Positions 1 to 64,000 of a stretch of 64,000 nt of DNA are shown here, piece by piece. The stretch comes from Chryseobacterium sp. MFBS3-17 (GTDB taxonomy: Bacteria > Bacteroidota > Bacteroidia > Flavobacteriales > Weeksellaceae), in the NCBI RefSeq assembly GCF_020687745.1, contig NZ_JAJEWK010000012.1, positions 372,001-436,000 on the forward strand, in the 5' to 3' direction. Below the pieces are notes generated by a model. It ran no database searches. It had not been told where the DNA came from and saw only the letters and a list, made by a program, of their open reading frames with translations. The translations under genes were made by a program, and so were the position numbers. How positions within the stretch are numbered: position 1 is the stretch's first letter; each line of letters begins with the position of its first letter.

Positions 1-8
1 ATATTATC

Positions 9-41
9 AAAAAAGGAATTCCGGTTCGGAATTCCTTTTTT
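9..41. terminator. Bidirectional intrinsic terminator
   Basis: A perfect inverted repeat, AAAAAAGGAATTCC at 9-22 and its complement at 28-41, encloses a 5-base loop. The arms end in A and T runs, so it can stop transcription in both directions. It sits 6 bases past the uvrA stop codon. Confidence 0.85.
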
Positions 42-46
42 CATAT

Positions 47-2830
47 TTAAAGTTTGGCAGCAATATATTTTGCCGTATGAGATACTGTGTTATGAACCAG
101 CTCTTCGGGAGTTCCCGAAAAAACCACTTCACCACCGTATTTTCCGGCTTCCGGGCCAATGTCAATAATATAATCTGCGGTTTTAATGATGTCCGGCTGG
201 TGCTCAATCACAATCACCGAATGCCCCAGTTCTATAAGTGCCTGCAGGGATTGCAGCAATTTGTTGATGTCATGAAAATGCAGACCGGTAGAAGGTTCAT
301 CAAAAACAAAAAGCGTTTTGTCCGTAGTGCTGCCTTTTACCAGAAATGAAGCCAGTTTTATGCGTTGCGCTTCGCCCCCGGAAAGGGTAGAGGAACTCTG
401 ACCCAATTGCAAATAACCCAGACCCACGTCCTGCAAGGGTTGCAGTTTGGTCACAATTTTCTTCTCATCATTGTCCCGGAAGAAGTCCAGCGCTTCATCC
501 ACGGTCATGTGCAGGATGTCTGAAATATTTTTGTCATCATATTTTACCTCCAGGATTTCATTTTTAAAACGAGTTCCCCTGCAGGCTTCGCATTCCAGTT
601 CTATGTCTGCCATAAACTGCATGGACACATTGATTACTCCTTCACCTTTGCACGCTTCGCAGCGGCCACCGTCCACGTTAAAGGAAAAGTGTTTGGTTTT
701 ATAGCCCATCATTTTAGACAGTTTCTGCCGAGCAAAAAGATCCCGGATGTCATCATACGCTTTCAGATAGGTTACCGGATTGGAGCGTGAGGATTTCCCG
801 ATGGGATTCTGATCAATCAGTTCTATGTTCTTAATGAGCTTCTTAGGGAATTCCACGGCATCATAATCGCCTTTCTTGCCGCCCATACCCAGCTGAATCT
901 GGATTTCTGTACTCAGGACTTCCTTCATCAGGGTAGATTTACCGGAGCCCGATACACCGGAAATGACGACCAGACTTTCCAGCGGAATGTCCACGTCTAT
1001 GTTCTTCAAATTATTCTGACGTGCGCCTTTTACCCGGATCCATTCTTTCGGTTTGCGCCGGGTTTGAGGTACTTTTATTTCCAGTGTGCCGGTAAGATAC
1101 TGAGCCGTAAGCGAGTCTGATTCTTTCAGTTCATCAAAATTTCCGGCAAAGACCAGTTCGCCTCCCAGATACCCGGCTTCCGGACCAATGTCTATAATGT
1201 AGTCTGCTGCCCGCATCACATCTTCGTCATGCTCTACCACAATGACCGTATTGCCCAGATCTCGCAGGCTTTTCAGCACTTCTATCAGGTTTTCGGTATC
1301 GCGGGAATGCAACCCGATGGAAGGTTCATCCAGGATATAAATGGAGCCTACCAGCGAGCTTCCCAGGCTGGTAGCGAGGTTGATTCTCTGGCTTTCTCCG
1401 CCGGAAAGCGTGTTGGAGGTCCGGTTCAGGGTGAGGTAACCCAAGCCTACTTTTTCCAGAAACTGCAATCGGGTCGTGATTTCGTAGAGCAGTCTTTTGG
1501 CTACTTCGGCGTCATGAGCACTTAATTTCAGTTGCTGTACTACCGGCAGCAGTTCGTCCAGCGGCAATTCTATCAGTGATTGTATGTTGTAGCCGTCTAT
1601 TTTTACCCATTCGGTTTCGGGGCGCAGTCTCAGTCCCTCGCAGGTAGGGCACAGGGTTTTGCCACGGTAGCGGGAGAGCATCACGCGGTACTGGATTTTG
1701 TAGAGATTGCCTTCCAGCATTTTAAAGAAATTACGCAGGGAAGGGAAACCGGAGGTGCCGTCGCCTTTCCACAGATAATCTTTCTGCTCTTTACTCAGTT
1801 GATGATACGGTTTGTGCACCGGGAAGTCTTTGGCTTTTTTGATAAAGTCTTTGCGCCATTCACTCATGCTTTCACCTTTCCAGGCGGCCACGGCTTCTTC
1901 GTAAACCGAAAGATTTTTATTGGGAATCACCAGATCCTGATCTATCCCGATCACTTTGCCATACCCTTCACATTCCGGGCAGGCTCCGTACGGATTATTG
2001 AAACTGAAAAAGTGAACGTTCGGTTCCAAAAACTCGATGCCGTCCAGCTCAAATTTGTTTGAAAACTCATGCACTTCTGCGGTACCGGCATTTTTGAGTG
2101 AGCAGTAGCCGTGTCCTTCATAGAATGCCATCTGTACCGAGTCTGCAAGCCGCTGCAGGAAACTCTCGTCATCCTCATAGCTGAAACGGTCAATCACCAG
2201 ATGAATGTCCATATCCTGCTCCGGTACGAACCCGAAGCTTTCCAAATCTTCAATTCCTGCTACATTGCCATTGACCTCCAGTTTGGTGAATCCGGAGATT
2301 TTCAGAGCATTGAGTGTCTGACTGAAACTTTCAACGGAGAATTTCAGAGGGGCGCGGAGCAGAAAAGTATGACCCGGATGGTTGCTGATGAAATTTACCA
2401 CGTCTGTCACCGAATCTTTCTTCACCTCCTTACCGGATACCGGTGAAAAAGTATGTCCGATTCTGGCAAAAAGCAGTTTCAGATAATCATAAATTTCAGT
2501 GGTGGTTCCCACGGTGGAACGCGGATTGGAAGAAATGACCTTCTGCTGGATGGCGATGGAGGGTGCCAGCCCTTTGATGCTGTCAATCTTCGGTTTTTCC
2601 AGTTTGCCCAGAAACTGCCTCGCATAGGAGCTGAGACTTTCTACGTACCGGCGCTGTCCTTCTGCATAAATCGTATCAAAAGCCAGCGAAGATTTTCCGC
2701 TGCCCGACACGCCGGTAATCACCACCAGTTTATTTTTGGGGATGACTACATCTATGTTTTTCAGGTTGTTAAGATGAGCGTTCTTAACGAAAATTTCTTT
2801 TTTTATATCGATAGGTTCTGTTGTGGCCAT
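47..2830 (-). CDS. uvrA: Excinuclease ABC subunit A
   Basis: DNA-damage recognition ATPase of nucleotide excision repair; it loads UvrB at lesions in the cytoplasm. The 927 residues match the usual length of about 940. Two ABC modules are visible: Walker A GVSGSGKS at residues 40-47 with signature LSGGESQR at about 475-482, and a second Walker A (again GVSGSGKS) with signature LSGGEAQR near the C-terminus. Zinc-module cysteine pairs are present at 284/287 (CPEC) and 394/397 (CPTC), with a further CEAC pair set in the second half. The ATG at 2830 opens directly into the family N-terminus. A TAATTTTG -7 box (2848-2855, reverse strand) lies just upstream. The gene stands alone. Identification is secure. 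Confidence 0.98.
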
Positions 2831-2955
2831 GTGAAATTTTAGACAGGCAAAATTACGATTTTTTTAGCGGATTCAGACGCGCAGAGAAAGACGGATTGTT
2901 GAAAAGAACTGAACGGCTTTTTTTGATTTTACACCTGAAAAATCATAGTTTTTAA

Positions 2956-2967
2956 TGATAAATATCA
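2956..2967. promoter_or_regulatory. FNR/CRP-like palindrome upstream of the TonB receptor
   Basis: TGATAAATATCA fits the TGAT-N4-ATCA core of Crp/Fnr-family operators. It lies about 85 bases before the predicted start of transcription of the TonB receptor. The identical 12-mer recurs at 31636-31647 before a porin-like gene. Assignment to a Crp/Fnr regulator is inference from the motif alone. Confidence 0.4.
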
Positions 2968-3033
2968 TAGAGTTATCTATGTCATAATAAAAAATAGCAG
3001 GCAATATTGCTTTTCAGTTCTTTCATTCCTTTT

Positions 3034-3041
3034 TATATTTG
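3034..3041 (+). promoter_or_regulatory. Bacteroidota -7 box of the TonB receptor gene
   Basis: TATATTTG matches TAnnTTTG exactly; a TTG lies 24 bases upstream, longer than the usual 19-21. A TTG codon that would extend the receptor ORF (3039) falls inside this box, so that longer start cannot be used from this promoter. Confidence 0.6.
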
Positions 3042-3098
3042 CCGGCAAGAATGGCAGGTCTTGTATCAGTGATACCATTTCTGCGAAATAATTTGTTC

Positions 3099-4907
3099 AT
3101 GAAGAAGCCGTTTTTATGTTTGATGGGTCTGGGAATGGCCACTGTGTTTTTTGCTCAGGATAAAGAAACGCAGGTAGAGGAAGTTCAGGTATTTGGTAAA
3201 TTTCTGAATCTGCCGCTGAAGAAGGTCAATGAAAATGTGACCGTAATCACCAAAGCAGATCTGCAGACCACTCCTGCGCAGAGTGTAGAAGAAATTCTGG
3301 CACATTTCACCGGTTTTGATATCCGGAAAAGAGGCGCCAACGGGGTGCAGGCAGATATTTCGCTTCGTGGAAGTTCGTTTGAACAAGTGCTCATTCTCAT
3401 TAACGGAATCCGCATGAATGATTCGCAGACCGGGCACAATTCCATGAGTGTGCCGGTGGACTTGTCATCCATTGAAAAAATAGAAATTGTGAAAGGACCC
3501 GCAGCAAGGCGCTTCGGGCAAAATGCCTATGCGGGGGTCATCAATATTGTGACCAAAGCCTCTTCTGAAAATACGGTGACGGTTTCTGCTGCCGGCGGCG
3601 ACTTTGAAACCTATTCCATGGGACTGGACAGTCAGTTTGGCAATGAGCGTATCTCTAATTTCGTGCAGGCTTCTACCAGCAGTTCCGGTGGCTACCGGTA
3701 CAATACCGATTACAAAATTCATAATATTTTCTATCAGAATCACCTTCGTCTTCAAAATGGAAATCTGCGTTTCCAGGCCGGCATTCAGGAGAAAAAATTC
3801 GGAGCCAACGGTTTCTATGCCACGGCGGCTGCCCGCGATCAGTATGAGGAAACTCAGGCATCTGTGGTAAGCGTAGCTGCAGACCAGCAGTGGAATCAGT
3901 TTCGCATGCAGGGAAATATGTACTGGCGCAGAGGCCAGGATATGTATGAGTATGTGCGCAATAAGCCTGAAATTTACCGCAATATGCACATCGGGAATAA
4001 TGTGGGCGGTGAGCTGAACGGAAGCTATACCTCGGCACTGGGAACCACCGGTCTGGGCGTGGAACTGCGCAAGGAATATTTGTCCAGCAACAATCTGGGA
4101 GACCGCGAGCGTTTTCTGACTCAGGCTTTCTTTGAACATTATTTTTCGCTTTTCAGTGACCGCCTCAGCATCAGTCCGGGAATTTCCTGGAGTCATTATG
4201 ATGATCACGGCGATTTTTTCTATCCGGGAATTGATGTGGGTTTCAGCATCACAGATGCACATAAAATCTTCGGAAGTGCAGCCAAAGTAAACCGTATTCC
4301 CACCTTTACCGATTTGTATTACAGCAGTCCGTCTGAGACAGGGAATCCAAATTTACTCCCGGAAAATGCGCTGTCGGCAGAAGCAGGTTACCGGTTTCAG
4401 AAGGGGGGATTCACAGGCAAGATTACCGGTTTTGGCAGATTTACCCATGATGCCATAGACTGGATCAAGGCAGATGCGGCAGAACCGTGGCAGGCGGTGA
4501 ACATCGGGAAAATCAATACCAAAGGATTCGAGGCCGAGCTGGAACAACGTTTTCAGTCGGTTGTAGAAAAAATAGCTCTCGGTTATACCTTTCTGGAAAG
4601 CAAAGCGGAACACAATCCGGCACTGATGTCACGGTACGTCATGGAAAATCTGAAACATCAGGTAGTTGGCAAAATGGAAAACCGCTGGACAAAAAATCTG
4701 ACTTCACAATTCGTATACCGGTATCTGGAGCGGGTATCTACGGGGAGCCATCAGTTGCTGGATGTGGCGGTGCACTACCACCTGAATCAGCTGAAACTGT
4801 ATGTGCTGGTGAACAATGTGACCGATGCGCAATATACAGAAACCTTCGGTGTGCCCATGCCGGGCAGGTGGTTTCATATAGGAGCGAGCTACCGTATTAA
4901 ACTGTAG
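3099..4907 (+). CDS. TonB-dependent outer-membrane receptor
   Basis: Outer-membrane receptor, probably for a metal chelate or cobalamin-like ligand, driven by TonB/ExbBD. From the ATG at 3099 it has 602 residues: a signal peptide (MKKPFLCLMGLGMATVFFAQ), a TonB-box-like stretch near residues 24-31 (ETQVEEVQV), a plug domain (VEEILAHFTGFDIRKRG, then ISLRGSSFEQVLILINGIRM and VKGPAARRFGQNAYAGVINI), then a barrel. It ends FGVPMPGRWFHIGASYRIKL, typical of BtuB/FepA-type receptors. No SusD-like partner follows, so it is not a SusCD pair. I looked for a cobalamin riboswitch upstream and did not find one. Substrate unknown; family assignment is confident. Confidence 0.92.
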   Translation: MKKPFLCLMGLGMATVFFAQDKETQVEEVQVFGKFLNLPLKKVNENVTVITKADLQTTPAQSVEEILAHFTGFDIRKRGANGVQADISLRGSSFEQVLILINGIRMNDSQTGHNSMSVPVDLSSIEKIEIVKGPAARRFGQNAYAGVINIVTKASSENTVTVSAAGGDFETYSMGLDSQFGNERISNFVQASTSSSGGYRYNTDYKIHNIFYQNHLRLQNGNLRFQAGIQEKKFGANGFYATAAARDQYEETQASVVSVAADQQWNQFRMQGNMYWRRGQDMYEYVRNKPEIYRNMHIGNNVGGELNGSYTSALGTTGLGVELRKEYLSSNNLGDRERFLTQAFFEHYFSLFSDRLSISPGISWSHYDDHGDFFYPGIDVGFSITDAHKIFGSAAKVNRIPTFTDLYYSSPSETGNPNLLPENALSAEAGYRFQKGGFTGKITGFGRFTHDAIDWIKADAAEPWQAVNIGKINTKGFEAELEQRFQSVVEKIALGYTFLESKAEHNPALMSRYVMENLKHQVVGKMENRWTKNLTSQFVYRYLERVSTGSHQLLDVAVHYHLNQLKLYVLVNNVTDAQYTETFGVPMPGRWFHIGASYRIKL

Positions 4908-4928
4908 AAATTATACAGTTATTCACGA

Positions 4929-5372
4929 TTAATACTTGTCTTTCAGATAAAGATAAGCTTTCAGGTATTTGTTCAGGCGCTTCATATCTTTTTCGGTAAT
5001 GGGCTTTACGAAACGGGTCAGGTCCATATTGTCTTTCAGGTCATTCAGTTTTACAGAAATGGCCAGCGGAGAACGCTCGATTTGCCTGATGAATTCTATA
5101 TAATTCTGATCTGAAGGGTTTTTGGTCAGGCATTCTATGGCAAAAACCACATGGTTCGGGAAACCCTGATCCAGCAGGTATTCTAATGTAATTTCCGGGC
5201 AGTCTTCTACCACATCATGCAGCACCCCCACAATTTTTTCGTCATACGTTTTTCCATAATTCATCACGCGCATCACGTGTGACACATAGGGCACGCCAAA
5301 CCGGTCGGTCTGATCTTTATGCGCTCTGGCAGCAATTTTAATGGCTTTATTCAGCAGTTCTTCCCGGGTCAT
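4929..5372 (-). CDS. RelA/SpoT-type HD-domain hydrolase
   Basis: A 147-residue stand-alone HD-domain protein related to the hydrolase half of RelA/SpoT enzymes. Visible ligands: SHVM near residue 31, the HD-x3-ED motif LHDVVEDCPEIT near 50-61, and VKLNDLKDNMD near 107-117, which corresponds to KLADRLHNM of RSH hydrolases. No synthetase domain is present. It could be a small alarmone hydrolase or a general metal-dependent phosphohydrolase; sequence alone does not decide. Its start lies 2 bases past the stop of the upstream antiporter gene, so the two are surely co-transcribed. Confidence 0.8.
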   Translation of the reverse strand: MTREELLNKAIKIAARAHKDQTDRFGVPYVSHVMRVMNYGKTYDEKIVGVLHDVVEDCPEITLEYLLDQGFPNHVVFAIECLTKNPSDQNYIEFIRQIERSPLAISVKLNDLKDNMDLTRFVKPITEKDMKRLNKYLKAYLYLKDKY

Positions 5373-5374
5373 GG

Positions 5375-7633
5375 CTAGAGTTCTACGTTCAGTTGGTCAA
5401 TTTTTTTACGGTCGCCCACCACCCATACAATGTCGTCCTCGCGTAACACTTCGGTAGAGGCAGGGTTCAGAATACGCTCGTCTCCACGGCGGATGGCCAC
5501 AACCAGTCCGTCGGTTTTATCTCGGATACCGGATTCGCGGATGGTTAATCCTTTTTTATGTGAATGATGGTTGATGAGGATACGACCCAGCTTGATGTGG
5601 TCTGTGCTTTCCTCCATCACGATTTCCTCACTGTCGAAAACCGGTTTAAATACCTGGAACTGATCATCTGTGGTAATGATCCCTACTTTGTCATATGGCA
5701 TCAGTACCTGGTGGCGGTCCGGCGAGTGAATGACCTTGGATCCGCGTTGTATGTATCCGATGTTGACGCCGTATTTCTCGCGCCACTGCAGGTCAATCAG
5801 CGGTACCCCAATATAGTCTGCGAGTGGTTTTACTTCTACCTCAATAATGTGTACATCCCAGGCTGCGAGGCTGCTTGAAATTTCAGGATTTCCGGAGTAA
5901 TTTCTGGAATCCTGAGCATCTTCTGTAATCTGGCGGATGTTAAAGTTGGTGATGAACCGCTTCTCCAGCCGGCTGTAAAACTTCTTAATACGGGTATTGA
6001 AGGTCACAATCAGAATAATGGCTACCGGAATGGTAATGAAGAATGATATGGTGGTAGATGCGAAGCGGTTCAGGAAGAATCCCAGAATGAAAATTCCCAG
6101 TGCAAAACGGGCGATTTCCAGAATCAGAAGCGGTCCGCGGTTATATTTAGTTTTGGTCCACAGTTCACGGTACGCCACAGAGTTGGGGCGTTTTACCATC
6201 AGTGCCCATAAAAATGGAATGATGAAAATGATGGGCAATGAATTCCCGATGATGTTTTTAATGTCATTGCTGTCCAGATTCTGGTTAATGGTCGGTATGA
6301 TGAACTGAGAAAACAGCAGGTATATGGCGATGATCACAATACCGTTAATCACTATGATTTTAGCATACTGTTTCAGAATGGTCTGCCAGCTGGATTCAGA
6401 CTGTATGCTTTGGGTATTGGACGAGTATTTGTTGATGCGGTCTATATATTTCTGCGGCGTCACCTTCACAATCCAGTTATAGAACGGCTCAGAAATTTTA
6501 ATCATATAAGGAGTGGTAAAGGTGGTAATGGCCGAAACACCCACGGCTACCGGGAACAGAAAATCTGAAATAACGCCCAGCGAAAGTCCCAGTGTGGCGA
6601 CAATGAATGCGAATTCACCAATTTGCGCCATACTCATTCCCACCTGCACAGACTGTTTCAGCGGCTGCCCGGAAATGAGTGCTCCCAGTGATGAACTGAA
6701 GAGTTTCCCGAAAATCGTAAGCAGGGTCACAATGAAAATAGGCCACGCATAGGTCACCATATCATCATAATTAATCATCATCCCTACCGATACGAAGAAT
6801 ACCGCACCAAAGAGGTCTTTTACAGATTTCAGGGTGTGTTCTACCTTTTCTGCCACGGTAGTTTCTGCAATAATGGATCCCATGACAAATGCACCCAGCT
6901 CTGCAGAGAATCCTACAGAAGTGGCAATGAGAACCATACCCAGACAAAGTCCGATGGACAGAATCATTAAGATTTCATCATCAATGAGATTCTTAATTCT
7001 TTTCAGGAAAGTTGGGATGAGAAAAATCCCCAAAAGGAACCATAAGATCAGGAAAAACAGCAGTTTGGCTACGGTAAACAGAATCTGCGTGCCTTCAAAT
7101 TCCTTGGTAACCGCAATAGTGGACAGCAATACCATGAGGAGAATCACCACAATGTCTTCTACCACCAGAACCCCGAAAACCGTTTTGGCAAAATTCTTTG
7201 TTTTCACACCCAGCTCGTCAAAGGCACGGATGATAATGGTGGTGGAGGAGCTGGCCAGCATACCACCCAGAAACATGCTGTCCATGGTACTCCAGCCCAG
7301 CATTTTACCGGTAAAATACCCGGCAACAGTAATGAAGATAATTTCTGTGAAGGCCGTGACAGAGGCAGATCCACCCACATTCATGAGTTTCTTGAAACTG
7401 AACTCCAGCCCCAGACTGAAGAGCAGGAAAATCACCCCGATTTCTGCCAGGGTTTTAATATTGGCGCTGTCTACCACAGACGGGAAAATATTCAGATTGG
7501 GACTTACCAGAAATCCTGCAATGATGTATCCCAGAACCAAAGGCTGTTTAATTCTCCGGAATATCAGTACTACAAAGGCTGCCACAATCAGAATTAGTGC
7601 CAGGTCTTCTATAAGCTTTGGTAAGTGCCCCAT
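5375..7633 (-). CDS. CPA2-family cation:proton antiporter with TrkA-C domain
   Basis: Inner-membrane KefB-like monovalent cation/proton antiporter of 752 residues. Residues 1-380 form a Na+/H+-exchanger domain of about 12 hydrophobic segments (SPNLNIFPSV, LLFSLGLEFSFKKLM, ASSSTTIII, FSAELGAFVMGSIIAETTVA). A second hydrophobic block of about four segments (430-560) follows, which simple KefB proteins lack. A TrkA-C/RCK-like region ends the protein (VKPLADYIGVPLIDLQWREK, then VGIITTDDQFQVFKPVF). A TATTTTTG box on the reverse strand (7656-7663) is a likely promoter. The downstream HD hydrolase may share a role in ion or nucleotide stress, but that is only inferred from the operon. Confidence 0.9.
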   Translation of the reverse strand: MGHLPKLIEDLALILIVAAFVVLIFRRIKQPLVLGYIIAGFLVSPNLNIFPSVVDSANIKTLAEIGVIFLLFSLGLEFSFKKLMNVGGSASVTAFTEIIFITVAGYFTGKMLGWSTMDSMFLGGMLASSSTTIIIRAFDELGVKTKNFAKTVFGVLVVEDIVVILLMVLLSTIAVTKEFEGTQILFTVAKLLFFLILWFLLGIFLIPTFLKRIKNLIDDEILMILSIGLCLGMVLIATSVGFSAELGAFVMGSIIAETTVAEKVEHTLKSVKDLFGAVFFVSVGMMINYDDMVTYAWPIFIVTLLTIFGKLFSSSLGALISGQPLKQSVQVGMSMAQIGEFAFIVATLGLSLGVISDFLFPVAVGVSAITTFTTPYMIKISEPFYNWIVKVTPQKYIDRINKYSSNTQSIQSESSWQTILKQYAKIIVINGIVIIAIYLLFSQFIIPTINQNLDSNDIKNIIGNSLPIIFIIPFLWALMVKRPNSVAYRELWTKTKYNRGPLLILEIARFALGIFILGFFLNRFASTTISFFITIPVAIILIVTFNTRIKKFYSRLEKRFITNFNIRQITEDAQDSRNYSGNPEISSSLAAWDVHIIEVEVKPLADYIGVPLIDLQWREKYGVNIGYIQRGSKVIHSPDRHQVLMPYDKVGIITTDDQFQVFKPVFDSEEIVMEESTDHIKLGRILINHHSHKKGLTIRESGIRDKTDGLVVAIRRGDERILNPASTEVLREDDIVWVVGDRKKIDQLNVEL

Positions 7634-7674
7634 CTTCGTTTTTCTTTGATTTTTCCAAAAATACTGAAATGGAA

Positions 7675-8072
7675 TTATTTTTCAAAGAACTTTTTTAGGT
7701 AAAGAGGATATTTTTTGCCATTGTGCCTGCTTTTTTCATCCACAGTAAAATATTCACCTTCGGAATGTTCCAAAAACCTGATTTCTACGGGGAGTCCTGT
7801 TCCAAGTTTTCCTTTTCCGGCAATGGCTGTAAACGGCGAAGGCTTGCCAAAGGAACTTCCGGCTGATGCACCTGCATATAGTACCGCTCCGGATTTTCCA
7901 GTGTGTGAACCAGAATTTTATAATCAATCTGCTCTGCACCGGATTTCGGAAGGCCGGCTGTATCAGCATCTGCCTGCACCGGTGGCAACAATGACTTCGC
8001 CTGCACCGGCGGATTTTCCTGCGCATAGAAAAGTCCCGGAAAAACGAGCAGCAGCATACATAATGATTTCAT
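7675..8072 (-). pseudogene. Small secreted protein gene broken by a 1-base frameshift
   Basis: The reading frame opens at 8072 with a clear signal peptide (MKSLCMLLLVFPGLFYAQ) and runs as coherent protein to about ILVHTLE. From there the -1-shifted frame is the coherent one: SGAVLYAGASAGSSFGKP, then GTGLPVEIRFLEHSEGEYF, and it ends YPLYLKKFFEK at 7675. Adding one T to the TTTT run at 7894-7897 joins both halves into a single 132-residue protein. Without it the first frame stops at 7785. This is either a recent loss of function or an assembly/sequencing indel. No known family was recognised. A TATTTTTG box at 8098-8105 (reverse strand) suits its promoter. Confidence 0.7.
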
Positions 8073-8111
8073 GATGGAAATTTTATTTAAAGTTAATCAA
8101 AAATATTGAAC

Positions 8112-8142
8112 CCAAAAAAACCGCCTCTGAGGAGACGGTTTT
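8112..8142 (-). terminator. Terminator of the beta-oxidation operon
   Basis: On the reverse strand AACCGTCTC, a short loop and GAGGCGGTT form a hairpin with one G-U pair, followed by a T run. It begins about 19 bases after the acyl-CoA dehydrogenase stop codon. Confidence 0.8.
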
Positions 8143-8160
8143 GGAATGGATTGCCATCGT

Positions 8161-9930
8161 TTAGTACGCTTCTTTTTCCACAAAATGTGCAGCGATTTTT
8201 TCGGTAAGCGCCACAATATTCGGGTAGTTGGTGTATTTGGTAAACCTTCTGAGACCAGAGAGCATCATGCGCTGTTCATCTCCCTCGGCAAAGGAAATAA
8301 TGCCTTCCTTGGCAGCTTCTATGATTTTTTCCACAGCTTTGTACAGGTTCAGCTGTGCCATGGCAACCTCCACAGAGTCGGCCTCAAAATGTTTCTCAGC
8401 CCGCAGAATGGCAGACTCTGCCATATAAATCTGATTCAGAATTTCAGAGGCATTCAGCAATAAATGCTGCTGTTTCTCTATTTCGGTCATGTATTTCTGC
8501 AATGCGGCTCCGGAAACCATCAGGAAAACCTTCTTCAGGCTGGCCAGCAATGCCTTTTCTTCGCTCAGCAATTCAGAATAATCCGGAACATCAAAGGAAG
8601 GAATAGACATCAGTTCTTTGCCCACTTCCATAGCCGGCTCCAGCAGGTTCAGCTGTCCTTTCATGGCTTTTTTAATGAGCATGCCCACCGCCAGAAGTCG
8701 GTTAATCTCATTGGTTCCTTCATAAATCCTGGAAATTCTGGAGTCACGCCATGCGGCTTCCATCGGGGTGTCTTCAGAGAATCCCATGCCGCCGTATATC
8801 TGAATCCCTTCATCTGCAATATGCTGGGTAAGATCAGAAACATAGACTTTCAGAATGGATGCTTCTACTGCAAATTCTTCCACACCTTTCAGTTCGGCTT
8901 CCTGGTGATTCAGTCCGGCCGCAATGAGTTCCTGGGTTTTATCTTCCACATTTTTGGCCGCTCGGTAAGAACCTGCTTCTGCTACAAAAATTCCGGTAGC
9001 CATTTCTGCAATTTTCTTACGGATGGCTCCGAATGTGGAGATGGACACGCCGAATTGTTTTCTTTCATTGGCGTATTTTGCAGCATGTCCCAGGATGCGT
9101 CTTTGTCCGTCCAGATTGGCTGCTGCCAGTTTAATGCGGCCTACGTTCAGTGCATTCAGTGCGATTTTGAAACCATTGTTTCTTTCGCCCAGCAGATTTT
9201 CTACCGGAACTTTCATATCGGTAAAGAAAACCTGACGGGTAGAGGAGGAGCGGATGCCCAGTTTGTGTTCTTCTTCGCCAAAGGTAAGTCCTTCCGTTCC
9301 TTCTTTTTCCACAATAAATGCGGTGATATTTTTATCATCGTCAATTCTGGCAAAAACAATGAATATTTCTGCAAATCCGGCATTGGAGATCCACATTTTC
9401 TGACCATTGATGATGTAATGGGTGCCGTCTTCAGAAAGTCTGGCTTTGGTTTTCCCGGAGTTGGCATCAGACCCGGCATCGGGTTCGGTGAGGCAGTACG
9501 CTCCGAATTTTGTTCCGCTGGCCAGATCCGGCAGGTATTTCTGCTTTTGTGCTTCGGTTCCGTACAGGAGAATAGGCAGGGTGCCGATTCCGGTATGTGC
9601 CCCGAAAGCGGTGGCCAGAGATCCGTTGGCTCCGGATAGAAAATCGCAGGCCAGCATGGTGGTCACAAAGCCCATGCCCATGCCGCCGTATTCTTCCGGC
9701 ACGGTCACTCCCAGAAAGCCCATTTCGCCCATCTGACGCATTTTTTCTTCGGTAAGGGCATAGTCTTTCTTTTCAAAGCGCTCTCTGTGGGGAAGGACTT
9801 CACGGTCTATGAATTCTTTGGCTGCATCACGCAGCATTTTTTGCTCTTCGGTGAGTTCTTCCAGTGTGAAAATTTCGTGGGCAGGAACTTCTTTGATTAA
9901 AAATTCGCCGCCGGTTAATGTATTGCTCAT
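8161..9930 (-). CDS. Acyl-CoA dehydrogenase, VLCAD-like
   Basis: FAD enzyme for the first oxidation of acyl-CoA in beta-oxidation. At 589 residues it is longer than ordinary acyl-CoA dehydrogenases (about 380) and resembles VLCAD/ACAD9 types with a C-terminal helical extension. Visible: EFIDREVLPHRERFE near the N-terminus, the FAD/substrate segment AYCLTEPDAGSDANSG, WISNAG, and the catalytic-base region IYGGMGFSEDTPMEAAWRD followed by RIYEGTNEINR. It is the last gene of the operon behind the thiolase (29-base gap), followed by a terminator. The gene name fadE is not used because the E. coli protein is of a different, longer type. Confidence 0.95.
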   Translation of the reverse strand: MSNTLTGGEFLIKEVPAHEIFTLEELTEEQKMLRDAAKEFIDREVLPHRERFEKKDYALTEEKMRQMGEMGFLGVTVPEEYGGMGMGFVTTMLACDFLSGANGSLATAFGAHTGIGTLPILLYGTEAQKQKYLPDLASGTKFGAYCLTEPDAGSDANSGKTKARLSEDGTHYIINGQKMWISNAGFAEIFIVFARIDDDKNITAFIVEKEGTEGLTFGEEEHKLGIRSSSTRQVFFTDMKVPVENLLGERNNGFKIALNALNVGRIKLAAANLDGQRRILGHAAKYANERKQFGVSISTFGAIRKKIAEMATGIFVAEAGSYRAAKNVEDKTQELIAAGLNHQEAELKGVEEFAVEASILKVYVSDLTQHIADEGIQIYGGMGFSEDTPMEAAWRDSRISRIYEGTNEINRLLAVGMLIKKAMKGQLNLLEPAMEVGKELMSIPSFDVPDYSELLSEEKALLASLKKVFLMVSGAALQKYMTEIEKQQHLLLNASEILNQIYMAESAILRAEKHFEADSVEVAMAQLNLYKAVEKIIEAAKEGIISFAEGDEQRMMLSGLRRFTKYTNYPNIVALTEKIAAHFVEKEAY

Positions 9931-9959
9931 TTGGTTGTATTTTAAGGTTGAAAATTGGA

Positions 9960-11138
9960 TTACAGGAGTTCAAATATGGATGCTGCGCCCTGGCCGGTGC
10001 CCACACACATGGTCACCATACCGTACTTGTTGCCGCGGAGTTTCATTTCTTCCAGTAACTGCACGGTAAGTTTCGTACCGGTACAGCCCAGCGGGTGTCC
10101 CAGGGCGATGGCGCCGCCGTTCACATTCAGAATTTCAGGATTCAGATCCAGTTCTTTACGAATGGCCACGGATTGTGAAGCAAAGGCTTCATTCAGCTCA
10201 ATGAGTTCAATGTCTTTTAGCTGCAATCCGGCCTGCTTCAGTGCTTTCGGAATGGCGTAAACAGGACCCATTCCCATAATTCTGGGTTCCAGACCTGCTG
10301 CGGCATAGGCCACCAGTCTTGCTTGTGGTTCCAGACCGAGTTCCTTTACCATTTCCTCACTCATGATGATGACAAAGGCAGCACCATCACTCATTTGTGA
10401 AGAGTTTCCTGCCGTCACAGATCCGCCATTGGCAAAAACGGGGCGCAGTCTGGCCAGTCCTTCCGGTGACGTATCTGCCCGCGGGCCTTCATCTACCGCA
10501 AAGTCAAACTTTTTAGTCTGCATTTTCTGGTTTTCGTCCAGATAATTGTATTCTACGGGTATGGGAACAATCTGCGAAGTGAATTTGCCTTCAGCATTGG
10601 CTTTCAGGGCTTTCAGATGAGATTCCAGCGCAAACTGATCCTGCTCCTCGCGGCTGATCTGGTATTGCTTTGCCACTTCTTCGGCAGTATAGCCCATTCC
10701 CCAGTAATAATCGGGATTAGTTTTGGCAATTTCCGTTTCCGGAACCGGCTTGTAGCCGCCCATGGGGATATAACTCATGGATTCTGTACCGCCTGCAATG
10801 ATACAGTCTGCCATACCGGCCTGGATTTTGGCAGATGCAATGGCAATGGCTTCACTTCCGGAGGCGCAATAGCGGTTTACCGTAACCCCCGGAACTTTCT
10901 CGGTATTCAGTCCCATCAGGGAGATGAGGCGGGCTACATTGAGGCCTTGTTCTGCTTCGGGCATGGCATTGCCTACAATGAGGTCATCTATTCTGTTTTT
11001 GTCGAGTTCGGGAACTGCCGCCATTAATTTTTCAATCACGGTTGCGGCCATCACGTCGGGGCGGGTAAACCGCAGCGAACCTTTGGGCGCTTTGCCTACC
11101 GCAGTTCTGTAACCTTTTATGATATATGCTTGTTTCAT
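9960..11138 (-). CDS. fadA: Acetyl-CoA C-acyltransferase (thiolase)
   Basis: Performs the thiolytic last step of beta-oxidation. The 392-residue length is canonical. Visible motifs: nucleophile cysteine in NRYCASGSEAIA near residue 89, ELNEAFASQ, the histidine motif GGAIALGHPLGCTG, and the second catalytic cysteine in MVTMCVGTGQGAA at the C-terminus. It sits between the dehydrogenase and the multifunctional HAD/ECH gene, so degradation (FadA-like) rather than acetoacetyl-CoA synthesis is likely. Confidence 0.95.
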   Translation of the reverse strand: MKQAYIIKGYRTAVGKAPKGSLRFTRPDVMAATVIEKLMAAVPELDKNRIDDLIVGNAMPEAEQGLNVARLISLMGLNTEKVPGVTVNRYCASGSEAIAIASAKIQAGMADCIIAGGTESMSYIPMGGYKPVPETEIAKTNPDYYWGMGYTAEEVAKQYQISREEQDQFALESHLKALKANAEGKFTSQIVPIPVEYNYLDENQKMQTKKFDFAVDEGPRADTSPEGLARLRPVFANGGSVTAGNSSQMSDGAAFVIIMSEEMVKELGLEPQARLVAYAAAGLEPRIMGMGPVYAIPKALKQAGLQLKDIELIELNEAFASQSVAIRKELDLNPEILNVNGGAIALGHPLGCTGTKLTVQLLEEMKLRGNKYGMVTMCVGTGQGAASIFELL

Positions 11139-11184
11139 TTTAGATCAGGGATTTTTAGACAAGAGAGTGGAGATTCTCCTCGTT

Positions 11185-11547
11185 CTATTTGTTTCTATTT
11201 TTTATGTTTTCTTTAAATACGTAAACCATTTTTTGAACTTCATCTAATTTATTCAATAAGGTTTCATTGGTTTTGGGTGAAATGAAATTTAATTTTTCTC
11301 TGATAATAAGTTGCGTCTGGAGTTCATATGAAGAACCATACGCTATGTTTAAGAAATGATAAAATTCATTCTCCCTTTCTCTTCCTGCTCCTTCAGCAAT
11401 ATTGGAAGGGATGGACACTGCAGATCTTTTAATTTGGGAGGAAAGACCAAATTTTTCATCAGAAGGCATGTCAGACAGAGCTCTATAGACTTCTACGCAT
11501 AAATCTATGGAGTCATTCCAGATTTTTAATTTTTTTATATTATGCAT
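11185..11547 (-). CDS. Four-helix-bundle protein (23S rRNA IVP family)
   Basis: A 120-residue all-helical protein of the family named for ORFs in 23S rRNA intervening sequences. Hallmarks seen: KIWNDSIDLCVEVY, FGLSSQIKRSAVSIPSNIAE followed by GAGR, and FLNIAYGSSYELQTQL. Function is unknown. It is inserted between fadN and fadA of the beta-oxidation operon, leaving 46 and 92 bases on its two sides, wider than the other gaps of the operon. It looks more AT-rich than its neighbours, so it is probably a mobile or accessory insertion here and not a functional part of fatty-acid degradation. Confidence 0.85.
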   Translation of the reverse strand: MHNIKKLKIWNDSIDLCVEVYRALSDMPSDEKFGLSSQIKRSAVSIPSNIAEGAGRERENEFYHFLNIAYGSSYELQTQLIIREKLNFISPKTNETLLNKLDEVQKMVYVFKENIKNRNK

Positions 11548-11639
11548 ATTCTATTGTTTTTAAAATCAGCAACAGGAACCGGAGACAAGTAATTATAAGA
11601 TCAAAAAAATCTCTCCTCTCATGTCTCCCTGTCTCTATT

Positions 11640-14033
11640 CTAGTTTCTCAGCGGCTTGCCTTTCTGAAGCATGTACTGAATTCTTTCCAGGGTTTTTCTT
11701 TCGCCACAGAGTTGCAGGAAGGTTTCTCTTTCCAGATTCAGCAGATATTGCTCGGTTACTACGGTAGGTTCGGATAGGTTGCCGCCTACCAAAACATGCG
11801 CCAGTTTGTCTGCAATCTTTTTGTCGTGCTCAGAGATGTAGTTGCCCGTGAGCATCTGGTCTGTACCCACATAGAACATTCCCAGTGCATCCTTGCCCAG
11901 CACTTTTACTTTTTGCTCTATCGGCTGGGTATATCCTTGTCCGGCCATCAGCAGGGCTACTTTTTTGGCCTCGGCAATCTGACGGTTTTTATGAACCACC
12001 ACAATGTCCTTATGAGCCTCCAGTATGCCCATATCGTAGGCTTCGTAGGCAGAAGTGGCTACTTTTCCCATGGCAATATTCATGAACGCATCCCGCAACC
12101 GGTTGTTTTTCACATCATCCTGCTGAAAGGCTCTGGAAGTTCTCAACGTAAATTCTTTGGAACCGCCGCCACCCGGAATTACGCCCACGCCTGTTTCCAC
12201 CAGACCAATATAGGTTTCTGCTGCGGCCACTACTCGGTCTGCATGCATGGTCATCTCACATCCACCGCCCAGAGTCATGCCGTGGGGAGCCACCACTACC
12301 GGAATGGAGGAGTAGCGCACACGCATCATGGACTTCTGGAAGTAGGCAATGGCCATATTCAGGTCGTCCCAGTCCTGTTCAATCGCCATCATCAGAATCA
12401 TGGCAAGATTGGCACCTACAGAGAAATTGGCTGCCTGGTTTCCGATGACCAGACCGTCGTATTCTTTTTCGGCAAGGTCTATGGCGCGGTTCAGTCCGTC
12501 CAGTACTTCACCGCCCAGTGAGTTCATCTTGGAACGGATTTCGAAGTTGATGATGCCATCGCCCAGATCCTGAATGGCTGCTCCCGAATTGCTCCAGAGG
12601 GTTTTGTTTTTTCTGATATTATCCAGAATAATAAAGGCTTCCTGACCGGGTATTCCATGGTATTGGCCGGTGTTTTTGTCAATATAAATGCTTTGGCCTT
12701 CGTCATTGACTTTATAGAAGGTATCCACATTCTGAATCCAGTCGGCTACGGTATATCCGGCTTCTCTGGCCAGTTCTGCACCCTTTTGTACACCTATGGC
12801 ATCCCAGATTTCAAACGGACCATTTTCCCAGCCGAATCCGGCACGCATGGCATCGTCTATTTTATATACTTCATCTGAAATTTCGGGTACTTTGTGTGAA
12901 ATGTAGGCAAAAAGTGCTCCCAGGGACTTTCTGTACAGTTCGCCGGCTTTGTCTTTACCTGCTGTCAGAATTTTGAAGCGGTCAATGGGCTTGTCAATAT
13001 TCTTGGTAAGTTCCAGAGTGGGGAAACTGGATTTTCCCTGGAGTTCATATTCCATGGTTTCCAGGTTCAGACCCAAGATCTCGGATTTGCCGGCGTCATT
13101 TTTTACTTTTTTATAGAATCCCTGATCGGTTTTGGAGCCGAGCCATTTCCGGTCTACCATCTGCTGAATGTATTCCGGCAACGAAAAAACGTTGTAAAAT
13201 TCGGGAGTTTCCACACCGCTTTCACGTACACCGTTGGCCACCAGTACCAGCGTGTCCAGACCTACCACATCTGCGGTTCTGAAGGTAGCAGATTTGGGGC
13301 GACCGATTACCGGGCCGGTGAGTTTGTCTATATCCGTCACGTTCAGTCCCAGGTTTTTTACTTCATGCAGCAGGTTCATCATGGAGAATACGCCGATTCT
13401 GTTGGCAATAAATGCGGGAGTATCCTTGGCCTGAACAGTGGTTTTACCCAGAAATGCGGCACCGTAGTCCATGTAAAATTTCAGCACCTGCGGATCGGTA
13501 TCTGCAGTGGGAATGATTTCCAGAAGCGGGAGATAGCGCACCGGATTGAAGAAATGGGTTCCGGCAAAGTGCTTTTTGAAATCGTCACTGCGGCCTTCTG
13601 TGAGCAGATGGATGGGGATGCCGGAGGTGTTGGATGAAACCAGCGTTCCCGGCTTGCGGAACTGTTCGATTTTTTCGTAAACGGATTTTTTGATGTCCAG
13701 TCTTTCTACGACTACTTCAATGATCCAGTCGGTATCTTTGATTTTTTTCAGGTCGTCTTCAAAATTTCCGGCGGTAATGCGGTCGGCAAATTTGGGGGTA
13801 TAGAGCAGTGCCGGATTGGCTTTTTTCAGCTTTTCCAGATTCTCTGCAGCAATCCTGTTGCGTACAGCCTGATCTTCTTTCGTCAGTCCTTTTTTTTGTT
13901 CGGCTGCGGTCAGTTCAGACGGAACAATGTCCAGCAGCAGCACCTGTACGCCTATATTGGCGAAATGTGCGGCGATGCCGGATCCCATAATTCCTGAACC
14001 CAATACCGTAACGTGTTTGATTCGTCTTTTCAT
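11640..14033 (-). CDS. fadN: 3-hydroxyacyl-CoA dehydrogenase / enoyl-CoA hydratase
   Basis: Bifunctional beta-oxidation enzyme of 797 residues with the dehydrogenase first and hydratase last, the domain order of Bacillus FadN and the reverse of E. coli FadB. N-terminal Rossmann motif VLGSGIMGSGIAAHFANIGV is followed by the NAD-domain segment SSNTSGIPIH and the catalytic HFFNP motif; the HAD C-terminal part includes AGFGWENGPFEIWDAIG. The hydratase half begins near residue 500 and carries ANFSVGANLAMI and VVAPHGMTLGGGCEMTMHAD. Its start codon follows the marR stop directly (14033/14034). A multi-enzyme complex with the thiolase is inferred. Confidence 0.95.
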   Translation of the reverse strand: MKRRIKHVTVLGSGIMGSGIAAHFANIGVQVLLLDIVPSELTAAEQKKGLTKEDQAVRNRIAAENLEKLKKANPALLYTPKFADRITAGNFEDDLKKIKDTDWIIEVVVERLDIKKSVYEKIEQFRKPGTLVSSNTSGIPIHLLTEGRSDDFKKHFAGTHFFNPVRYLPLLEIIPTADTDPQVLKFYMDYGAAFLGKTTVQAKDTPAFIANRIGVFSMMNLLHEVKNLGLNVTDIDKLTGPVIGRPKSATFRTADVVGLDTLVLVANGVRESGVETPEFYNVFSLPEYIQQMVDRKWLGSKTDQGFYKKVKNDAGKSEILGLNLETMEYELQGKSSFPTLELTKNIDKPIDRFKILTAGKDKAGELYRKSLGALFAYISHKVPEISDEVYKIDDAMRAGFGWENGPFEIWDAIGVQKGAELAREAGYTVADWIQNVDTFYKVNDEGQSIYIDKNTGQYHGIPGQEAFIILDNIRKNKTLWSNSGAAIQDLGDGIINFEIRSKMNSLGGEVLDGLNRAIDLAEKEYDGLVIGNQAANFSVGANLAMILMMAIEQDWDDLNMAIAYFQKSMMRVRYSSIPVVVAPHGMTLGGGCEMTMHADRVVAAAETYIGLVETGVGVIPGGGGSKEFTLRTSRAFQQDDVKNNRLRDAFMNIAMGKVATSAYEAYDMGILEAHKDIVVVHKNRQIAEAKKVALLMAGQGYTQPIEQKVKVLGKDALGMFYVGTDQMLTGNYISEHDKKIADKLAHVLVGGNLSEPTVVTEQYLLNLERETFLQLCGERKTLERIQYMLQKGKPLRN

Positions 14034-14489
14034 TTATTTATTTTTATGATTCAGTTCGGTAGCAATTTGTTGAATTTCATTCATCACTTCCTTAAAGGTT
14101 TCCAGTTTCTCCGGTGCGATGCGTTCTACCACACTGCGGTTAAAGTTCAGTACGGCTTCTTTGGAGATGTTACGGGAGTTCAATCCTTTTTCTGTGAGTT
14201 TGATGATGACTTCACGTTTGTCATTGGTAGTTTTCTCCTTGTAGATATAGCCGTTGTCTTCCAGCAGTTTGATGATGCGGGTGAGGGAAGTAGGCTCTAT
14301 GGCCATTTTGGGTCCCAGATTCGTGCTGCGGGTGCCTTCTTTCGGGTCTATTTTCAGCAGTGTGAGCGCCTGCACTGCAGTTGCCGAATGGTCATTGGCC
14401 AGTTCCGAATACATCTTGGAAACAGATAACCAGGTGGACTTCAGTACAAGGTCTATACTGTCTACTTTTTCATTGTTGTTCTTGCTCAT
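14034..14489 (-). CDS. MarR-family transcriptional regulator
   Basis: A 151-residue winged-helix regulator, first gene of the beta-oxidation operon. Visible: a dimerisation helix, the helix-turn-helix around LTLLKIDPKEGTRS, LTRIIKLLEDNGYIYKEKTT and the wing NDKREVIIKLTEKG with the conserved DKR. MarR proteins usually repress their own operon and are released by small ligands; acyl-CoA or free fatty acid is the obvious candidate here from context. A perfect 30-bp palindrome overlaps its promoter and should be the operator. Confidence 0.93.
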   Translation of the reverse strand: MSKNNNEKVDSIDLVLKSTWLSVSKMYSELANDHSATAVQALTLLKIDPKEGTRSTNLGPKMAIEPTSLTRIIKLLEDNGYIYKEKTTNDKREVIIKLTEKGLNSRNISKEAVLNFNRSVVERIAPEKLETFKEVMNEIQQIATELNHKNK

Positions 14490-14512
14490 GTTTTCCTTTT
14501 TTGTGTTATAGA

Positions 14513-14520
14513 CAAATATA
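14513..14520 (-). promoter_or_regulatory. -7 box of the marR-fad operon
   Basis: On the reverse strand TATATTTG matches TAnnTTTG exactly, 24 bases before the marR start. No TTG is found at the expected -33 spacing; that position lies inside the palindrome at 14523-14552. Confidence 0.65.
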
Positions 14521-14522
14521 AT

Positions 14523-14552
14523 AAAAAATACTATGCATGCATAGTATTTTTT
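14523..14552. promoter_or_regulatory. 30-bp perfect palindrome, probable MarR operator
   Basis: AAAAAATACTATGCA at 14523-14537 is followed without a loop by its exact reverse complement to 14552. It abuts the -7 box of the operon and covers the -33 position, so binding would block RNA polymerase. Two-fold symmetry of this kind suits a MarR dimer. Confidence 0.75.
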
Positions 14553-14640
14553 AATTAAAATTATAAATGTTTGATTGTTAATGTTTTAAGTAATATGTTT
14601 CCCATAGGAAAACAAGCGGAAATATTGATTTTTGAAGGAG

Positions 14641-15576
14641 TTAAATGCTGAATCCATCATGGTTTTGCAGCAGTTTTGCGATTTCAGCAAAGGAATTGCA
14701 TTTTTGTTGCCGGGTATTACCGGAAATAAACCACGAACCATCCTGAAACTGAAATGTGAATGCCGAAAGATCTTTCTGCATATTTTTCTGCAGAAATGAA
14801 TACAGCATTTCTTTCTCTGCATCCGGCGCCAGAATGGCGGGTGCTACATAGTCATCATTCACATGAAAAAGATGTGGATCTATCAGATCCCGGTTTCGGA
14901 TCAGCACATCTTCGGTAATCCCGCCGGTGAGTTGCTGATCCCGCACCAGCCAGATTTTGTCTGAAAACTCTTTGGCCAGTCGCCAGTCATGGGAGGAGAA
15001 AAGAATGAGTTTATGCCGGGTACGCGCCAGATTGCGGAGGAGTTTCAGAATCATAATTTTATTCTCCTCGTCCAGATGCGTGGTCGGTTCGTCCAGAATA
15101 ATCATGGGCGCATTCTGGGCCAGCGCCCTGCCTATGAATGCTTTCTGAAGATTACCATCAGAAAGCCGGTTCAGCGGATAATCCCGGTACACCTGCAAGC
15201 CCAGGTTTTCTATGATTTCTGAAACCGCTGCTTTGTCCTCATCTCGCAGTTCAAAATAATACGGATAATGGATGAATTTTCCCAATGCCACCAGATCATA
15301 TACGGTATAATTTGCGGGGATATCTGCTTTGGAAAAAACCACTGCGCTTTTTTCTGCAATCTCCTGAGACGTCATCTGTTCTACCGGCTTATTGTCCAGA
15401 AATATCCCGCCACCAAGCAATGGAATCTGGTGCAGTATGCTTTTGATTAAAGTGGTTTTACCTGCACCGTTATTGCCAATCAGCAAGCAGATTTCTCCGG
15501 TATCCAGCCCGGCATTCACATCCCGGATGAGGGGCGAAGTGTATCCTATTGTGGCATTTTTAATATTGAGAAACAT
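14641..15576 (-). CDS. ABC transporter ATP-binding protein, FecE-like
   Basis: Cytoplasmic ATPase of an iron-chelate, haem or cobalamin-type importer. Walker A is GNNGAGKTT near residue 33; the signature is degenerate (LSDGNLQKA in place of LSGGQ..), Walker B with D-loop is MIILDEPTTHLDEE, and the switch histidine is in SSHDW. The 311 residues exceed the usual 255 of FecE; the last 60 or so residues form an extra C-terminal region rich in aromatic residues that I do not recognise. It is the last gene of the tlpA-permease-ATPase operon (29-base gap). Confidence 0.9.
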   Translation of the reverse strand: MFLNIKNATIGYTSPLIRDVNAGLDTGEICLLIGNNGAGKTTLIKSILHQIPLLGGGIFLDNKPVEQMTSQEIAEKSAVVFSKADIPANYTVYDLVALGKFIHYPYYFELRDEDKAAVSEIIENLGLQVYRDYPLNRLSDGNLQKAFIGRALAQNAPMIILDEPTTHLDEENKIMILKLLRNLARTRHKLILFSSHDWRLAKEFSDKIWLVRDQQLTGGITEDVLIRNRDLIDPHLFHVNDDYVAPAILAPDAEKEMLYSFLQKNMQKDLSAFTFQFQDGSWFISGNTRQQKCNSFAEIAKLLQNHDGFSI

Positions 15577-15605
15577 CCTTCGTTTTTTTTAACGGTTAAC
15601 CAAAT

Positions 15606-16574
15606 TTATTTCTTTTTGAGCATCATCAGCAAAATCACGGGGATTCCGAAAAGGGAGGTGATAACATTCAGCGGATAGCGCGTGAGTTCTGAAATAATGG
15701 AGAAGAATTCCATGATGAAGATGCCCAGCAGCATATTGAGTATCCATTGTTGCCATAATTTTGCCGGGTTATACAGCAGTCGGCAGAAATGAGGTACCAC
15801 AATCCCGATGAATAAAACCGGCCCCAGAAATGCCGTTACCGATGCAGACAGCAGGGAAGATGCCAGGATGATGATGAACTTCAGCCGGGTGAGGTTTACT
15901 CCCACACTTTGGGCATACGCCGTACCCAGGGAATTGCCGATAAGCGGTCTGATGCTTTTAAAACTAAAGATCAGCCCGGCCAAAACAATGAGGGCCAGCA
16001 CTGCCATCTGACTGCCGGAAACCTGATTATTGGCACCAAAACTCCAGAGTACATAATTCTTGAGACTTTGATTTTCGGCATAGACCTGCAATACGGAAAT
16101 GACCGCTCCGGCCAGCGCCGAAACCAGAAATCCAAAAATAATGAGAAAGGATTTATCCTGAAAACGGTGCGAAAATCCGATGAGGATGAGCATGAGCAGG
16201 AGGCTGCCTGCAATGGCCGAAAAACTGAGGAAACTGTTTTGCAGAAAATCTGGGAGCAGCCAGTCCTGAGCAAAGAATATATAAAATGCCACACTGAGAC
16301 TGGCCACAGACGTGATGCCCAGTACCGACGGTCCGGCAAGCGGATTCTGAAAATACTCCTGAAGAAGAAATCCTGAGGTGGGAATGGAAATCCCGGCCAG
16401 CAGCATAACCAAAACCCGGTTTACCCGAAGTCCCGCAATTTCTGCATGCGAACCCGTATTGCCAAAAAAATCGGCAAGGCTCAGTGGCAAAAACCCCGTA
16501 TTCAGGTTAATGATCACCGAAATCAGGATTGCGGTGATGAGAAACAGGCAAATGATTTTAAAGTTTTTCTCCAC
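15606..16574 (-). CDS. FecCD-family ABC transporter permease
   Basis: Inner-membrane permease of 322 residues with about ten hydrophobic segments. Family features seen: LRVNRVLVMLLAGISIPTSG near the N-terminus, QEYFQNPLAGPSVLGITS, SFGANNQVSG, and GPVLFIGIVVPHFCRLL close to the C-terminus. It forms a transporter with the following FecE-like ATPase. No periplasmic binding protein gene is adjacent; a TonB receptor at 3.1 kb could feed it, but nothing in the sequence proves this. Confidence 0.92.
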   Translation of the reverse strand: MEKNFKIICLFLITAILISVIINLNTGFLPLSLADFFGNTGSHAEIAGLRVNRVLVMLLAGISIPTSGFLLQEYFQNPLAGPSVLGITSVASLSVAFYIFFAQDWLLPDFLQNSFLSFSAIAGSLLLMLILIGFSHRFQDKSFLIIFGFLVSALAGAVISVLQVYAENQSLKNYVLWSFGANNQVSGSQMAVLALIVLAGLIFSFKSIRPLIGNSLGTAYAQSVGVNLTRLKFIIILASSLLSASVTAFLGPVLFIGIVVPHFCRLLYNPAKLWQQWILNMLLGIFIMEFFSIISELTRYPLNVITSLFGIPVILLMMLKKK

Positions 16575-16599
16575 AGAGCGCGCGGATTATATAAAAATA

Positions 16600-17166
16600 T
16601 TACCGGAAAGAAGCAATTTTGGAATCCAGCATCTGTTTGCTCATCATCCCAATGGTTTCGTCGGTGCGGTCGCCTTTTTTCATCAGCGTAAACGGAATAG
16701 AACCTCCGTCCCATTCATTGAAATTGGCAGGGAAGAATTCGGGTGTCAGCAGTTCGCCGTTCAGCAGTACTATATTTTCAGACAGGTTATTTTCCTCGGC
16801 AAAGGTCTTCACTTTAGTGCCCCAGTCTTCTTTCGGATCCAGGCCTATGAAGGTGAATTTTACCGGCTGGTCTTTCAGTTCCTCCATTTTTTCTTTGAAA
16901 TGAGGAATTTCCCGCATGCACGGTCCGCACCAGGTTGCAAAGAAATTGGTTACATACAGGGTATCATTATTTTTGGCCGCCAGCATTTCCGCGGTTTGCA
17001 CGGGCGACCATTCTACCTGAACGAAAGGCGTAGCCGGTTCTGTGATTTCATTGGATTCCGGATAGGTTACCGTTTCTTGTGAGAAATCCTCTTCCGCAGT
17101 TTTTGCCTCTTTCTTGCAGGCGGTAAAGGTGATGGCAACCAGTAACAATGCAATTGTTTTTTTCAT
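16600..17166 (-). CDS. TlpA-family thioredoxin-like lipoprotein
   Basis: Membrane-anchored thiol-disulfide oxidoreductase of 188 residues. A lipoprotein signal is seen (MKKTIALLLVAITFTAC, cysteine 17), then an acidic linker, then a thioredoxin fold with active site FFATWCGPCMREIPHFKEKM near residue 95. It leads the operon with the FecCD permease 25 bases downstream; TACCTTTG on the reverse strand (17194-17201) is the likely -7 box. Possible roles are reduction of periplasmic thiols or cytochrome maturation; the link to metal import is inferred only from position. Confidence 0.9.
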   Translation of the reverse strand: MKKTIALLLVAITFTACKKEAKTAEEDFSQETVTYPESNEITEPATPFVQVEWSPVQTAEMLAAKNNDTLYVTNFFATWCGPCMREIPHFKEKMEELKDQPVKFTFIGLDPKEDWGTKVKTFAEENNLSENIVLLNGELLTPEFFPANFNEWDGGSIPFTLMKKGDRTDETIGMMSKQMLDSKIASFR

Positions 17167-17428
17167 GTGTTCTTCAGCTTAGATTATATCTTACAAAGGT
17201 AAAAAAAGATTTTTGTTGCAGATGCACGACTTGCGGTGCTTTTCCCGGGAAATAATCCCAGTCGCTGGCCGCGGCGACGCATGTTGTGCTCAGATTTCAT
17301 TCTCTATCACAGAAATTGTAATTTTAAATCATACGCCACCATTCACATCATCAGGTATTTCCCGGGATACTTGCCGGAATAATCGTTGCCAACCTGTGTA
17401 GTGGTGTGCAAAAATCACTTATTTTTAT

Positions 17429-17436
17429 TAATTTTG
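17429..17436 (+). promoter_or_regulatory. -7 box very close to the reductase start codon
   Basis: TAATTTTG matches TAnnTTTG and ends 7 bases before the ATG at 17444, so transcription would start at or next to the A of the start codon, giving a leaderless or nearly leaderless mRNA. The rest of 17202-17428 holds no recognisable gene. Confidence 0.5.
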
Positions 17437-17443
17437 ACCTGCA

Positions 17444-18574
17444 ATGGATACAGAAAAAAAATCACCCAAAATAAGACAAGTGGCTTTTCACAAGCTGCGT
17501 TTAACCCAAAAGAAAAAAATTACGGCCAATACGTTCACTCTGGATTTTGAAATTCCCGATGCGCTGAAACCTGCCTTCCGCTTTGAAGCAGGACAATATG
17601 TCACCATTAAATATCCTTCCGGGGGCGAAATTTATCATAACGACTTTTCCATGACCTCGGCGCCGCATGAGGAGCGGATTTCACTCGGCATTAAAATCAA
17701 CCGTGAAGACAGTTCTACCAAAGATCTTTTCGAGGCGTTTCAACCGGGTGACCTGCTGGACGTTTCGGAGCCGCGTGGCCGGTTTACGCTGGTGTCCAAA
17801 CCACATGAATTCCGGACCATCATTGGTTTTGCAGGCGGAATTGGCATCACACCGCTGCTCAGTCATTTTAAAAATATTCTGCATCTGGAACCCCGTACCC
17901 GGCTGTTTCTGTTTTACGGGAACAAAAGCAAGCAGGAAGTCCCTTTTAAAGAAGAGATCGATGCTTTGCATGAGAAGTACGCAGACCGGTTTGAAGTGCA
18001 TTATTTTTATTCCCGCGAAAAGGTGGGCAATGCCTTTCTGGAAGGCCGCCTGGATGAGAAGAAAGTGGAGTTGATCATCAACCAACTGATGATGATTGAT
18101 GATACCGATGAGGAATCTACCCTCTGGGATTCTGTGGATGAAGTGCTGATTTGTGGTAAAGGTGAGATGATAAAAAACCTGGCCAATGCCTGCTACAACA
18201 ACGGAATTCCGAAGAAAAATATTCATTTTGAACTCTTCGAGGAGTATAATGATGATATTTATCCGGTGGAGAAGGAGTTCCCGCTGATTGAAGATATTAC
18301 GCTTGACTTTAAACTCTTTAACAAAGAATATTCGGCACAGCTGAAGAACAATAAAGTAAAATTACTGCAGCAATTGCTTATAGACGGCTATCCGGTGCCT
18401 TATTCCTGCAAATCCGGAATCTGTGGCAGCTGCGAATGTATGCTGGAGGAAGGAGAAGTAGAATTGCTGGAGAATGAATACCTGACCGAGAAGGAGGAAG
18501 CTTCCGGGAAAATTCTGGCCTGTATGTCTGTGGCCATGAGCAAAAAAATAAAACTTAATTTTGATCTGATTTAG
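17444..18574 (+). CDS. Ferredoxin-NAD(P)H reductase with C-terminal 2Fe-2S domain
   Basis: A PaaE/HmpX-type flavin reductase of 376 residues. Order of domains: FAD-binding barrel (FEAGQYVTIKYP and HNDFSMTSAP near residues 46-75), NAD(P) domain (GFAGGIGITPLLSH near 127, LICGKGEMIKN), and a plant-type ferredoxin at the C-terminus with ligands in YSCKSGICGSCECML and a last cysteine in ILACMS. PaaE partners such as PaaABC are not encoded nearby, so the oxygenase or other electron acceptor is unknown. A cytosolic electron-transfer role is likely. Confidence 0.9.
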   Translation: MDTEKKSPKIRQVAFHKLRLTQKKKITANTFTLDFEIPDALKPAFRFEAGQYVTIKYPSGGEIYHNDFSMTSAPHEERISLGIKINREDSSTKDLFEAFQPGDLLDVSEPRGRFTLVSKPHEFRTIIGFAGGIGITPLLSHFKNILHLEPRTRLFLFYGNKSKQEVPFKEEIDALHEKYADRFEVHYFYSREKVGNAFLEGRLDEKKVELIINQLMMIDDTDEESTLWDSVDEVLICGKGEMIKNLANACYNNGIPKKNIHFELFEEYNDDIYPVEKEFPLIEDITLDFKLFNKEYSAQLKNNKVKLLQQLLIDGYPVPYSCKSGICGSCECMLEEGEVELLENEYLTEKEEASGKILACMSVAMSKKIKLNFDLI

Positions 18575-18595
18575 AATTACAGTAAACCAATATTG

Positions 18596-19213
18596 ATGAA
18601 GAAACTCTGGAATCTGGTGCGCACCTCTTTATCCCTGCTGGAAGTCGGGATTTTGCTCATGATGCTTGCCAATTTCTGGGTGTTCTCACTGACCAACGGC
18701 CGTACCTACACTCAGATTTCCAAGATTCCGCACCGGGAAACCGCACTGGTGCTGGGTACCTCTCCCAGAATGAGATCCGGTGCTGCCAATCCTTATTTTC
18801 TGAAGCGTATGGATGCTGCGGCATTGCTGTATCATCACGGCAAAGTGAAACAAATCATTGTGAGTGGCGAAAAAAGTGAAGGATATGATGAACCGGCGGC
18901 CATGAAGCGTTTTTTGGTCTATCAGCAGGGTGTTCCGGAAAACATCATCATAGAAGACCCGAAGGGATTTAACACGCACCAGAGCATCATCCGCTGTAAG
19001 GAAGTTTATCAAGCGCGGGATGTCATCATTGTGTCCCAGGGATTTCATAATCTGCGGGCATTGTTTTTTGCGCGGAACAATCAGCTGAATGCACTGGGTT
19101 TTGATGCAGAAGATGTTTCCCGGCCGGAGAGTTTCTACCGCAATCAGTCCCGCGAAGTGCTGGCCCGGGTAAGCGCAGTGCTGTATTTTCTGCTGGGCAT
19201 ATCACCGGATTGA
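18596..19213 (+). CDS. SanA/ElyC-like DUF218 protein
   Basis: A 205-residue protein with one N-terminal transmembrane helix (LLEVGILLMMLANFWVFSL) and a periplasmic DUF218 domain. Conserved segments: ALVLGTSPRMRSGAANPYF, MDAAALLYHHGKVKQIIVSG, and FNTHQSIIRCKEVY followed by VIIVSQGFHNLRALFFAR. SanA and ElyC act in envelope integrity and vancomycin tolerance in enterobacteria by an unsettled mechanism. The ATG at 18596 is preferred over an adjacent TTG. It lies 21 bases after the reductase gene and is probably co-transcribed. Confidence 0.85.
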   Translation: MKKLWNLVRTSLSLLEVGILLMMLANFWVFSLTNGRTYTQISKIPHRETALVLGTSPRMRSGAANPYFLKRMDAAALLYHHGKVKQIIVSGEKSEGYDEPAAMKRFLVYQQGVPENIIIEDPKGFNTHQSIIRCKEVYQARDVIIVSQGFHNLRALFFARNNQLNALGFDAEDVSRPESFYRNQSREVLARVSAVLYFLLGISPD

Positions 19214-19363
19214 TTCATTTTTTGATCAGGTTATGCTTATTAATCAGAGAAAGATTAATTTCTTTCGGGACGATGACCAGAGTGGTTAGTTTCAATATGA
19301 CGAAATCCTGAGGAGTTTTTTTGGAGGAAAAACCTGGTGGTTTGTCCCGGGTTTATAAAATAT

Positions 19364-19387
19364 AAAGTCCGCTTTTGCAGCAGACTT
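19364..19387 (-). terminator. Probable terminator after tamL
   Basis: AAAGTC and GACTTT pair around a short inner stem; on the reverse strand the hairpin is followed by an AT-rich, T-containing tail. It starts 8 bases beyond the tamL stop codon. Confidence 0.55.
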
Positions 19388-19394
19388 TAGTGTT

Positions 19395-21974
19395 TTAAAA
19401 CGGATATCCGAAAGCGAAATTCAGCGTGGGTTTCAGCGGCTGAATTTTGTCGAAACGCCAGCGGTCTCCCTCGGGTTTATTCGGGTCGTATATTTTGTAG
19501 GCCAGATCTACCCGGGCGGTGATATAGGCCACATTGATTCGAAGTCCGAAACCACTGCCCAGACCCATCTGTCTGATGAATTTATTGAATTTAAACTCGT
19601 TCCCGGATCCGTTGGCACGCAGACTCCAGATATTTCCTGCATCTGCAAAAACAGCGGTTTCATACATGTCATTAATCGGAATTCTGTACTCTACGCTGGT
19701 GGTCAGCTTTACATTGTCCATCACAAAAGTCCTTACTTTCTCGTCCAGTTGGGAATCTGCCGGTCCCAGTCCGCCAAATGGTCTCCAGGCACGGATATCA
19801 TTGGATCCGCCATTGAAATAAGACCGTACAAACGGCATCTGATTGGAGTTTCCGTAGGGGATGCCCACCCCAATAAACTGTCTTGCGGCGAGGGTCTGCC
19901 GGCCAAAAGTGAAGTATTTTCTTACATCAAAATCCAGCTTAATGAACTGCGCGATGGGAATATTGAAGAGTGTTTTCTGCTCCCCGGTAGTGATTCCATC
20001 TTCACTGAAACTGCCGGAGGCCAGATTCAGCAGGTTTCCGGCTACTTCCATTTTACCGTTGAAATAGAACGGATTTTCAAATTCTTTCTTTCCGATTTCA
20101 TTATAAATAAAATTATAGATGAAGGAAGAAATGAGGACATCCTGAGTCTGCCGGTCTTTGTTGATGAGCGATTGCAGGAAGGTGTTGTAGGTATCCAGAT
20201 CATCGCCGGCAAGTGATGCTGCAAACGAAGGATCATTGATGATGATGCTGGAGTACTGATCAGAAGTCAGTTGTCCGTCTATATACTGCTGGTTCAGCTG
20301 GGGTGAATACTGCTGAAAAATATGATTGCGGACCTCGCCATCCCGTGGGAAATATTCGTAATAGCGGTCTTTGTTGCGGGTGAGACTCAACTGGGTATTC
20401 AGCACGGTGAGCCGGTGGGTCACCACATCATTCACATTGGCATAATAATTAAGGCCGGTATTGAGGTTTACGCGGTCCATCCCGATGTTCTTCTGAAATG
20501 AAGCTCCCAAATTGATGGAAGATACGGGAGAATACCGTTTCGGGATGAGTTTGTAATAGCTGAATGGCAACAACAGCCGGGGGAAACTCAGACTGGCATT
20601 GGCCGAGAGTTCATGAGCCCAGACGCGGGTATCCAGGTCTTTGGAGTTCCGCACACGGCCCACAATCCAGGATATGGACGTATTCAGGTTTTCTGCACCG
20701 CCAAAAACATTTCTGGTGGTAAGATCCACAGACGGTGACGCTGCCAGATTCAGGAGCTGCGAATAGTTCAGGTCTGCTGCTACTTTCAGTTCATATTTCG
20801 GCAGCGGTTTCAGCAGGTAAAGTACATCAATAATGCTGTCATTTGGCGTTCCGTTGCCGCCGCGGCGCAGTGAATCTTTGGCTTTAATGACGCTGAAATT
20901 GTTCATGGCAAGGAAATTCCTGCGGGTAAGGTCCAGATTGCTCTGGTCATAGAGTTCTCCGTTTCTCAGAATCACGGCCCGCCACAGGGCATTGGTCTTA
21001 TACTGGTCATCAATTTTGTGAAATCTGATGCCCCGCAGCGAATCTTTGGCGGTATTCTCCGGGAAATCTCCGGCATTGTCTACCACGGCCACATCTATAT
21101 TGCCTATCGTAGATTTTTTATAGGGTGTATCTGCCGAATCGCGGTGTATTTCCAGCGTTACCGGCACATTTTTTCGGCTGGTCAGAGTATCTGCCATATA
21201 GAAAATCTCCTGCCCGGAATTGTTGAACTGATAATAACCTCTGCTGCGCATCAGGTCGTTTATTCTGCTCACTTCCTTTTCCAGTTTGGTCTGATCCAGA
21301 ATTTGTCTGGAGCGCACCGCGGTTTCCTGAATTTTTTCTTCATAAATCCCTTTGATGGCCGGATCCGGAATATCATAATAATATTCGCTGATGTAGGTGG
21401 GATCGTTGGGCGTAATGAGGTAATGAACTTCTGCTTTTTTGGCAGCAGAATCCAGTTCATGGTCAAATTTTGTTTCCGCATCCCAGTACCCGCGGTACAC
21501 CAGCTGCTTCCGTATGGAGTTGGCACTGGTTTCACTTTTACTCTGGTCCAGAATAACAGGAGCCTGGCCCACATTGTGGAAAAAACGGTTCCAGAAGAGA
21601 TTTTTGCCCACCATTTCGGGATGGTCGTATTTAATGAACAGGGAATCCCGCAGTTTTTGATTTCTCATATCAGACGGGTAGGTCATGTATTCATTCAGAA
21701 TGGTATCGTACCGCGGATCTGCCATATTGTACATCCACAGTCCCACCGGGAGAAAGAGCAGTTGTTTTCTGTTGGGTTTCTGGCTCACGTAGTCGGGTAA
21801 TTCATCTTCGTGAATTTTCTCACCATCATATCTGAAATTATTTTTGACCAGTAAATATTCACCGTCCGGAACTTTTCGGGTGGTACTGCAGGCGTAAAGA
21901 AAAAAGATTACGGTTGCAGAACATAAAAATATATGATATTTTTGAAGATATTTTCCTAAATGCTTACGGCTCAT
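19395..21974 (-). CDS. tamL: TamL-type outer-membrane lipoprotein (Omp85 family)
   Basis: Outer-membrane assembly protein of 859 residues; TamL is the Bacteroidota lipoprotein form of TamA. A signal peptide with lipobox FFLYACSTTRK puts the lipid on cysteine 29. The segment CSTTRKVPDGEYLLVKNNF is characteristic of this family. POTRA-like repeats occupy residues about 40-420 and an Omp85 barrel the rest, with the substrate-loop region NDIRAWRPFGGLGPADSQ near residue 745 (RxWRPFGG in place of VRGF). It ends LNFAFGYPF with terminal F. No tamB homologue follows in this window. Its first 15 bases overlap the divergent methyltransferase gene. Confidence 0.9.
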   Translation of the reverse strand: MSRKHLGKYLQKYHIFLCSATVIFFLYACSTTRKVPDGEYLLVKNNFRYDGEKIHEDELPDYVSQKPNRKQLLFLPVGLWMYNMADPRYDTILNEYMTYPSDMRNQKLRDSLFIKYDHPEMVGKNLFWNRFFHNVGQAPVILDQSKSETSANSIRKQLVYRGYWDAETKFDHELDSAAKKAEVHYLITPNDPTYISEYYYDIPDPAIKGIYEEKIQETAVRSRQILDQTKLEKEVSRINDLMRSRGYYQFNNSGQEIFYMADTLTSRKNVPVTLEIHRDSADTPYKKSTIGNIDVAVVDNAGDFPENTAKDSLRGIRFHKIDDQYKTNALWRAVILRNGELYDQSNLDLTRRNFLAMNNFSVIKAKDSLRRGGNGTPNDSIIDVLYLLKPLPKYELKVAADLNYSQLLNLAASPSVDLTTRNVFGGAENLNTSISWIVGRVRNSKDLDTRVWAHELSANASLSFPRLLLPFSYYKLIPKRYSPVSSINLGASFQKNIGMDRVNLNTGLNYYANVNDVVTHRLTVLNTQLSLTRNKDRYYEYFPRDGEVRNHIFQQYSPQLNQQYIDGQLTSDQYSSIIINDPSFAASLAGDDLDTYNTFLQSLINKDRQTQDVLISSFIYNFIYNEIGKKEFENPFYFNGKMEVAGNLLNLASGSFSEDGITTGEQKTLFNIPIAQFIKLDFDVRKYFTFGRQTLAARQFIGVGIPYGNSNQMPFVRSYFNGGSNDIRAWRPFGGLGPADSQLDEKVRTFVMDNVKLTTSVEYRIPINDMYETAVFADAGNIWSLRANGSGNEFKFNKFIRQMGLGSGFGLRINVAYITARVDLAYKIYDPNKPEGDRWRFDKIQPLKPTLNFAFGYPF
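21914..21944 (+). promoter_or_regulatory. Promoter of the SpoU methyltransferase gene inside tamL
   Basis: TTG (21914-21916), 20 bases, then TATTTTTG (21937-21944): an exact match to the TTG-N20-TAnnTTTG pattern. It lies within the signal-peptide codons of tamL on the other strand and predicts a leader of only about 9 bases before the ATG at 21960. Confidence 0.65.
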
Positions 21975-22691
21975 ACAATAAAAATATTACAGTCTCTGGA
22001 CAAAAAAAAGTTTCGGCAAAAACACCAGTTATTCGTGGTTGAAGGTAACAAAATTATACGTGAACTGCCGAATTCAGGGTATAAAATTAATGAAATATTT
22101 TCTATAAATCCCATAGATTCCAATCTGCCTCATATTCCCATAACTACCATCACGGAGCGGGATTTGAACAAAATCAGTTTTCTGCAACACCCCAGGGATT
22201 CGGTAGCACTCTGTGTGCTTCCGGTTTCTGAGATGAAGCCCGAACCACCGGTGCAGCTTGTGCTGGACGGTATACAGGACCCCGGAAATATGGGAACCAT
22301 TATCCGCCTGGCAGACTGGTTCGGGATTTCCCAGATCATCTGTTCGGAAGATACTGCAGATGTCTATAACCCCAAAGTCATACAGGCCAGCATGGGATCT
22401 TTTGCCCGTGTGAATGTGGTGTACACGCCGCTTCAGGAATTTCTTAACCAAACTTCCAATGTGAATCTGGGTACGGACATGAACGGCCACAACCTGTATG
22501 ATTTCCGCTTTCCCGAGCGGGTGAATATCATTATGGGCAATGAAGGCAGCGGAATCCGCCCGGAGACGGAAGAGTTGCTGCAGGACGTCATCACAATTCC
22601 GCGTTTCGGGAATTCGCAGGCCACGGAAAGCCTGAATGTCTCTATGGCTGCAGGCATTATTCTGGGACAGTTGTTTGCGCACCACAGATAA
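21960..22691 (+). CDS. TrmH/SpoU-family RNA 2'-O-methyltransferase
   Basis: SAM-dependent RNA ribose methyltransferase of 243 residues with a trefoil-knot SPOUT fold. N-terminal substrate-binding part: LQSLDKKKFRQKHQLFVVEG. Motif 1 is LVLDGIQDPGNMGTIIRLAD, motif 2 is IIMGNEGSGI, and motif 3 is IPRFGNSQATESLNVSMAAG. Target (tRNA or 23S rRNA) cannot be read from the sequence. The ATG at 21960 gives the family-typical N-terminus. The gene is divergent from tamL with overlapping 5' ends. Confidence 0.93.
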   Translation: MLTAHTIKILQSLDKKKFRQKHQLFVVEGNKIIRELPNSGYKINEIFSINPIDSNLPHIPITTITERDLNKISFLQHPRDSVALCVLPVSEMKPEPPVQLVLDGIQDPGNMGTIIRLADWFGISQIICSEDTADVYNPKVIQASMGSFARVNVVYTPLQEFLNQTSNVNLGTDMNGHNLYDFRFPERVNIIMGNEGSGIRPETEELLQDVITIPRFGNSQATESLNVSMAAGIILGQLFAHHR

Positions 22692-22702
22692 ATCAAAACT
22701 GC

Positions 22703-24091
22703 TTACATCACTTTGCGGATCCATCTCATTTTTTCGTCAGAATATGGCGGGTATTTCAAGTTGGGTTCGCCCCAGACCGCTTTGCTCAGTACTGATTTTT
22801 TATGGGAAAATGCATCAAAACCGAACGTTCCGTGGTAAGCACCCGTGCCCGAGTTGCCCACGCCGCCAAAGGGCAGATTCGGGTTGCTGAGATGCATCAC
22901 GACATCATTGATGCAGCCGCCACCGAAGGATAAAAGCCTGGTAAAAAGATCCTTTTCGTCATCATTCTTGCTGAAGAGATAGGCAGCCAGCGGTTTTTCC
23001 TGTTCCAGGACTTCATTCAGGGCTTCCCGGTAATAGCGGTAGGAGCGTACGGGCAGCACCGGACCAAAAATTTCTTCCTGCATTACGGCATCATCCCAGG
23101 ATACATCTTGCAGCAAGGTAGGCTCTATATAGCGTTGTGAAGCATCAGATTTTCCGCCATAATAGATCTTTTGTGGATCAATAAGCGCCTTCAGGCGTTC
23201 AAAATGGCGGTCATTGATGATGCGGGTATATTGGGGCTGCTCGGGGCCGTATTCAAATTTCTGAATATAGTGGCGCAGATACTCCAGCAGTTTGGTCTGG
23301 ATTTTTTCATCTGCCAGAATATAATCAGGAGCCACACAAGTCTGGCCGGCATTCAGGAATTTTCCCCAGACAATTCTTTTGGCCGCCAGTTCCAAGTCCG
23401 CACTTTCGGTGACTATGGCCGGTGATTTACCGCCCAGTTCCAGGGTAACGGGTGTCAGGTGTTTGGCAGCGGCTTCATAAATAATGCGGCCTGTTTTCGG
23501 GCTTCCGGTGAAAAATATTTTGTCGAATTTCAGTTTCAGAATTTCGGTCATTTCTTCTACACCACCTTCAGCAACAAACAGATATTCGGGCTGAAAATGA
23601 TAGTTAATGAGTTCTGCCATCAGCTTCATAGTATGCGGCGCCACCTCGCTGGGTTTAATGATGCAGGTGTTTCCGGCAGCAATGGCCGCAATCATGGGAG
23701 CCAGGGAAAGCTGATAAGGATAATTCCACGCACCTATCACCAGTGTACATCCCAGCGGTTCACTGTAAACGCTGCTGCTTCCGGGCAGATTAACCAGATT
23801 TGTTTTTACGGATCTGGGTTTGGCCAGACGGTTCAGGTTATTAGTATAGTAATCAATATCACTGTACAGGATTGCAATTTCTGTGGTATAGGTATCAAAT
23901 CCTGACTTTCCAAAATCACTGTGAATGGCCTCGTACAGTTGTTTTTCGTTATCGCTCAGCAATTTTTTCAGTTGTTGCAGTTTGCTTTTTCTGAAAGTCA
24001 GATCTTTGGTTTTATGGGTTTTAAAGAATATGCGTTGATTTTCAAGTATTTGCTCAAAATGCGTCATAAGGGGTGGTTTTTCTGTACTCAA
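22703..24091 (-). CDS. Aldehyde dehydrogenase, class 3-like
   Basis: NAD(P)-dependent oxidation of aldehydes, perhaps fatty or aromatic aldehydes. The 462 residues fit the ALDH3/coniferyl aldehyde dehydrogenase group. Visible: VIGAWNYPYQLSLAPMIAAI, FTGSPKTGRIIYEAAAKHLT, glutamate motif VTLELGGKSPAIV, nucleophile cysteine in FLNAGQTCVAPDYIL, QEEIFGPVLPV, and the C-terminal LPFGGVGNSGTGAYHG. It is convergent with the methyltransferase gene (11-base gap) and divergent from the SDR gene. Confidence 0.94.
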   Translation of the reverse strand: MSTEKPPLMTHFEQILENQRIFFKTHKTKDLTFRKSKLQQLKKLLSDNEKQLYEAIHSDFGKSGFDTYTTEIAILYSDIDYYTNNLNRLAKPRSVKTNLVNLPGSSSVYSEPLGCTLVIGAWNYPYQLSLAPMIAAIAAGNTCIIKPSEVAPHTMKLMAELINYHFQPEYLFVAEGGVEEMTEILKLKFDKIFFTGSPKTGRIIYEAAAKHLTPVTLELGGKSPAIVTESADLELAAKRIVWGKFLNAGQTCVAPDYILADEKIQTKLLEYLRHYIQKFEYGPEQPQYTRIINDRHFERLKALIDPQKIYYGGKSDASQRYIEPTLLQDVSWDDAVMQEEIFGPVLPVRSYRYYREALNEVLEQEKPLAAYLFSKNDDEKDLFTRLLSFGGGCINDVVMHLSNPNLPFGGVGNSGTGAYHGTFGFDAFSHKKSVLSKAVWGEPNLKYPPYSDEKMRWIRKVM

Positions 24092-24167
24092 AGTTCTGTT
24101 TTTTTTATTTAAAAAGACATTGGGTATTATTAATTCAACTAAATTGGTGCCTGTTTATTATATCAAT

Positions 24168-24986
24168 ATGGATTTTAAAGATAAAACGGTACTGATTACC
24201 GGCGGTGCTTTCGGAATCGGGAAGATAATGGGTCGTAAAGTGCTGGAAAGGGGTGCTGCTCATCTGGTTATCTGGGATCTGAATCCCGAAGGTTTGCAGC
24301 AGACCGAATCAGCATTTTCAAGTCTTGGCGGCGAGGTCACGGGGATTGTGATGGACCTTTCGGATGTGAAACAGATTCAGTGGGCAGCAGCGCAGACACG
24401 TTCTGTGGCAGGTGTGCCGCATGTCATCATCAATAATGCCGGTATTGTGGTGGGCAAAATGTTTCATGAACACAGTCATGACGATATTTCCAAAAGCATG
24501 AAAATCAATGCAGACGCGCCCATGCATGTGACCCTGGAATTTTTGCCAGAGATGCTGCGCAGAAATTCGGGTGCGGTATGTACTATAGCATCTTCTGCAG
24601 GGCTGATTTCCAATCCCAAAATGTCGGTATATGCGGCTTCCAAATGGGCTGCGACGGGGTGGAGTGACAGTTTGCGGCTGGAAATGCAGCAACTGAAAAA
24701 AGATATTGCAGTGACCACGGTGATGCCTTTCTACATCAGTACCGGGATGTTTGACGGGGTGAAATCACGGGTGCTGCCGGTGCTGGAGCCCGAAAAAGCT
24801 TCAGAAAGGATTATTTGTGCCATAGAAAAGAAAACAAAATTACTGGCAATGCCCATGCCGTATTGGTTCATCCGGCTGTCTCAGGGCTTGTTGCCGCTGC
24901 CTGTTTTTGATTGGGTCATGCGCGATGTGTTCGGGATTTATGATACCATGAAGGAATTCCGGGGGCGAAAAGGGGATGGATTATAG
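24168..24986 (+). CDS. SDR-family oxidoreductase
   Basis: Classical short-chain dehydrogenase of 272 residues from the ATG at 24168, which opens MDFKDKTVLITGGAFGIGK. An upstream ATG-less extension (24120) adds 16 residues without family character. Cofactor motif TGGAFGIG, NNAG (HVIINNAGIV), serine of SSAGLIS and catalytic YAASK are all present. The C-terminal hydrophobic stretch (MPYWFIRLSQGLLPLPVFDW) resembles membrane-associated 11-beta-HSD/retinol dehydrogenase-like members. Substrate unknown. Confidence 0.92.
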   Translation: MDFKDKTVLITGGAFGIGKIMGRKVLERGAAHLVIWDLNPEGLQQTESAFSSLGGEVTGIVMDLSDVKQIQWAAAQTRSVAGVPHVIINNAGIVVGKMFHEHSHDDISKSMKINADAPMHVTLEFLPEMLRRNSGAVCTIASSAGLISNPKMSVYAASKWAATGWSDSLRLEMQQLKKDIAVTTVMPFYISTGMFDGVKSRVLPVLEPEKASERIICAIEKKTKLLAMPMPYWFIRLSQGLLPLPVFDWVMRDVFGIYDTMKEFRGRKGDGL

Positions 24987-25095
24987 GTTTTGTTGAGATT
25001 GAAAAATTCAAAAGTACATATAAAAACTTTCAGTGAGTGTTCAACAGGATAACCTGTTTAATAAAACCATAGCCATGGTTTTCGCATAAAATAAT

Positions 25096-25548
25096 GTGGC
25101 CAGATTTGATTTGATGAACCCTATGTCAACTTCTGAAACAGACAGTACCAAAGATCTGGTATTGTTCAATAATCCCAACAATGGAAACTTCAGCCTGCAG
25201 GGAAGCATTCTGCAGAAAGAATTCTGTAGTGTACATATTTATGATGCTTCGGGAAGAATGGTTTTCTCCAGCCAGCTATCAAAAAACAAGGTACAGCACT
25301 TCGGTCTGGAGCATCGTTTAGCCAAAGGCAATTATTTGGTAAAGGTAAAAGGAGGGAGCAAACAGCAGCTGAAAGTTTTCAAAATGACGGTAAGTGAATT
25401 AGCAAACCGATGGTTATTTTACTCATCAGTTCATTCCATAAAAAAAACCGGTTCGTCTGAACCGGTTTTATCTTTACTGAAGGGGCTTATTAAGCTTCCT
25501 CAGTCTGAGTTTCTTCTGCAGCAGCTGCTGGTTTTGCCGTTTCCTTAG
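25096..25548 (+). pseudogene. Orphan T9SS type A sorting domain (gene remnant)
   Basis: About 75 residues (from LFNNPNNGNFSLQG to QLKVFKMTV, roughly 25160-25390) form a type IX secretion C-terminal sorting domain: NPNNGNFSL, VHIYDASGRMVF, LAKGNYLVKV and KVFKMTV are all family positions. The domain normally ends a long secreted protein, but here there is no signal peptide and no cargo; an in-frame stop lies just upstream of the GTG at 25096. After KMTV the frame runs on through the rplI terminator and into rplI antisense, so the original stop is also lost. It is best read as the tail of a deleted secreted-protein gene. Confidence 0.7.
25444..25469. terminator. Terminator after rplI
   Basis: AAAACCGGTTC and GAACCGGTTTT enclose the tetraloop GTCT. 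It stands 20 bases past the rplI stop and its symmetry allows bidirectional use. Confidence 0.85.
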
Positions 25549-26014
25549 GAGCCGGAGCTTCTACAGGAGCGTCAGAAATTACATCGAACTCATAATTGTA
25601 TTCCACATCTCTGTGAAGTCTCACCAAAGCGGTAAATTTACCGGTTCTCTTGATGTTGTTTCCAGGAATTTTGATGTATTTTCTGTCGATTTCAATACCT
25701 GCTTTCGCCAGTTCTTCAGAAAGGTTGGCGTTATTGATAGAACCGAAAAGCTTGTCGCCGGAACCAACTTTTGTAGCGATGGTAAGTGGAGTTTTCTTCA
25801 GTTGTTCTATAGTAGCAGTAGCATCTGCAATCAGTTTTGCTTCTTCTTCTTTTCTGGATTCCAGAGTTTCAGCCAGAGCAGTTCTGTTTTTGGGAGTAGC
25901 AAGTGCTGCATAACCCTGAGGAATCAGGAAGTTTCTTGCATATCCCGGTTTTACGTTTACCACGTCGAACTCCAGTCCTAAGTTTTCAACGTCTTTTTTT
26001 AGAATAATTTCCAT
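25490..26014 (-). CDS. rplI: 50S ribosomal protein L9
   Basis: Primary 23S rRNA-binding protein of the large subunit. The 174 residues begin with the invariant start MEIILKKDVENLGLEFDVVN and VKPGYARNFLIPQG; the central helix and C-terminal domain follow. The tail PAPKETAKPAAAAEETQTEEA is a low-complexity Ala/Glu extension absent from E. coli L9 (149 residues). Third gene of rpsF-rpsR-rplI. Confidence 0.97.
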   Translation of the reverse strand: MEIILKKDVENLGLEFDVVNVKPGYARNFLIPQGYAALATPKNRTALAETLESRKEEEAKLIADATATIEQLKKTPLTIATKVGSGDKLFGSINNANLSEELAKAGIEIDRKYIKIPGNNIKRTGKFTALVRLHRDVEYNYEFDVISDAPVEAPAPKETAKPAAAAEETQTEEA

Positions 26015-26099
26015 TGTTGTTGTCCTTTGTTACATTCCGGATGGCCGGAACAGTTAGAATTTTAATTGATAATTCAGCAACAAAATTGCTTTATAATTT

Positions 26100-26402
26100 T
26101 TACTTCAGCATATCTGCCACGTAAGGCATCAGGGCAAGGTGTCTTGCTCTTTTGATGGCTGCAGAAACTTTTCTCTGATATTTCAGGGAAGTTCCGGTAT
26201 ATCTTCTTGGAAGGATTTTCCCTTGTTCGTTTACGAACTGAAGAAGGAAATCTGCATCTTTATAATCTACATGCTTGATTCCGTATTTTTTGAATCTACA
26301 GTATTTTTTTGCAGATTTTGTATTAATATCCAGAGGGGTAAGGAATTTTACTTCAGATTCACCACCAGCGGAGGCTTGTTTAGCCATATCATCTATTGCC
26401 AT
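26100..26402 (-). CDS. rpsR: 30S ribosomal protein S18
   Basis: Small-subunit protein that binds with S6. The 100 residues contain the family core [40 protein letters not shown] and [17 protein letters not shown]. An N-terminal stretch of about 20 residues ([16 protein letters not shown]) precedes it. It is placed between rpsF and rplI with 25- and 85-base gaps. Confidence 0.97.
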
Positions 26403-26427
26403 TGTTGTAATTTTTTAAGGGTTAAAA

Positions 26428-26769
26428 TTAAGCTTTTGCAGTTTTGTTTTTTGCTCTTCTTGTCACTGCGTACTCTACTGCGTGTTTGTCCAGTTTTGTA
26501 GTCAGATAACGGATTACGCGCTCATCACGTTTGAAAGCAAGTTCCAGATCTGCTACTACAGTACCTTCACCTTTGAATTCGATCAAAGTGTAAAATCCAT
26601 TCTTTTTCAGCTGAATAGGATAAGCCAATTTCTTCAGTCCCCAATTTTCTTTGGCAACGATTTCGCAATTGTGTGAAGTCAAAAGATCTTCAAATTTTTT
26701 CACTGCTTCCTCCACCTGTGCGTCAGATAGAACGGGAGTTAAAATGAAAACAGTTTCGTAATTGTTCAT
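26428..26769 (-). CDS. rpsF: 30S ribosomal protein S6
   Basis: Small-subunit protein, partner of S18. The 113 residues begin [20 protein letters not shown] and carry [20 protein letters not shown] and [15 protein letters not shown], all S6 hallmarks. It is the first gene of the ribosomal operon, behind an exact promoter match. Confidence 0.97.
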
Positions 26770-26802
26770 AATGTTAAAAAATTAGTTAATTATTTCGAGG
26801 TG

Positions 26803-26833
26803 CAAAAGTATCAATTATCACCGTAACATGCAA
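26803..26833 (-). promoter_or_regulatory. Promoter of rpsF-rpsR-rplI
   Basis: On the reverse strand TTG (26833-26831), 20 bases, then TACTTTTG (26810-26803). This is the exact TTG-N20-TAnnTTTG pattern. I did not recognise an S6:S18 leader motif with confidence in the short leader. Confidence 0.75.
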
Positions 26834-26896
26834 GTAAATTGTTAATTATCTGCAGGTCTTTCCAAATATTTTGGTTTCATCAGCATTCAATAAAAA

Positions 26897-26917
26897 ACCT
26901 CCGGTGCAGCGGAGGTT
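26897..26917 (-). terminator. Terminator after the E2 gene
   Basis: On the reverse strand AACCTCCG and CGGAGGTT pair around a 5-base loop and are followed by TTTT. It lies 21 bases past the E2 stop codon. Confidence 0.85.
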
Positions 26918-26938
26918 CTAAATATTATGAAAGGGATA

Positions 26939-28252
26939 TTAAATTTCAGTATTCAGATCCCAGTTTTCCAGATAATCGTGAACATGTTTCAGCATCATGC
27001 CACCCAGAGATCCGTCTACCACACGGTGGTCATAGGAATGGGACATGAACATCAGGTTTCTGATGGCAATCACATCACCGTCCGGAGTTTCCAGTATAGC
27101 AGGTTTTTTCACGATGGCTCCGATGGCCAGAATGGCTACTTGCGGCTGAGGAATAATCGGGGTGCCCATCAGGTTGCCGAAGCTTCCCACGTTAGAAATG
27201 GTATAAGTAGCCCCCTGAGTGTCTTCCGGTCTCAGTTTTTTGTTTCTTGCTCTGTACGCCAGATCGTTGATGGCTTTTGCCAGTCCGCTCAGTGAAAGCT
27301 GGTCTGCATTTTTAATTACCGGAACAATCAGGTTGCCATCCGGCAGGGCAGTGGCCATACCAATATTGATGTTTTTCTTTTTAATGATTTTATCTCCGTC
27401 CACCGATACATTGATCATCGGGAAGTCCTGAATCGCTTTCACAACCGCTCTTACAAAGATCGGCATGAAGGTGAGTCTTTCGCCTTCGCGCTTTTCAAAA
27501 AGACCTTTGTTTTTCGCTCTCCATTTTACCACATTGGTTACATCGGTCTCGATGAAGGAGGTTACGTGCGGAGCAGTACGCTTGGAGTTCACCATTGCAT
27601 CTGCAATGATTTTGCGCACGCGGTCCATTTGAATAATTTCGTCTCCCTCTGAAACCGGAACCGGAACAGCTGCCGGAGCCGGTGCAGCTGCGGTTTTCTG
27701 AGGCTGAACAGGAGCTGCTGCCGGAGCAGTGCCGCGGTTTTTCACGTAAGCCAGAATATCTTCTTTTGTAATGCGGCCTTCCAGTCCACTGCCTTTGATG
27801 GATTGCAACTCGGTTTCAGAAATATTTTCCTGCTGGGCAATATTTTTTACCAGTGGCGACAGGTACAGGTCTCCGGAAAATGTTGGAGTTGCTGTGCTCA
27901 GTGGTTTTTCAAGTTCCTGAATATCTGCAGCAGCTGGTGCCGGGATTTCGGACTGGACTTCCTGGTGGGATTTGGCTTCCTGAGGTTGTGCCGCTACCGC
28001 TTCACCTTCGCCGGCAATTTCCAGGATGGCAATTGCTTCGCCTATTTTGGCTACTTCGTCTTTTTGTTTGAGAATCTTTACAATTTTCCCCGAAACCGGT
28101 GTCGGAACATCCGAATCCACTTTATCGGTAGCAATTTCTACTACGGAATCATCTTCTTTTACCACATCTCCTTCATTCACCATCCAACTGATAATCGTAG
28201 CTTCCATCACGCCTTCGCCCATCGAAGGAAGTAATAACTTGTATTCTGCCAT
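26939..28252 (-). CDS. 2-oxoacid dehydrogenase E2 (dihydrolipoyl acyltransferase)
   Basis: Core acyltransferase of a 2-oxoacid dehydrogenase complex, 437 residues. Domains in order: one lipoyl domain with the modified lysine in ATDKVDSDVPTPVSG (about residue 43), a Pro/Ala/Gln linker, the E1/E3-binding domain (LSPLVKNIAQQENISETELQ, then GSGLEGRITKEDIL), a second Ala/Pro linker, and the catalytic domain ending HSYDHRVVDGSLGG with active His/Asp. A single lipoyl domain and the -ISNVGSFGNLMGTPII- segment point to the branched-chain/acyl type more than pyruvate, but this is not certain. No E1 or E3 gene is adjacent. TATATTTG (28273-28280, reverse strand) is the likely -7 box. Confidence 0.93.
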   Translation of the reverse strand: MAEYKLLLPSMGEGVMEATIISWMVNEGDVVKEDDSVVEIATDKVDSDVPTPVSGKIVKILKQKDEVAKIGEAIAILEIAGEGEAVAAQPQEAKSHQEVQSEIPAPAAADIQELEKPLSTATPTFSGDLYLSPLVKNIAQQENISETELQSIKGSGLEGRITKEDILAYVKNRGTAPAAAPVQPQKTAAAPAPAAVPVPVSEGDEIIQMDRVRKIIADAMVNSKRTAPHVTSFIETDVTNVVKWRAKNKGLFEKREGERLTFMPIFVRAVVKAIQDFPMINVSVDGDKIIKKKNINIGMATALPDGNLIVPVIKNADQLSLSGLAKAINDLAYRARNKKLRPEDTQGATYTISNVGSFGNLMGTPIIPQPQVAILAIGAIVKKPAILETPDGDVIAIRNLMFMSHSYDHRVVDGSLGGMMLKHVHDYLENWDLNTEI

Positions 28253-28437
28253 TTTTAAATTTTAGATTTTTACAAATATATAAAAATTTGCTTAAAAATT
28301 GAGAAATCTGTAATTTTTAACAAGACAGGGGCTCTGTTCCGCATTCTAAATGGTGTGGCATCTGCTGTAAGAAAGCAATGGTGGCAAGAGATGCACACTG
28401 CTGTTCACCAAAAACGGGGAAGAGGGTGCTTGCTGCT

Positions 28438-29265
28438 TTAGTTCTTTTTGAACTCAATATAGATGGGTTCACCTACCTTCAGTCCGAAGAGTGTCCGCGC
28501 GCCATTTTCTGCCGTTCCCTTGTAGATGGTAAGTTCCAGCAGGCCGGAGTCATTAAAGATGGCTGCAGGTTTGCCGTGCTGTTCATGCTCGGTCTCCCAG
28601 TCGGTCACGACCCCGGTATGCGTACGGTAAATTTTGCTGAGCGCCAGCGTCCGGAACCTGATGCTGAAAGAAGTATGCAGGCTCATCATCTCATCAAAAA
28701 GTTTTTTGGTGATATTTGATATAATATTTCCGTAATTGTCTATATACAGTACTTCGCCGAAGATGAAATCGTCTTTGGATCCCGCGTTGGGAAAAGAAAG
28801 TTCTCTGGGTGTTTTGTATTTCCGCCCTATGACCTCCGGCAGGCCACCGTTCTGAAGATGCAGTGCTGCAGGCACCAGAATATCAGTGGTGGCGAAATTC
28901 ACCACATCATCAAACCTTGTATTGATGGTAATTTCATAAATCTTTTCCGGTTTGATGTCGTAAAAAATGAGACTGAGCACGCCATTGTCTGCAGCCAGAA
29001 AATAATGGCCGTCTGCCTTATAGATGATGTATTTGCGCTCTTTATGGTAAGAACTGTCTACCGATATGATATGAATGCTGCCCGGTGGGAAGTGCCGGTA
29101 GGCATTGCCTACAATGTATGCTGTTTGCTGCAGGTCATAAGCTTGTATGTTATGCGTAATGTCCACAATCTTCGCATCAGGATTTCGAGACAAAATGCTG
29201 CCCTTTATGGCGGCCAGTCTGTAATCTGTATATCCGTAATCTGACGTTAAGGTAATAATAGGCAT
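28438..29265 (-). CDS. SAM hydroxide adenosyltransferase (DUF62)
   Basis: A 275-residue member of the DUF62 family, which hydrolyses S-adenosylmethionine to adenosine and methionine with hydroxide and is related to the fluorinase and chlorinase. Seen: ITLTSDYGYTDYRLAAIKGS at the N-terminus (aspartate for ribose contact), NAYRHFPPGSIHIISVD, FLAADNGVLSL and IDNYGNIISNI. The fluorinase/chlorinase 23-residue insertion is not evident, so plain hydrolase activity is expected. TATTTTTG at 29295-29302 (reverse strand) is a likely promoter element, divergent from phoH. Confidence 0.9.
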   Translation of the reverse strand: MPIITLTSDYGYTDYRLAAIKGSILSRNPDAKIVDITHNIQAYDLQQTAYIVGNAYRHFPPGSIHIISVDSSYHKERKYIIYKADGHYFLAADNGVLSLIFYDIKPEKIYEITINTRFDDVVNFATTDILVPAALHLQNGGLPEVIGRKYKTPRELSFPNAGSKDDFIFGEVLYIDNYGNIISNITKKLFDEMMSLHTSFSIRFRTLALSKIYRTHTGVVTDWETEHEQHGKPAAIFNDSGLLELTIYKGTAENGARTLFGLKVGEPIYIEFKKN

Positions 29266-29405
29266 TTGTGCAGCAGAAAAATAGTAGTGAAGTGCAAAAA
29301 TAGTTTAAATATTAGAAAACGAAAGTCATTGTGGATAACAAAAATTTCCTGGTTTCAAAATTAAATGATACATTTAAAAACTGAATCAATTATAATAATT
29401 ACCGG

Positions 29406-30365
29406 ATGTTTGAACTCAATTATGATCTGGAGGGTATCGATCCTAAAATATTTTACGGCGTCAATAATCAATTTTTTAATCTCATAAAATCTACCTTTCC
29501 CACCTTGAAAATCACGGGCAGGGATCACCAGATTTTTGCCATGGGAAATCAGGAAACCCTGGATGTCTTACGGCTGAAACTGGATGATATTGTAAGTTTT
29601 ATCTCCAAAAATCACAGCATCACGCTGAAGGATGTGGAAAATATACTTCATATAAAAGATGCTGCAGAGAAAGAACTGGTTTTTGACCAGGATATTATTG
29701 TAAAAGGGGTCAACGGAAAAGTCATCAAAGCCAAAACCACCAATCTGAAAAAACTGGTGCGCGAAAGCGAGAAGAAAGACATGGTTTTTGCCATCGGTCC
29801 AGCCGGTACCGGCAAAACCTATACCTCTGTAGCACTGGCTGCCCGTGCCTTGCGGGATAAAGTAGTGAAACGCATCATCCTGACCCGGCCGGCAGTGGAA
29901 GCCGGTGAAAGTCTTGGATTTCTGCCCGGCGACCTGAAAGAAAAAATGGATCCCTATCTTCAGCCTTTATATGATGCCTTGCGGGACATGATTCCGCATG
30001 AAAAGCTGGAAGGGTTTATAGAGAAAAAAATAATCGAGGTGGCACCGCTTGCCTTCATGCGCGGGCGTACGCTGGATGAAGCTTTTGTCATACTGGATGA
30101 AGCCCAGAATACCACCCATTCGCAGATGAAAATGTTCCTGACTAGAATGGGGATGAATGCCAAATTCATCATCACCGGAGACCCGAGCCAGGTAGATTTG
30201 CCCCTGAAACAAAAATCCGGACTGAAGGAAGCCATGAGGATTCTGAAGGATGTGAATGAAATCGGTTTTGTACATCTCACCGAGGAAGATGTGGTGCGTC
30301 ACCCGGTAGTCCGGAAAATTATCCACGCCTACAGCCGGGAGGAAAAACGAATGAAGGATGAGTAA
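29406..30365 (+). CDS. PhoH-family ATPase
   Basis: Cytoplasmic PhoH-like ATPase/putative RNA helicase of 319 residues. N-terminal KH-like region (to about 100), then the ATPase with Walker A IGPAGTGKTYTS, TRPAVEAGESLGFLPGDLKE, Walker B AFVILDEAQNT, and TGDPSQVDLP. The family is linked to RNA metabolism and ribosome maturation, often beside ybeY, which is not adjacent here. Confidence 0.93.
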   Translation: MFELNYDLEGIDPKIFYGVNNQFFNLIKSTFPTLKITGRDHQIFAMGNQETLDVLRLKLDDIVSFISKNHSITLKDVENILHIKDAAEKELVFDQDIIVKGVNGKVIKAKTTNLKKLVRESEKKDMVFAIGPAGTGKTYTSVALAARALRDKVVKRIILTRPAVEAGESLGFLPGDLKEKMDPYLQPLYDALRDMIPHEKLEGFIEKKIIEVAPLAFMRGRTLDEAFVILDEAQNTTHSQMKMFLTRMGMNAKFIITGDPSQVDLPLKQKSGLKEAMRILKDVNEIGFVHLTEEDVVRHPVVRKIIHAYSREEKRMKDE

Positions 30366-30482
30366 CGCCGGAATTTTTCGCATTTACTTTAAATATTAAA
30401 GTAAATATTATATCTTTTTCAGTAATTTTTATATAATCATCTGATTTTGCACAGATGGTCTTTACCCTACGCTTTCTATGTT

Positions 30483-30490
30483 TATCTTTG
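30483..30490 (+). promoter_or_regulatory. -7 box before the outer-membrane barrel pair
   Basis: TATCTTTG matches TAnnTTTG, 20 bases before the ATG at 30511. A perfect inverted repeat (ATTTACTTTAA with complement, 30379-30404) between phoH and this box may end the phoH transcript. Confidence 0.5.
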
Positions 30491-30510
30491 CCCCTAAATA
30501 AAGAAGGACT

Positions 30511-31017
30511 ATGAGAAAGTTATTATTAGGAGCTGCGGTCGTTTTATCTGCAACCGCTTTTGGCCAGAGAGCACAAAAAGGAGATTTACAACTCAATGCA
30601 GGTCTGGCGTTTCCGCACCGGTATGCAGATAATGTAGGTGTGTATGCAGGACTGGATTACGGAATTCACCCGGATGTAACCTTGGGAGTTGAAGCCCGTT
30701 TCGGATCCAAACATTATGATAATTACGCAGACGGAAGATGGTTCGGAATCGGATTCAACGGAAACTACCACTTCAATACGCTGATTGGCATCCCAAACAA
30801 CTGGGACTTCTATGCCGGTGCTACTATTGGGTTCAATACATTCAATTATGACCATCCGGAAAATGACAACTGGCGCAGGCCACACCGTTCTGAAGCAGGA
30901 TTTTCTGCACAGGTAGGCGGCCGTTACTTTATCACCAATAATTTCGGACTGAACGCCGAGGCTAATGCCGGAACTGTGTTCAATGGAGGTAAGTTCGGAA
31001 TTACCTATAAATTCTGA
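30511..31017 (+). CDS. Small outer-membrane beta-barrel protein
   Basis: A 168-residue secreted protein: signal peptide MRKLLLGAAVVLSATAFGQ, then alternating strands rich in Tyr, Phe and Gly (GLDYGIHPDVTLGVEARFGS, NYHFNTLIGIPNNWDFYAGA) and a C-terminal FGITYKF ending in F, as outer-membrane barrels do. It belongs to the broad OmpX/porin-like group; specific function unknown. The next barrel gene follows after 28 bases, so both may be one transcript. Confidence 0.8.
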   Translation: MRKLLLGAAVVLSATAFGQRAQKGDLQLNAGLAFPHRYADNVGVYAGLDYGIHPDVTLGVEARFGSKHYDNYADGRWFGIGFNGNYHFNTLIGIPNNWDFYAGATIGFNTFNYDHPENDNWRRPHRSEAGFSAQVGGRYFITNNFGLNAEANAGTVFNGGKFGITYKF

Positions 31018-31045
31018 TTGATTTAAATTTATATATCATTTTAAC

Positions 31046-31588
31046 ATGAAAAAGATTTTCATTGCAGGTGCTGTGGCACTTTTCGGAGCGGTAAATGCTC
31101 AGTCGTTTGGGGTTAAGGCTGGCCTCAACATTACTAATATAACCAATCTGGAAGCCGATGCCAAAGTAGGTTTCCACGCAGGTGCTTTCATGAATATGCC
31201 GCTGGCTTCCAGTTTCAGTATTCAGCCGGAGGTTCTGTATAATGGCAAAGGTGCCAAGGATGGTGATGCGTCAGTGAATCTGGATTATATTTCTGTGCCG
31301 GTGATGTTTCAGTACAACGCTATGCCCAACCTTTATCTGGAAGCAGGACCGGAATTCAGTTTTCTGGTAAGCGCAAAAGCAAAAGCAAACAGCGTAAGCC
31401 TGGATATTGATGACGCTGTAAAATCATTTGATTTCGGCGTGGGAATTGGTGCAGGTTATTACTTTACACCAAACATCGGGGTCAATCTGAGATATGTTGC
31501 CGGCTTCACAGATGCATGGGAAGATAACTTTACTGATGATGCTTACCTGAACGGTGCGTTCCAAGCAGGATTGTCCTATAAGTTCTAA
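31046..31588 (+). CDS. Porin-family outer-membrane beta-barrel protein
   Basis: A 180-residue barrel with signal peptide MKKIFIAGAVALFGAVNAQ and the family opening SFGVKAGLNITNI, GFHAGAFMNMPLASSFSIQP, then EAGPEFSFLVSAK and GAGYYFTPNIGVNLRYVAG, ending AGLSYKF. This is the common PorT-like/outer-membrane-beta-barrel domain of Bacteroidota. Function unknown. A terminator closes the unit. Confidence 0.85.
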   Translation: MKKIFIAGAVALFGAVNAQSFGVKAGLNITNITNLEADAKVGFHAGAFMNMPLASSFSIQPEVLYNGKGAKDGDASVNLDYISVPVMFQYNAMPNLYLEAGPEFSFLVSAKAKANSVSLDIDDAVKSFDFGVGIGAGYYFTPNIGVNLRYVAGFTDAWEDNFTDDAYLNGAFQAGLSYKF

Positions 31589-31609
31589 AAATGACCTATC
31601 TTATAATTG

Positions 31610-31633
31610 AAGCCTCCGCAAGGGGGCTTTTTT
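31610..31633 (+). terminator. Intrinsic terminator after the barrel pair
   Basis: AGCCTCC, loop GCAA and GGGGGCT form a hairpin (one G-U) followed by TTTTTT, 22 bases past the stop codon. Confidence 0.8.
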
Positions 31634-31635
31634 AG

Positions 31636-31647
31636 TGATAAATATCA
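31636..31647. promoter_or_regulatory. FNR/CRP-like palindrome before a barrel gene
   Basis: TGATAAATATCA, identical to 2956-2967, is centred about 45 bases before the TACATTTG -7 box (31683-31690) of the next barrel gene. That distance suits an activator of the Crp/Fnr type. Confidence 0.45.
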
Positions 31648-31710
31648 GTATTGAGGGCTGTGTTTCACGATGTTTTTAGTCTTACATTTGCGGCCTGAAA
31701 ATTAATTATT

Positions 31711-32364
31711 ATGAAAAAGTTATTATTGGTTGCTGCTATGGCAGTATTCGCAGGAGCAAATGCTCAGATGCAAAAAGGAAGCTGGGTGGTAGGTGCCTCT
31801 ACAAATCTTGGATTCAACAGTGTAAACACGAATTCTAAAGCTACTTTCGGTGGAGTTACTGTGGAAGAAGATGCTACCGTAAATACATTCAACGTAAATC
31901 CTTCTGTAGGTTATTTCGTGATGGACAATCTGGCCGTGGGTCTGGATTTTGGTTACACCAATGCTTCACAAAAAGAGGATGATTACAAATTCATTACCAG
32001 TACGGTTTCTGTAATGCCAAATGCGACTTACTATTTCTACAATGAAGGGAATTTTATTCCTTATCTGGGTGCAGGTGCAGGATATGCTGCGGTAACGTAC
32101 AAAGAAAAAGAAAGCGGTTCTTCTTACTCTGAAACCTACGACGGATTCGCTTGGAAAGGTAAAGGTGGGGTAGTATACCTGATCAATAAAAACCTGGGTC
32201 TGGATCTTGGTCTTTCTTATACGCAGTTCAACAACAAGGAAACTGACACGGTTATGGGATCTACTGTTACTCAGAAAAATAAAGTTGGAACTTTCGGTGT
32301 AAATGTAGGTTTCTCTATCTTCTTAGGAAAAGGTAAAAATGCGAATAACGCAGAAGTAAAATAA
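31711..32364 (+). CDS. Porin-family outer-membrane beta-barrel protein
   Basis: A 217-residue barrel: signal peptide MKKLLLVAAMAVFAGANAQ, then GSWVVGASTNLGF, PSVGYFVMDNLAVGLDFGYT, YLGAGAGYAAVTYKE, LINKNLGLDLGLSYTQF and a C-terminal strand FGVNVGFSIFLG. It resembles the OmpW/opacity-like class. A short charged tail (KGKNANNAEVK) follows the last strand. It has its own promoter (TACATTTG) and terminator. Confidence 0.85.
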   Translation: MKKLLLVAAMAVFAGANAQMQKGSWVVGASTNLGFNSVNTNSKATFGGVTVEEDATVNTFNVNPSVGYFVMDNLAVGLDFGYTNASQKEDDYKFITSTVSVMPNATYYFYNEGNFIPYLGAGAGYAAVTYKEKESGSSYSETYDGFAWKGKGGVVYLINKNLGLDLGLSYTQFNNKETDTVMGSTVTQKNKVGTFGVNVGFSIFLGKGKNANNAEVK

Positions 32365-32393
32365 TTCAATCATCGGTTTTCCGATATGATATA

Positions 32394-32427
32394 AGTCCCG
32401 GGTCATGCTGATCCGGGACTTTTTTTG
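32394..32427 (+). terminator. Intrinsic terminator
   Basis: AGTCCCGG and CCGGGACT pair around an 11-base loop and are followed by TTTTTTT. The remaining bases to 32632 are AT-rich and I see nothing else in them. Confidence 0.85.
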
Positions 32428-32632
32428 GTCATTTTTTTGGAAATTAAACGATTCTGGTTTGTTAATTTTTTTAACACGCATGTTAATAAGTGTTAAATAA
32501 ATTAATTCATATATTTTTATGAGTCAAAACAATGCTTTAAAATCTAGTTTTTAATGTGTTTTTTAAATCATGTAATCTGCAAAAATTAAGTACTAAATTC
32601 GTTTAATGTGTAAAAATAAATGTCTTTTTTAT

Positions 32633-32663
32633 TTGAGTTTGCAAATATAAATTATTAATTTTG
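32633..32663 (+). promoter_or_regulatory. Promoter of the jelly-roll protein gene
   Basis: TTG (32633-32635), 20 bases, TAATTTTG (32656-32663): exact TTG-N20-TAnnTTTG. The ATG follows at 32695. Confidence 0.7.
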
Positions 32664-32694
32664 AGAAATACAAACTAACCTAAAAAGTAAACTT

Positions 32695-33414
32695 ATGAAA
32701 AAGAATTATGTGATGTCTTTGTTCTTATGCGCCGGAATTTTTGCATCGGCGCAAGTGGGAATCAATACCGAGACGCCGGAGGCGACTCTGGATGTAAACG
32801 GAAATGTAATCGTTCGGACCGTGAATACTGCCGGTTCCGCTGCGGATTATGATTTTCTGGTGGTAAACAGTACAACCAATGAGGTTCAGAAAATTACAGG
32901 CAACCTTGCCGCAACCAACGTCAATACCACGATGGCGAAAGCGGTAGAGAGCGATGGCGTGAGTCTTTTGTCTGGCGGTGCCTATGCCGGATGGGAAAGA
33001 ATCGATTTTGGAGGCGGGCACGTTCCTATTAATCCCGGAAATCATTTTGATGCTGCTACTGATGTGTATACAGTTCCGTCCACGGGTGTGTATGCGGTAA
33101 ATTTTGAATTCCGGTATGGAAACGGGGTGCAGTTGCAGCTGCTGAGCTTTGGTGGCAGTCCCCGCGTAGGAGTTCTGAAGCAGGGTGGACCAGACGGCTA
33201 CACCGTAGTTGATGAACGGGTTTTTAGCGGAGCTAATGTGAATTTGTTCGGCATCGGAGCCCTTAGCGTCACATTGAGTTCAGTATCCATGAATTCGCTC
33301 TATCAGTTTACGGCAGGAGATGTTTTGTCTTTCGAAGTATTCCCCGGCGGTATTTCCCTGGACCTGCTGGGCGACAGCTACACCTCTGTTACCATCCATA
33401 AAATTTCAGATTAA
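32695..33414 (+). CDS. Secreted C1q/TNF-like jelly-roll protein
   Basis: A 239-residue exported protein with signal peptide MKKNYVMSLFLCAGIFASAQ. After it comes the phrase VGINTETPEATLDVNGNVIV, a tail-fibre-like lead often found in flavobacterial surface proteins. Residues about 100-239 resemble a C1q-like jelly roll (YTVPSTGVYAVNFEFRYGNG, SLYQFTAGDVLSFEVF, ending YTSVTIHKISD). A role in surface binding is plausible; no T9SS domain is present. Base composition matches the neighbours. Confidence 0.65.
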   Translation: MKKNYVMSLFLCAGIFASAQVGINTETPEATLDVNGNVIVRTVNTAGSAADYDFLVVNSTTNEVQKITGNLAATNVNTTMAKAVESDGVSLLSGGAYAGWERIDFGGGHVPINPGNHFDAATDVYTVPSTGVYAVNFEFRYGNGVQLQLLSFGGSPRVGVLKQGGPDGYTVVDERVFSGANVNLFGIGALSVTLSSVSMNSLYQFTAGDVLSFEVFPGGISLDLLGDSYTSVTIHKISD

Positions 33415-33438
33415 GCTCCCATAAACACTTGATATAGA

Positions 33439-33472
33439 AAATCCCGGACCGCTGAAGCGGTCCGGGATTTTT
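33439..33472. terminator. Bidirectional terminator
   Basis: A long stem, AATCCCGGACCGC with complement, closes a TGAA loop and is flanked by A and T runs. It serves the convergent jelly-roll and ffh genes. Confidence 0.9.
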
Positions 33473-33494
33473 ATCGAATATTCATGTATAAATC

Positions 33495-34862
33495 TTATCT
33501 TCCGAAGAGATTGCCGCCCATGCCCGGCATTTTTGGCATTCCCTTACTCATCATTTCCATCATCTGTTTTCCCTGAGGACCCTGCATCATTTTCATCATT
33601 TTCCCCATTTGTTCAAACTGCTTCATGAGGGCGTTCACATCCTCAATCTTTCTCCCTGCACCTTTGGCAATTCTGTGTTTGCGCTGAGTATTGATGATAG
33701 ATGGTCTTCTTCTTTCCTCCGGCGTCATGGAGTGAATGATGGCTTCTATGTGCTTGAAGGCATCATCGTTAATATCCACATCCTTGATGGCTTTCCCTAC
33801 ACCGGGAATCATCCCCATCAAATCCTTCATATTCCCCATTTTTTTAATCTGATTGATCTGTTTCAGGAAATCATCAAATCCAAATTCATTTTTGGCGATT
33901 TTTTTATGAAGTTTTTTGGCTTCTTCTTCATCAAACTGCTCCTGGGCTCTTTCTACCAGGGAAACCACGTCACCCATCCCCAGAATTCTGTCTGCCATCC
34001 TTTCCGGATAAAACAGATCCAGCGCTTCCATTTTCTCACCGGTAGAGATGAATTTTATGGGTTTTTCTACCACAGAACGTATGGTAAGTGCAGCACCCCC
34101 GCGGGTATCACCGTCCAGTTTGGTCAGAACCACACCGTCAAAATTCAGGGCATCATTAAATGCCTTGGCAGTGTTAACCGCATCCTGTCCGGTCATGGAA
34201 TCTACAACGAACAAAGTTTCGTCCGGCTTGATGAAATAATGAACCGATTTAATCTCGTTCATCATCTGCTCATCAATCGCCAAACGACCTGCGGTATCCA
34301 CAATCACGACATCATGATTGTTTTCTTTGGCAAATTTTACGGCATTTTCTGCAATGGAAGAAGGGTTTACAGCACCTTCTTCTGTATATACCGGTACGCC
34401 AATCTGGGTTCCCAGTACTTTAAGCTGTTCTATTGCTGCCGGACGATACACGTCGCAGGCTACCAGTAAAGGTTTTTTATTCTTTTTGATATTCAGATAG
34501 TTGGCCAGTTTTCCGGAAAAAGTGGTTTTACCGGAACCCTGCAGACCTGCAATGAGAATAACGCTCGGTTTCCCGGCAAGGTTAATGCCTTCCTGGGTGC
34601 CACCCATCAGTTGTACCAGTTCATCATGTACAATTTTGGTCATCAGCTGTCCCGGAGTCAGAGACGTGAGTACGTTTTGGCCCAGGGCTTTTTCCTGAAC
34701 TCTTTTGGTAAGGTCTTTGGCTACTTTATAGTTAACATCGGCATCTACCAGCGCGCGGCGTATTTCTTTTACCGTTTCGGCCACGTTGATTTCCGTAATC
34801 TTTCCTCTTCCGGAAATATTGTGCAGTGCTTTGTCTAATTTATCCTGTAAACTGTTGAACAT
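33495..34862 (-). CDS. ffh: Signal recognition particle protein Ffh
   Basis: GTPase that delivers membrane proteins with 4.5S RNA to FtsY. From ATG 34862 the 455 residues have normal length: N domain (FNSLQDKLDKALHNISGRG), G domain with GLQGSGKTT, DVYRPAAIEQLK, VDTAGRLAIDEQMM and TKLDGDTRGG, and the methionine-rich M domain ending PKMPGMGGNLFGR. The open frame continues 68 codons upstream to 35066 but that stretch is unlike Ffh, crosses its own promoter and overlaps the next gene, so it is not coding. Two tandem TATTTTTG boxes (34887-34894 and 34897-34904, reverse strand) lie just upstream. Confidence 0.97.
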   Translation of the reverse strand: MFNSLQDKLDKALHNISGRGKITEINVAETVKEIRRALVDADVNYKVAKDLTKRVQEKALGQNVLTSLTPGQLMTKIVHDELVQLMGGTQEGINLAGKPSVILIAGLQGSGKTTFSGKLANYLNIKKNKKPLLVACDVYRPAAIEQLKVLGTQIGVPVYTEEGAVNPSSIAENAVKFAKENNHDVVIVDTAGRLAIDEQMMNEIKSVHYFIKPDETLFVVDSMTGQDAVNTAKAFNDALNFDGVVLTKLDGDTRGGAALTIRSVVEKPIKFISTGEKMEALDLFYPERMADRILGMGDVVSLVERAQEQFDEEEAKKLHKKIAKNEFGFDDFLKQINQIKKMGNMKDLMGMIPGVGKAIKDVDINDDAFKHIEAIIHSMTPEERRRPSIINTQRKHRIAKGAGRKIEDVNALMKQFEQMGKMMKMMQGPQGKQMMEMMSKGMPKMPGMGGNLFGR

Positions 34863-34920
34863 TATCTTTACATTTTTAAAGGTTTGCAAAAATAAGCAAA
34901 AATAGAGAAACACAGAAAGA

Positions 34921-34951
34921 TTGCCGCCAAAGTTTAATATCCTTACTTTTG
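34921..34951 (+). promoter_or_regulatory. Promoter of the atp operon
   Basis: TTG (34921-34923), 20 bases, TACTTTTG (34944-34951): exact pattern, leading to the small membrane-protein gene at 35007. Confidence 0.75.
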
Positions 34952-35006
34952 CAGCGGCTTTGCTCATCCGGGCAGGGCAGAAATAAAAAAAAGTAAATCC
35001 GTATTT

Positions 35007-35405
35007 ATGAAATTGAGTGCCCAAACCTTGTACATTCTGTTGTTTTTTCTGCTTTTTGCAGTGCATTACGGACTTTGGAATTATCTGGAGCTGGATTACC
35101 GGGAGGTTTTCATCAGGTATTATATGGCTTTGTCTGTACTGTTCATTATGGTGATTACAGTTTTGTATGCCATGAAACTGCTGTATCCGGATTATATAGG
35201 GTTTGGATTTCTGGGTCTGATTCTGGTCAAAATTTCCTTAATGTTTCTGTTTATGGGCAAGCTGAAGCTTTCTGAAGTGCCGGATTATAAATTGCATTTC
35301 ATCTTTCCTTATCTTTTTGCATTGCTGCTGGAAACCCTGTTTGCGGTAAGGTTAATTCAGGATCAGGCAAAAGGTGAAAAAAATCAGCAAAAGGAAGTTG
35401 ACTAA
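35007..35405 (+). CDS. AtpI-like four-helix membrane protein (DUF6168-like)
   Basis: A 132-residue integral membrane protein with four hydrophobic helices (about 8-25, 40-57, 68-86, 98-115) and a charged tail (QDQAKGEKNQQKEVD). It precedes atpB by 48 bases, the place where other bacteria encode AtpI. I recognise it as the flavobacterial DUF6168-type protein with moderate certainty; a role in c-ring assembly or Mg2+ supply, as proposed for AtpI, is inferred from position only. Confidence 0.65.
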   Translation: MKLSAQTLYILLFFLLFAVHYGLWNYLELDYREVFIRYYMALSVLFIMVITVLYAMKLLYPDYIGFGFLGLILVKISLMFLFMGKLKLSEVPDYKLHFIFPYLFALLLETLFAVRLIQDQAKGEKNQQKEVD

Positions 35406-35428
35406 CTCAAATTTTTGTCCTATTTTTG
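35398..35428 (+). promoter_or_regulatory. Second promoter directly before atpB
   Basis: TTG (35398-35400), 20 bases, TATTTTTG (35421-35428): exact pattern. The TTG overlaps the last codons of the upstream gene. The predicted leader to the atpB ATG is about 20 bases. Confidence 0.7.
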
Positions 35429-35453
35429 CGCAACTTAAAAAAGAGATATATCA

Positions 35454-36584
35454 ATGCTGAGAAGATCTGTACTTTTGATGGGATTTTTATCCGTTTTTTC
35501 GCTTTCCATGGCACAACATAACGCTGTAGCAGAGCCTGTTCACGTAGAAACTACGGCAGTGACGGAGGCCGTGGCAGCTCCGGAAACGGAAGCAGATAAA
35601 ACAAGAAGAGAAAATAAGGAGTTCATTACGCATCACCTTCTGGATGCCCACAGTTTTGATATTATGGTGACCAAAGAAGGGAAGCATATTGGTTTTCCCC
35701 TGCCGGTAATCTTTTATGACCAGGAAAACGGACTGCACACCATGATGAGTACTGCCTTTCACCACGGCGAAAATGTAGTCGAAAGTAAAGGCGGATATTA
35801 CAAGCTTTTCCACGAGAAAATTTATAAAACAGATGCCTCAGGAACCATTCATCTGGACGAGGAATACCACGCAACCAATGAGAAAGTGCTGGATCTGTCC
35901 CTTACCAAAAGTGTGCTGATGATCATTGTAACGGCTCTGCTGTTGGTGTTCATTTTTGGTTCTATGGCAAAGAATTACAGAAAATCTCCTGTGCCTACAG
36001 GTTTCGGTAAAATTCTGGAACCCGTAATCTTATTTGTGCGGGACGATATTGCGAAGCCGAATATCGGGGTGAAATACAAGAAATATCTTCCGTTTCTCCT
36101 TACGATTTTCTTCTTTATCCTGATTCTGAATATTTTTGGTTTAATGCCTTTTGGGGTAAACGTGACCGGTCAGCTGGCTGTTACCGCATCTCTGGCTATT
36201 TTTACATTCCTTATCACACAGTTTACAGCAAATAAAAACTACTGGCAGCATATTTTCTGGATGCCGGGTCTGCCTTTGCCCATGAAGATTGTTATGATTC
36301 CTATTGAGATCATCGGGATGTTCATTAAACCTTTTGCACTGTTGATTCGTCTTTTTGCGAACATGACGGCAGGGCATATTGTACTGATGTCACTTATTGC
36401 CATGATTTATGTGTTTAAAAACATCATCGGCAGTGTAGCGTTTCCGTTCCTTACGTTTGTGATTTATTTGCTGGAAATTCTGGTTGCTTTCTTACAGGCG
36501 TACATTTTCACCATGCTTGCAGCGGTGTATTTCGGAATGGCAAATGAAGAACATCACCACGAGGAAGAAGCATTACATCATTAA
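35454..36584 (+). CDS. atpB: F-type ATP synthase subunit a
   Basis: Proton half-channel subunit of F0 in the inner membrane. At 376 residues it is longer than E. coli AtpB (271): a signal-like segment (residues 1-20) and a roughly 140-residue extension rich in His and Glu precede the core, a feature of Bacteroidota. The core carries the essential arginine in KPFALLIRLFANMTAGHIVL and the last helices VAFLQAYIFTMLAAVYFG. A histidine/glutamate tail (NEEHHHEEEALHH) ends the protein. Confidence 0.95.
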   Translation: MLRRSVLLMGFLSVFSLSMAQHNAVAEPVHVETTAVTEAVAAPETEADKTRRENKEFITHHLLDAHSFDIMVTKEGKHIGFPLPVIFYDQENGLHTMMSTAFHHGENVVESKGGYYKLFHEKIYKTDASGTIHLDEEYHATNEKVLDLSLTKSVLMIIVTALLLVFIFGSMAKNYRKSPVPTGFGKILEPVILFVRDDIAKPNIGVKYKKYLPFLLTIFFFILILNIFGLMPFGVNVTGQLAVTASLAIFTFLITQFTANKNYWQHIFWMPGLPLPMKIVMIPIEIIGMFIKPFALLIRLFANMTAGHIVLMSLIAMIYVFKNIIGSVAFPFLTFVIYLLEILVAFLQAYIFTMLAAVYFGMANEEHHHEEEALHH

Positions 36585-36651
36585 GATTAATTATTAAAAA
36601 CAGGGGCGCAGGCTCCGCAGAATACATAAAACACTTTTAAATTTTTATATT

Positions 36652-36843
36652 ATGACGGATTTAACGTTAGTAGGTGCAGGTTTAGTAGTAATCGGAGCAG
36701 GTCTGGGTATCGGTAAAATCGGTGCTGCTGCTTTAGAAGGAATGGCTCGTCAGCCAGAACAATCAGGAAAGCTACAAACAGCGATGCTTATTGCTGCTGC
36801 ACTTGTTGAAGGTCTTGCATTTGCTGCTCTGTTCGCAGTGTAA
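36652..36843 (+). CDS. atpE: F-type ATP synthase subunit c
   Basis: c-ring subunit of 63 residues, two helices. GAGLGIGKIGAAALEGMARQPE covers the first helix and polar loop, and the carboxylate is Glu in LVEGLAFAALFAV. The Gln and Ser/Thr ligands known from Na+-coupled rings are absent, so proton coupling is expected. A strong hairpin follows the gene. Confidence 0.95.
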   Translation: MTDLTLVGAGLVVIGAGLGIGKIGAAALEGMARQPEQSGKLQTAMLIAAALVEGLAFAALFAV

Positions 36844-36860
36844 TAACCTCAACCCAGCTT

Positions 36861-36896
36861 ATCATCTGCCGGGAACGGTTGGTTACGGCAGATGAT
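36861..36896 (+). promoter_or_regulatory. Hairpin between atpE and atpF
   Basis: ATCATCTGCCG and its exact complement enclose a 14-base loop and are followed by TTTATAAA. It could protect the 3' end of atpE mRNA or terminate part of the transcripts, which would raise c-subunit yield relative to the downstream genes; this function is inferred. Confidence 0.6.
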
Positions 36897-36939
36897 TTTA
36901 TAAACATTTAAATAACAGAAATTACATATTCATAATACA

Positions 36940-37437
36940 ATGGGATTATTAGAAAATTTTTCTTCCGGACTATTTATCATTCAGTCGCTTATTTTCATCG
37001 TTTTGCTTTTTGTTTTGGCAAAATATGCATGGAAGCCAATTCTGAATGCTGTAAATGAAAGAGAAGTATCCATACAGGATGCACTGAATCAGGCTCAGAT
37101 TGCCAGAGACGAGATGAAGAATCTGCAGGCAGAAAACGAGCGCATCATCAGCGAAGCGAAACTGGAGCGTGATGCCATCCTGAAAGATGCCCGTGAAATA
37201 AAAGACAGAATTGTAAATGAAGCCAAAGATGCTGCAAAATCTGAAGGAGATAAAATCATAGAGCAGGCCCGACAGTCTATACAGGCTGAAAAATCTGCAG
37301 CTATGGCAGATATCAAAACCCAGATTGGTGCTTTGTCTGTAAATATTGCAGAGACAATCCTGAAAGAAAAGCTGGACAATAATGAAGCGCAGAATGCTCT
37401 GGTGCAAAATATTCTTAACAAAACAAATCTGAACTAA
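36940..37437 (+). CDS. atpF: F-type ATP synthase subunit b
   Basis: Peripheral-stalk subunit of 165 residues: one membrane helix (GLFIIQSLIFIVLLFVLAKY), the KPILNAVNERE hinge, then a long charged coiled coil to the C-terminus. Canonical length and place before atpH. Confidence 0.95.
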   Translation: MGLLENFSSGLFIIQSLIFIVLLFVLAKYAWKPILNAVNEREVSIQDALNQAQIARDEMKNLQAENERIISEAKLERDAILKDAREIKDRIVNEAKDAAKSEGDKIIEQARQSIQAEKSAAMADIKTQIGALSVNIAETILKEKLDNNEAQNALVQNILNKTNLN

Positions 37438-37440
37438 GAT

Positions 37441-37980
37441 ATGCTTACCTCTAAAGTAGCAAAAAGATACGCACAGGGATTGCTGGACTTTACGCAGGAG
37501 TCCGGGAATACCGAGACTGTTTTCGCAGAAATGAAAGACGTTCGTAAGATTATGAACGACAGTAAAGAACTCAATGCGTTCTTTGCAACTCCCTTCATTG
37601 ACAGCAAAAAGAAAATGGCTGCGGCAGGTGAAATCTTCAAAGCCTTTTCTCCCGTATCTCAGAACATGATCAGCATGGTCATTAAACAAGGACGTGAGAC
37701 GGAAATGAAGAACATCGCGCAGGAGTTCATCAATAAAGTGGAAGATATGAAGGGCATACAGCGTGTAACCCTTACGTCTGCTACAGAACTTTCTGCAGAC
37801 ACAGTGAATCAGATTCTGAGTGCATCTGGTCTGGTAAAGCAGGACGCCTCTTATGATTTGGATACCCGGGTTAATAAAGATATTCTGGGTGGGTATATTT
37901 TAAGAGTAGGAGACCAGCAGATAGATGCTTCCGTAAAAAACAAACTGGATAAGCTGAGAAAAGATTTTCACGTAAATTAA
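37441..37980 (+). CDS. atpH: F-type ATP synthase subunit delta
   Basis: Peripheral-stalk cap of 179 residues. AKRYAQGLLDFTQESGNTE at the N-terminus, helical domain, then the C-terminal signature DTRVNKDILGGYILRVGDQQ followed by IDASVKNKLDKLRKDF. It starts 3 bases after atpF. Confidence 0.95.
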   Translation: MLTSKVAKRYAQGLLDFTQESGNTETVFAEMKDVRKIMNDSKELNAFFATPFIDSKKKMAAAGEIFKAFSPVSQNMISMVIKQGRETEMKNIAQEFINKVEDMKGIQRVTLTSATELSADTVNQILSASGLVKQDASYDLDTRVNKDILGGYILRVGDQQIDASVKNKLDKLRKDFHVN

Positions 37981-38034
37981 TTTTTTATCCGTTCACAGAC
38001 GGATGATGATAAACTTAGATAAAACAACCACAAA

Positions 38035-39612
38035 ATGGCAGAAATAAATCCGGCAGAAGTATCAGCGATACTGAAGCAACAATTAGCAAATTTTAATACC
38101 CAGAGCAACGTAGAAGAAGTGGGAACTGTTCTGCAGATCGGAGACGGTATTGCTCGTGTATATGGTTTAGAAAACGTACAGTACGGTGAATTGGTGAAAT
38201 TCTCTTCTGGTATAGAAGGTATCGTACTGAACCTGGAAGAAGACAACGTAGGGGTGGCACTTCTGGGTGAGTCCAAAGCGGTAAAAGAAGGGGATACCGT
38301 AAACAGAACCAACAGAATTTCCTCCATTAAAGTAGGAGAGGGAATGCTGGGAAGAGTAGTGGATACCCTGGGTAACCCTATTGATGGTAAAGGACCAATT
38401 GCCGGAGATCTTTATGAAATGCCTCTGGAAAGAAAAGCACCGGGTGTAATCTTCAGACAACCCGTAAATGAGCCTCTGCAAACCGGTATTGTAGCCATCG
38501 ATTCCATGATTCCTGTAGGAAGAGGACAGAGAGAACTAATTATTGGTGACCGCCAGACCGGTAAAACTACCGTGGCCATTGACACCATTCTGAATCAGAA
38601 AGAATTTTATGACGCTGGTGAGCCTGTATTTTGTATTTACGTAGCCGTAGGTCAGAAAGGTTCTACCGTAGCGCAGATCGTAAAAACACTGGAAGACAAA
38701 GGAGCTATGGCATATACCGTAATTGTAGCTGCTAATGCTTCTGACCCAACGCCAATGCAGGTGTATGCACCTATGGCAGGGGCTTCCATCGGAGAATATT
38801 TCCGGGATACCGGCCGTCCTGCACTGATCGTGTATGATGACTTGTCCAAGCAAGCTGTTGCTTACCGTGAGCTTTCCCTGCTTCTGAGAAGACCTCCGGG
38901 CCGTGAAGCATATCCTGGTGACGTGTTCTACCTGCACTCCAGACTTCTGGAAAGAGCTGCGAAGGTAATTGCCGATGACAGCATTGCTGCACAGATGAAT
39001 GACCTTCCGGATTCCCTGAAGCCGATGGTGAAAGGGGGTGGTTCTCTTACCGCACTTCCGATTATTGAAACACAGGCGGGTGACGTTTCTGCCTATATCC
39101 CAACCAACGTAATTTCCATTACAGACGGACAGATCTTCCTGGAATCTGACCTGTTCAACTCCGGGGTTCGTCCTGCCATCAACGTGGGTATTTCCGTATC
39201 CCGTGTAGGAGGTAATGCGCAGATCAAGTCTATGAAGAAAGTATCCGGTACATTGAAACTGGATCAGGCACAGTACAAAGAACTGGAAGCATTTGCCAAG
39301 TTCGGTTCTGACCTGGATGCCGCTACCCTGAGTGTAATCTCTAAAGGGGAGAAAAACGTGGAAATCCTGAAACAGCCGGTAAACTCACCGCTTCCTGTAG
39401 AAAATCAGGTAGCCATGGTATATGCCGGAACAGAAAACCTGCTCAGAGATATCCCTACCAGAAAAGTAAAAGAATTCATGAACGAATATACAGCGTTCCT
39501 GAAAACCAAGCATCCTGAAACTATGGCAGCCATCAAAGCAGGTAAAATTGACGGTGCTGTAACAGATGTGCTGAAGAGCGCAGCGAAGGATTTAGCTTCA
39601 AAATATAACTAA
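38035..39612 (+). CDS. atpA: F-type ATP synthase subunit alpha
   Basis: Nucleotide-binding, largely non-catalytic F1 subunit of 525 residues. P-loop [14 protein letters not shown] near residue 170, [14 protein letters not shown], and the family signature [14 protein letters not shown]. Length and order are normal. The catalytic beta and epsilon genes are not in this operon. Confidence 0.98.
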
Positions 39613-39629
39613 TATTAAACATACGGTCG

Positions 39630-39657
39630 GGTTTCAGATGATTCAAGTCTGAAACCT
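39630..39657 (+). promoter_or_regulatory. Hairpin between atpA and atpG
   Basis: GGTTTCAG and CTGAAACC pair around a 12-base loop in the 75-base gap. No T tract follows, so an mRNA-processing or stabilising role is more likely than termination. Confidence 0.4.
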
Positions 39658-39687
39658 GTCACCTATATTGCTTGAAACAATAAGAGA

Positions 39688-40545
39688 ATGGCAAATTTAA
39701 AGGAAATACGCGGAAGGATTACTTCGATTGGTTCTACCATGCAGATTACCAGTGCAATGAAAATGGTAGCTGCGGCAAAACTGAAAAAAGCTCAGGATGC
39801 TATCGTGATGCTGAGACCTTACTCCGAAAAGCTTACCGAACTTATAGAAAATGTAAGTGCGGGAGCAGAACTGGAAGAAGTGTCTACCTTTACGGCAGAG
39901 CGCGAGGTGAAGAAGGCTTTGTATATTGTGGTGACTTCTAACAGAGGTCTGGCGGGTGCCTTCAACTCTTCTGTAGTGAAAGAGCTGAATACGCAACTGC
40001 AGCAGGTGGATTTTGAAACCGAAATCCTTACCGTAGGTAAAAAGGCATTTGATGCGGTACAAAGAACCAAAACAGTATATGCCAACCAGAGTTCCGTATT
40101 TGACCAGCTGAGTTTTGACGCTGTAGCCAGATTTACCGAGCAGGTGATGAAGGATTACGCCGAAGAAAAATTTGACCGGGTGTATGTCATTTACAATAAA
40201 TTCATCAATGCCGCAACTCAGGAGGTGATTACCGAGCAGGTACTGCCTATTTCAATGCCCGAGAAATCCGGTGAAGTGGAAACCGATTATATCTTCGAGC
40301 CCAGCGCCCGTGAGATTCTGGAGAATCTGATTCCGAAATCCATTAAAACGCAGGTGTACAAAGCCATCCTGGATTCGGTAGCTGCAGAGCACGGTGCCCG
40401 TATGACGGCCATGCACAAAGCGACCGACAATGCACAGGCCTTGAAAAACGAATTGGTGATCACCTATAATAAAGCAAGACAGGCTGCCATTACCAATGAA
40501 ATTCTGGAGATTGTTTCCGGAGCAGAAGCACTGAAAGGAAGTTAG
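39688..40545 (+). CDS. atpG: F-type ATP synthase subunit gamma
   Basis: Central rotor shaft of F1, 285 residues. The N-terminal helix LKEIRGRITSIGSTMQITSAMK followed by MVAAAKLKKAQ, the middle VVTSNRGLAGAFNSSV and the C-terminal ARMTAMHKATDNAQAL with NKARQAAITNEI are all diagnostic. It is the last atp gene here. Confidence 0.97.
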   Translation: MANLKEIRGRITSIGSTMQITSAMKMVAAAKLKKAQDAIVMLRPYSEKLTELIENVSAGAELEEVSTFTAEREVKKALYIVVTSNRGLAGAFNSSVVKELNTQLQQVDFETEILTVGKKAFDAVQRTKTVYANQSSVFDQLSFDAVARFTEQVMKDYAEEKFDRVYVIYNKFINAATQEVITEQVLPISMPEKSGEVETDYIFEPSAREILENLIPKSIKTQVYKAILDSVAAEHGARMTAMHKATDNAQALKNELVITYNKARQAAITNEILEIVSGAEALKGS

Positions 40546-40598
40546 CGGTAGATCTGACTTTCTATAAAACACACGAAGAATAATTTTAAATAACACAA

Positions 40599-41993
40599 AT
40601 GATTAAAAATTTCAAGAAAGGAAGGTACTTACTGTATTTTCTGATGCTTGCAGCTGCATTACAAAGCTGTATGCGGGACTATGAGATATCTGAAAGCGAG
40701 AAAGAAGCTCAGATAGAAAAGTTCCAGATGTTCGCACTGAATAAGAAGAAATCTGGTGCAATGATGAAATCCGGAAACGATATGTCTTATCAGTACGCCT
40801 TCCGGGATCTGTATTACCAATATTACAATCTGCACCCTGAGCTTGCGCCGGATTTTGATAATCCTGCTACTGCCGTGCCAGATTTCAGGTTTGCCACACA
40901 GTTGTTTACCGAACCCGATTCTTCCAGAACTGCTTTGTTTCCTATGGTAGAAAGCAAACAGGTAACCGGGTTATTGGTGGCAAAAATTGATAAAAACGAA
41001 AGTTTTCTGGAGTTTTACAAGGCTGACCTTAATTCTGTTACAAATCCTATACTACTTGCTTTTTCTCAAGCATATACGCAAAATGGTGTAATGTCCAAAA
41101 ATGGTAATGATGACGATGAACCGTTTCCTCCTGGTTGGATAGAAGAAGTAATTATAAATGTGCCACCAAAACCGGTAGAATGGCCTTTAGACCGATCTGA
41201 TGAATGCGATGATCTTACAGACTATGTGAATAACGGATGTAGCGGACCACCACCTTCTACTTGTACAGATTATCAGAACTGTGACCAATTGCCTATAGGG
41301 GGTAGTACCTTTCCACCTGCAGATCCTTGCAGTAACATGAAAACTGTGGGCAAACATGCTAAGACCAAGGAATTACTGAAAGATCTGGATAGTAAAAAGA
41401 ATACTTTGAAGCCTGGTGAAAGCATGCCACGGGAAAGAGGTCATTTTCTATCTATGAATGCAGATGGTACGGTAAATGAACATTATGTAGAAGGTGAAAT
41501 GGGTAAATTAGAAATAGAAGTATCTCTTCCCAACGGAAAATATGATGCATATATTCATTCACATTTTAAAGGTGGATTATCTGTATTTTCAGTTTCGGAT
41601 TTGGCGGTCTTAGCAGCGATGTACAAAAATGGATTTATACGCAATGTGAATACCTTTGTGATGGGGGTGGTTACTTCAAGTAATACCAAGTATATGATTA
41701 CGATTAACAATGAAGCTCAATTTAGTACATTTGCTGCTACTTATTTGAGCACTAATAACCAATTTACAGAGAAAGATAAAAACAATCAGGAATTCTATTA
41801 TGATTTATTAGGTATCTCACCTGAAAACAATAATGAAACCTTTGATATTAATGAACAGAAATTTCTGGCTTATTTAGAAACACAAAGTTCTGGTTTGACT
41901 ATTTTTAAAAGTACAGATGATAACTTTGATAACTGGTTTGCCTTGGTACGAAATTCGAATGGTACAGTGCAAGCAAAACAATGTTCTAATTAA
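40599..41993 (+). CDS. Lipoprotein with C-terminal JAMM-like motif
   Basis: A 464-residue predicted lipoprotein: signal and lipobox LMLAAALQSC (lipid on Cys 24). The N-terminal third is of ordinary composition; a Pro/Cys-rich linker (PPPSTCTDYQNCDQLPIGG) at about 205-235 leads to a second domain. There YDAYIHSHFKGGLSVFSVSD at about 315-334 fits the H-x-H-x8-S-x2-D zinc-ligand pattern of JAMM/MPN+ proteases, and a glutamate is available upstream. The overall plan (exported anchor, linker, C-terminal enzyme-like domain, small gene behind) is that of toxin-like surface proteins, but I recognise no named family. The 3' part is more AT-rich than the atp genes. Confidence 0.6.
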   Translation: MIKNFKKGRYLLYFLMLAAALQSCMRDYEISESEKEAQIEKFQMFALNKKKSGAMMKSGNDMSYQYAFRDLYYQYYNLHPELAPDFDNPATAVPDFRFATQLFTEPDSSRTALFPMVESKQVTGLLVAKIDKNESFLEFYKADLNSVTNPILLAFSQAYTQNGVMSKNGNDDDEPFPPGWIEEVIINVPPKPVEWPLDRSDECDDLTDYVNNGCSGPPPSTCTDYQNCDQLPIGGSTFPPADPCSNMKTVGKHAKTKELLKDLDSKKNTLKPGESMPRERGHFLSMNADGTVNEHYVEGEMGKLEIEVSLPNGKYDAYIHSHFKGGLSVFSVSDLAVLAAMYKNGFIRNVNTFVMGVVTSSNTKYMITINNEAQFSTFAATYLSTNNQFTEKDKNNQEFYYDLLGISPENNNETFDINEQKFLAYLETQSSGLTIFKSTDDNFDNWFALVRNSNGTVQAKQCSN

Positions 41994-42007
41994 TAAAAAA
42001 CACAGTT

Positions 42008-42583
42008 ATGAAAAATATTATAATTTTAGCAATAATACTATTGAGCACACATTCAGTAAAAGCGCAGAAAGGCGATTTAACTTTTGTGGAACCTCCACAA
42101 CAATTTCCAGTGACTTGTGACGTATATAACCAGAAGCAACAACACGAAAAATTTACTGGTGTTTGGCAGGGTTCAGTCAATGATAAACTATTACGTATTG
42201 AATTAAAGAATGTTAAGATTCATCTTCCTACGGTATTTCCAAATGCTAATTTTCCCAATGAAGAATGTGTAGATGCAATTATTGGTTTTCATCAGTTTAT
42301 AGATAATGGGGTGGAAAAGGAAAATTCTTTGCCTTATCATGATACCACTATGTACCAGAAGAAGTGGACTGTTTTGGGAGGAAACTATAATGCGAATATT
42401 CCAAATATAATCAAAGGAACATTAGAGCATCCATCAAAAAACAAGAGTGTAAAATTTGTGATTTCTTATATAGATGCTACACACATCAAATTGGAATCAT
42501 TAGAAAATCTGCAGGGTACCAAACTTGCCCCATACGATTCCTCCATCAGTTTACCTCAGAATATCATTCTCACTAAGCAATAA
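42008..42583 (+). CDS. Secreted DUF6705-like protein
   Basis: A 191-residue exported protein with signal peptide ending THSVKAQ. The segment FTGVWQGSVNDKLLRIELKN suggests a small beta-barrel-like fold, and I recognise it as DUF6705-like, a family common in Chryseobacterium, with moderate certainty. It starts 14 bases after the JAMM-motif lipoprotein and shares its AT-rich composition, so the two form a unit. Function unknown; partner or inhibitor of the preceding protein is a guess. Confidence 0.6.
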   Translation: MKNIIILAIILLSTHSVKAQKGDLTFVEPPQQFPVTCDVYNQKQQHEKFTGVWQGSVNDKLLRIELKNVKIHLPTVFPNANFPNEECVDAIIGFHQFIDNGVEKENSLPYHDTTMYQKKWTVLGGNYNANIPNIIKGTLEHPSKNKSVKFVISYIDATHIKLESLENLQGTKLAPYDSSISLPQNIILTKQ

Positions 42584-42589
42584 ACCCAC

Positions 42590-42617
42590 AAAAGCACTGA
42601 GAAATCGGTGCTTTTTT
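42590..42617. terminator. Terminator between convergent genes
   Basis: AAAAGCAC and GTGCTTTT pair around a 10-base loop, with TTTTTTT on the plus strand and an A run on the other side. It ends the lipoprotein pair and can serve the histidine-kinase gene whose stop is at 42617. Confidence 0.75.
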
Positions 42618-44497
42618 TAGTTATAGGGGATTTCCAGATGAACCAGGGTTCCGGTCTCTGATCCGTCTGTTTCCAGATCGGTAATCCTCAGTGAATAGTC
42701 TTCTGCATAAAGCCGTTCCAGGCGCTTGCGAGATATTTTAAAACCCAGAGATTCTTTCTTGTTCTGATTTCGTTCGGCCAGCCGGCTCGCTTCCCGCAGG
42801 CCAATGCCGTTGTCCCGGATCTCTATCATTGCTTTTCGGTCATTCTTCCGGGAAACGGTGATGCTCAGCTTTTTTTCTCCTTCCTTCAGTGCCAGGCCAT
42901 GCCACACCGCATTTTCTGCAAATACCTGAAGCAGAAAGGAGGGGATTTTTATGGTCTCGGTATCCAGTGCTTCATCTATTGTGATCGTGTACTGTATGGC
43001 GCCGCCAAACCGCATGTTTTCTATGGAAAGATAATTCTCTACATTCTCCAGCTCCTCTTTCAGATTGGTTTCCTTTTTCTGAATGCCGGTCAGAATATTC
43101 CGGAAGATCTTGGAGAATTTGTTCAGATAATATACCGATTGATGGGTGTCGTTTTTTACAATAAAGGCTTTTATGGAGTTCAGCGCATTAAAGATAAAAT
43201 GCGGATTCATCTGCAGATTCAGGATGTCCTGCTCCATCTGCAGGAGTTTTTTCTGCTGCTTCAGTTCTTTTTGACGGGTGTAGAAGTAATAGAGACCCGC
43301 CAGAAAGGCCAGCAGTATGATGGCCGCCGTATAGAGTTGGGCATTGGTGCTCATCTGGTGCGCCATCTGTTCCTGTTGCAGCTGCAGCGCATTGATTTCA
43401 TTTTTCCGCCGCTCCAGGGTGTACCGGTTTTTCAGATCGCTGATGCTCCGAAATGTGCTTTCATTGTGCAGCAATTCTTTTTCTTCGGCGTACTTTTTAT
43501 AATAGGCCAGCGCAGAGTCCAGCTGATCCTGTTCCTGGTAAAGTTGCGACAATAAATCATAGGCCTCAATTTGGGAAGAGGTAAATCCTTTTCTTTCGGC
43601 AATACTCAAACCATGCTTGATGGTTTGCTCTGCCCGGGGATTCTTTTGTTGCATCTGCAGCCATCCGGTGTGGATGTAGGAAATAGAGATATAAAATTCG
43701 TCCTGTATTTTCTCAGATTCTGCGATGGTATGGGCCAGGTAGGGTGCGGCTTCTGCCGTTTCGCCTTTTTTGAGATAAATGCCGCCAATGCTGTTGTTGC
43801 AGATGATTTTTCCTAGGGCAGAGTTCAGTTCATGGTTGTAGTTCAGGGATTGCCGGTAGTTATAAAGCGCACCGTCCAGGTCATTTTGCTTTTCATAAAT
43901 ACCGCCTATATTGTGATAATTAATGGCCAATCCCAGCAGGTTGTTGATTTTTTTCTCTATTTCCAGTGACCGCTGAAAATACGTCATGGCATCTTCCAGT
44001 TGGTTCATGGTCAGATATACATTACCCAGACTGTTGCACGAGATGGCAATATTCCGCAGGATCGTTTCACTGGGTTGCGAGATGCTTTCTGCCATTTCCA
44101 GGGCTTTCTGGTGGTATTCTATAGCAGGTAAAATTTCGTCTTTTCGACGGTACACCACACCCAGCAGATTGGTAGAGATAATGATTTGTTCCCGGTGGTT
44201 GATTCTGGTGGCCAGATTCAGGGCTTTGCGGTGATAGAAATCTGCTTTGGCATACGTGGATTTATCCCGGAAATAGCTGCCGAGTTGATTCAGAAAAAAT
44301 ACCTCGGCGACTTCATTGTGGTTTTTACGGCTCAGTTTCAGGTAGGTATTGATGGCTGCCGTGTCTGCAGATATGGAGCGGTAGGTACTGTCCAGCTGCG
44401 CAAAGGTAACCGACCGGTTCCGGGTAAGATCCGGAAGGCTTTGTCCGCTGAAGAGGGCAGACAGCAGGAAACATATCAGGCATGCACAACTTTTCAT
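42617..44497 (-). CDS. TPR-containing LytS-type sensor histidine kinase
   Basis: Sensor of 626 residues. Signal-like N-terminus (ACLICFLLSALFSGQS), then about seven tetratricopeptide repeats (residues 60-330, for example SLEIEKKINNLLGLAINYHN), a coiled coil, one membrane helix (TAAIILLAFLAGLYYFYT, near 385-402), and the His-kinase domain with phospho-acceptor in LQMNPHFIFNALNSIKAF. The ATPase has VFAENAVWHGLALKEG and IEIRDNGIGL. The TPR part should be periplasmic. It lies 3 bases after the cognate response-regulator gene. Confidence 0.93.
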   Translation of the reverse strand: MKSCACLICFLLSALFSGQSLPDLTRNRSVTFAQLDSTYRSISADTAAINTYLKLSRKNHNEVAEVFFLNQLGSYFRDKSTYAKADFYHRKALNLATRINHREQIIISTNLLGVVYRRKDEILPAIEYHQKALEMAESISQPSETILRNIAISCNSLGNVYLTMNQLEDAMTYFQRSLEIEKKINNLLGLAINYHNIGGIYEKQNDLDGALYNYRQSLNYNHELNSALGKIICNNSIGGIYLKKGETAEAAPYLAHTIAESEKIQDEFYISISYIHTGWLQMQQKNPRAEQTIKHGLSIAERKGFTSSQIEAYDLLSQLYQEQDQLDSALAYYKKYAEEKELLHNESTFRSISDLKNRYTLERRKNEINALQLQQEQMAHQMSTNAQLYTAAIILLAFLAGLYYFYTRQKELKQQKKLLQMEQDILNLQMNPHFIFNALNSIKAFIVKNDTHQSVYYLNKFSKIFRNILTGIQKKETNLKEELENVENYLSIENMRFGGAIQYTITIDEALDTETIKIPSFLLQVFAENAVWHGLALKEGEKKLSITVSRKNDRKAMIEIRDNGIGLREASRLAERNQNKKESLGFKISRKRLERLYAEDYSLRITDLETDGSETGTLVHLEIPYN

Positions 44498-44500
44498 GAC

Positions 44501-45232
44501 TCAGAACTGATCCAGAAAACTGGATTTTTTTTGGCGGGATACCGGAATCCGGCTGTGATTGGTGAGCACCACATATGATTCACTTTTCAGATATTCCTGT
44601 ACCTTATTCATATTGATGATGAAGGAATGATGCACTCGGAAGAAGTCTTCTGTGAGTTTTTCTTCCAGCTGTTTCAGTGGGGTAGACACCACGATTTTCT
44701 TTCCGTTTTCCAGAAATATAGTGGAGTAGTTGCCATCACTTTCGCAGTACAGAACTTCATCCGGCTTCAGAAACATCATTCTTCCGTCCGTACTGATGAT
44801 GATTTTCTTCTGGCCTTCATTTCTGGCATTGCGCGAAAGTTTTTCTTCTATATAATCAATGAGATCGTGCTCTTTTTTGAACTTTTTTATTTTGTCAATG
44901 CATTCCCTTACGCTGTCTGAATCAGCGGGCTTTTGCAGAAAATCCAGGCATTGCTGTTTGATGGCCGGCAGTGCATACTCATGATAGGCCGTGGTAATGA
45001 TAACAGCAAATTTGCGCTCCGGAAACTGCTGCAGGAAGTCAAATCCGCTCATTTCGGGCATTTCTACGTCTATGAAGACAGCGTCTACAAGGGTTCTGCT
45101 CAGAAACATCGTGGCTTTTTCTGCACTGGTAAATGCGTGCACCGCTATATGCTCTGGAATCAGATTTTCAAGTTCCCATTTCAGGCAGTCCAGGGCGTCC
45201 TGCTCATCGTCTAGTATTAATACAGTTATCAT
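44501..45232 (-). CDS. LytTR-family response regulator
   Basis: A 243-residue regulator with receiver domain (ILDDEQDALD at the start, phospho-aspartate in DAVFIDVEMPEMSGFDFLQQ, TTAYHEYALPA) and a LytTR DNA-binding domain (ISTDGRMMFLKPDEVLYCES, then LEEKLTEDFFRVHHSFIINM and SRIPVSRQKKSSFLDQF). LytTR domains bind short direct repeats such as ACAGTT-like boxes. TATATTTG at 45249-45256 (reverse strand) is its likely -7 box. The adjacent intergenic region has two such boxes, each ahead of a small promoter-hairpin unit. Confidence 0.93.
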   Translation of the reverse strand: MITVLILDDEQDALDCLKWELENLIPEHIAVHAFTSAEKATMFLSRTLVDAVFIDVEMPEMSGFDFLQQFPERKFAVIITTAYHEYALPAIKQQCLDFLQKPADSDSVRECIDKIKKFKKEHDLIDYIEEKLSRNARNEGQKKIIISTDGRMMFLKPDEVLYCESDGNYSTIFLENGKKIVVSTPLKQLEEKLTEDFFRVHHSFIINMNKVQEYLKSESYVVLTNHSRIPVSRQKKSSFLDQF

Positions 45233-45309
45233 GATGCCGGATTTTATTCAAATATAGGTATTTTATCAGTTTCATGGAATGTTATGTTCATGAAACAGTT
45301 GAAGACCGA

Positions 45310-45334
45310 ACCGGATAATGGTCCGGTGATTTTT
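45310..45334. terminator. Hairpin in the LytTR/corC intergenic region
   Basis: ACCGGA and TCCGGT pair around TAATGG and are followed by GATTTTT. No ORF of note precedes it; its role is unclear. The 748-base gap 45233-45980 otherwise holds the two units described next and no supported protein gene. Confidence 0.35.
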
Positions 45335-45487
45335 ACCTTGGGCCAGTGTCTTTTTCAGGTTTCATCTTGATGCATCTTTATCCGGCAGACCGGAAATTGG
45401 TATCCACCACAGCTTTTCGTAAGATAAAACCACTCTGCTGCCGGCTGTCTCGTCATGCTGTGTAGTGCATATTAATGCCAAAACAAA

Positions 45488-45626
45488 ACCGGTTATACAG
45501 TTTTTATGACCACTTGTCCATATTCGCTAGCGAAAATCTACTAAAGTCTCTACATTTGAGTATCAAAAAAACGAAAACTAATAACCATTTTTTCTCTCAA
45601 AAGTCACCTCGCCGGGTGGCTTTTCT
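45488..45626 (+). ncRNA. Candidate small-RNA unit 1
   Basis: Order of elements: ACCGGTTATACAGTTTTT (45488-45505), 63 bases from its start to the -7 box TACATTTG (45551-45558), the conserved string AAAACTAATAACC (45574-45586), a T/C-rich stretch, and a hairpin AAAAGTCACC/GGTGGCTTTT (45599-45624). The implied transcript is about 60 bases and holds no ORF. The same series of elements recurs at 45711-45840. The U tract after the hairpin is short. Confidence 0.5.
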
Positions 45627-45710
45627 GATGCTATAGCTGCTGATGAAAACTTTCAGCGCATTGTCTGCATTTATCTGATAACAGCGTTTATGCATCCTTG
45701 CGCAAATCCT

Positions 45711-45841
45711 ACCGGTTATACAGTTTTTTCTGCATTTTATCCAAAAACTTCTTTGGGAAACTGCAATCCTCCGTAAATTTAAATCATAAAACTAATAACC
45801 TTCTTTTTCTGCAGCCATTTCTCCGGGGAAATGGTTTTTTT
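45711..45841 (+). ncRNA. Candidate small-RNA unit 2
   Basis: Repeats the layout of unit 1: ACCGGTTATACAGTTTTT (45711-45728), again exactly 63 bases to a -7-like box TAAATTTA (45774-45781), AAAACTAATAACC (45788-45800), then hairpin CCATTTC/GAAATGG followed by a run of eight T. The implied transcript is about 53 bases. Sequence between the shared elements has diverged, which argues that the elements themselves are maintained. Confidence 0.55.
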
Positions 45842-45947
45842 TGAAAGTGCAGAAAGCAATGAATCCTTCTGTACAGGCTTTTGTTCATGCTTTTTACAGG
45901 GATCAGCATTTGCTGAAAAGAAAAAATGATGGTTCTGAAAATTTACA

Positions 45948-45955
45948 TACCTTTG
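45948..45955 (+). promoter_or_regulatory. -7 box of the corC-type gene
   Basis: TACCTTTG matches TAnnTTTG, 26 bases before the ATG at 45981. Confidence 0.55.
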
Positions 45956-45980
45956 TAAAAAATATTTTTTAATTTTCTAA

Positions 45981-47339
45981 ATGGATTCGGACATACTTAA
46001 GCTGCTCTTAGCTTTATTCTTAGTTTTACTAAATGGCTTCTTCGTAGCAGCAGAATTCTCAATTGTAAAAGTTCGTTACTCACAAATACAGCTCAAGGCT
46101 GCAGAGGGTGACTCTATGGCCAAGCAGGCAGAGCATATCATTAAACATCTGGATGAATATCTCTCGGCTACCCAGCTCGGGATTACCCTGGCCTCATTGG
46201 CATTGGGTTGGGTAGGAGAAAGCGCTTTGCATCATCTTATTGAAAAGATTTTCATCTATTTCCAGCTCGCTATGGATCAGGGCATGATCACCACCATTTC
46301 ACTGGTGCTCAGTTTTCTCATCATCACCATCATGCATATTGTATTTGGTGAGCTGATTCCGAAATCCATTGCAATCCGCAAGGCAGAACCTACTACCATG
46401 GCCATTGCGGTGCCGCTTCGCGTTTTTTACACAGTGTTCAAACCGTTTATCTGGACCATGAATCAGATGTCCAATGCATTCCTCAGACTTATGAAAATTC
46501 ATCCGGCCTCCGAGCATGAAATACATTCTACCGAGGAACTTCAGCTTCTTGTAAAACAATCTGCAGATTCGGGAGAAATTCAGGAAGAAAACTACGAAAT
46601 CATTAAGAATGCATTCGATTTTACAGACCATTCGGCCAAGCAGATCATGGTGCCCAGACAGAACATTCTCTCTATAGACATAGAAGAACCGGTAGAAGAC
46701 ATCATTACCAAAATCATGGAAAGTGGTTACAGCCGGATTCCGGTGTACGAGGATTCCATTGACAAAATCATCGGAATTTTCTATACCAAGGAAATCATCC
46801 GCGAGTATGTGCGCAGTAAAGGTGCCCTTACCCATGAGGACGTGAAAAGGCTGATGCGTGAGGCATTCTTCGTGGTAGGCAGCAAGAAGATCTCTGACCT
46901 GATGAAGATTTTTCAGCAGAAAAAACAGCACCTCGCGGTGGTCATTGATGAATTTGGAGGTACCGAAGGCATCATCACCCTGGAGGATATTCTGGAGGAA
47001 CTGGTAGGAGAGATTCAGGATGAAGAAGATGATGAAGATCAGATCGTAGTGCAGGTGGCCGAAAATGTATTCTGGGTACAGGCTACACAACCGCTGGATG
47101 AAATCAATGAATTTCTGCCGAAAACATTCCCTCTTTCAGAAGAAGGAGAATTCAACACGCTTGCGGGCTATATCCTGCATGATCTGGAAGATATTCCGGA
47201 AGAAAATCAGGAATTTGAAATGAACGATTATCATTTCAAAATTCTGAAGATGAATAACAAAAGCGTGGAAATGGTAGAACTGGTGTATGAAGAAAGAAAT
47301 GTTATTGATGAAATATCCGAAGAACTTGGCGACATTTAA
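45981..47339 (+). CDS. Hemolysin/CorC-type DUF21-CBS membrane protein
   Basis: A 452-residue HlyC/CorC family protein related to CNNM magnesium transporters. DUF21 domain with about four membrane segments (LLLALFLVLLNGFFVAAEFS, TQLGITLASLALGWVGES, IMHIVFGELIPKSIAIRKAE), two CBS domains (DHSAKQIMVPRQNIL and YSRIPVYEDSIDKIIG; VVIDEFGGTEGIITLEDILE), and the C-terminal CorC_HlyC domain (FNTLAGYILHDLEDIP). Mg2+ or Co2+ handling is the known role of relatives. Confidence 0.93.
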   Translation: MDSDILKLLLALFLVLLNGFFVAAEFSIVKVRYSQIQLKAAEGDSMAKQAEHIIKHLDEYLSATQLGITLASLALGWVGESALHHLIEKIFIYFQLAMDQGMITTISLVLSFLIITIMHIVFGELIPKSIAIRKAEPTTMAIAVPLRVFYTVFKPFIWTMNQMSNAFLRLMKIHPASEHEIHSTEELQLLVKQSADSGEIQEENYEIIKNAFDFTDHSAKQIMVPRQNILSIDIEEPVEDIITKIMESGYSRIPVYEDSIDKIIGIFYTKEIIREYVRSKGALTHEDVKRLMREAFFVVGSKKISDLMKIFQQKKQHLAVVIDEFGGTEGIITLEDILEELVGEIQDEEDDEDQIVVQVAENVFWVQATQPLDEINEFLPKTFPLSEEGEFNTLAGYILHDLEDIPEENQEFEMNDYHFKILKMNNKSVEMVELVYEERNVIDEISEELGDI

Positions 47340-47658
47340 TACCATACCCCAAAATGTGCCCGTTTACGGTTCCACCAATTACGATAATCCGGGCAGACAG
47401 TACGAGGAGGAAATCCTGCTGATGGAACAGGAAGACCAGCTCAATAAACTGGTGCTCTGGAATGATGATGTGAATACCTTTGACTTTGTCATAGAATGTC
47501 TGATTGAAATCTGCGGCCATACACCGGAGCAGGCAGAGCAATGTACCATTCTGGTGCATTACAAAGGAAAATGTACGGTGAAAACCGGCACGATGGATGT
47601 GCTGAAACCCATGCATGACAAACTGATTTCGCGGGGACTCACCAGCGAGATTGTATAA
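47308..47658 (+). CDS. clpS: ClpS adaptor of the ClpAP/ClpCP protease
   Basis: N-degron adaptor that hands substrates to Clp ATPases. The core KLVLWNDDVNTFDFVIECL with QAEQCTILVHYKGKCTVKTG is diagnostic. I chose ATG 47308 (MKYPKNLATFN, 116 residues) over 47287, since ClpS has only a short N-terminal tail. Either start overlaps the end of the upstream gene (32 or 53 bases), which implies translational coupling. Confidence 0.88.
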   Translation: MKYPKNLATFNTIPQNVPVYGSTNYDNPGRQYEEEILLMEQEDQLNKLVLWNDDVNTFDFVIECLIEICGHTPEQAEQCTILVHYKGKCTVKTGTMDVLKPMHDKLISRGLTSEIV

Positions 47659-47806
47659 TCCGCCTTCCCGGATATGAACCCGGAAGCAATCACGATGATG
47701 GTACGGGCTGATGATTCATATTGATATTATTGATGATCATGAAGCGCAAACCTGCGGAAAAATGTTCACCTTTGACAAAATTTTTGATTAAAGATTCTTA
47801 TACATT

Positions 47807-48748
47807 ATGGAACAAACGATATTTGACTGTGTTATTATAGGATCCGGACCTTCCGGATTTACCGCTGCCATCTATGCAGCACGTGCAGACCTGAAACCGC
47901 AACTCTATACCGGTCTGGAGCCGGGCGGCCAGCTGACCACCACTACAGAAGTAGATAATTTCCCGGGATATCCGGATGGTGTTACCGGTCCGCAGATGAT
48001 GATGGACCTGCAAAAACAGGCAGAACGGTTTGATACCAAAGTCTATTACGAACTCATTACCAAAGCAGAATTTTCCACAGAAACGGGTGGTATTCACAAG
48101 CTGTGGGCCGGGAATAAGGAAATCCTGGCCAGGACCGTAATCATTTCTACCGGTGCCACGGCCAAATATCTGGGTCTGGAAGATGAAAAAACATATTCCG
48201 GAGGCGGCGTTTCTGCCTGCGCTACCTGCGACGGATTTTTCTACAAAGGAAAAGATGTTATTGTGGTGGGAGCCGGAGATACCGCTGCCGAAGAAGCCAC
48301 CTACCTGGCTAAACTGACCAATAAAGTGACCATGCTGGTGCGTCGTGATGAATTCCGCGCGTCCAAAGCCATGATTCACCGGGTAGAAAACACACCGAAT
48401 ATCGAAGTGAAGTTCCACCACGAACTGATCGGCATCGAAGGAGAAAACGGCATGGTAGAAAGAGCCATAGTCATCAATAACCAAACCAAAGAGACCTCTG
48501 CCATAGATGTCCATGGTATTTTTATCGCCATCGGCCACCAGCCGAATACCGCAATCTTTGCCGGCCAGATCACGATGGACGAAAACGGATACCTCAAAAC
48601 CATTCCCGGATCTACCAGAACCAATTTGCCGGGCGTTTTTGCCGCGGGAGACGTACAGGATCATATCTACAGACAGGCCATTACGGCTGCAGGAAGCGGG
48701 TGCATGGCGGCTATGGATGCAGAGAAATATCTGGCAGAACTGGCGTAA
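47807..48748 (+). CDS. trxB: Thioredoxin-disulfide reductase
   Basis: FAD/NADPH enzyme that reduces thioredoxin, 313 residues. FAD motif IGSGPSGFTAAIYAARAD, redox pair in SACATCDGFFYKGK near residues 135-138, NADPH motif VVVGAGDTAAEEATYLAK, and C-terminal FAAGDVQDHIYRQAITAAGS with GCMAAMDAEKYL. Typical length and order of domains. Confidence 0.97.
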   Translation: MEQTIFDCVIIGSGPSGFTAAIYAARADLKPQLYTGLEPGGQLTTTTEVDNFPGYPDGVTGPQMMMDLQKQAERFDTKVYYELITKAEFSTETGGIHKLWAGNKEILARTVIISTGATAKYLGLEDEKTYSGGGVSACATCDGFFYKGKDVIVVGAGDTAAEEATYLAKLTNKVTMLVRRDEFRASKAMIHRVENTPNIEVKFHHELIGIEGENGMVERAIVINNQTKETSAIDVHGIFIAIGHQPNTAIFAGQITMDENGYLKTIPGSTRTNLPGVFAAGDVQDHIYRQAITAAGSGCMAAMDAEKYLAELA

Positions 48749-48772
48749 TTTTTCACTCCGAAAACGGTCACT

Positions 48773-49135
48773 GTGAAACATCTGTTTCTTGTATTTCTGG
48801 GCGGCGGGGCGGGCAGCGTACTCCGGTATCTGTTGTCGGCTTACACCCAGAAACTCTGGACTATAGGCGTATTTCCGCTGGGTACCTTCCTGGTGAATCT
48901 GCTCGGTTGTCTGCTCATTGGTGCACTTTCTTCAGGGTTACTGAAAACTGACGAAACTTCGCGCCTGTTGCTCATCGTGGGCTTTTGCGGAGGCTTTACC
49001 ACATTTTCAGCATTCTCGGCAGAGGGAATTCAGCTATGGCAAAGCGGACATTACCTGACCCTCACGGCCTATATCCTGCTGAGTGTGCTGTTGGGGATAA
49101 CGGCGGTCTGGGCAGGAGCCAAACTCACCACATAA
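48773..49135 (+). CDS. crcB: Fluoride efflux channel CrcB/Fluc
   Basis: Small four-helix fluoride channel, functional as an inverted dimer, 120 residues. GGGAGSVLRYLLSAY, GTFLVNLLGCLLIGALSSG and GFCGGFTTFSAFSAEG carry the family's N-, and the TFS-box (Phe/Thr/Ser) residues. The start is GTG at 48773, 24 bases after trxB. No fluoride riboswitch was recognised upstream, so expression may follow trxB. Confidence 0.93.
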   Translation: MKHLFLVFLGGGAGSVLRYLLSAYTQKLWTIGVFPLGTFLVNLLGCLLIGALSSGLLKTDETSRLLLIVGFCGGFTTFSAFSAEGIQLWQSGHYLTLTAYILLSVLLGITAVWAGAKLTT

Positions 49136-49276
49136 AACAAAAAATAAGCAATCCTTTCCGCAACAGGGGAGGATTTTCCGTTCCAGGTAAAAGGCAGCGG
49201 CTTTCTTATTGTTTTCAGGAGCACACGCTGGGTCCTCCGGCCGACTATACTTACCGGCTGCCCGCTATTACTCCTC

Positions 49277-49310
49277 CAGCTTGCCCACGGTTTTAACCGT
49301 GGGCAAGCTG
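49277..49310. repeat. 34-bp near-perfect palindrome
   Basis: CAGCTTGCCCACGGTT (49277-49292), two T, then its exact 16-base reverse complement to 49310. No T tract follows, so it is not an ordinary terminator; it resembles a repetitive extragenic palindrome. Flanking 49136-49276 and 49311-49383 have no supported ORF. Confidence 0.75.
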
Positions 49311-49383
49311 TGCGGGGTAGCCGCTCGCATCCGGGCTATGTTCGCGCAGGGACTTTCTTTTGACGCACTAAATCAACCGCAAA

Positions 49384-49855
49384 ATCCATCGGAGCGGTCT
49401 GTTAATAGAAATATTCAACCCACAATTCGGCAAGCTCCGTAGGAGCGAACTGTTTGTACAGAAAATTTAGCTCCTAATTTAGCGAGCTCCGCAGGAGCTT
49501 TCTGTTAGTAGAGAAGTGTTACCACCAATGTGTTAAGCTCCGTAGGAGCGAACTGTTCGTAGAGAAGATTTAGTTCCTAATTTAGCGAGCTCCGTAGGAG
49601 CGGCCTGTTAATAGAAAAATTCAACCCGCAATTTGGCAAGCTCCGTAGGAGCGGCCTGTTAATAGAAATATTCAACCAGCAATTTGACAAGCTCCGTAGG
49701 AGCGAACTGTTTGTAGAGAAAATTTAGCTCCTAATTTAGCGAGCTCCGTAGGAGCGTTCTTTTAGAGAAGTGTTACCACCGATGTGTTATGCTCCGTAGG
49801 AGCGGCCTGTTAATAGAAAAATTCAACCCGCAATTTGGCAAGCTCTGTAGGAGCG
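49384..49855. repeat. 51-bp tandem array with conserved AGCTCCGTAGGAGCG hairpin
   Basis: Nine copies of AGCTCCGTAGGAGCG or close variants start at 49433, 49485, 49536, 49588, 49639, 49690, 49742, 49790 and 49841 (steps of 48-52 bases), with a decayed tenth at about 49384. Each core is a small palindrome (GCTCC/GGAGC). The intervening sequences fall into three types, begun by GAACTGTT, GGCCTGTTAATAG and TTCTGTTAG/TTCTTTTAG, used in the order B A C A B B A C B. Repeated spacers exclude CRISPR. Confidence 0.85.
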
Positions 49856-49879
49856 GCCTGTTATTAGATTCAGGGGAAA

Positions 49880-51328
49880 TTACAACAACGGAGACACCAG
49901 CCTCACCGTCCTGTCCAGCAACTGCCGGTGAAGCGGTCGCTGGTTCCACGACTCCTCATCCACCCTCGAGGCATCCTCAAGGTCGGTATAAAATTGCTGC
50001 CTCAGTTCTTCCGCAGTTTCCCGGTCATAAATCATGGCATTCACCTCAAAATTCAGGTCAAAACTCCTGAAATCCATATTGGCCGTGCCCACTACAGCCA
50101 GATCTCCGTCTACTACGATGGTTTTTGCATGGACAAATCCCTTATGGTAGGTATAGATTTCTACACCGGCCTGCAGCAGTTCGGTGAAGTATGAATGATT
50201 GGCCACATTCACAAAATGCGAATCGGAGATGCCTGGAACCAGAAGTTTAACCTTCACACCACTGAGGGCAGTAATCAGAATGGTATCCAGAATATTCGGG
50301 TTGGGAATGAAGTAAGGATTGGTAATCAGCACTTCTTCGCGTGCCAGGCTGATGGCTTTCATGAGTGAGTGCAGAATAAACGGTGCATCAGAATCGGGGC
50401 CGCTGGCCACTACCTGACCAATTACATTTCCTTCACTGATGCGTTGGTTCAGCGGAAAAAAATTCCGGTCCGGGTACAGTTTCTGCCGGGAGCAGTAATT
50501 CCAGTCTACTATGAAGATGTATTGCAGTGAGTGCACCATGCTGCCACTGATCTGCAAATGGGTATCCCGCCAGTACCAGCGGTTCTTTGCCGGTCCGCCG
50601 TTGATGTATTTATCATTGACATTAATGCCGCCTACAAAAGCTGTTTTACCGTCTATAACGATGATTTTCCGGTGGTTTCGGTAATTGAGCCGGTTGGCAA
50701 AAAACAGAAATTTAATTTCATAAAAAGGGAAAACCTCTATGCCTGCACGGCGCATCCGCTTCAGGTGCCGCCGCATGATGCGCGATCCGAAGTCATCAAA
50801 AATAAACCGTACCTGTACACCTTCTGCCGCCTTTTGGATGAGCAAATCAATGAGCTGGGTGCCAATATGATCAGCATCGAAAATATAATATTCCAGATGA
50901 ATATGATGCCGGGCTTTTTTTATCGCTTCAAAAACAGCGGGGAATTTTTCTTCACCGTTAATCAGAAGCCGGATTTCATTATCATCAGTAAGGGGCGAGT
51001 AATTCTGATTCAGCATCAGGTCTATAAGCCCGGTATATTTGCCAATCCGGGTGGAGTAGGTCGTAAAAATGCGGTCCCGGTTCTGCCGGATATAATCTAC
51101 AACTTCTGTTTTCAGTTCGTCTGCAAAGAGATTTTTGGTATACAATTTTTTCTTGCGGTAATTCACGCCCACAGAAAAATAAATGAAAATACCCACCACC
51201 GGAATCAGCAGTACGAGGAGGATATAGGCCGAAGCCTTGCTTGTACTTCTCGTATCAAACACAATGCGCAGGCACACCCCGATGATGAGGAGAATATAGG
51301 CCAGCTCAGCCAGTAATACCCAGTTCAT
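49880..51328 (-). CDS. cls: Cardiolipin synthase (phospholipase D family)
   Basis: Membrane enzyme that condenses phosphatidylglycerol to cardiolipin. From ATG 51328 ([18 protein letters not shown]) it has 482 residues, the usual length; MLYK at 51340 is an alternative. Two N-terminal helices precede two PLD motifs: [20 protein letters not shown] and [20 protein letters not shown]. The frame runs back to 51574 but that part is antisense-free overlap with the macro-domain gene and is not Cls-like. The true start overlaps the end of that gene by 23 bases. Confidence 0.93.
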
Positions 51329-51830
51329 CTTGTACAGCATTAAAATTTTCATCGTCAAAACAAACCACGATGACCTCAAGAATGGTTGAATCGTGCCGGA
51401 GAAAATCCCGGATCGCCGCAACCGAAACTTTGGCAGCTTCATTTTTCGGATAGCCATAGACTCCCGTGCTGATGTTTGGAAAGGCAATCTTTTGGCAACC
51501 ATTTTCTGCAGCGATTGACAGAGAATTGACATAGCAGTTTGCCAGCGTTCCGGCCTCATTCCGGTTTCCACCATTCCACACCGGACCCACGGTATGAATC
51601 ACAAATTTTGCAGGCAGGTTTCCCGCCGTGGTGATCACGGCTTCACCGGGTTTGCATCCGCCCTGGCGCGCTACAATCTTACGGCATTCGTCCAGAATGG
51701 CACTGCCACCGGTCCGGTGAATGGCACCATCTACGCCGCCCCCTCCCAGCAGGGAAGAATTGGCTGCATTCACGATTGCATCTGCTGCAGTGGTGGTAAT
51801 ATCGCCTTTTATCACCTTAATTTTGCTCAT
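51306..51830 (-). CDS. Macro-domain O-acetyl-ADP-ribose deacetylase
   Basis: A 174-residue YmdB-type macro domain. Ligand-site motifs: [30 protein letters not shown] at the N-terminus (AsN and Asp of the catalytic loop), [20 protein letters not shown], and [20 protein letters not shown]. It removes acetyl from O-acetyl-ADP-ribose or ADP-ribose from proteins in relatives. Translationally coupled to cls through a short overlap. Confidence 0.94.
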
Positions 51831-51951
51831 ATGGTCCTGGATTAATTGGGGTCTAAAAACAGTTGGTACTGCAATTTAGCAAAAATGACGCATCCGGCAA
51901 TTGCACTGAATATGGAATGCTGAGGAAATTACGGAACCGGACTGCTGATTT

Positions 51952-52314
51952 TTACTGTATTTCCAGTTTTTTCAATGCTTCAGGCAGCGAATCTGTAAAG
52001 TGAACATGGCTTCCTTTGTTGCTTTCTTCTATGAATTGCCTCAGGCTTTCGCTCTCCACCGTGTGAAATGCGCCGATAATTACCAGTCGCATCTGGTATT
52101 GGGCGAATTTCTGAAGAATTTCACCGGCAAGACCGGTTCTGAGGTCAAAAAACCCGGGAATAATCTGATTCTGGTACAGAATCATCGCGTCATATCCTTT
52201 GTAGTAATGGTTACCGAGCAGTTCCAGTGCGTCGTCTGTAGTGCGGATAATGGTCTCGTCTGCGGTGAATTCGGCAACCATCATACCGTCTTTTTGGTGG
52301 GTTTCAATAGTCAT
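51952..52314 (-). CDS. DUF4180-domain protein
   Basis: A 120-residue protein filled by DUF4180: DDALELLGNHYYKGYDAMIL, IIPGFFDLRTGLAGEILQKF and GSHVHFTDSLPEALKKLE. The fold resembles STAS/SpoIIAA-like modules; function is unknown. It stands alone between the macro gene and the reductase gene. Confidence 0.85.
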   Translation of the reverse strand: MTIETHQKDGMMVAEFTADETIIRTTDDALELLGNHYYKGYDAMILYQNQIIPGFFDLRTGLAGEILQKFAQYQMRLVIIGAFHTVESESLRQFIEESNKGSHVHFTDSLPEALKKLEIQ

Positions 52315-52419
52315 GATATTTATTTTGGTGGGTAAGCCGGAACTTCCCTCATTAATCCGGGAATTCTGACCTTAAAAAAAAGGTTCAAATAATATGCCCG
52401 AAAGCGGCTCAGTGCTTTT

Positions 52420-52983
52420 TTAAACAGAAATGTCTTCTTCAGACCGGTGGTAAAAGCATACCAGGGCACCGTTTTGAAATGTTTTGGTGCGGTGCAGCTG
52501 AAAGGTTTTTCGCATATTAAAATGCTCAAAAAGATTTTGGCCTTTGCCGGCTATCACTGGATGAATGCACAACTGAAATTCATCAATAAGATCACGTTCC
52601 AGCAGTTGAATAATCAGGCTGCGGCTTCCCACCAGGATGTCGCCACCCGGAATTTTTTTTAGTTTCTTCACTTCTTCTTCCGGCGTGAGGGTGGCCAGCC
52701 GTGCTGTGTTCCAGTCTGTGTTGTGCAGGGTTGTGGAAAATACAATTTTCTGAATCCGGTCCATGACCGCTGCAAAATCATCCATTGATTGTTCTCCCGA
52801 AGGTTTTGCGGCAAGGGTTTTCCAGTATTCCATCAGCTGATAGGTAATTCTGCCGTACAGTATGGTGTCTGCATCGGTCAGCAACCGGGTATAATGGCGG
52901 TGCAGTTCGGCATCTGCAGTTACGGCATCATGATCAAAGATTCCATCAAGGGTCATATTGAGCGCTGCTGTAATTTTCCGCAT
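52420..52983 (-). CDS. RibD C-terminal/dihydrofolate reductase-like protein
   Basis: A 187-residue member of the YyaP/RibD-C group. MRKITAALNMTLDGIFDHDA opens the fold, followed by DADTILYGRITYQLMEYWKT, KIVFSTTLHNTDWNTARLAT, and KKLKKIPGGDILVGSRSLI with FQLCIHPVIAGKGQNLFE. NADPH-dependent reductase activity is expected but the substrate is unknown. Confidence 0.9.
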   Translation of the reverse strand: MRKITAALNMTLDGIFDHDAVTADAELHRHYTRLLTDADTILYGRITYQLMEYWKTLAAKPSGEQSMDDFAAVMDRIQKIVFSTTLHNTDWNTARLATLTPEEEVKKLKKIPGGDILVGSRSLIIQLLERDLIDEFQLCIHPVIAGKGQNLFEHFNMRKTFQLHRTKTFQNGALVCFYHRSEEDISV

Positions 52984-53053
52984 TGTTTTTCAGATAAAAA
53001 TTAATCTTCTTTCATAAATTTATCAACCTCGGAGAAGCTAAGCAAAAACGATT

Positions 53054-54037
53054 CTACTTTTCCTTTACCACATTTCCAATGTCCATCTTTTTGAGTTTTG
53101 CCAGCGATCCGGATGTACTGTTGGCGGCAGCATTCATGGTATAGGTGCGGGCTGGCGTGCGGGCAATTATTTTGCGGTCAGAAAGGGTATAAGTGGTTTG
53201 ACGGTGGGTGAATGAGAGCGTATTGTTTTTAGCCGAATACCGGAATGTATCGTCATACATCAGTTCTATATGGTCACGGTCATCTGTAAAAACGTAAAAC
53301 AACCGTTCATTATACAGGAAGATCCGCATGACTTTTTTATTCTCAAATGCGAATGACAGGACAAGATCTTCACTGATGTTTTCTGTGTCGAGCATCTGAT
53401 ATTGGGTTTTTACCATCTTGCCGTTTACCAGTTTTTCTTCGGAATAATTCCAGGTGATGCCGTTGGCACTCAGAGATTCCTCTACGATATGTATAGGGTA
53501 GGGAATGTTGTTTTTCACCTTAAATTCGGAATACTGATGCCAGCAGCAACCACTTTTGGTCATGGTGAATATAGACTGGTCCTCCGCAACTACGCTGAAC
53601 ATGCCGCAGTAATCCTGTGCCAGTTCTGTAAACTCCGGACTGTGATTGAACCCCTGAGCATCGGCCAGGTAAATCTGAAAGGAGGGACCATGATAGCAGC
53701 TGTTTTGTCCGTCCATCAGCGCAAAATCCTCTTGCCCGTCAAAGTTAAAGTCCGCATAGATAATAGAGCTCTGCTCGCCGTAGGGCAGTTGCTGCACATT
53801 GGCCCGTACTTTACCCTCGTGCAATGTAAAGGTAAGTTCCTCCGAATTAACCTTCAACAATTGTTTGTTGGTTTTTTTGTCAAAAACAGCCACCCATCCG
53901 GGACTGAAAACCTCGGCAGTATCGGCAATGTAAACTTTTCCGAAATAATCTTTAGAGAAATTATCTACCAGAAATGTGGTCTGGCCGGAAAGCGATTGGG
54001 CGCACAGAATAATCAGCAGGAATAGAAAGTGTTTCAC
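53054..54037 (-). CDS. Secreted XAC2610-like protein
   Basis: An exported protein of about 327 residues. I place the start at GTG 54037, which opens a proper signal peptide (KHFLFLLIILCAQSLSGQ); the longer frame to 54121 overlaps the next gene and adds no signal. It contains an FG-GAP/VCBS-like element (YADFNFDGQEDFALMDGQN) and SGCCWHQYSEF, as in XAC2610-related proteins. Function unknown. Confidence 0.65.
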   Translation of the reverse strand: MKHFLFLLIILCAQSLSGQTTFLVDNFSKDYFGKVYIADTAEVFSPGWVAVFDKKTNKQLLKVNSEELTFTLHEGKVRANVQQLPYGEQSSIIYADFNFDGQEDFALMDGQNSCYHGPSFQIYLADAQGFNHSPEFTELAQDYCGMFSVVAEDQSIFTMTKSGCCWHQYSEFKVKNNIPYPIHIVEESLSANGITWNYSEEKLVNGKMVKTQYQMLDTENISEDLVLSFAFENKKVMRIFLYNERLFYVFTDDRDHIELMYDDTFRYSAKNNTLSFTHRQTTYTLSDRKIIARTPARTYTMNAAANSTSGSLAKLKKMDIGNVVKEK

Positions 54038-54107
54038 AGTTATGGGGTTTAGCAGTTTCCAGAGGATATACAGGAATTGTGCCGCAGGCAGTGTGGGGTA
54101 CGATAAA

Positions 54108-54641
54108 TCAGTGCGTTTCATAAAATTCCGGCGGATAGACTACTGTACCGTGTACATGAGACATAGCGTTTTCTGATAATTCTATGAGCATGCAGTTTTC
54201 ATCAGGAACATCAAACGGCAGTCTGATTCCATAATTGCGGGTCATTTCGTAACCAAATTTCGGGTAGTATTTTTCGTGACCCAACAGAATGACAGACCCA
54301 AACTGTAATTCCCGGGCGATGCGGTGGGCTTCACGTATCAGTTGGCCTCCAATTCCCTGCTGCCGGAAATCTTTATGTACGGCCACAGGTGCCAGTGCCA
54401 GGGAAGCGGTTTCCTGAGATTGTTCATCTACAATTTTAATCGGTGTGAGCAGGATATACCCCACAATCTGCCGGTCTGTTTCAGCCACCAAGGAGAGTTC
54501 CGGGATAAAAGCTTCAGACTGCCGCAGTCTTTCCACCAGAAATTGTTCCTGGTGATTGGTGTATAGTTCATCTTTGAAAGCATTTTCAATAAGCCGGAAC
54601 ACTTCAGGATAATCTTGTTTCTGTTCTTGCCGGATTTTCAT
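54108..54641 (-). CDS. GNAT-family N-acetyltransferase
   Basis: A 177-residue YhbS-type acetyltransferase. The acetyl-CoA loop is APVAVHKDFRQQGIGGQLIR, followed by VILLGHEKYYPKFGYEMTRN and a C-terminal part MLIELSENAMSHVHGTVVYP, which is common to the group. Substrate unknown. Confidence 0.9.
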   Translation of the reverse strand: MKIRQEQKQDYPEVFRLIENAFKDELYTNHQEQFLVERLRQSEAFIPELSLVAETDRQIVGYILLTPIKIVDEQSQETASLALAPVAVHKDFRQQGIGGQLIREAHRIARELQFGSVILLGHEKYYPKFGYEMTRNYGIRLPFDVPDENCMLIELSENAMSHVHGTVVYPPEFYETH

Positions 54642-54698
54642 GTGGAAAGGATTTTATGATGGTCTGCGGTGCAGGTAGGTGGTACCGTTTGTCAATGC

Positions 54699-55166
54699 TC
54701 ATTTAAGTTCTGAAAGAATTAACTTTTTCTGTTTTAGTGTATTCTTCATTGCCTTTTCTCTCACTGCGGGGTCGGTACTGTTAATCAGTTCAAAATACTC
54801 CACGGGAACCACTTGCCAGGATAAGCCGTATTTGTCTTTGCACCAGCCGCAGGCACTTTCCTGCCCGCCGTTTTTCGTCAAGGCATCCCAATAATAATCG
54901 GTCTCGGCCTGGTCTTTTGTGTTAATCACCAAAGAAACGGACTCATTAAATTTTTGAAACGGACCGGCTGCTAAAATGCTGAGTTCCATGCCTGCAATTT
55001 CAATAACAGCTGTTTCAAATGTGCTGCCTCCTGCTTCCGGTGGGTTTGTGTATTGGTGATGTTCTATGAGTTTGCCGTCCTTAAATACGGAAAGATAATA
55101 ATCGGCAACTTGTTTTGCGTCTGTGGTTTCCACCCAAATGGATGGGGTTATTTTTTGAGTCATCAT
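54699..55166 (-). CDS. VOC-family PhnB-like protein
   Basis: A 155-residue glyoxalase-fold protein of the PhnB/3-demethylubiquinone methyltransferase-like group: ITPSIWVETTDAKQVADYYL, AGMELSILAAGPFQKFNESV, DYYWDALTKNGGQESACGWC and DKYGLSWQVVP. Enzymatic role unknown. Two ATGs in tandem (55166, 55163) are both possible starts. Confidence 0.9.
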   Translation of the reverse strand: MMTQKITPSIWVETTDAKQVADYYLSVFKDGKLIEHHQYTNPPEAGGSTFETAVIEIAGMELSILAAGPFQKFNESVSLVINTKDQAETDYYWDALTKNGGQESACGWCKDKYGLSWQVVPVEYFELINSTDPAVREKAMKNTLKQKKLILSELK

Positions 55167-55293
55167 TATTTATCAGTTTTATGGGTGTCATCTCCCAAAA
55201 CAGGCAGACTTTTTTTGGTGGTTAATCAATCAAATGTAGCAATTTTCTGATAAAACCCAAAGCTACATACTCCGACGGTAATTTTTTAGTTCG

Positions 55294-55467
55294 GCAAAAC
55301 CATCTCCTCAGAACCATCACATCTCGCGTATAAGCCCACCTGAAATCCCGAATAATTTTCCCACCGTAAATCAAAACCTCCCCAAGATCGCTTCTGAGGA
55401 GGTCATATTTCGTGCATTTTTGTCAATACTTCCAGAAAAGAGGGGTTGTGCAACGGCGACCAATGTT
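55294..55467. repeat. Direct repeat copy 1 flanking the arsenic operon
   Basis: About 174 bases that recur at 58504-58678 in the same orientation with roughly a dozen differences (near 93% identity). It includes a hairpin ACCTCC/GGAGGT, and at its right end GTTGTGCAAC-GGCGACC followed by GTT. Homology stops sharply at about 55294, which I take as the left edge of the cassette-like region. The rest of 55167-55522 has no supported gene. Confidence 0.8.
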
Positions 55468-55522
55468 AGCGGCTGCCCTTTTCTGTCAGTTCCTTATTGT
55501 ATATTATTTATGCTATTATTTT

Positions 55523-56560
55523 TTACGTCTCGGGATAGTACTTTCTTTTTAACCATAAACTTGCTCGAACTAAAATTATAAGTACAGGCACTTCAACCAA
55601 TGGTCCGATAACGCCCACAAATGCTTGTGGCGAATGAATACCGAAAACCGCTATTGATACGGCTATCGCCAATTCAAAATTGTTTCCTGTGGCTGTAAAT
55701 GCGATTGATGCGTTTTTGTCGTAAGGGACGTTCAAAGCTTTATTTACAAAGAAGCTCACGAAAAACATCAGTACAAAATAGATGATTAGCGGTATTGCTA
55801 TCTTTATCACATCCATTGGCAATTCCAAAATCTTGTCGCCTTTCAGACTGAACATCAGTACAATGGTAAACAATAGTGCGTAAAGTGTAATGGGCGATAT
55901 TTTGGGTACGAATTTCCTGTTATACCATTCAATGCCTTTTGATTTTACCAATGCGTAACGGCTTATAAAACCTGCGAAAAAGGGAATACCCAAGTATATC
56001 AAAACGCTTTCAGTTACATCTTTCATTGATACGCTTACATTGAAATTGGCTAATCCTAATTTATTTGGTAATACGTTGATGAAAAGCCAAACCAAAAAAC
56101 TATAACTCAATATCTGGAAGATACTGTTTAACGCTACCAATAATGCCGTATATTCTCTGTTGGCTTTTGCCAAATCACTCCATACGATAACCATTGCGAT
56201 ACACCTTGCCAATCCTATCAAAATCAACCCTGCCATATAATCGGGTTCGTTCCTTAAAAACAGAACGGCTAACCCGAACATCAGCACGGTACCGATAACC
56301 CAATTCAGAATTAAGGATATGCCGATTACTTTTTTATCTTTAAATGCTTGAGGCAATAATGTATAATCTACCTTTGCCAAAGGCGGATACATCATCAGTA
56401 TCAAACCTATTGCCAACGGAATATTGGTTGTACCAATGGACAGGCTGTCTGTTATATTGGAAATATTAGGAAAGAAATAGCCCAAGCCCACACCAAACGC
56501 CATTGCAAGGAATATCCATAGGGTTAGGTATCTGTCAAGAAATTTTAGTTTTGGTTGCAT
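55523..56560 (-). CDS. acr3: ACR3-family arsenite efflux transporter
   Basis: Inner-membrane As(III) exporter of 345 residues with ten hydrophobic segments. Family marks: [32 protein letters not shown], the conserved cysteine in [39 protein letters not shown] and [20 protein letters not shown]. Last gene of arsR-DUF6428-arsC-acr3. Confidence 0.95.
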
Positions 56561-56563
56561 CAG

Positions 56564-57178
56564 TTATTTTTTAATCATTGAAAAAACATAAAACATTTCT
56601 GTTGCTATCTGCAAACTTCTTTCTGCATATACCTTTGTCTGTTCCGTTGTACCGTCTGAAATTTTAGGGTCGTCAAATGTTATAGGTATTCTTTTTTCCG
56701 CTCCTGCCATAAACGGACAGCCACCGTCTGCATGTGAACAGGTCATAATAGCTGTGAATGCCGATACAGGATTGAAAGGACTATCATATTTTTTTGAAAA
56801 ACCGATTACAGGCAAAGCATTGTCGCTGTACTTTATGGCATATACAGAATTGTTAGTGTCTGCGATTTTGAAAATATTAAATCCCTGCTCTGTCAATGTT
56901 TCTGCGACTTTCGGGAACAGTGCGGTTTCTTCTGTACCGCCCGAATAGCAATGTACGTTTGGGATATTAAAATGTGCTGACGCTACCTGTGCCCAAACCT
57001 GCGACAAATGGCTTCTTCGGGAATTGTGAGTACAGATGAAGTTGATATTTATATCCTGCTTGTTGTTTACTTTTTGCTGTATAAAATCTATCAACGGCTG
57101 TAATATGATTTTACGTTCTTCGCTGATGCTGTGAACGTCTATTTTGTTGTGAATGACTTCGAGTAGTTTTTGATACAT
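56564..57178 (-). CDS. arsC: Arsenate reductase, LMW-PTP type
   Basis: Reduces As(V) to As(III) with thiol cofactors; about 204 residues. The phosphatase loop C-x5-R is seen in INFICTHNSRRSHLSQVWAQ near residue 49, and further conserved parts are HCYSGGTEETALFPKVAETL and IMTCSHADGGCPFMAGAEKR. ATG 57178 is preferred to the GTG just before it. It ends 3 bases before acr3. Confidence 0.93.
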   Translation of the reverse strand: MYQKLLEVIHNKIDVHSISEERKIILQPLIDFIQQKVNNKQDININFICTHNSRRSHLSQVWAQVASAHFNIPNVHCYSGGTEETALFPKVAETLTEQGFNIFKIADTNNSVYAIKYSDNALPVIGFSKKYDSPFNPVSAFTAIMTCSHADGGCPFMAGAEKRIPITFDDPKISDGTTEQTKVYAERSLQIATEMFYVFSMIKK

Positions 57179-57197
57179 CACATTTTGTTTTTAGTGG

Positions 57198-57671
57198 TTA
57201 GCAACAGCCCGAATTTGGAGAACAAGAAGATGTTTGAGCCGTTTGCAATTCCGACAATTTTATTTTCTGTTTTTCTTGTGGTATCCCACATTTGTCTTGT
57301 GCTAAACAATTTGTTGTTTTATTTTGCAGAATAAAGTTTGTTCCATCAAACGCTAACGAATATTTTCCAATCGTATCGCTTTGATATTCCACTTCAATTT
57401 CAGCATCTTCAATGCCTAACTTCTCTTCCGAAAGTTGGATGATGTTCAAAAGTTTGGCTGGTTTTAGACGGTGTTCAAAATCGTCTGCATTCCAAAGTTG
57501 AAAACTCACTACTTTTTCGGTACGAATTACACCACCACAATCAATAAAGTTTTTAGTGATTTGTCCTACTTCCGTAACGTGAAAATGTTCGGGTACAAAA
57601 GTTCCGTTTTCTAATTTGAACGCAACATTGTCTAATGTCGGCAAAAGTGCTTTTACTTGTGAAAGTTTCAT
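57198..57671 (-). CDS. DUF6428-like protein of arsenic operons
   Basis: From ATG 57671 the 157 residues start MKLSQVKALLPTLDNVAFKL and end with a cysteine cluster (SSCSPNSGCC) plus CLAQDKCG, suggestive of metalloid binding. I recognise it as the DUF6428-type protein found in Bacteroidota ars operons; function unknown. The frame to 57800 overlaps arsR and is not needed. Confidence 0.75.
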   Translation of the reverse strand: MKLSQVKALLPTLDNVAFKLENGTFVPEHFHVTEVGQITKNFIDCGGVIRTEKVVSFQLWNADDFEHRLKPAKLLNIIQLSEEKLGIEDAEIEVEYQSDTIGKYSLAFDGTNFILQNKTTNCLAQDKCGIPQEKQKIKLSELQTAQTSSCSPNSGCC

Positions 57672-57687
57672 TTTTCTTTTTTTTGGT

Positions 57688-58020
57688 TTAACAACAATCG
57701 TTTTTCTTTTTCGTAAGTTTAGTTGAGATGTTACCGAAATAATTTTGTAGTTTTTCAATCGCTTTTTCGTCAATGCAGTAGCAAATGGCGTTGCCTTCAA
57801 TGTTTCCTTTTATCAGTCCTGCATTTTTGAGTTCTTTCAAATGTTGCGAAACTGTCGGCTGTGCAAGAGGCAATTCGTTTACGATGTCGCCACAAATGCA
57901 ACTGTCCACTTTCATTAAATACTCAATAATTGCCACTCTTGCAGGATGTCCGATTGCTTTAGCAAGTGTCGCAATTTGGTTTTGCTTGTCCGTGAAATGT
58001 TCTGTTTTGGTCGCTCCCAT
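57688..58020 (-). CDS. arsR: ArsR-family metalloregulator
   Basis: A 110-residue winged-helix repressor. LAKAIGHPARVAIIEYLMKV, the metal-site-like SCICGDIVNELPLAQPTVSQ (helix 3 cysteines), HLKELKNAGLIKGNIEGNAI, and a second cysteine pair at the C-terminus (KKKNDCC). It should repress its own operon until As(III) binds. A perfect 16-bp palindrome lies just upstream. Confidence 0.94.
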   Translation of the reverse strand: MGATKTEHFTDKQNQIATLAKAIGHPARVAIIEYLMKVDSCICGDIVNELPLAQPTVSQHLKELKNAGLIKGNIEGNAICYCIDEKAIEKLQNYFGNISTKLTKKKNDCC

Positions 58021-58034
58021 AATTCAGTCAAATT

Positions 58035-58050
58035 TAATATTGCAATATTA
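58035..58050. promoter_or_regulatory. 16-bp palindrome, probable ArsR operator
   Basis: TAATATTG followed directly by CAATATTA, 15 bases upstream of the arsR start codon, the usual place for autoregulation by ArsR/SmtB repressors. Confidence 0.7.
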
Positions 58051-58140
58051 CGATATGTAATTTTGTTGAGCAAATATTTTATTCATATTTTGTCAATTTG
58101 TTGTCGGTTGATGTTTGTACGTGTGGTCGGATAGAGTGAC

Positions 58141-58338
58141 GCATAACAGAAAAAGTATTGGCGAAGTGCGGGCAAAATTGGACGAAAAGTTCAATTTAGA
58201 CTAAACGTAGCCGATGCTTATTCAGATTGTTAAATTACACAAAAAAATAAGATGAAAAGCAGCGGCGGATAAATTTTTCGAATAGTTCAACTTTTCACTT
58301 CCTCCCGCCATTTTGCCAATACGATGTGCTTGTTGCAC
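58141..58338 (-). repeat. attC-like palindromic site (198 bp)
   Basis: Read on the reverse strand: GTGCAAC (58338-58332), an arm ATTGGCAAAATGGCGGG, a long middle, the matching arm CCCGCACTTCGCCAAT, and GTTATGC (58147-58141). The two arms pair with an internal loop (AAAA against CTTC-like bases). It separates the ORF-less module on the right from the arsenic module on the left. Confidence 0.65.
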
Positions 58339-58347
58339 AACTCCCCC

Positions 58348-58665
58348 AAAGTTAAACTATTTTTTGATGGTGAAGGTTTTTTGTTGAAAATAATCGTGTA
58401 AAACATTGTTATCCAGTTGGTTATGGTAATGATTTATAGTGTTACCCGAAAAGTTCACCGAAATGCCCAAATTCTACCCGTACAGGGATGAATTTGTGGT
58501 TTTGCCAGAACCATCTCATCAGAACCGTCACAGCCCGCGTATAAGCCCACCTGAAATCCCGAATAATTTTCCCACCGTAAATAAAAACCTCCCCAAAATC
58601 GCTTCTGAAGAGGTCATATTTCGTGCATTTTTGCCAATACTTCCAGAAAATTGGGGTTGTGCAAC
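58348..58665 (-). other. Cassette-like module without a clear ORF
   Basis: Bounded on the reverse strand by GTTGCACAACCCC (58665 downwards) and GGGG-AGTTGTGCAAC (ending 58332), which are reverse complements over GTTGCACAAC plus four more pairs with one insertion. The right half is direct repeat copy 2 (58504-58678). No ORF longer than about 85 codons with any protein character is present on either strand; an RNA or a decayed gene is possible. Confidence 0.5.
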
Positions 58666-58678
58666 GGCGACCCTTGTT
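58504..58678. repeat. Direct repeat copy 2 flanking the arsenic operon
   Basis: Partner of 55294-55467. Together the copies bracket about 3.0 kb that holds exactly the four ars genes, their promoter region and one attC-like site. Confidence 0.8.
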
Positions 58679-58692
58679 GTACGCAGTATTTA

Positions 58693-60054
58693 TTAATATA
58701 ATGAGTCTGGATATTTTTCCTCTTCTAAAACTTCATTTTCAAACTCAGATAACTTTCGTTTTTCTTTTATTGCTAAAGTTTCATTGAACTCTTCCGCTTC
58801 AGGAATTGTAGAGAATTCTGCTTTAAACCCAAGCTCTTTTACTTTTTGTTCGATTTCTTCAAGTGTAACATTAAAAAATTCTTTTCTAAAGTTGAATAAA
58901 TTAAGAGCTCTATCAGCAAATGCTTTGTGAAGTTCATATTCTAATGTTCTTGCCTCGTCACTATAAATCATTGCATGAACATCAAATTTAAAAGGAACTG
59001 ACGCATCGCCTAATTCTCTAACTCTGTCTAACGGCTCTAAACGTCTAGTCATTCCAATTTTGTAGACGTTTTCACCAAACGAGCCAATGTTTGAAATTAT
59101 ATAAACGTTTCCTCGTTTTGTTTGTTGAGCCATAGAAAGTGCTCTCTCTTTTTTAAGTCTAGCTTCTTCTAAATCTTTCTCAAGTTCAGCTATTTTATTC
59201 TGTAATTCTTCTGGATTTCCAATTTGAGATTGATAGTCTTTTTTTACCTTTTCTAATATCTTTTGATAATATGCTTCTTCTTTTTCAGCTTCTTTTTGGG
59301 CTTTTTCGTATTCTCTTTTCGCTTTTTCTTCTTCTCTTAATTCTTCAGCTAAAGCTCTTTGTTCTTCTCTTTCTTGTTGCTTTTTTAATCTAAATTCATA
59401 TTCAAGCAAAATTTCTTTAATTTTTAAGTCAAAGTATTCTTGTGTAATTTCAACAGTTTGACTTTTTCCTAATGCATTTAAGGTATTAAATGATTTATTT
59501 AATCTTTCTCTTATTTGATTAATATTATTCCACTTTACTTTTGTAATAAGTGCATCGGCTTCACCATTAAAAGCACGTAAGATTAGCTTTATAAATTTTT
59601 TAGTAGCAGCTCTTCCTTGAGCTTCACTACCATTTACTGTCCAAGTAGTATAGGAAATTGCAGCCTTTTCGTTTTGAATTAATTCTTTTTGTAAACTAAT
59701 AATTCTATTTTGCTCATTTCGATAATCATCAGATTTTTCAAAATCATAAACAGGTTCGTATACTCCGAATTCTGCTAATTCTAAATTTGTTTCAAAAATA
59801 GAAACTTCATGCTTTAGATTTTTATATATTTCTTTAGCATTTTGGTATTTATTGTTTAATTCTTCAAACTCAAGTTTTTGAATTCTTATTTTTTCTGATA
59901 AGTTGGAAACTTCATTTTCAACATTTGTAATAGCCGAATATTTTTCAAGTCTATTTTCTAAATCTTTTTTTGAAGAATTACATTTCGCTAAATCATTATT
60001 TAAATTTTGAATTTGCGTTAATTCTTTTCTTTTTAAAAAGTCAAAAAGTCCCAT
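58693..60054 (-). CDS. DUF4041 protein with C-terminal GIY-YIG nuclease domain
   Basis: A 453-residue protein. A coiled coil occupies residues 10-75, the DUF4041 region about 100-215 (YEPVYDFEKSDDYRNEQNRI, ISYTTWTVNGSEAQGRAATK), a long charged helix about 215-305, and a GIY-YIG/T5orf172-type nuclease 310-395 (GNVYIISNIGSFGENVYKIG, then MTRRLEPLDRVRELGDASVP and LEYELHKAF). Such proteins occur in phages and accessory regions; restriction or anti-phage activity is possible but unproven. The flanks GTTGTACGCA and TGCGTACAAC make it a complete cassette-like module. Strongly AT-rich. Confidence 0.85.
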   Translation of the reverse strand: MGLFDFLKRKELTQIQNLNNDLAKCNSSKKDLENRLEKYSAITNVENEVSNLSEKIRIQKLEFEELNNKYQNAKEIYKNLKHEVSIFETNLELAEFGVYEPVYDFEKSDDYRNEQNRIISLQKELIQNEKAAISYTTWTVNGSEAQGRAATKKFIKLILRAFNGEADALITKVKWNNINQIRERLNKSFNTLNALGKSQTVEITQEYFDLKIKEILLEYEFRLKKQQEREEQRALAEELREEEKAKREYEKAQKEAEKEEAYYQKILEKVKKDYQSQIGNPEELQNKIAELEKDLEEARLKKERALSMAQQTKRGNVYIISNIGSFGENVYKIGMTRRLEPLDRVRELGDASVPFKFDVHAMIYSDEARTLEYELHKAFADRALNLFNFRKEFFNVTLEEIEQKVKELGFKAEFSTIPEAEEFNETLAIKEKRKLSEFENEVLEEEKYPDSLY

Positions 60055-60096
60055 ATTTAAAAGAATTTGATTAGGTTACTATTATTGGAATATTGC

Positions 60097-60292
60097 GTAC
60101 AACGGAACGGGGCTTTTCGAAGTGCGGGCTACTGCAACCGGAAGTGAAGAGGAGAACCGAACGCTAGCAAAAACTTTTTCCATTTTTTAAAATTACGAAA
60201 AAACAAAAAAATGGAAAAGTTTTTTTGCGGGTATTTCCTAGAATATTCTGAGATTTCCTTCAACCCCGCATCTTGCAAAACCCATGTTGAAC
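60097..60292 (-). repeat. attC-like palindromic site (196 bp)
   Basis: On the reverse strand: GTTCAAC (60292-60286), arm ATGGGTTTTGCAAGATGCGGGG shortened here to its core TTTTGCAAGATGCGGGG, a middle with an internal hairpin (ATGGAAAAAGT-like arms), the matching arm CCCGCACTTCGAAAAGCC, and GTTGTAC (60103-60097). Bases 60293-60361 hold an AT-rich promoter-like stretch for the recombinase remnant. Confidence 0.65.
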
Positions 60293-60361
60293 TAAACCTT
60301 CGGTAGCTTTACCATTCGCATAAATCAGTTACTTTGTAAAGTTAATTAAAAAATCACTAGA

Positions 60362-61212
60362 ATGGCAACAAAAAAAAGAGTTTAGAAGAGCTCAGAGAAA
60401 ACAAAATCATCAATCAGGCAAAGCGCGAAGTGCCTGGTTTTACAAAACTTCTAGGCCGGTTCGAACGTACCGTTTCGGTGCCTGGAAGAAGCCAAAGTAC
60501 GTTCAGTAATTACTCCAGACACGTGGCTGCGGTGTCGCTGCATTTCGGGAAAATCCCGACAGAATTGGATCCAGAGCAGATCCACGATTACCTTTTTTAC
60601 CTTCAGAAAAAATCAAAATCACCCTCGCAATCGTATTTTAAACACACGGTTTACGGACTTCGTTTTCTGTTGAAATCAGAAGGATTGAGCTACGGTTTTC
60701 TAAGTCTTCCGGAAATTAAAAAAGAGAAAAAACTTCCTGTAGTGCTCAGTAAACAGGAGGTTTGGCAGATGTTGTCCTGCTGTAAACTTTTAAAACATAA
60801 AATCTTAATCGGGTTGCTTTACGGCTGCGGTTTGCGCTGTTTGGAAGTCAGAAATCTTCGTCTCTGTGATTTGTTCAGTTACAAAGATTACCGCCAGAAA
60901 GGCATCAGAAAGCAGATGGTTTTGAGCCATGAGGAGTTTATCCGCCGTTTTGCGATGCATATTTTGCCGAAAAGATTTGTAAAAATCCGCCATTATGGTT
61001 TTCTTAGCAGCACGTGGAAACGAATGAAGCTTAAAAATCTGCAACAGAATTTAGGCATTCAGTCCATGGAAAAACTTCCATCCAAAGCTTTTCAGCCGAA
61101 ATGCAGTTGTTGCAAAGTTGGGAATCTGGTAACGATTGCAACGTTCGATTTGCGCGGTCCGCCAAGTTGGTTTTTGGAGATGAGCCAAAACTTTGAAAAG
61201 CCTAAAATCTAG
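60362..61212 (+). pseudogene. Tyrosine recombinase / IS91 transposase fusion remnant
   Basis: The first ~145 codons are the N-terminal SAM-like and early catalytic part of a tyrosine recombinase (TFSNYSRHVAAVSLHFGKIP; LYGCGLRCLEVRNLRLCDL with the first catalytic Arg). The frame then jumps without stop into the C-terminal part of an IS91-type transposase (KDYRQKGIRKQMVLSHEEFI, RRFAMHILPKRFVKIRHYGF). The recombinase HxxR/Tyr half and the IS91 Y-motifs are gone, so neither can work. The likely original start is ATG 60362 (MATKKKSLEELRENK) if the A8 run is read as A9; the intact frame begins at 60430. It runs opposite to the neighbouring genes. Confidence 0.8.
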
Positions 61213-61377
61213 CATTTTGGGTAAGGGATTTTATACCCAAAAGTGAAGGAAAACACGATAAAACCGTGAAAAAACACCAATATTAGTCACAAAAAAAGAG
61301 ACTCTTCCCGAAGTCTCCTGTATCTCTTTAAAATCCTTCGTCGATAAACCCATAATGCTGAAAAAAGCTCCCGAAGC

Positions 61378-61404
61378 TGCAGCCTGTCCTGAGCTAGCCG
61401 AAGG
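61378..61404. repeat. REP-like sequence
   Basis: CCTGTCCTGAGCTAGCCGAAGGG resembles the widespread dispersed repeat of the type TGTCCTGAGCnnnnCGAAGG. It also accounts for a spurious 63-codon ORF here. Confidence 0.5.
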
Positions 61405-61462
61405 GTTCAACAGGGTTTTCATTGTTCGTGCTTCGCACGCAACGAAAACTTAGCTATTACCA
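61405..61462 (-). repeat. Compact attC-like site (58 bp)
   Basis: On the reverse strand: TGGTAAT, spacer AGCTAA, arm GTTTTCGTTGCGTGC, loop GAA, arm GCACGAACAATGAAAAC, spacer CCT, GTTGAAC. The arms pair except for a one-base and a three-base bulge, the layout of short integron attC sites with extrahelical bases. Length 58 lies in the known attC range. Confidence 0.6.
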
Positions 61463-61484
61463 GCAGGTTTTCTTGTCGTCCGTT

Positions 61485-62096
61485 CTAATTGCAGTCCCAT
61501 ATTGTAATTATTGTGTCCGAATGTAAACTTTTAAAAACGTAGAACAGTGTCGCCAATTTGTTGCTGTCGTTAAAATCTTTTACTTCTTTTTGAGGCAGAA
61601 CGTCTTGCCATAAATAGTCAATGTCAGAGTCGTCTTTTAAGTTATAGTAAAATGAGTTTTTGAATAGTTCTTCTCCTGTCGTTGTTGTCGCCAACGAGTT
61701 GTAATAAGGTCGTGAACCATAACCAATAAATTTACAGTAGTCACCGTCAGCACAAGGCCAACGCCAGTCCTGCCAAGTAACCAAATGTGGTGTTGTCTTT
61801 TCCAACTCTGTGGTCTTTTGATTTGCGATGTCGTCAATTTGTAACTCTGTCAACGATGGGTTTAAGTTCTTAAGTTGTCGTTTGAGTTCTGCAATGTCTC
61901 CGTCACAAGTAAATATATCTCTGTCACGTAACTGTCCGCTTGCTAAACAGTCGGGGCAAATAGAAGTGATGTCCTCGCCACCTAAAAATGCCTCAGCGTC
62001 AAAACATAGTTTTTCTTGTCCGCATGTGTCACAAGTTGTTACGCTGTCACGAAGTCCAGTGAAAATTTCAGGTCTGTCAAAATGCTTAAATGTCAT
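61485..62096 (-). CDS. CbrC/UPF0167-family protein
   Basis: A 203-residue soluble protein of the CbrC family (E. coli CbrC is linked to colicin E2 tolerance). Zinc-type cysteine pairs CDTCGQEKLC and CPDCLASG, and WQDWRWPCADGDYCKFIGYG, are recognisable family parts. ATG 62096 follows the module start GTTACCAGCA by 26 bases; its end TGCTGGTAAT pairs with it at 9 of 10 positions. Confidence 0.8.
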   Translation of the reverse strand: MTFKHFDRPEIFTGLRDSVTTCDTCGQEKLCFDAEAFLGGEDITSICPDCLASGQLRDRDIFTCDGDIAELKRQLKNLNPSLTELQIDDIANQKTTELEKTTPHLVTWQDWRWPCADGDYCKFIGYGSRPYYNSLATTTTGEELFKNSFYYNLKDDSDIDYLWQDVLPQKEVKDFNDSNKLATLFYVFKSLHSDTIITIWDCN

Positions 62097-62121
62097 ATGC
62101 GGTGTCGTCTTTTAAACTTGC

Positions 62122-62253
62122 TGGTAACGGTTTGGGTATTGCCGAAGGAGGGGATTTTTAGCACAAAAGTTCAATAGAATTACTAATGTTGAACCTTGCA
62201 CAAATGTCCAATCGAAGCCGTTCAGCCCCGCTTTTGGCAATACCTTGTTACCA
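62122..62253 (-). repeat. attC-like palindromic site (132 bp)
   Basis: On the reverse strand: TGGTAAC (62253-62247), arm AAGGTATTGCCAAAAGCGGGG core, a short middle, arm CCCCTCCTTCGGCAATACCC, and GTTACCA (62128-62122). Outer cores on both sides read TGCTGGTAAC/GTTACCAGCA, so the modules to left and right share the same core. Confidence 0.65.
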
Positions 62254-62620
62254 GCAGTTTTTCTTTTGCGTTAATTATTATGTATGTTAAGTATGTTACT
62301 ATAAAAATTGTCAAAGGAATTTGAAATGCTAAATAGTCGAACATTTCGAGAGGAACTTGAACTAATCTGCTAATTATTGGCGATAACATAAGTAAAAAAC
62401 TTAGAATGGTCACAATTATGTTGGTTCTCCATTTCGTTAGGTTTAAAGTAATTCCTACAAGTCCAAATATTGCAAATAATTGGTTAATATTTCCAAAGTC
62501 AAAAGTTGTAAAAATTAACCATAGAATAAAAGGAAGTCCAATCATTTGTCCAGCCAAAATGATTAGCATATAAGAAATTATGGAAATTGTCCTAATTACA
62601 TTTTTATCCTTGATGTACAT
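62222..62620 (-). CDS. Small integral membrane protein
   Basis: About 132 residues from ATG 62620 with four hydrophobic helices (ISIISYMLIILAGQMIGLPF, NINQLFAIFGLVGITLNL, IIVTILSFLLMLSPII, IPLTIFIVTYLTYIIINA). I recognise no family. The start overlaps the end of the upstream lipoprotein gene by 17 bases. The last dozen codons (KLLVTRYCQKRG) and the stop lie inside the attC-like site, as is common for integron cassette genes. Confidence 0.7.
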   Translation of the reverse strand: MYIKDKNVIRTISIISYMLIILAGQMIGLPFILWLIFTTFDFGNINQLFAIFGLVGITLNLTKWRTNIIVTILSFLLMLSPIISRLVQVPLEMFDYLAFQIPLTIFIVTYLTYIIINAKEKLLVTRYCQKRG

Positions 62621-62954
62621 TGATTTTTTCAACTATTTCATTTTCGTTAAAAGTTATTGTTAGTCTTCCTGTATTTATTCCCGTTCCTGTCATTCCTAAA
62701 TAATAACTAAACTCTGAATTCGTTTGACTGTCAGGTTTTCCTAGAAGTTTTTCAATTTCAACCTTTTTCATTCCAACCAACTTATGATTTTTTCTTAAAT
62801 CATTCATCATTTTCCATCTTAAATCCCAATTCTCTTCTGTGTTTAAATCCGAATTTTTCCATTTGTCTGAGTCGAATTTTGCGTGTGAAATTTGTCCACA
62901 AGAGCTGAGCAGAAGTCCAATGATTATTAAATAATTTAAAAATTTAGCTTTCAT
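62604..62954 (-). CDS. Small lipoprotein, SmpA/BamE-like segment
   Basis: From ATG 62954 there are 116 residues: lipobox IGLLLSSCG, then DLRKNHKLVGMKKVEIEKLL and GKPDSQTNSEFSYYLG, which resembles the SmpA/OmlA (BamE) two-layer fold in short form, followed by RLTITFNENEIVEKINV. A named family is not certain. It shares one module with the membrane protein that overlaps it, and the two may act together. Confidence 0.65.
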   Translation of the reverse strand: MKAKFLNYLIIIGLLLSSCGQISHAKFDSDKWKNSDLNTEENWDLRWKMMNDLRKNHKLVGMKKVEIEKLLGKPDSQTNSEFSYYLGMTGTGINTGRLTITFNENEIVEKINVHQG

Positions 62955-62984
62955 ATTGCTTTGCGGTCGGTTTTTCAAAATTGC

Positions 62985-63176
62985 TGGTAACGGAAAAAGG
63001 CTTTGCGAAGTGCGGGAATTCGAAGAACTGAAAGTTCAAGAATTCAGAAACGAAGCAAATGCTTTTTCAGATTGTCTAATTTAGAGAAAAAAACAATATG
63101 AAAAGCAGTTGCGAATAATTTTGACGAAATTTCAATTAATGACTAGACCCCGCATTTTGCAAAACCTATGTTAGGC
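62985..63176 (-). repeat. attC-like palindromic site (192 bp)
   Basis: On the reverse strand: GCCTAAC (63176-63170), arm GGTTTTGCAAAATGCGGGG, middle with secondary inverted repeats (GAATTC, TTGAACTTTC), arm CCCGCACTTCGCAAAGCC, GTTACCA (62991-62985). GCCTAAC is a full match to the attC core RYYYAAC. The middle is related to that of the 58141-58338 site (shared AGATGAAAAGCAG-like and AGATTGT stretches). Confidence 0.7.
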
Positions 63177-63184
63177 GACGTTTT

Positions 63185-63883
63185 TTATTCAAGTGTTTTT
63201 TCGAGTTCTAATTTATTTCCATCGAAGTGAGATATAAATTCAGATATATCTTCACTAATTTTTCTTATTCTGATTTCGGAATCGTGATTTAAATAGTAAA
63301 CATTTGCTTTTCTATCTATCGCAATATAATTTCCATTTTCGAAATTTAATACTGTGTAATATTTATCGTTTTCGAATTCAATTTCGAAACAAAATTCTAA
63401 TTCTAATTTTCTTTTGTCTTTCATATCAAAACTTTGCAATATTTTCTCTACAATTACCTTGTCTGGATTTTGTATTGCAATTGATTTAATATCTAATTTT
63501 TCAATTTGTATTTTGTTTATATCATATACTTTATGAAATTTTTCAGGGTTTTCAGTTCCTATAAAATTCAAATTATAGTTTGCGAATGAGCAAGGTATAT
63601 TTTCAAATGATTTAGTCTTATTATTGAAAAATTTTATTCCGTTAATATTTAATATTTCATTGAAAGATTTTCTAATTTGAGTGTATCCATTTTTATCTTT
63701 AATTTCACGCATTAATGAAATTCCTTTTGGATTAATAGTAAAATAAATGTTTGTTATTTCAGAAATTTTTTTGGAATAAACAAACGCAAAATTTTCATCA
63801 AACTTATTAAGATTTTCAATAAGATGTTTTTCAATTTCTTTTACTTGTCTGATAGAAATTTTCTTTTGGAACAGTGTTTTCAT
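63185..63883 (-). CDS. Unknown protein, possibly SUKH-like
   Basis: From ATG 63883 there are 232 residues without signal peptide or membrane helix. The frame to 63946 lies in the palindromic site and is rejected. The C-terminal third (FENGNYIAIDRKANVYYLNH, ISEDISEFISHFDGNKLEL) is reminiscent of SMI1/KNR4 (SUKH) immunity-type proteins, a weak resemblance. The rest is unfamiliar. The module ends GTTAGGCGAC and GTCGCCTAAC match perfectly. Very AT-rich. Confidence 0.55.
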   Translation of the reverse strand: MKTLFQKKISIRQVKEIEKHLIENLNKFDENFAFVYSKKISEITNIYFTINPKGISLMREIKDKNGYTQIRKSFNEILNINGIKFFNNKTKSFENIPCSFANYNLNFIGTENPEKFHKVYDINKIQIEKLDIKSIAIQNPDKVIVEKILQSFDMKDKRKLELEFCFEIEFENDKYYTVLNFENGNYIAIDRKANVYYLNHDSEIRIRKISEDISEFISHFDGNKLELEKTLE

Positions 63884-63891
63884 AAAATGTC

Positions 63892-64000
63892 GCCTAACGG
63901 AAAACGCATTGGCGAAGTGGCGGATTAAATTGGACGAAAAGTTCAATTTAGCACGAAACGTAGCCGATGTGTTTTCGTGGAACTAAATTAACAAAAAAAG
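63892..64000 (-). repeat. attC-like palindromic site, cut by the window end
   Basis: Begins (plus strand) GCCTAACGGAAAACGCATTGG and CGAAGTGGCGG, the standard right-hand arm of these sites. Its middle shares about 30 nearly identical bases with the site at 58141-58338 (TTGGACGAAAAGTTCAATTT and ACGTAGCCGATG). GTTAGGC on the reverse strand matches GTTRRRY. The other arm lies past base 64000. Confidence 0.65.

Follow-up and report, generated by a model that had tools for sequence, protein, structure and literature searches.

Twin promoter-leader units beside a LytTR two-component system in a relative of Chryseobacterium suggest small RNAs that arose from a lost operon's leader

It is established in the Firmicutes that two-component regulators, some of them of the LytTR type, drive regulatory RNAs, and VirR and FasA are both regulators of this type. 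So is AgrA (PMC4227749), and the RNAs in question are RNAIII (under AgrA), FasX (under FasA) and VR-RNA, VirT and VirU (under VirR) (PMC7602753). Published LytTR sites consist of 9-bp direct repeats with a 12-bp spacer, such as ACCACTTAT-12 bp-ACCGCTTAT, lying just upstream of the promoter (PMC6193735). For the Bacteroidota, a full-text literature search of partial coverage returned no report of a regulatory RNA driven by a LytTR regulator; the regulators of sRNAs in this phylum, and the DNA sites of many systems that pair a TPR kinase with a LytTR regulator, are hardly known.

Here we consider two sibling units, A and B, next to such a system in a window of 64,000 nucleotides (the whole stretch of DNA analysed) from Chryseobacterium sp. 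MFBS3-17, a Weeksellaceae relative of Chryseobacterium that falls outside the large genus group taken here as Chryseobacterium (Table 1). In our reading, these are probably LytTR-activated promoters that have been orphaned from their operon and now make two sibling noncoding RNAs of ~50-60 nt; the comparison with relatives suggests that such small regulatory RNAs were born from the leader of the lost operon.

Table 1. Features of the kinase/regulator pair and of units A and B, in window coordinates
Feature	Position	Strand	Basis or remark
TPR-containing histidine kinase, partner of the regulator (626 aa)	42617..44497	-	Pfam TPR_12 1e-24, His_kinase 3e-21, HATPase_c
LytTR response regulator (243 aa)	44501..45232	-	Pfam LytTR 4e-21, Response_reg 2e-16
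Unit A, predicted LytTR operator ACCGGTTAT-N12-ACCACTTGT	45488..45517	+	9-mer direct repeats, 12-bp spacer
Unit A, -7 box TACATTTG	45551..45558	+	57 bp after TATACA, as in orthologous promoters
Unit A, leader AAAACTAATAACCATTTTTTC	45574..45594	+	shared in full with the G003 unit and the operon leader of C. koreense
Unit A, terminator-like hairpin with an 11-pair stem and a short T run	45599..45624	+	-14.5 kcal/mol, z -2.9
Unit B, predicted LytTR operator ACCGGTTAT-N12-GCATTTTAT	45711..45740	+	9-mer direct repeats, 12-bp spacer
Unit B, -7 box TAAATTTA	45774..45781	+	57 bp after TATACA
Unit B, leader AAAACTAATAACC	45788..45800	+	exact 13-mer copy
Unit B, intrinsic terminator with U tract (hairpin 45813-45836)	45813..45842	+	fold and terminator scan

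Predicted LytTR operators and promoter geometry

The kinase and LytTR genes adjoin one another, and the protein encoded next to the units is a response regulator with a LytTR DNA-binding domain; its start codon (45232) lies 256 bases away in divergent orientation, as the original prediction had it. Between this start and unit A sits a short inverted repeat with perfectly matching arms, ACCGGATAATGGTCCGGT, and after it GATTTTT (45310-45327).

All the elements first read from the letters of the two units were confirmed at the positions given for them. The 18-mer ACCGGTTATACAGTTTTT occurs twice (45488 and 45711), with no third match in the window at up to three mismatches (shuffle mean 0.05); the -7-type boxes TACATTTG (45551) and TAAATTTA (45774) each lie 63 bases past its start; the 13-mer AAAACTAATAACC recurs at 45574 and 45788; hairpins follow both leaders (45599-45624 and 45813-45836); and the sequence between these elements has diverged, spacer A against spacer B giving z = 0.9. 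The distance from box to 13-mer is unequal, at 23 in A and 14 in B. What had to be replaced was the choice of ACAGTT-type words as the LytTR sites: given the published arrangement of 9-bp repeats and a 12-bp spacer, the 18-mer opens with the nine bases of the first half-site and ACAGTTTTT falls in the conserved spacer, the true repeats being ACCGGTTAT together with ACCACTTGT or GCATTTTAT, 21 bp apart. Both units carry two 9-bp direct repeats about 12 bp from each other, upstream of boxes to be read against TAnnTTTG, the Bacteroidota -7 consensus (PMC9723704).

Six of six promoters from five genomes (A, B, and those of the sister species G003, Chryseobacterium sp. R2A-55, C. koreense and G169) place TRTACA 57 bp before the box, an invariant distance even though most spacers between lineages cannot be aligned. 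Upstream of LytTR orthologues in the Bacteroidota, TACA word pairs on the divergent strand peak at a 21-bp period (11 loci, against five or fewer for each of the other distances from 8 to 45), and in more distant orthologues of the phylum half-sites lie ~35, 56 and 77 bp before TAnnTTTG-type boxes; a fixed position of the repeats upstream of the core promoter is kept beside orthologous regulators. The earlier claim of LytTR control gains from these canonical repeats of 21-bp period, from the fixed distance to the -7 box in orthologues and from the co-occurrence with LytTR genes, and we regard control of both units by LytTR, with binding of the regulator as a prediction, as strongly supported. 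In the mechanism we posit, stimulation of the kinase would activate both units: LytTR, once phosphorylated, would occupy the pair of 9-bp direct repeats that lie ~35 and 56 bp ahead of the -7 box, and would bring RNA polymerase to promoters that show no obvious -33 element.

The exact operator-promoter pattern occurs in the genome at the two unit sites only. Four relaxed pattern matches were considered as further LytTR targets and rejected (two inside genes, one with its -7 box inside an ORF, one intergenic and weak), and another relaxed operator search of the whole genome gave sites not above the reversed control, so weaker regulon members could stay hidden.

Could the operators act as DNA rather than as parts of promoters? 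The divergent LytTR gene has them in its upstream region, and autoregulation is common among LytTR systems (PMC6193735); duplicated operators might mainly titrate LytTR or autoregulate its gene, with the short RNAs as by-products. We consider this very improbable, since in all close orthologues the operator stands at a fixed distance from a -7 box on the + strand, an arrangement that fits activation of that strand.

An operon displaced from its promoter and leader

In R2A-55, C. koreense and G169, three other Weeksellaceae, operator, box and leader are those of the units and run into an ORF for a secreted protein of ~156 aa; after ACTAATAACC comes ATTTTTTC in R2A-55 and C. koreense, and AATTTTTT in G169. 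The G003 homologue of this protein has a T9SS sorting domain, and the second protein of the operon is of the endosialidase-chaperone type. Gene order in R2A-55 and C. koreense is the ~156-aa ORF, a 638-aa gene and a CNNM gene; in the sister G003, the two-gene operon is inverted relative to these (L059 4125-5824) and has its own LytTR-like repeats, in 21-bp phase ~119, 98 and 56 bp before its box. In G003 the promoter-leader beside the LytTR gene is closed by a perfect hairpin with eight T. The window genome lacks both operon proteins and has two terminated units.

Comparison across these genomes demonstrates the displacement of the operon, the operator geometry and the units' linkage with the regulator; that the operon came first and the terminated units afterwards, we infer. 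The ancestral promoter-leader would have driven a divergent operon for the T9SS-sorted and the endosialidase-chaperone-type protein, and this operon would have flipped in the sister species and been lost from the window genome, with the promoter-leader staying in place, gaining a terminator and coming to stand in two copies in the window genome. This would be a rare case in which the steps from leader to standalone RNA are traceable, from relatives that keep the operon, through the sister, where it is inverted and one unit is terminated, to the window genome, which has two such units and no operon.

The distribution of the units is narrow. The combined element pattern occurs twice in the window genome, where the reversed pattern does not occur at all; among 246 genomes of the family, it otherwise recurs in the sister G003, with one copy and not two, and the only further match, in G192, lies inside a coding sequence and was rejected as a unit. 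Among the same-genus genomes (a sample of four, the window genome included), the two with the LytTR gene are the only ones with units; from the other two the whole block of kinase, regulator and units is missing, atpG directly abutting the CNNM gene. Close orthologues of LytTR (67-79% identical) were found only in G003 (79%), G084 (69%) and G173 (67%). The LytTR orthologue of G169 is apparently split across two reading frames (L078, L089), which may reflect a frameshift in the gene or an error of sequencing.

Between the window genome and G003, synonymous sites are saturated (pS 0.81-0.84), and kinase and regulator are intact; with LytTR 79% and the kinase 67% identical, such saturation indicates that the system has been maintained, and it makes mere recent descent an unlikely reason for the A and G003 leaders to agree over 21 bases. 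These observations bear directly on the main rival to our reading, in which the units would be relics, that is, decaying promoter-leader remains of the lost secreted-protein operon, whose hairpin merely insulates the neighbouring gene and whose RNA is functionless. Such decay would agree with the relatives, where the same promoter-leader drives an operon missing from the window genome, and with unit B, whose second repeat and -7 box are weak, weaker than those of A. We nevertheless think it unlikely: operator, spacing, -7 box, leader and hairpin persist in spite of saturated synonymous sites, the two copies share an identical 18-mer amid unalignable spacers, the kinase and regulator are undamaged, and the sister has a terminated unit in addition to a separate copy of the operon with phased repeats of its own.

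Terminated leaders and a tag shared with mRNAs

The predicted output of each unit, a short terminated transcript without an ORF, is supported by the sequence: no ATG lies between leader and hairpin, no ATG-started tiny ORF is found in the units, and each has its own promoter and an intrinsic terminator, weak in the case of A. The tail of hairpin B is a run of eight T, whereas that of A is only TTTTCT, a weak U tract that a T-run terminator scan missed. RNA fold z-scores are -2.9 for A, -1.0 for B (only slightly better than shuffles) and -6.3 for the sister unit in G003; the stems of these three terminated units are quite different in sequence, and in all three the hairpin comes right after the leader. 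Rfam returned no match to the units above the gathering score, only chance matches. The units sit between divergent genes and, because the neighbours are divergent, no other mRNA ends there, so none needs a terminator at this place. Transcription would cross a conserved leader of 15-30 nt and stop at the hairpin, leaving two noncoding RNAs of ~50-60 nt; we infer this transcription, as we do LytTR binding and a role of the RNAs in trans.

Hairpins behind a leader may also be conditional. Unit B is directed at the gene of a CNNM/CorC-type transporter, ~140 bp away with no further terminator found on the way, and a signal might let transcription from B, or from A and B, enter it. Such attenuation seems improbable to us, as the CNNM gene comes with a TAnnTTTG-type box of its own (TACCTTTG at 45948), G001 and G002 keep this gene without any unit, two genes separate it from the unit in G003, and the RNA folds contain no antiterminator pairing.

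Returning to standalone RNAs, we must ask what their shared 5' part could do. The R2A-55 leader is identical to that of unit A from ACTAATAACC onward, and the leader is kept in G003, yet it is also found in mRNA leaders, and the hairpin sequences differ. The original prediction proposed AAAACTAATAACC as the seed of the two sRNAs; as a seed unique to them we rejected it, given that the same leader precedes the start codon in several genes, including the operon driven by the orthologous promoter in relatives. The four genomes of the genus hold 13 copies, against one for the reversed control, most of them just before a start codon and three of them the units; of the four exact copies in the window genome, two are the units and two directly precede a start codon. 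Near-copies followed by ATG were not enriched over the reversed pattern. The 13-mer is thus at least partly an mRNA leader element; since many mRNAs have this very leader ahead of their start codon, a role as seed is doubtful, and conservation of a 5' leader common to mRNAs need not mean sRNA function.

The same 13-mer also opens a multicopy family of structured RNAs in the genus group taken here as Chryseobacterium (g20), of which 30 distinct copies were aligned. They stand in tandem beside TetR-type genes (named from sequence alone), with a palindrome AGACAC...GTGTCT over a TATATTTG promoter, a 5' AAACTAATAACCATTTTATAT, a conserved CTAAGGTAAAA segment and a terminator stem that keeps its pairing through changes of sequence; no Rfam family covers them. 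Loci include L046 (3516, 3849, +), L047 (494, 2043, 3424, 3796, 4147, +), L048, L051-L054, L058, L064 and others. Conserved pairs of ACTAATAACC units in Chryseobacterium-like genomes were rejected as orthologues of A and B, as they belong to this distinct TetR-linked family with its other promoter. The tag is thus common to unrelated short RNAs and mRNAs; it may base-pair with targets, serve as a binding site for a protein or help initiation.

Two further observations concern similar arrangements elsewhere. In all four genomes of the genus, AAAACTAATAACCATGAAAACTCAAATTAAACATGAGAATC is conserved after a terminator-like hairpin (L005, L002, L004, L006, position 1501), a possible small ORF or leader; and in a different genus, L015 (~1480-1590, G041:C22) has a TTAACTTTG box, a ACTAATAACCATTTTCTTC leader and a strong terminator-like hairpin.

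Perhaps the two sets of RNAs belong to one larger picture. A two-component promoter would have been deprived of its operon, fitted with a terminator and duplicated, its local output changing from a secreted protein to noncoding RNAs, and the 5' tag AAACTAATAACCATTTT, which also opens the multicopy TetR-linked RNAs of Chryseobacterium-like genomes, would mark short RNAs that mimic mRNA leaders throughout the clade, either to seed pairing or to act as decoys for a factor that binds leaders. We offer this extension only tentatively and hold it to be doubtful as a whole; if true, it would define a clade-wide class of leader-mimicking short RNAs recognisable by their tag.

Comparison with known systems

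For one LytTR subfamily, the comparison makes the geometry of operator and promoter explicit, in a form that can be used to map regulons. The LytTR systems described in PMC6193735 likewise place 9-bp repeats, separated by a 12-bp spacer, directly ahead of the core promoter; those systems drive protein operons, whereas here a kinase/response-regulator pair is found with noncoding units. Nearer in phylogeny are the sRNAs of F. psychrophilum, for example Rfp18, which come from the same bacterial class, have TAnnTTTG promoters and are experimentally mapped; the passages of PMC9723704 considered here, compared by description, mention no LytTR-linked, leader-derived twin units among them.

Several sibling sRNAs under one response regulator are known from OmrA/OmrB and from the csRNAs of CiaR (PMC7602753), and OmrA and OmrB, like our units, have a common 5' part; their regulator families differ from LytTR, and the shared 5' part of the window units is found in mRNAs as well. 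The closest parallels are RNAIII, FasX and VR-RNA, in which a response regulator of the LytTR kind activates the promoters of noncoding RNAs; in the case of RNAIII and FasX, the RNA gene adjoins its own two-component system, as the units do in the window. What sets the present locus apart from all three is another phylum, a TPR-containing His_kinase, units with a predicted length of 50-60 nt, and a promoter that is shared with the mRNA leader of relatives.
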